DNA from: an uncultured Lachnospiraceae bacterium
GTDB taxonomy: Bacteria; Bacillota_A; Clostridia; Lachnospirales; Lachnospiraceae
Length of the DNA: 6,542 bases
Reading direction: 5' to 3'
NCBI GenBank assembly: GCA_946529195.1
Contig: CAMMZE010000059.1
Location: forward strand, 1-6,542
This document shows, piece after piece, positions 1 through 6,542 of the stretch (position 1 is the first letter of the stretch; the number at the start of each line of letters is the position of its first letter). Made by a program: the position numbers and the translations under genes. Under the pieces are notes generated by a model that was given only the letters and a program-made list of their open reading frames with translations, searched no databases and was not told where the DNA came from.

Positions 1-791
1 CCGCCGGTAAAAGACTGGCGGATAATCTCCAGAGACTCCGGAAAACGCACATAACCGGGACAGACGGTTACCGTCACCCGTTCGTTCTGTTCTGTCACAG
101 GATCCTCAGAAGCAGCCATCTCTTCGCGGGGCATAGAAAAACTGACGCCGTAGGCATTGGCAATCGTATCCAGCATGCCCAGAGTGCGCTGATAGTGCAT
201 CTCATTTCCCACGGCTGCCCCGCCGCTCATAATGAAATACCGGTTTCCTGTCTTTTCCCTGATAAAATACCTGGCCATATCCGCGCCGGCCTCAAACTCG
301 AAGGGCTTCCCCGGTCCGAAAATGCCGAGAAACCAGGGATTATCCTCCACCGCTTCAAATGCCTCCGATGATACTGTTCCGGATGCCAGCAGGTAGTAGG
401 CGCCCCTTTCCTCGCAAAGCGCCACCTCTGCCTCCAGATCATGGGACAGAAAAGACAGAAAGCCCTCCACACCGTCATCACATGCCTTCCGGATAAAATC
501 CAGTTCCTCTTCCTCGGAAGAGATCGAGCCGGAGTACACAAAGCTGACCATCTCAAAATTTGAAGCAATATAGTCCTCCAAATAGGATCGGAAGCCCTGC
601 ACCTCATCATTTTGGGTATTATATACGATCACCCCCAGCTTGTGGGGGGATATATCTGCCGGGACATAGCTTTCTGTCCCTTCCGCGGCAGGCTGAGACT
701 GATCTGCCTTAGATGCACAGCCTGACAGGAAAGTCAGGACAAGGCACATGGCCAGCAGGCGCCGGACCAGGCTGCATTTCCTATATTTCAT
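1..791 (-). CDS. Type 1 periplasmic-binding-like lipoprotein, 3' end cut by window
   Basis: The reading frame is open from an ATG at 791 to the window edge: 263 codons, no stop, so the C-terminal part is missing. The N-terminus is a lipoprotein signal: a KYRK/RR-containing basic start, a hydrophobic stretch, then the lipobox L-S-G-C with the lipidated Cys at residue 25. A polar linker follows to about residue 50. The mature part alternates strands and helices as in type 1 periplasmic-binding (LacI/sugar-binding-like) proteins: a first strand near LGVIVYN (52-58), then DGVEGFLSF (106-114), GAYYLLASG (130-138) and a segment around 165-215 resembling the interdomain region of that fold. It starts 6 nt after the stop of the upstream ATPase gene and is probably in the same operon. 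GGAGG at 803-807 lies 11 nt before the ATG; an in-frame TTG at 794 would be 8 nt away. Fold assignment is by pattern only and the ligand is unknown. An accessory binding protein or sensor for the importer is an inference. Confidence 0.8.
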   Translation of the reverse strand, partial: MKYRKCSLVRRLLAMCLVLTFLSGCASKADQSQPAAEGTESYVPADISPHKLGVIVYNTQNDEVQGFRSYLEDYIASNFEMVSFVYSGSISSEEEELDFIRKACDDGVEGFLSFLSHDLEAEVALCEERGAYYLLASGTVSSEAFEAVEDNPWFLGIFGPGKPFEFEAGADMARYFIREKTGNRYFIMSGGAAVGNEMHYQRTLGMLDTIANAYGVSFSMPREEMAASEDPVTEQNERVTVTVCPGYVRFPESLEIIRQSFTG

Positions 792-797
792 CAATGA

Positions 798-1766
798 TTA
801 TGCCTCCTTTCCAAACAGATGGCAGGCAATTTCATGGCCGGGTTCCATTTCAGTCAAAACGGGTTTTTTCTCCTTGCAGATCGGCATACATTTATCGCAC
901 CGATCCTGGAAGGGACATCCCCGCGGCACATCCAGCGGGCTGGGCGGTTCTCCCTTGATGGGCTCTATTTTCTTTGAAAAGTCCATCTTCGTGTCGAAAA
1001 CGGAATTAATCAGTGCCCGGGAGTAAGGATGGCAGCAGACCGCCTCCATATGGTCTCCCGGCATGACCTCTACCACATTGCCCAGATACATCACGGCAAT
1101 CTGATGGGCAAAGGACTGGATAAGTCCCAGATTGTGGCAGACAAAGCAGATTGTCAGATTCTTTTCCCTCTGCAGCTTTGTGATCAGCTCGATAATGGTT
1201 TCCTGGACCGAAACATCCAGCGCGCTGGTGGCCTCATCCATTGCAATGATCTCAGGCTCCAGTGCCAGCGCTCTGGCGATGGCTACCCTCTGGCGCTGTC
1301 CGCCGGACATGTTGTGGGGGAAGCGGTCAGCAAAATCCTCAGGCAGCTCCACCATGCGCAAGAGTTCCCGCGCCTTGGCGTCCCGCTGGCTCCTTTTGAT
1401 TTTTCCGTAGTTCAGCAGGGGTTCGCAGACGATGTCCCGTACCTTCATCTTCGGATTGAATGAGGTCGTAGGATCCTGAAAGACCATCTGGATATGCTGC
1501 CGCATGTCATGCAGGTGCGCTCCCTTTATGCGGGTTATATCCTCTCCCCTGTACCAGATTTCTCCCTCTGACGGTCTGTCCAGCCAGACCAGAAAACGCA
1601 TAAAAGTACTCTTACCGCAGCCGGACTCCCCCACCAGCCCCAGGGTCTGCCCTTTGTACAGTTTCAGGTTGACATCATTGCAGGCAACCAGCTCCCGGCC
1701 GCCGGCTGTGGGGAAACGGCGGGTAATGTGTTTTGCTTCCACCAGCAGATCCTTTTCATCAAACAT
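798..1766 (-). CDS. Peptide/nickel-type ABC importer ATPase, DppF/OppF class
   Basis: Cytoplasmic nucleotide-binding subunit of 322 aa, the usual size for DppF/OppF proteins. All ATPase motifs are visible: Walker A GESGCGKST (46-54), Q-loop FQD (96-98), signature MSGGQRQR (153-160), Walker B IIAMDE (173-178), D-loop SALD (181-184) and switch histidine H211 in the sequence CHN, where most relatives have SHD. After the ATPase core comes the C-terminal oligopeptide-transporter domain (about 235-322) with the family cysteine cluster: C284, C290, C297 and C315, plus an additional C293. Related importer ATPases bind an iron-sulfur cluster through such cysteines; whether this one does is inferred. 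The ATG overlaps the stop of the preceding ATPase gene by 8 nt (1759-1766) and has a GGAGGG site a few bases upstream, so the two are probably translationally coupled. It should pair with the 262-aa ATPase as a heterodimer. Substrate is not determined by this subunit. Confidence 0.95.
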   Translation of the reverse strand: MFDEKDLLVEAKHITRRFPTAGGRELVACNDVNLKLYKGQTLGLVGESGCGKSTFMRFLVWLDRPSEGEIWYRGEDITRIKGAHLHDMRQHIQMVFQDPTTSFNPKMKVRDIVCEPLLNYGKIKRSQRDAKARELLRMVELPEDFADRFPHNMSGGQRQRVAIARALALEPEIIAMDEATSALDVSVQETIIELITKLQREKNLTICFVCHNLGLIQSFAHQIAVMYLGNVVEVMPGDHMEAVCCHPYSRALINSVFDTKMDFSKKIEPIKGEPPSPLDVPRGCPFQDRCDKCMPICKEKKPVLTEMEPGHEIACHLFGKEA

Positions 1767-2547
1767 AACGTTTCCCTCCGAGTGATGGTACCGCTCCGAT
1801 CAGTTTTCTCGTGTAGGCATTCTCCGATTGCTCCAGGATATATTCCCTGTTGCCCTGATCCTCGATCTGCCCATCCTTCATCACCACCAGCCAGTCTGAC
1901 ATGTAGGCAGCCAGTCCTATATCATGTGTGACAATGATGATCGCAGTACCGTATTCATCCCGCAGTTCCATCATCTGCCTGGCGATCTGGGCCTGGGTAG
2001 TCACATCCAGCGCACTGGTCGGCTCATCGGCCAGCAGGAGCTTTGGTTCATAGGTCATGCCCATGGCAATGCCCACGCGCTGCCGCTGTCCGCCGGACAG
2101 CTGGAACGGATAGGAATGCATGATGCGGTCCGGGTCCGGCAGCCGCATCCGTCCCAGCATCTCGGCTCCCTTTTTCCAGGCTGCGTCAGCAGATATGTTT
2201 TCATGGGTGCGGATATACTCCACATAGCTTTTCCCGATCAGCCGGGTCTGGTTCATCATGGCGCCGGAATCCTGAAAGATCATGGAAATATCATGTCCCC
2301 GCAGGGAACGCCATGCTTTGGTGTCCAGAGAGAGCAGGCTGCGGCCGTCGTAATTGATCTCTCCGGCGGACACGTGCCCTTTTCCCGGAAGCAAACCCAT
2401 GACTGCCCGGATGACAGTGGTCTTTCCGCTGCCGCTCTCGCCGACAATCGCGCAGATCTGGCCCTGATTCAGGGAAATGGAGCAGTCTCTGACCGTCAGC
2501 TGCCTGCCGTAGGAAATATCCACATGGCTGATTTCAAGTAATGCCAT
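1759..2547 (-). CDS. Peptide/nickel-type ABC importer ATPase, short NikD/DppD class
   Basis: Second nucleotide-binding subunit, 262 aa. Motifs: Walker A GESGSGKTT (36-44), Q-loop FQD (91-93), signature LSGGQRQR (150-157), Walker B LLLADEP (170-176), D-loop SALD (178-181) and switch histidine H208 in THD, so it looks catalytically intact. It stops soon after the ATPase core and lacks the C-terminal cysteine-bearing oligopeptide-transporter domain of typical DppD/OppD (about 320 aa or more). This makes it closer in size to NikD of the nickel importer. After the Q-loop it reads SGAMMNQT, where most relatives have a P-x-T-S-L-N-P-like segment; this region contacts the permease coupling helices. 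The ATG is 5 nt after the permease stop, with GGGGAGG just before that stop as ribosome binding site. The 3' end overlaps the next ATPase gene by 8 nt. Together the two ATPases power one importer. Confidence 0.95.
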   Translation of the reverse strand: MALLEISHVDISYGRQLTVRDCSISLNQGQICAIVGESGSGKTTVIRAVMGLLPGKGHVSAGEINYDGRSLLSLDTKAWRSLRGHDISMIFQDSGAMMNQTRLIGKSYVEYIRTHENISADAAWKKGAEMLGRMRLPDPDRIMHSYPFQLSGGQRQRVGIAMGMTYEPKLLLADEPTSALDVTTQAQIARQMMELRDEYGTAIIIVTHDIGLAAYMSDWLVVMKDGQIEDQGNREYILEQSENAYTRKLIGAVPSLGGKRYV

Positions 2548-2552
2548 CTGAC

Positions 2553-3389
2553 TTACCTCCCCTCGTCGCTGTGCGGATCCAGAATGTCGCGGAGCCCATC
2601 GCCCAGCATATTAAAAATGACAACTGTGACAAAGATCGCAAGTCCGGGGAAAATCATCAGCCAGGGGGCAGACTGCATGAAGTTGCGTCCCTCATTCAGC
2701 ATGGAACCCCACTCCGGACTTGGCGGCTGGGCACCAAAGCCCAGGAAGGACAGGGCAGCCAGCTCCATCATCATTCCGCCTATATCTGTAGCGGCCGTGA
2801 TCACCAGTGTGGTGATGGCATTTGGCAGCATATATTTCCACAGCATATACGGGGTTCTGGAGCCGGTGACCGTGGCGGCTGCCACAAAATCCGTGTGCCG
2901 GATCTTCATGACCAGGCTTCGTGCCAGCCTGGCATACTTGGGCCAGGTGACAACCGCAATGGCGATGATGGCATTTTTGGTGCTTGCGCCCAGAATACCT
3001 GCCACGGCAATGGCAAGCACAAGACCCGGGAAAGCAATCATCATATCAGCAATACGCATGATCACAGCATCCACCATTCCGCCGAAATAGCCCGCCAGAA
3101 TGCCCAGGAAAGACCCTATGACAAAAATAACGCCCACCAGAATAAAGGTAGAGGACAGGGAGGTTCTGGCACCGTAAAGCACACGGGCAAAGATATCACG
3201 TCCCATCTTGTCCGTTCCGAAGGGATGCGCGGCGCTGGGCGGCATGATGGAATCTGCCAGATTGCCGGCCGTCGGATCAACGCCGCCGGAGAGCACAGGG
3301 GCAAAAATGGCAGCAAGCACCAGCAAAACCGCCAGAATCGCAAAAATTACAAATACCGGATATTTTTGAATAAAGCGCTTTCTCTCCAT
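2553..3389 (-). CDS. Importer permease, DppC/NikC class
   Basis: Inner-membrane channel subunit of the binding-protein-dependent importer, 278 aa from ATG 3389, normal for DppC/NikC. The N-terminus is basic (MERKR) and leads into one hydrophobic segment (about residues 10-34). An extracytoplasmic stretch with the class-typical sequence HPFGTDKMGRDIFARVLYGA follows. Further hydrophobic segments lie roughly at 80-105, 107-140, 190-212 and 235-260. The cytoplasmic EAA-type coupling loop is FVAAATVTGS...LPN (about 168-190), which docks on an ATPase. Two starts are possible: a GTG at 3398 that overlaps the upstream TGA as GTGA (281 aa), and the ATG three codons later. The GAGG at 3401-3404 sits only about 2 nt from the GTG but about 11 nt from the ATG, so the ATG is preferred. 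It works as a heterodimer with the permease encoded just upstream. Confidence 0.93.
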   Translation of the reverse strand: MERKRFIQKYPVFVIFAILAVLLVLAAIFAPVLSGGVDPTAGNLADSIMPPSAAHPFGTDKMGRDIFARVLYGARTSLSSTFILVGVIFVIGSFLGILAGYFGGMVDAVIMRIADMMIAFPGLVLAIAVAGILGASTKNAIIAIAVVTWPKYARLARSLVMKIRHTDFVAAATVTGSRTPYMLWKYMLPNAITTLVITAATDIGGMMMELAALSFLGFGAQPPSPEWGSMLNEGRNFMQSAPWLMIFPGLAIFVTVVIFNMLGDGLRDILDPHSDEGR

Positions 3390-3394
3390 ATGCT

Positions 3395-4333
3395 TCACCG
3401 CCTCAGTCTCATGCGCGGATCAATATAGTTATAAGAAATATCCACCAGAAGATTAATCAGCATATATATGACAGCCACCCAGAGCACATATCCCTGGATC
3501 AGATAATAATCATAGGAAGTGATGGCTGAAACAGCCAGATTGCCCAATCCCGGATATGAGAAGATAACCTCCACGACACTGGTGCCTCCCAACAGTGAGC
3601 CGATGGAAAGTCCCAGCATGGTGATGAGCGGAAGCAGGGAGTTGGGAAATACATTGCCCCACAGAATCTTCCAATAGGCGACACCCCGCGCCTGGGCGCC
3701 GGTCACGTAATCAGAGTGCAGCTCTTCCAGTACCGCCGTGCGCACCTGTCGGGTATATTTCGCAGACATGGCCACGGCCAGGGTGACGGCCGGGAGGATC
3801 ATGTCCTTAAAGCCGCCTCCCGAAGATACCACCGGCAGCAGACGCAGGCGCACACAGAACAGGAGCACCAGCAGAAGGCCTACCCAGAAATTGGGGATTG
3901 AGACGCCGAAGAAAGTGATGGCTCTTACGATATAATCAACAGGTTTATCATGATAAACAGCCGACAGCACACCCAGAGGCACCGCAATCAGCAGCATCAG
4001 CACCATTGCCATCAGCGCCAGCTTCAGCGTGGGCCAAAGCCGTGCCAGAAGCAGTGTCACTACAGGTTTCCCGAGAGAAAAGGATGTGCCGAAATCCCCC
4101 CTCAGACAGTTGCCCAGCCAGCGGACATACTGGGTGACAAAGGGATCATTCAATCCCATCTCTTCCCGCTGCATTTCCACCTGTTCCTCGTCCGGCATCA
4201 GTCCCTGCGCCAGGTACATATTGCGCACAGGATCACCGGGTGATATATAGGTCAGCAAAAAAGTAATGATGCTGATACCTATGAGAACAATCAGCATTTG
4301 CAGCAATCTGGATACGATCTGCTTTCTGCCCAT
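3395..4333 (-). CDS. Importer permease, DppB/NikB class
   Basis: Inner-membrane channel subunit, 312 aa, normal length for DppB/NikB. Start is ATG 4333 (MGRKQIVSRLLQ), 8 nt after a clean AAGGAG. The frame stays open further upstream, but that sequence is the intergenic hairpin and is not protein-like. The first hydrophobic segment (about 9-30) runs into SPGDPVRNMY, a hallmark of this class. An extracytoplasmic region with GLNDPFVTQYVRWL and LRGDFGTSF follows. Further hydrophobic segments lie about 100-125, 134-160, 178-195, 232-255 and 279-300. The EAA coupling loop is YVTGAQARGVAYWKI...FPN (about 209-231), followed by the typical VEVIFSYPGLGNL and the C-terminal YNYIDPRMRLR. The gene starts 129 nt after the binding-protein stop, and its own stop abuts or overlaps the next permease start, implying co-translation. 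It shows no sign of decay. Confidence 0.95.
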   Translation of the reverse strand: MGRKQIVSRLLQMLIVLIGISIITFLLTYISPGDPVRNMYLAQGLMPDEEQVEMQREEMGLNDPFVTQYVRWLGNCLRGDFGTSFSLGKPVVTLLLARLWPTLKLALMAMVLMLLIAVPLGVLSAVYHDKPVDYIVRAITFFGVSIPNFWVGLLLVLLFCVRLRLLPVVSSGGGFKDMILPAVTLAVAMSAKYTRQVRTAVLEELHSDYVTGAQARGVAYWKILWGNVFPNSLLPLITMLGLSIGSLLGGTSVVEVIFSYPGLGNLAVSAITSYDYYLIQGYVLWVAVIYMLINLLVDISYNYIDPRMRLRR

Positions 4334-4384
4334 GTTCTTCGCTCCTTCCCCTATTTTCATTGCAAAACCAGCCGGCTCATCCGG

Positions 4385-4432
4385 AACCGGCGCAGACGTC
4401 CGGAGGCAAGACAAACCTCCGGACGCCCGGTT
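4385..4432 (-). promoter_or_regulatory. Intercistronic hairpin between binding-protein and permease genes
   Basis: A perfect 10-bp inverted repeat (CGTCCGGAGG 4397-4406 against CCTCCGGACG 4416-4425) encloses a 9-nt loop. It is flanked by a second pairing block AACCGG (4385-4390) against CCGGTT (4427-4432), with an asymmetric internal loop. In the transcript it lies about 30 nt after the binding-protein stop and 50 nt before the permease start. Only TTTT in a GC-rich setting follows, so it is a poor intrinsic terminator. Hairpins here commonly protect the upstream message or partly attenuate read-through, giving more binding protein than membrane subunits. That role is inferred. Confidence 0.7.
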
Positions 4433-4462
4433 TCTGTCTCAGGTTGCCAGATCGGCCGGCTG

Positions 4463-6022
4463 TCACTCTGCCGGTACGATCTCAGTGGTAATCCAGTAAT
4501 AATCAGCGGTGTGTATGTGGGCATACCCGACATTTTTGGAGTAAGCCATGGAGCTGTTGTAATAGCCATCCACGATGACAGCGGCATCATCGATCAGAAT
4601 CTGCTGCATCTGCTTCAGGAGATCCGCACGGGTCTCGGTATCTGCGGTTTCAATAAAGGTCTCATACAGGGCATCATACTCATCATTCTGATAGCCGCAG
4701 TAATTGGATCCGCTGGGGCCATACCAGTTGGCCATGTATTCTGTGGGATCGCCATTACCCACCGTGGTCCAGTTGTTGTTGTCCAGATCATAGTTAAAGG
4801 TAACCAGATCATTCCAGCAGTCATCGGAAGAACCGTAGGCAGAGGTTACGCCGATGCCGATCTGGCTCAGATACAGGGTGTGGGCATCAGAGAAATCGTT
4901 GAGCAGGCGGTTCTCATAGGAGGAATAGCGCAGGTTGATATCCACGCCGTCAATCTCACGGATCCCGTTACCGTTGGTGTCCACAATGCCGGCCTCATCC
5001 AGAAGAGCGGCAGCGGCATCCGGATCATACGCATAGGGATTGTTCAGCTCGTCATAGCCGTAGGCAAGGGTGCTGGGAAGCACTGAGAAGCCGGCCGTAT
5101 ACAGACCGCCGATGGTGTTGGATCCGCAGATGGTCTCATTGTCAATAGCCATCAACATAGCCTTGCGCAGAGCGTCATTGCCCAGTATACCCTTGAAGTT
5201 TATCCAGCTGAATCCGCAGCGCACGCCGGAGGCGATATCAACCGTATAATTATCATCTTCCTGCAGCTTCTGCAGATCTGCGACATTGGTGATGTTCTCG
5301 ACCAGATCCACCTGTCCTGCCTGCAGAGCATTGGCCTTTGCGGAAGCATCGCCCATGAAAGTGATCTCTACCTTGTCATAGGGAACTTCGCCATCCCAGT
5401 AATTGGGGTTCTTGGCCATGGTGAAGCCTACCAGGTCTGTGTGGGACTCCACCATATAGGGGCCTGTGCCGATAACAGCCGTATCAAAATCCTCGGTATC
5501 AGCTACATCGATGATGGCCATGGTGGGGTAAGCCAGATTACCTGTCAGGTTGTAGTCGGGCTGGGGCAGGGTAATGGTAACGGTGCCTGCTTCATCATCG
5601 GCCTCTACCTCTGCTTCAAAAGCCAGGAACTTCTGCGGATTGGCAGATCCGTTCTGGCCTTCCTCGCGGACCCAGTCCAGGGATTCCTTGACCTTGCTGG
5701 CCGTCATCTCTGTGCCGTTGGAGAAGGTGACCCCGTCACGGATCTTGATGGTCCAGACAGTGGAATCCTCATTGACCTCATAGGATTCTGCCAGCCACGG
5801 CTCAATCTCCATGTTGTCGTTGAACTTGAACAGGGCTTCGCTGACACCAAATCGCATGCAGTTCCAGCCGGTGTTTGTCTGAGAAGCCGGATTGATCAGA
5901 CCGTCCGAATACATCTGACACCCAAAGGTCAGCACCTTCTCATCGTCCGCCCATGCGTTCCCGGCAAAAAGCGTGGTTGACAGCATGGCTGCTGCCAGAA
6001 TTAAAGACACCTTTTTCTTCAT
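4463..6022 (-). CDS. Family-5 extracytoplasmic solute-binding protein (NikA/DppA/OppA-like)
   Basis: Substrate-capture subunit of the importer, 519 aa, normal for SBP_bac_5 proteins. ATG 6022 is chosen because GAGGAG (6031-6036) lies 8 nt upstream and the protein then begins with a signal peptide: MKKK, a hydrophobic core to about residue 20, and a likely signal peptidase I site after A-W-A (25). There is no lipobox cysteine; the first Cys is C35 in the mature chain. Family signatures include EALFKFNDNMEIEPWLAESYE (62-82), WTIKIRDGVTFSNGTEMTASKV (90-111), GTGPYMV (185-191), FTMAKNPNYWDG (200-211) and an EF-hand-like loop DTNGNGIREIDG (348-359), common in this family. A later open frame upstream to 6115 is not protein-like and is rejected. 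As first gene after the riboswitch and leader it should be the most directly controlled. The ligand cannot be read from the sequence. Nickel, peptides and oligosaccharides are known for the family; cobalt or a corrinoid-related ligand is suggested only by the riboswitch. Confidence 0.95.
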   Translation of the reverse strand: MKKKVSLILAAAMLSTTLFAGNAWADDEKVLTFGCQMYSDGLINPASQTNTGWNCMRFGVSEALFKFNDNMEIEPWLAESYEVNEDSTVWTIKIRDGVTFSNGTEMTASKVKESLDWVREEGQNGSANPQKFLAFEAEVEADDEAGTVTITLPQPDYNLTGNLAYPTMAIIDVADTEDFDTAVIGTGPYMVESHTDLVGFTMAKNPNYWDGEVPYDKVEITFMGDASAKANALQAGQVDLVENITNVADLQKLQEDDNYTVDIASGVRCGFSWINFKGILGNDALRKAMLMAIDNETICGSNTIGGLYTAGFSVLPSTLAYGYDELNNPYAYDPDAAAALLDEAGIVDTNGNGIREIDGVDINLRYSSYENRLLNDFSDAHTLYLSQIGIGVTSAYGSSDDCWNDLVTFNYDLDNNNWTTVGNGDPTEYMANWYGPSGSNYCGYQNDEYDALYETFIETADTETRADLLKQMQQILIDDAAVIVDGYYNSSMAYSKNVGYAHIHTADYYWITTEIVPAE

Positions 6023-6235
6023 GTTCTTTTCTCCTCTTCTGCTTAACAGTTTGCTGATATTTTCACACAGACACCTCTTCTGCGTATTCAGGACCACTTC
6101 TCCGTCATACGGCACTGCGGCTCATCGTTTCTGTCCCACCTGTCATCTACAGGTTGTATAGGAAAACAGATAGTTGTTCGGATCGCTCCGGGCTGTACTG
6201 AACAAGCTGCCGCTCCGGTACTTTTACTGCATAAA
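6023..6235 (-). other. Untranslated leader between terminator and first gene
   Basis: This 213-nt stretch between the terminator and the binding-protein start holds no convincing gene. It contains the ribosome binding site GAGGAG (6031-6036), a small inverted repeat ACCTGT/ACAGGT (6138-6143 and 6149-6154, 5-nt loop) and two copies of CGCTCCGG on the plus strand (6184-6191, 6211-6218). I found no well-spaced promoter in it, so first-gene transcription probably depends on read-through from the riboswitch promoter. Confidence 0.6.
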
Positions 6236-6280
6236 TAAAAAGCGGTCTGCCCTCGCCATAAACGAGTGCAGACCGTTTTT
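6236..6280 (-). terminator. Intrinsic terminator downstream of B12 aptamer (likely expression platform)
   Basis: On the minus strand CGGTCTGC pairs with GCAGACCG (8 bp). After one A-G mismatch, CTCG pairs with CGAG around a 7-nt loop. The stem runs directly into C-TTTTT-A-TTTAT, a proper U-tract. It lies about 60 nt after the aptamer's 3' end and before any gene, the expected place for a ligand-controlled attenuator. AAAAA precedes the stem, so the element is symmetrical and could also stop plus-strand transcription. I did not find a clear long antiterminator pairing, so ligand control of this hairpin is inferred from position. Confidence 0.8.
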
Positions 6281-6341
6281 CGCACCAAAAAAACATCCGA
6301 AATCCGTATTCCAAAAAAACCGTGGAACAAATGGATAAAAC

Positions 6342-6503
6342 GCAGGCAAGTCTTCTGGCTCATGGGTCATCGCTCCGGCCGTCTTCCCAGTCTTTCAACC
6401 AGTGACACATTGGCCTTTGCTCTCCAAATACAGCGGCGGCTCCGCACGGGATTTTCACCCGTTTCCTTTTTCAACCTCTCCTGCAGGAAAGGATACCTGT
6501 GCA
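6342..6503 (-). ncRNA. Cobalamin (adenosylcobalamin) riboswitch aptamer
   Basis: Read on the minus strand, the conserved core of the cobalamin aptamer is present in order. P1 5' strand is CAGGT (6495-6499). A P2 hairpin follows: CCTTTCCT against AGGAGAGG (6475-6492). Next are AAAAAGGAA and the short hairpin ACGGG-TGAAAAT-CCCGT (6446-6462), then GCGGAGCCGCCGCTGTA (conserved form GCCACTG; here GCCGCTG at 6431-6437). GTCACTGG (6399-6406), CTGGGAAGACGGC and GCGATGACCCATGA come next, and finally the B12 box AGCCAGAAGACTTGCC (6345-6360), whose ACTTG closes P1. These features match the RF00174-type family. Such elements normally reduce expression of B12 synthesis or cobalt/corrinoid transport genes when adenosylcobalamin is abundant. 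The outer boundaries are good to a few bases. Confidence 0.96.
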
Positions 6504-6510
6504 ATAACAC

Positions 6511-6538
6511 TCTATCATACAAACAGCTCCGGCGTCAA
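6511..6538 (-). promoter_or_regulatory. Candidate sigma-A-type promoter for the riboswitch-led operon
   Basis: Minus-strand TTGACG (6533-6538) is a good -35 match. Downstream, TATGAT (6514-6519) matches the -10 consensus at five of six positions, but the spacer is only 13 nt. GATAGA (6511-6516) has a 16-nt spacer but a weaker match. Either would start transcription about 6504-6508, right at the 5' edge of the aptamer, which supports a promoter here. Exact elements are uncertain and the window ends 4 nt beyond. Confidence 0.4.
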
Positions 6539-6542
6539 GATT

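Follow-up and report, generated by a model that had tools for sequence, protein, structure and literature searches.

The window analysed here, a 6542-nt stretch of DNA from an uncultured Lachnospiraceae bacterium, carries on its minus strand a cobalamin riboswitch and six genes, the first five of which encode an ABC importer. As the preliminary description had stated, the importer genes form a set ordered substrate-binding protein, permease, permease, ATPase, ATPase; the sixth gene was missed there. The substrate-binding protein (SBP; positions 4463 to 6022, 519 aa) belongs to family 5 and has a signal peptide with an AWA-D site, without a lipobox cysteine. The first permease (3395 to 4333) is of the Opp2B/NikB type, scoring 386.1 bits with the NCBIfam Opp2B model (cut-off 350; the scan used the frame starting from 4339). 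The second (2553 to 3398) is of the Opp2C/NikC type (328.5 bits with Opp2C, cut-off 300). The two ATPases (1759 to 2547, 262 aa; 798 to 1766, 322 aa) both contain ABC_tran, and the second has an oligo_HPY tail. The sixth gene (gene 6; 3 to 794) encodes a lipoprotein and runs off the window. It is preceded by AAGGAGG and starts either with TTG at 794, three bases past the last ATPase gene, or with ATG at 791, six bases past it.

An Rfam search matched RF00174 to positions 6515 to 6328 of the minus strand with 118.3 bits (E 4.7e-30; gathering score 31.5). The alignment spans the whole model (1-189), in agreement with the full aptamer described earlier 5′ of the importer on the same strand, and extends 12 bases beyond the limit given then (6503). 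Between aptamer and SBP gene no plausible gene was seen, as had been claimed: the open reading frames listed there lie on the opposite strand or overlap the aptamer. This interval contains an intrinsic-terminator-like hairpin (6275 to 6243) followed by a T-rich tail (6242 to 6233, CTTTTTATTT), which together (6233 to 6275, minus strand) form a putative expression platform. The stem comprises 15 positions with one mismatch and nine G-C pairs, and the loop has three bases. The fold of 6345-6180 had a z of -2.97. A scan for consensus terminators found no site on the operon strand and three sites on the other strand. In a hairpin scan of the relatives, terminator-like hairpins were present at most 260 bases 3′ of the riboswitch in 49 of 59 cases, compared with 3% of simulated controls. 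Binding of corrinoid to the aptamer would probably switch transcription off through the hairpin.

The association of riboswitch and importer was surveyed in 80 related loci from 79 carrier genomes. Cultured carriers of the operon include Blautia schinkii and Acetitomaculum ruminis. In 63 loci the operon lies behind the riboswitch, and nine lack it, an Rfam search having given no RF00174 match in any of them; the remaining eight were unassessable because of contig ends, which leaves 63 of 72 assessable loci with the riboswitch. Ten further carriers came from a sample of the family (298 genomes, 21 with the operon); nine of them have the riboswitch, in one case detected solely by nhmmer (E 1e-07). 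Orthologous operons that generally lacked the riboswitch had been named beforehand as a finding that would refute the proposed cobalt or corrinoid uptake, and the survey showed the opposite.

Annotation labels these genes as peptide or nickel importers. The operon may indeed carry peptides or nickel, with B12 control reflecting a B12-dependent pathway, for instance peptides serving as a source of methionine. Membership of the SBP in the SBP_bac_5 family and its retained DppA-like GDP motif fit this explanation, to which we give little credence. Among the nearest known systems are the NikABCDE/Opp2 nickel importers: both permeases score above the Opp2B and Opp2C cut-offs, and the SBP is closest in fold to Staphylococcus aureus NikA. 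The operon differs from them in its B12 riboswitch and in its SBP, which falls far below the NikA cut-offs (Opp5A_nikA 216.8 versus 600; TIGR02294 148.7 versus 393). The permeases also score below the cut-offs of the NikB and NikC models TIGR02789 and TIGR02790. We take R97, R137, W398, Y402 and H416 to be the nickel-site residues of Escherichia coli NikA; in these columns the window SBP has P, a gap, T, G and G, and among other presumed pocket positions Y22 is retained. In this rough test, in which the positions are approximate because identity is about 21%, the nickel-histidine site of NikA appears to be mostly not kept. For the first ATPase, CntF (cut-off 385) and CntD (cut-off 380) were the best NCBIfam models, each with about 218 bits, NikD gave 211.6 bits (cut-off 318.7), and the protein stayed under every cut-off among the CntF, CntD, OppD and NikD models. 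The short NikD-like ATPase, earlier taken as weakly in line with a metal importer, is not specific.

Other transporters of metals and corrinoids resemble the operon in part. CntABCDF importers of staphylopine and other opine metallophores are likewise family 5 systems, and they take up metal chelates. Cnt systems have an exporter gene nearby, which is paralleled by a MATE gene in relatives of the window operon. They are set apart by the CntA model (94.9 bits with the SBP, cut-off 800), by their synthesis genes, which were not seen here, and by the B12 control found here. The Peripla_BP_2 binding protein and FecCD permease of BtuFCD have no counterpart in the operon, which has SBP_bac_5 and BPD_transp_1 proteins instead. 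None of the six window proteins matched the CbiM-type S unit of CbiMNQO. The cobalt importers CbtJKL and CbiMNQO share control by a B12 riboswitch, which is described for cbtJKL and many cobalt transporters (PMC7689651), but belong to different transporter families.

The preliminary description had proposed that the operon imports cobalt, a cobalt chelate or a corrinoid precursor, and had suggested looking for co-occurrence with cob/cbi genes. The operon does track the corrin-ring gene cbiD, which is present in 72 of the 79 carrier genomes. Within the family sample it was found in 21 of 21 carriers and in 154 of 277 other genomes (Fisher p 1e-5, uncorrected for kinship). B12 control and a cargo related to cobalt or corrinoids are therefore well supported (riboswitch in 63 of 72 loci, cbiD). 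Because all 21 carriers have cbiD, as against 154 of 277 others, cobalt itself is favoured over corrinoid as the cargo, though unproven. Replacement of CbiMNQO by the Nik-type operon was also considered and rejected, as the two co-occur more often than expected: a CbiM with an open frame shorter than 320 aa, a rough rule for the cobalt type, was found in 14 of 21 carriers, compared with 44 of the 154 genomes that have cbiD but not the operon (p 0.001). That CbiM is retained counts against the cobalt reading.

If the operon served corrinoid import, the SBP would take cobinamide, cobyric acid or another precursor. An AstE/AspA-type enzyme encoded near the operon in relatives would then trim an amide side chain in the manner of CbiZ, which acts on the amide side chain of corrinoids. 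The B12 riboswitch itself would suit this reading, as would the second-best PDB sequence match of the SBP, 3m8u, an entry that names its molecule Heme-binding protein A, although its title says glutathione-binding protein. Seven of the 79 carriers lack cbiD; two of these have cbiC, and the five with neither gene count in favour of corrinoid and against cobalt. One of the five, Pseudoflavonifractor sp. MSJ-30 (genome G030, locus L032), is not titled MAG and retains riboswitch, importer and MATE. However, another riboswitch in this genome is followed, about 2.3 kb downstream, by BtuF/C/D-like genes, and in two loci (L018 and L074) BtuFCD-like genes behind a separate riboswitch of their own lie just upstream of the operon. 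Together with the presence of cbiD in every carrier of the family sample and with metal-handling neighbours (P1B, HMA and ArsR), these observations make corrinoid import unlikely.

The neighbours recur across the 80 loci. Co-directional members of the gene cluster were gene 6 in 35 loci, an AstE/AspA-type hydrolase in 32, MATE in 31, a P1B ATPase in 30, HMA in 19 and ArsR in eight. In some relatives a B12 riboswitch lies immediately in front of one of these genes, HMA and ArsR excepted: the hydrolase in ten loci, MATE in three (two divergent), gene 6 in two and P1B in two. The P1B, HMA and ArsR genes may often belong to units of their own. When the proteins were grouped by single linkage at 35% identity, the hydrolases fell into one group (25) and the MATE proteins into groups of 19 and 10 plus two singles. 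Of the 32 P1B ATPases, the 24 longer ones gave a group of 21 and three singles. A cobalt-specific pump, for which an SPC motif would speak (SPC being the motif of cobalt pumps), found no support among the P1B ATPases: CPC was present wherever the motif was visible (22 of 32), and the other ten, several of them fragments, had neither CPC nor SPC. Among same-strand genes up to 4.5 kb away, no further family occurred in more than three of the 80 loci, apart from these cassette families, regulators and BtuFCD-like genes. No ligand-synthesis gene thus stands out among the larger clusters, which were the ones annotated, and such genes may be encoded elsewhere.

These neighbours bear on the form in which cobalt would be taken up. 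In one reading the operon is an ordinary importer of the Nik kind for Co(II) or Co-histidine, and MATE, hydrolase and gene 6 are unrelated members of the B12 regulon, with no chelate cycle. The permease class is that of nickel importers, and the best fold match of the SBP, S. aureus NikA, has a ligand of the Ni-histidine type. The lack of a conspicuous ligand-synthesis gene among the recurrent neighbours agrees with this, as does the window, which contains only importer and gene 6 and no hydrolase, MATE or P1B gene within its 6542 nt. Against it, one hydrolase family is linked in 32 of 80 loci, yet has just 24 matches, in 20 of the 79 carrier genomes. Two MATE groups are linked as well, but MATE genes are so numerous (24-69 domain matches per genome) that their linkage is partly background. 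We regard this simple importer, one part of the cobalt explanation, as a fair possibility that falls short of probable. Cobalt bound to a small organic ligand, rather than the ion, is the form that we prefer.

Searches with the gene 6 protein against Pfam, NCBIfam and PDB sequences gave nothing convincing. Peripla_BP_4 was found in only one of 27 members, and weakly (E 0.0077); the weak Pfam lines DUF7096 (three of 27, best E 0.0018) and DUF3568 (two of 27) look like chance. In the model of a full-length relative the protein is predicted to adopt the type I (sugar-type) periplasmic-binding fold, which it would share with sugar-binding proteins of the RbsB/AraF type. Weaker homologues occur in ten contexts, where the gene lies between a double-length ATPase plus a permease-sized gene on one side and another permease-sized gene on the other. 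BLAST similarity to gene 6 (26-30%) was found in nine of the ten, and in L108, the sole context checked by Pfam, a sugar-type transporter was confirmed. Unlike RbsB/AraF-type proteins, gene 6 has no adjacent sugar-type permease or ATPase, accompanies a Nik-type importer and matches no sequence family convincingly. Its product might have been taken over from a sugar importer to act as an accessory receptor at the cell surface.

Nik-type operons under B12 control are already known, since published work includes B12-riboswitch nikABCDE operons with a predicted cobalt cargo, and the finding is less novel than the preliminary description implied. In Clostridium tetani and Desulfitobacterium hafniense, NikABCDE systems had earlier been predicted behind a B12 riboswitch and are treated as exceptions to nickel specificity, a cobalt cargo being implied (PMC2667541). 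Rodionov 2003 and 2006 may contain more examples. The cobalamin riboswitch of Sporomusa ovata nikA was used experimentally (PMC9600662). These systems are likened here by description, not by sequence, and the available passages of both papers do not mention neighbours of the gene 6, hydrolase, MATE or P1B kind. The cassette of AstE/AspA-type hydrolase, MATE, P1B with HMA/ArsR and orphan binding lipoprotein was not found in the open-licence literature among the matches listed, as far as the text of these sources goes; nor did these matches include a MATE protein with a cobalamin riboswitch.

Taken together, the operon is probably a B12-repressed importer of cobalt in one form or another. When corrinoid is plentiful, the aptamer would bind it and the downstream hairpin would terminate transcription. 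When corrinoid is scarce, the SBP, the two Nik/Opp2-type permeases and the two ATPases would be produced, and the importer would supply cobalt for synthesis of the corrin ring. The exporter, the deacylase-like enzyme and the extra binding protein of the relatives hint at a shuttle of carrier molecules. More specifically, we tentatively suggest, as a rather doubtful extension, a B12-repressed cobalt-chelate shuttle (a 'cobaltophore' cycle) in gut and rumen Clostridia. A MATE protein would export a small amide-containing chelator, and the Nik-type importer and the sugar-type binding lipoprotein would recover the complex. In the cytosol the AstE/AspA-type hydrolase would free the cobalt by cutting the ligand that came in with it, and the P1B ATPase with its HMA and ArsR partners would expel other metals imported by mistake.

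The analysis suggests a role for the gene 6 lipoprotein family, which matches no Pfam family convincingly here, and makes the cargo of the importer a directly testable question. Should the cassette prove to be a cobalt-chelate system, a cobalt-specific metallophore would become accessible to genetics, as would the competition for cobalt among B12 makers of the gut and rumen.

On the minus strand of the window a full cobalamin aptamer (positions 6515-6328) scored 118.3 bits against a gathering score of 31.5, bearing out the preliminary description of a B12 riboswitch ahead of a five-gene importer. Between the aptamer and the gene for the family 5 substrate-binding protein (SBP, 6022-4463) lies a hairpin (6275-6243), followed by a T-rich tail to 6233. 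Downstream on the same strand are two permease genes (4333-3395 and 3398-2553), whose products pass the Opp2B and Opp2C cut-offs, and two ATPase genes (2547-1759 and 1766-798). The SBP itself matches 11 NCBIfam models, Opp5A_nikA best, but reaches the cut-off of none. The preliminary description named five importer genes, but the operon is longer: a sixth, a lipoprotein gene (gene 6), follows on the minus strand from 794 to 3 and runs off the window.

By a simple pattern, a lipobox cysteine was present in 92 of the 121 SBP sequences examined and in none of the 20 comprising the window SBP (signal region 6022-5945) and its 19 best homologues listed (P0001-P0020); these 20 carry an AxA-type signal peptide site instead. 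An SBP without a lipid anchor is odd for a Gram-positive lineage. Loci in which the SBP shares 79% identity or more with that of the window number eight (L001-L006, L025, L045), and gene 6 is present in every one.

Genome contigs were scanned once with an alignment of 23 binding proteins; this yielded 124 confirmed relatives, of which the best 80 loci were studied. By record title all are Clostridia, mostly Lachnospiraceae, Oscillospiraceae and other Clostridiales, and mostly MAGs. Wherever the contig permits, all five importer genes are kept together, usually in the order SBP (A), permeases (B, C), ATPases (D, F), at times as B-C-A-D-F or with A last. The order B-C-A-D(-F) was seen in L072, L094, L096-L098, L101 and L102; L072 is Anaerobutyricum hallii DSM 3353, whose locus has no riboswitch by Rfam.

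The riboswitch was traced in each locus by a walk with an nhmmer model, cluster genes being allowed between riboswitch and importer. It precedes the operon in 63 of the 80 loci and is absent in 9, where Rfam did not detect RF00174 either; the other 8, cut by contig ends, were counted neither way. A terminator-like hairpin within 260 bases after the riboswitch was found in 49 of the 59 loci with the riboswitch at most 1.7 kb from the SBP gene, against 3% of first-order simulated sequences. Divergent, back-to-back cobalamin riboswitches occur in L029 (6778-8774), L073 (6759-8773), L051 and L068; in L029 and L073 a MATE gene lies behind the outward-facing one.

Neighbour-gene clustering and a second search revealed a recurring cassette of gene families, each named by scanning one or two of its members against Pfam and NCBIfam. 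Co-directional cluster members in the 80 loci were gene 6 (35), an AstE/AspA-type hydrolase (32), MATE (31), a heavy-metal P1B ATPase (30), a small HMA protein (19) and an ArsR regulator (8). Genes for a LysR regulator and BtuFCD-like genes turn up more rarely, and neighbour-gene clustering of the 80 loci found no other family in more than three. The 25 hydrolases, in at least 95% of which H52, E55, H139, N103 and N105 are conserved, formed one group under single linkage at 35% identity; the 31 MATEs formed groups of 19 and 10 with two left single, and of 32 P1B ATPases the 24 longer ones gave a group of 21 with three singles. CPC was seen in 22 of the 32 P1B ATPases. Across 20 genomes chosen from the 79 carrying the importer operon, hydrolase matches totalled 24, whereas MATE domain matches, of which one protein scanned gave two, numbered 24-69 per genome; MATE linkage is therefore weaker evidence than hydrolase linkage.

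In 10 loci the hydrolase gene is the one directly behind the riboswitch; this place is taken by gene 6 in L035 and L036, by MATE in L066 (divergently in L029 and L073) and by P1B in L040 and L043. In the last two (L040:5786-8800, L043:2623-5853) the P1B gene stands between riboswitch and importer, so that an exporter-type pump would be made with the importer under B12 shortage. A LysR-type regulator gene lies between riboswitch and importer in L069 (7569-8778) and just upstream of the riboswitch in L024 and L090. In L018 (4619-8027) and L074 (1025-4380) the operon riboswitch is directly preceded by BtuFCD-like genes that have a cobalamin riboswitch of their own; among NCBIfam models those of L018 match F420-0 transporter and BtuC best, in no case reaching the cut-off, and those of L074 were assigned by similarity only.

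The corrin-ring gene cbiD was found in 72 of the 79 carrier genomes. Within a single family, 298 evenly sampled genomes (completeness 90 requested) had cbiD in 175 cases and the SBP, called at an E threshold of 1e-120 with four candidates scored per genome listed, in 21. All 21 carriers had cbiD (Fisher p 1e-5, kinship uncorrected). The approach was checked with CbiM, a component of a known cobalt importer: a CbiM with a frame below 320 aa occurred in 60 genomes, and cbiD was present in 58 of these. The genomes of the 80 loci do not include ten of the 21 carriers; of these ten, nine show the riboswitch (in one case at no better than nhmmer E 1e-07) and eight a same-strand MATE gene nearby, which for G243 lies on a second contig, apparently a continuation of the operon, and for L097 1.7 kb past the hydrolase.

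Some observations count against cobalt as the cargo. CbiM (frame below 320 aa) is not depleted but overrepresented in carriers (14 of 21 vs 44 of 154 other cbiD genomes; CbiM of any length in 39 of the 79), and of the seven carriers without cbiD five also lack cbiC. In four of the five, which are titled MAG, genome incompleteness may account for the absence. The remaining genome, G030, is that of Pseudoflavonifractor sp. MSJ-30, does not bear MAG in its title, and keeps riboswitch, importer and MATE. Behind another of its riboswitches, at a distance of about 2.3 kb and across an unresolved stretch, lie BtuF/C/D-like genes, and a third cobalamin riboswitch precedes a second binding protein of family 5, with the end of a MATE gene just upstream (L119:2764-6001). 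For this genome a corrinoid or mixed role fits better.

The portions of the literature covered already hold B12-riboswitch Nik-type operons: PMC2667541 cites an earlier prediction that such riboswitches precede NikABCDE in C. tetani and D. hafniense, and PMC9600662 used the cobalamin riboswitch of S. ovata nikA. The core finding is therefore of a known kind. In the same portions, PMC3766115 counts 12 cobalt-transport orthologue groups among those of cobalamin regulons, the review of cobalt importers in PMC7689651 does not mention the cassette, and PMC6593275 adds nothing further on it; no description of a variant with cassette and gene 6 was found in the literature searched. The cassette and gene 6 set the operon apart as a variant of the known B12-riboswitch Nik-type systems. 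The cobalt or corrinoid import proposed in the preliminary description is supported in part. A cobalt-chelate shuttle, a bold and unproven form of the cobalt proposal, appears rather unlikely; the most likely function, which we consider probable, is B12-repressed uptake of cobalt in any form.
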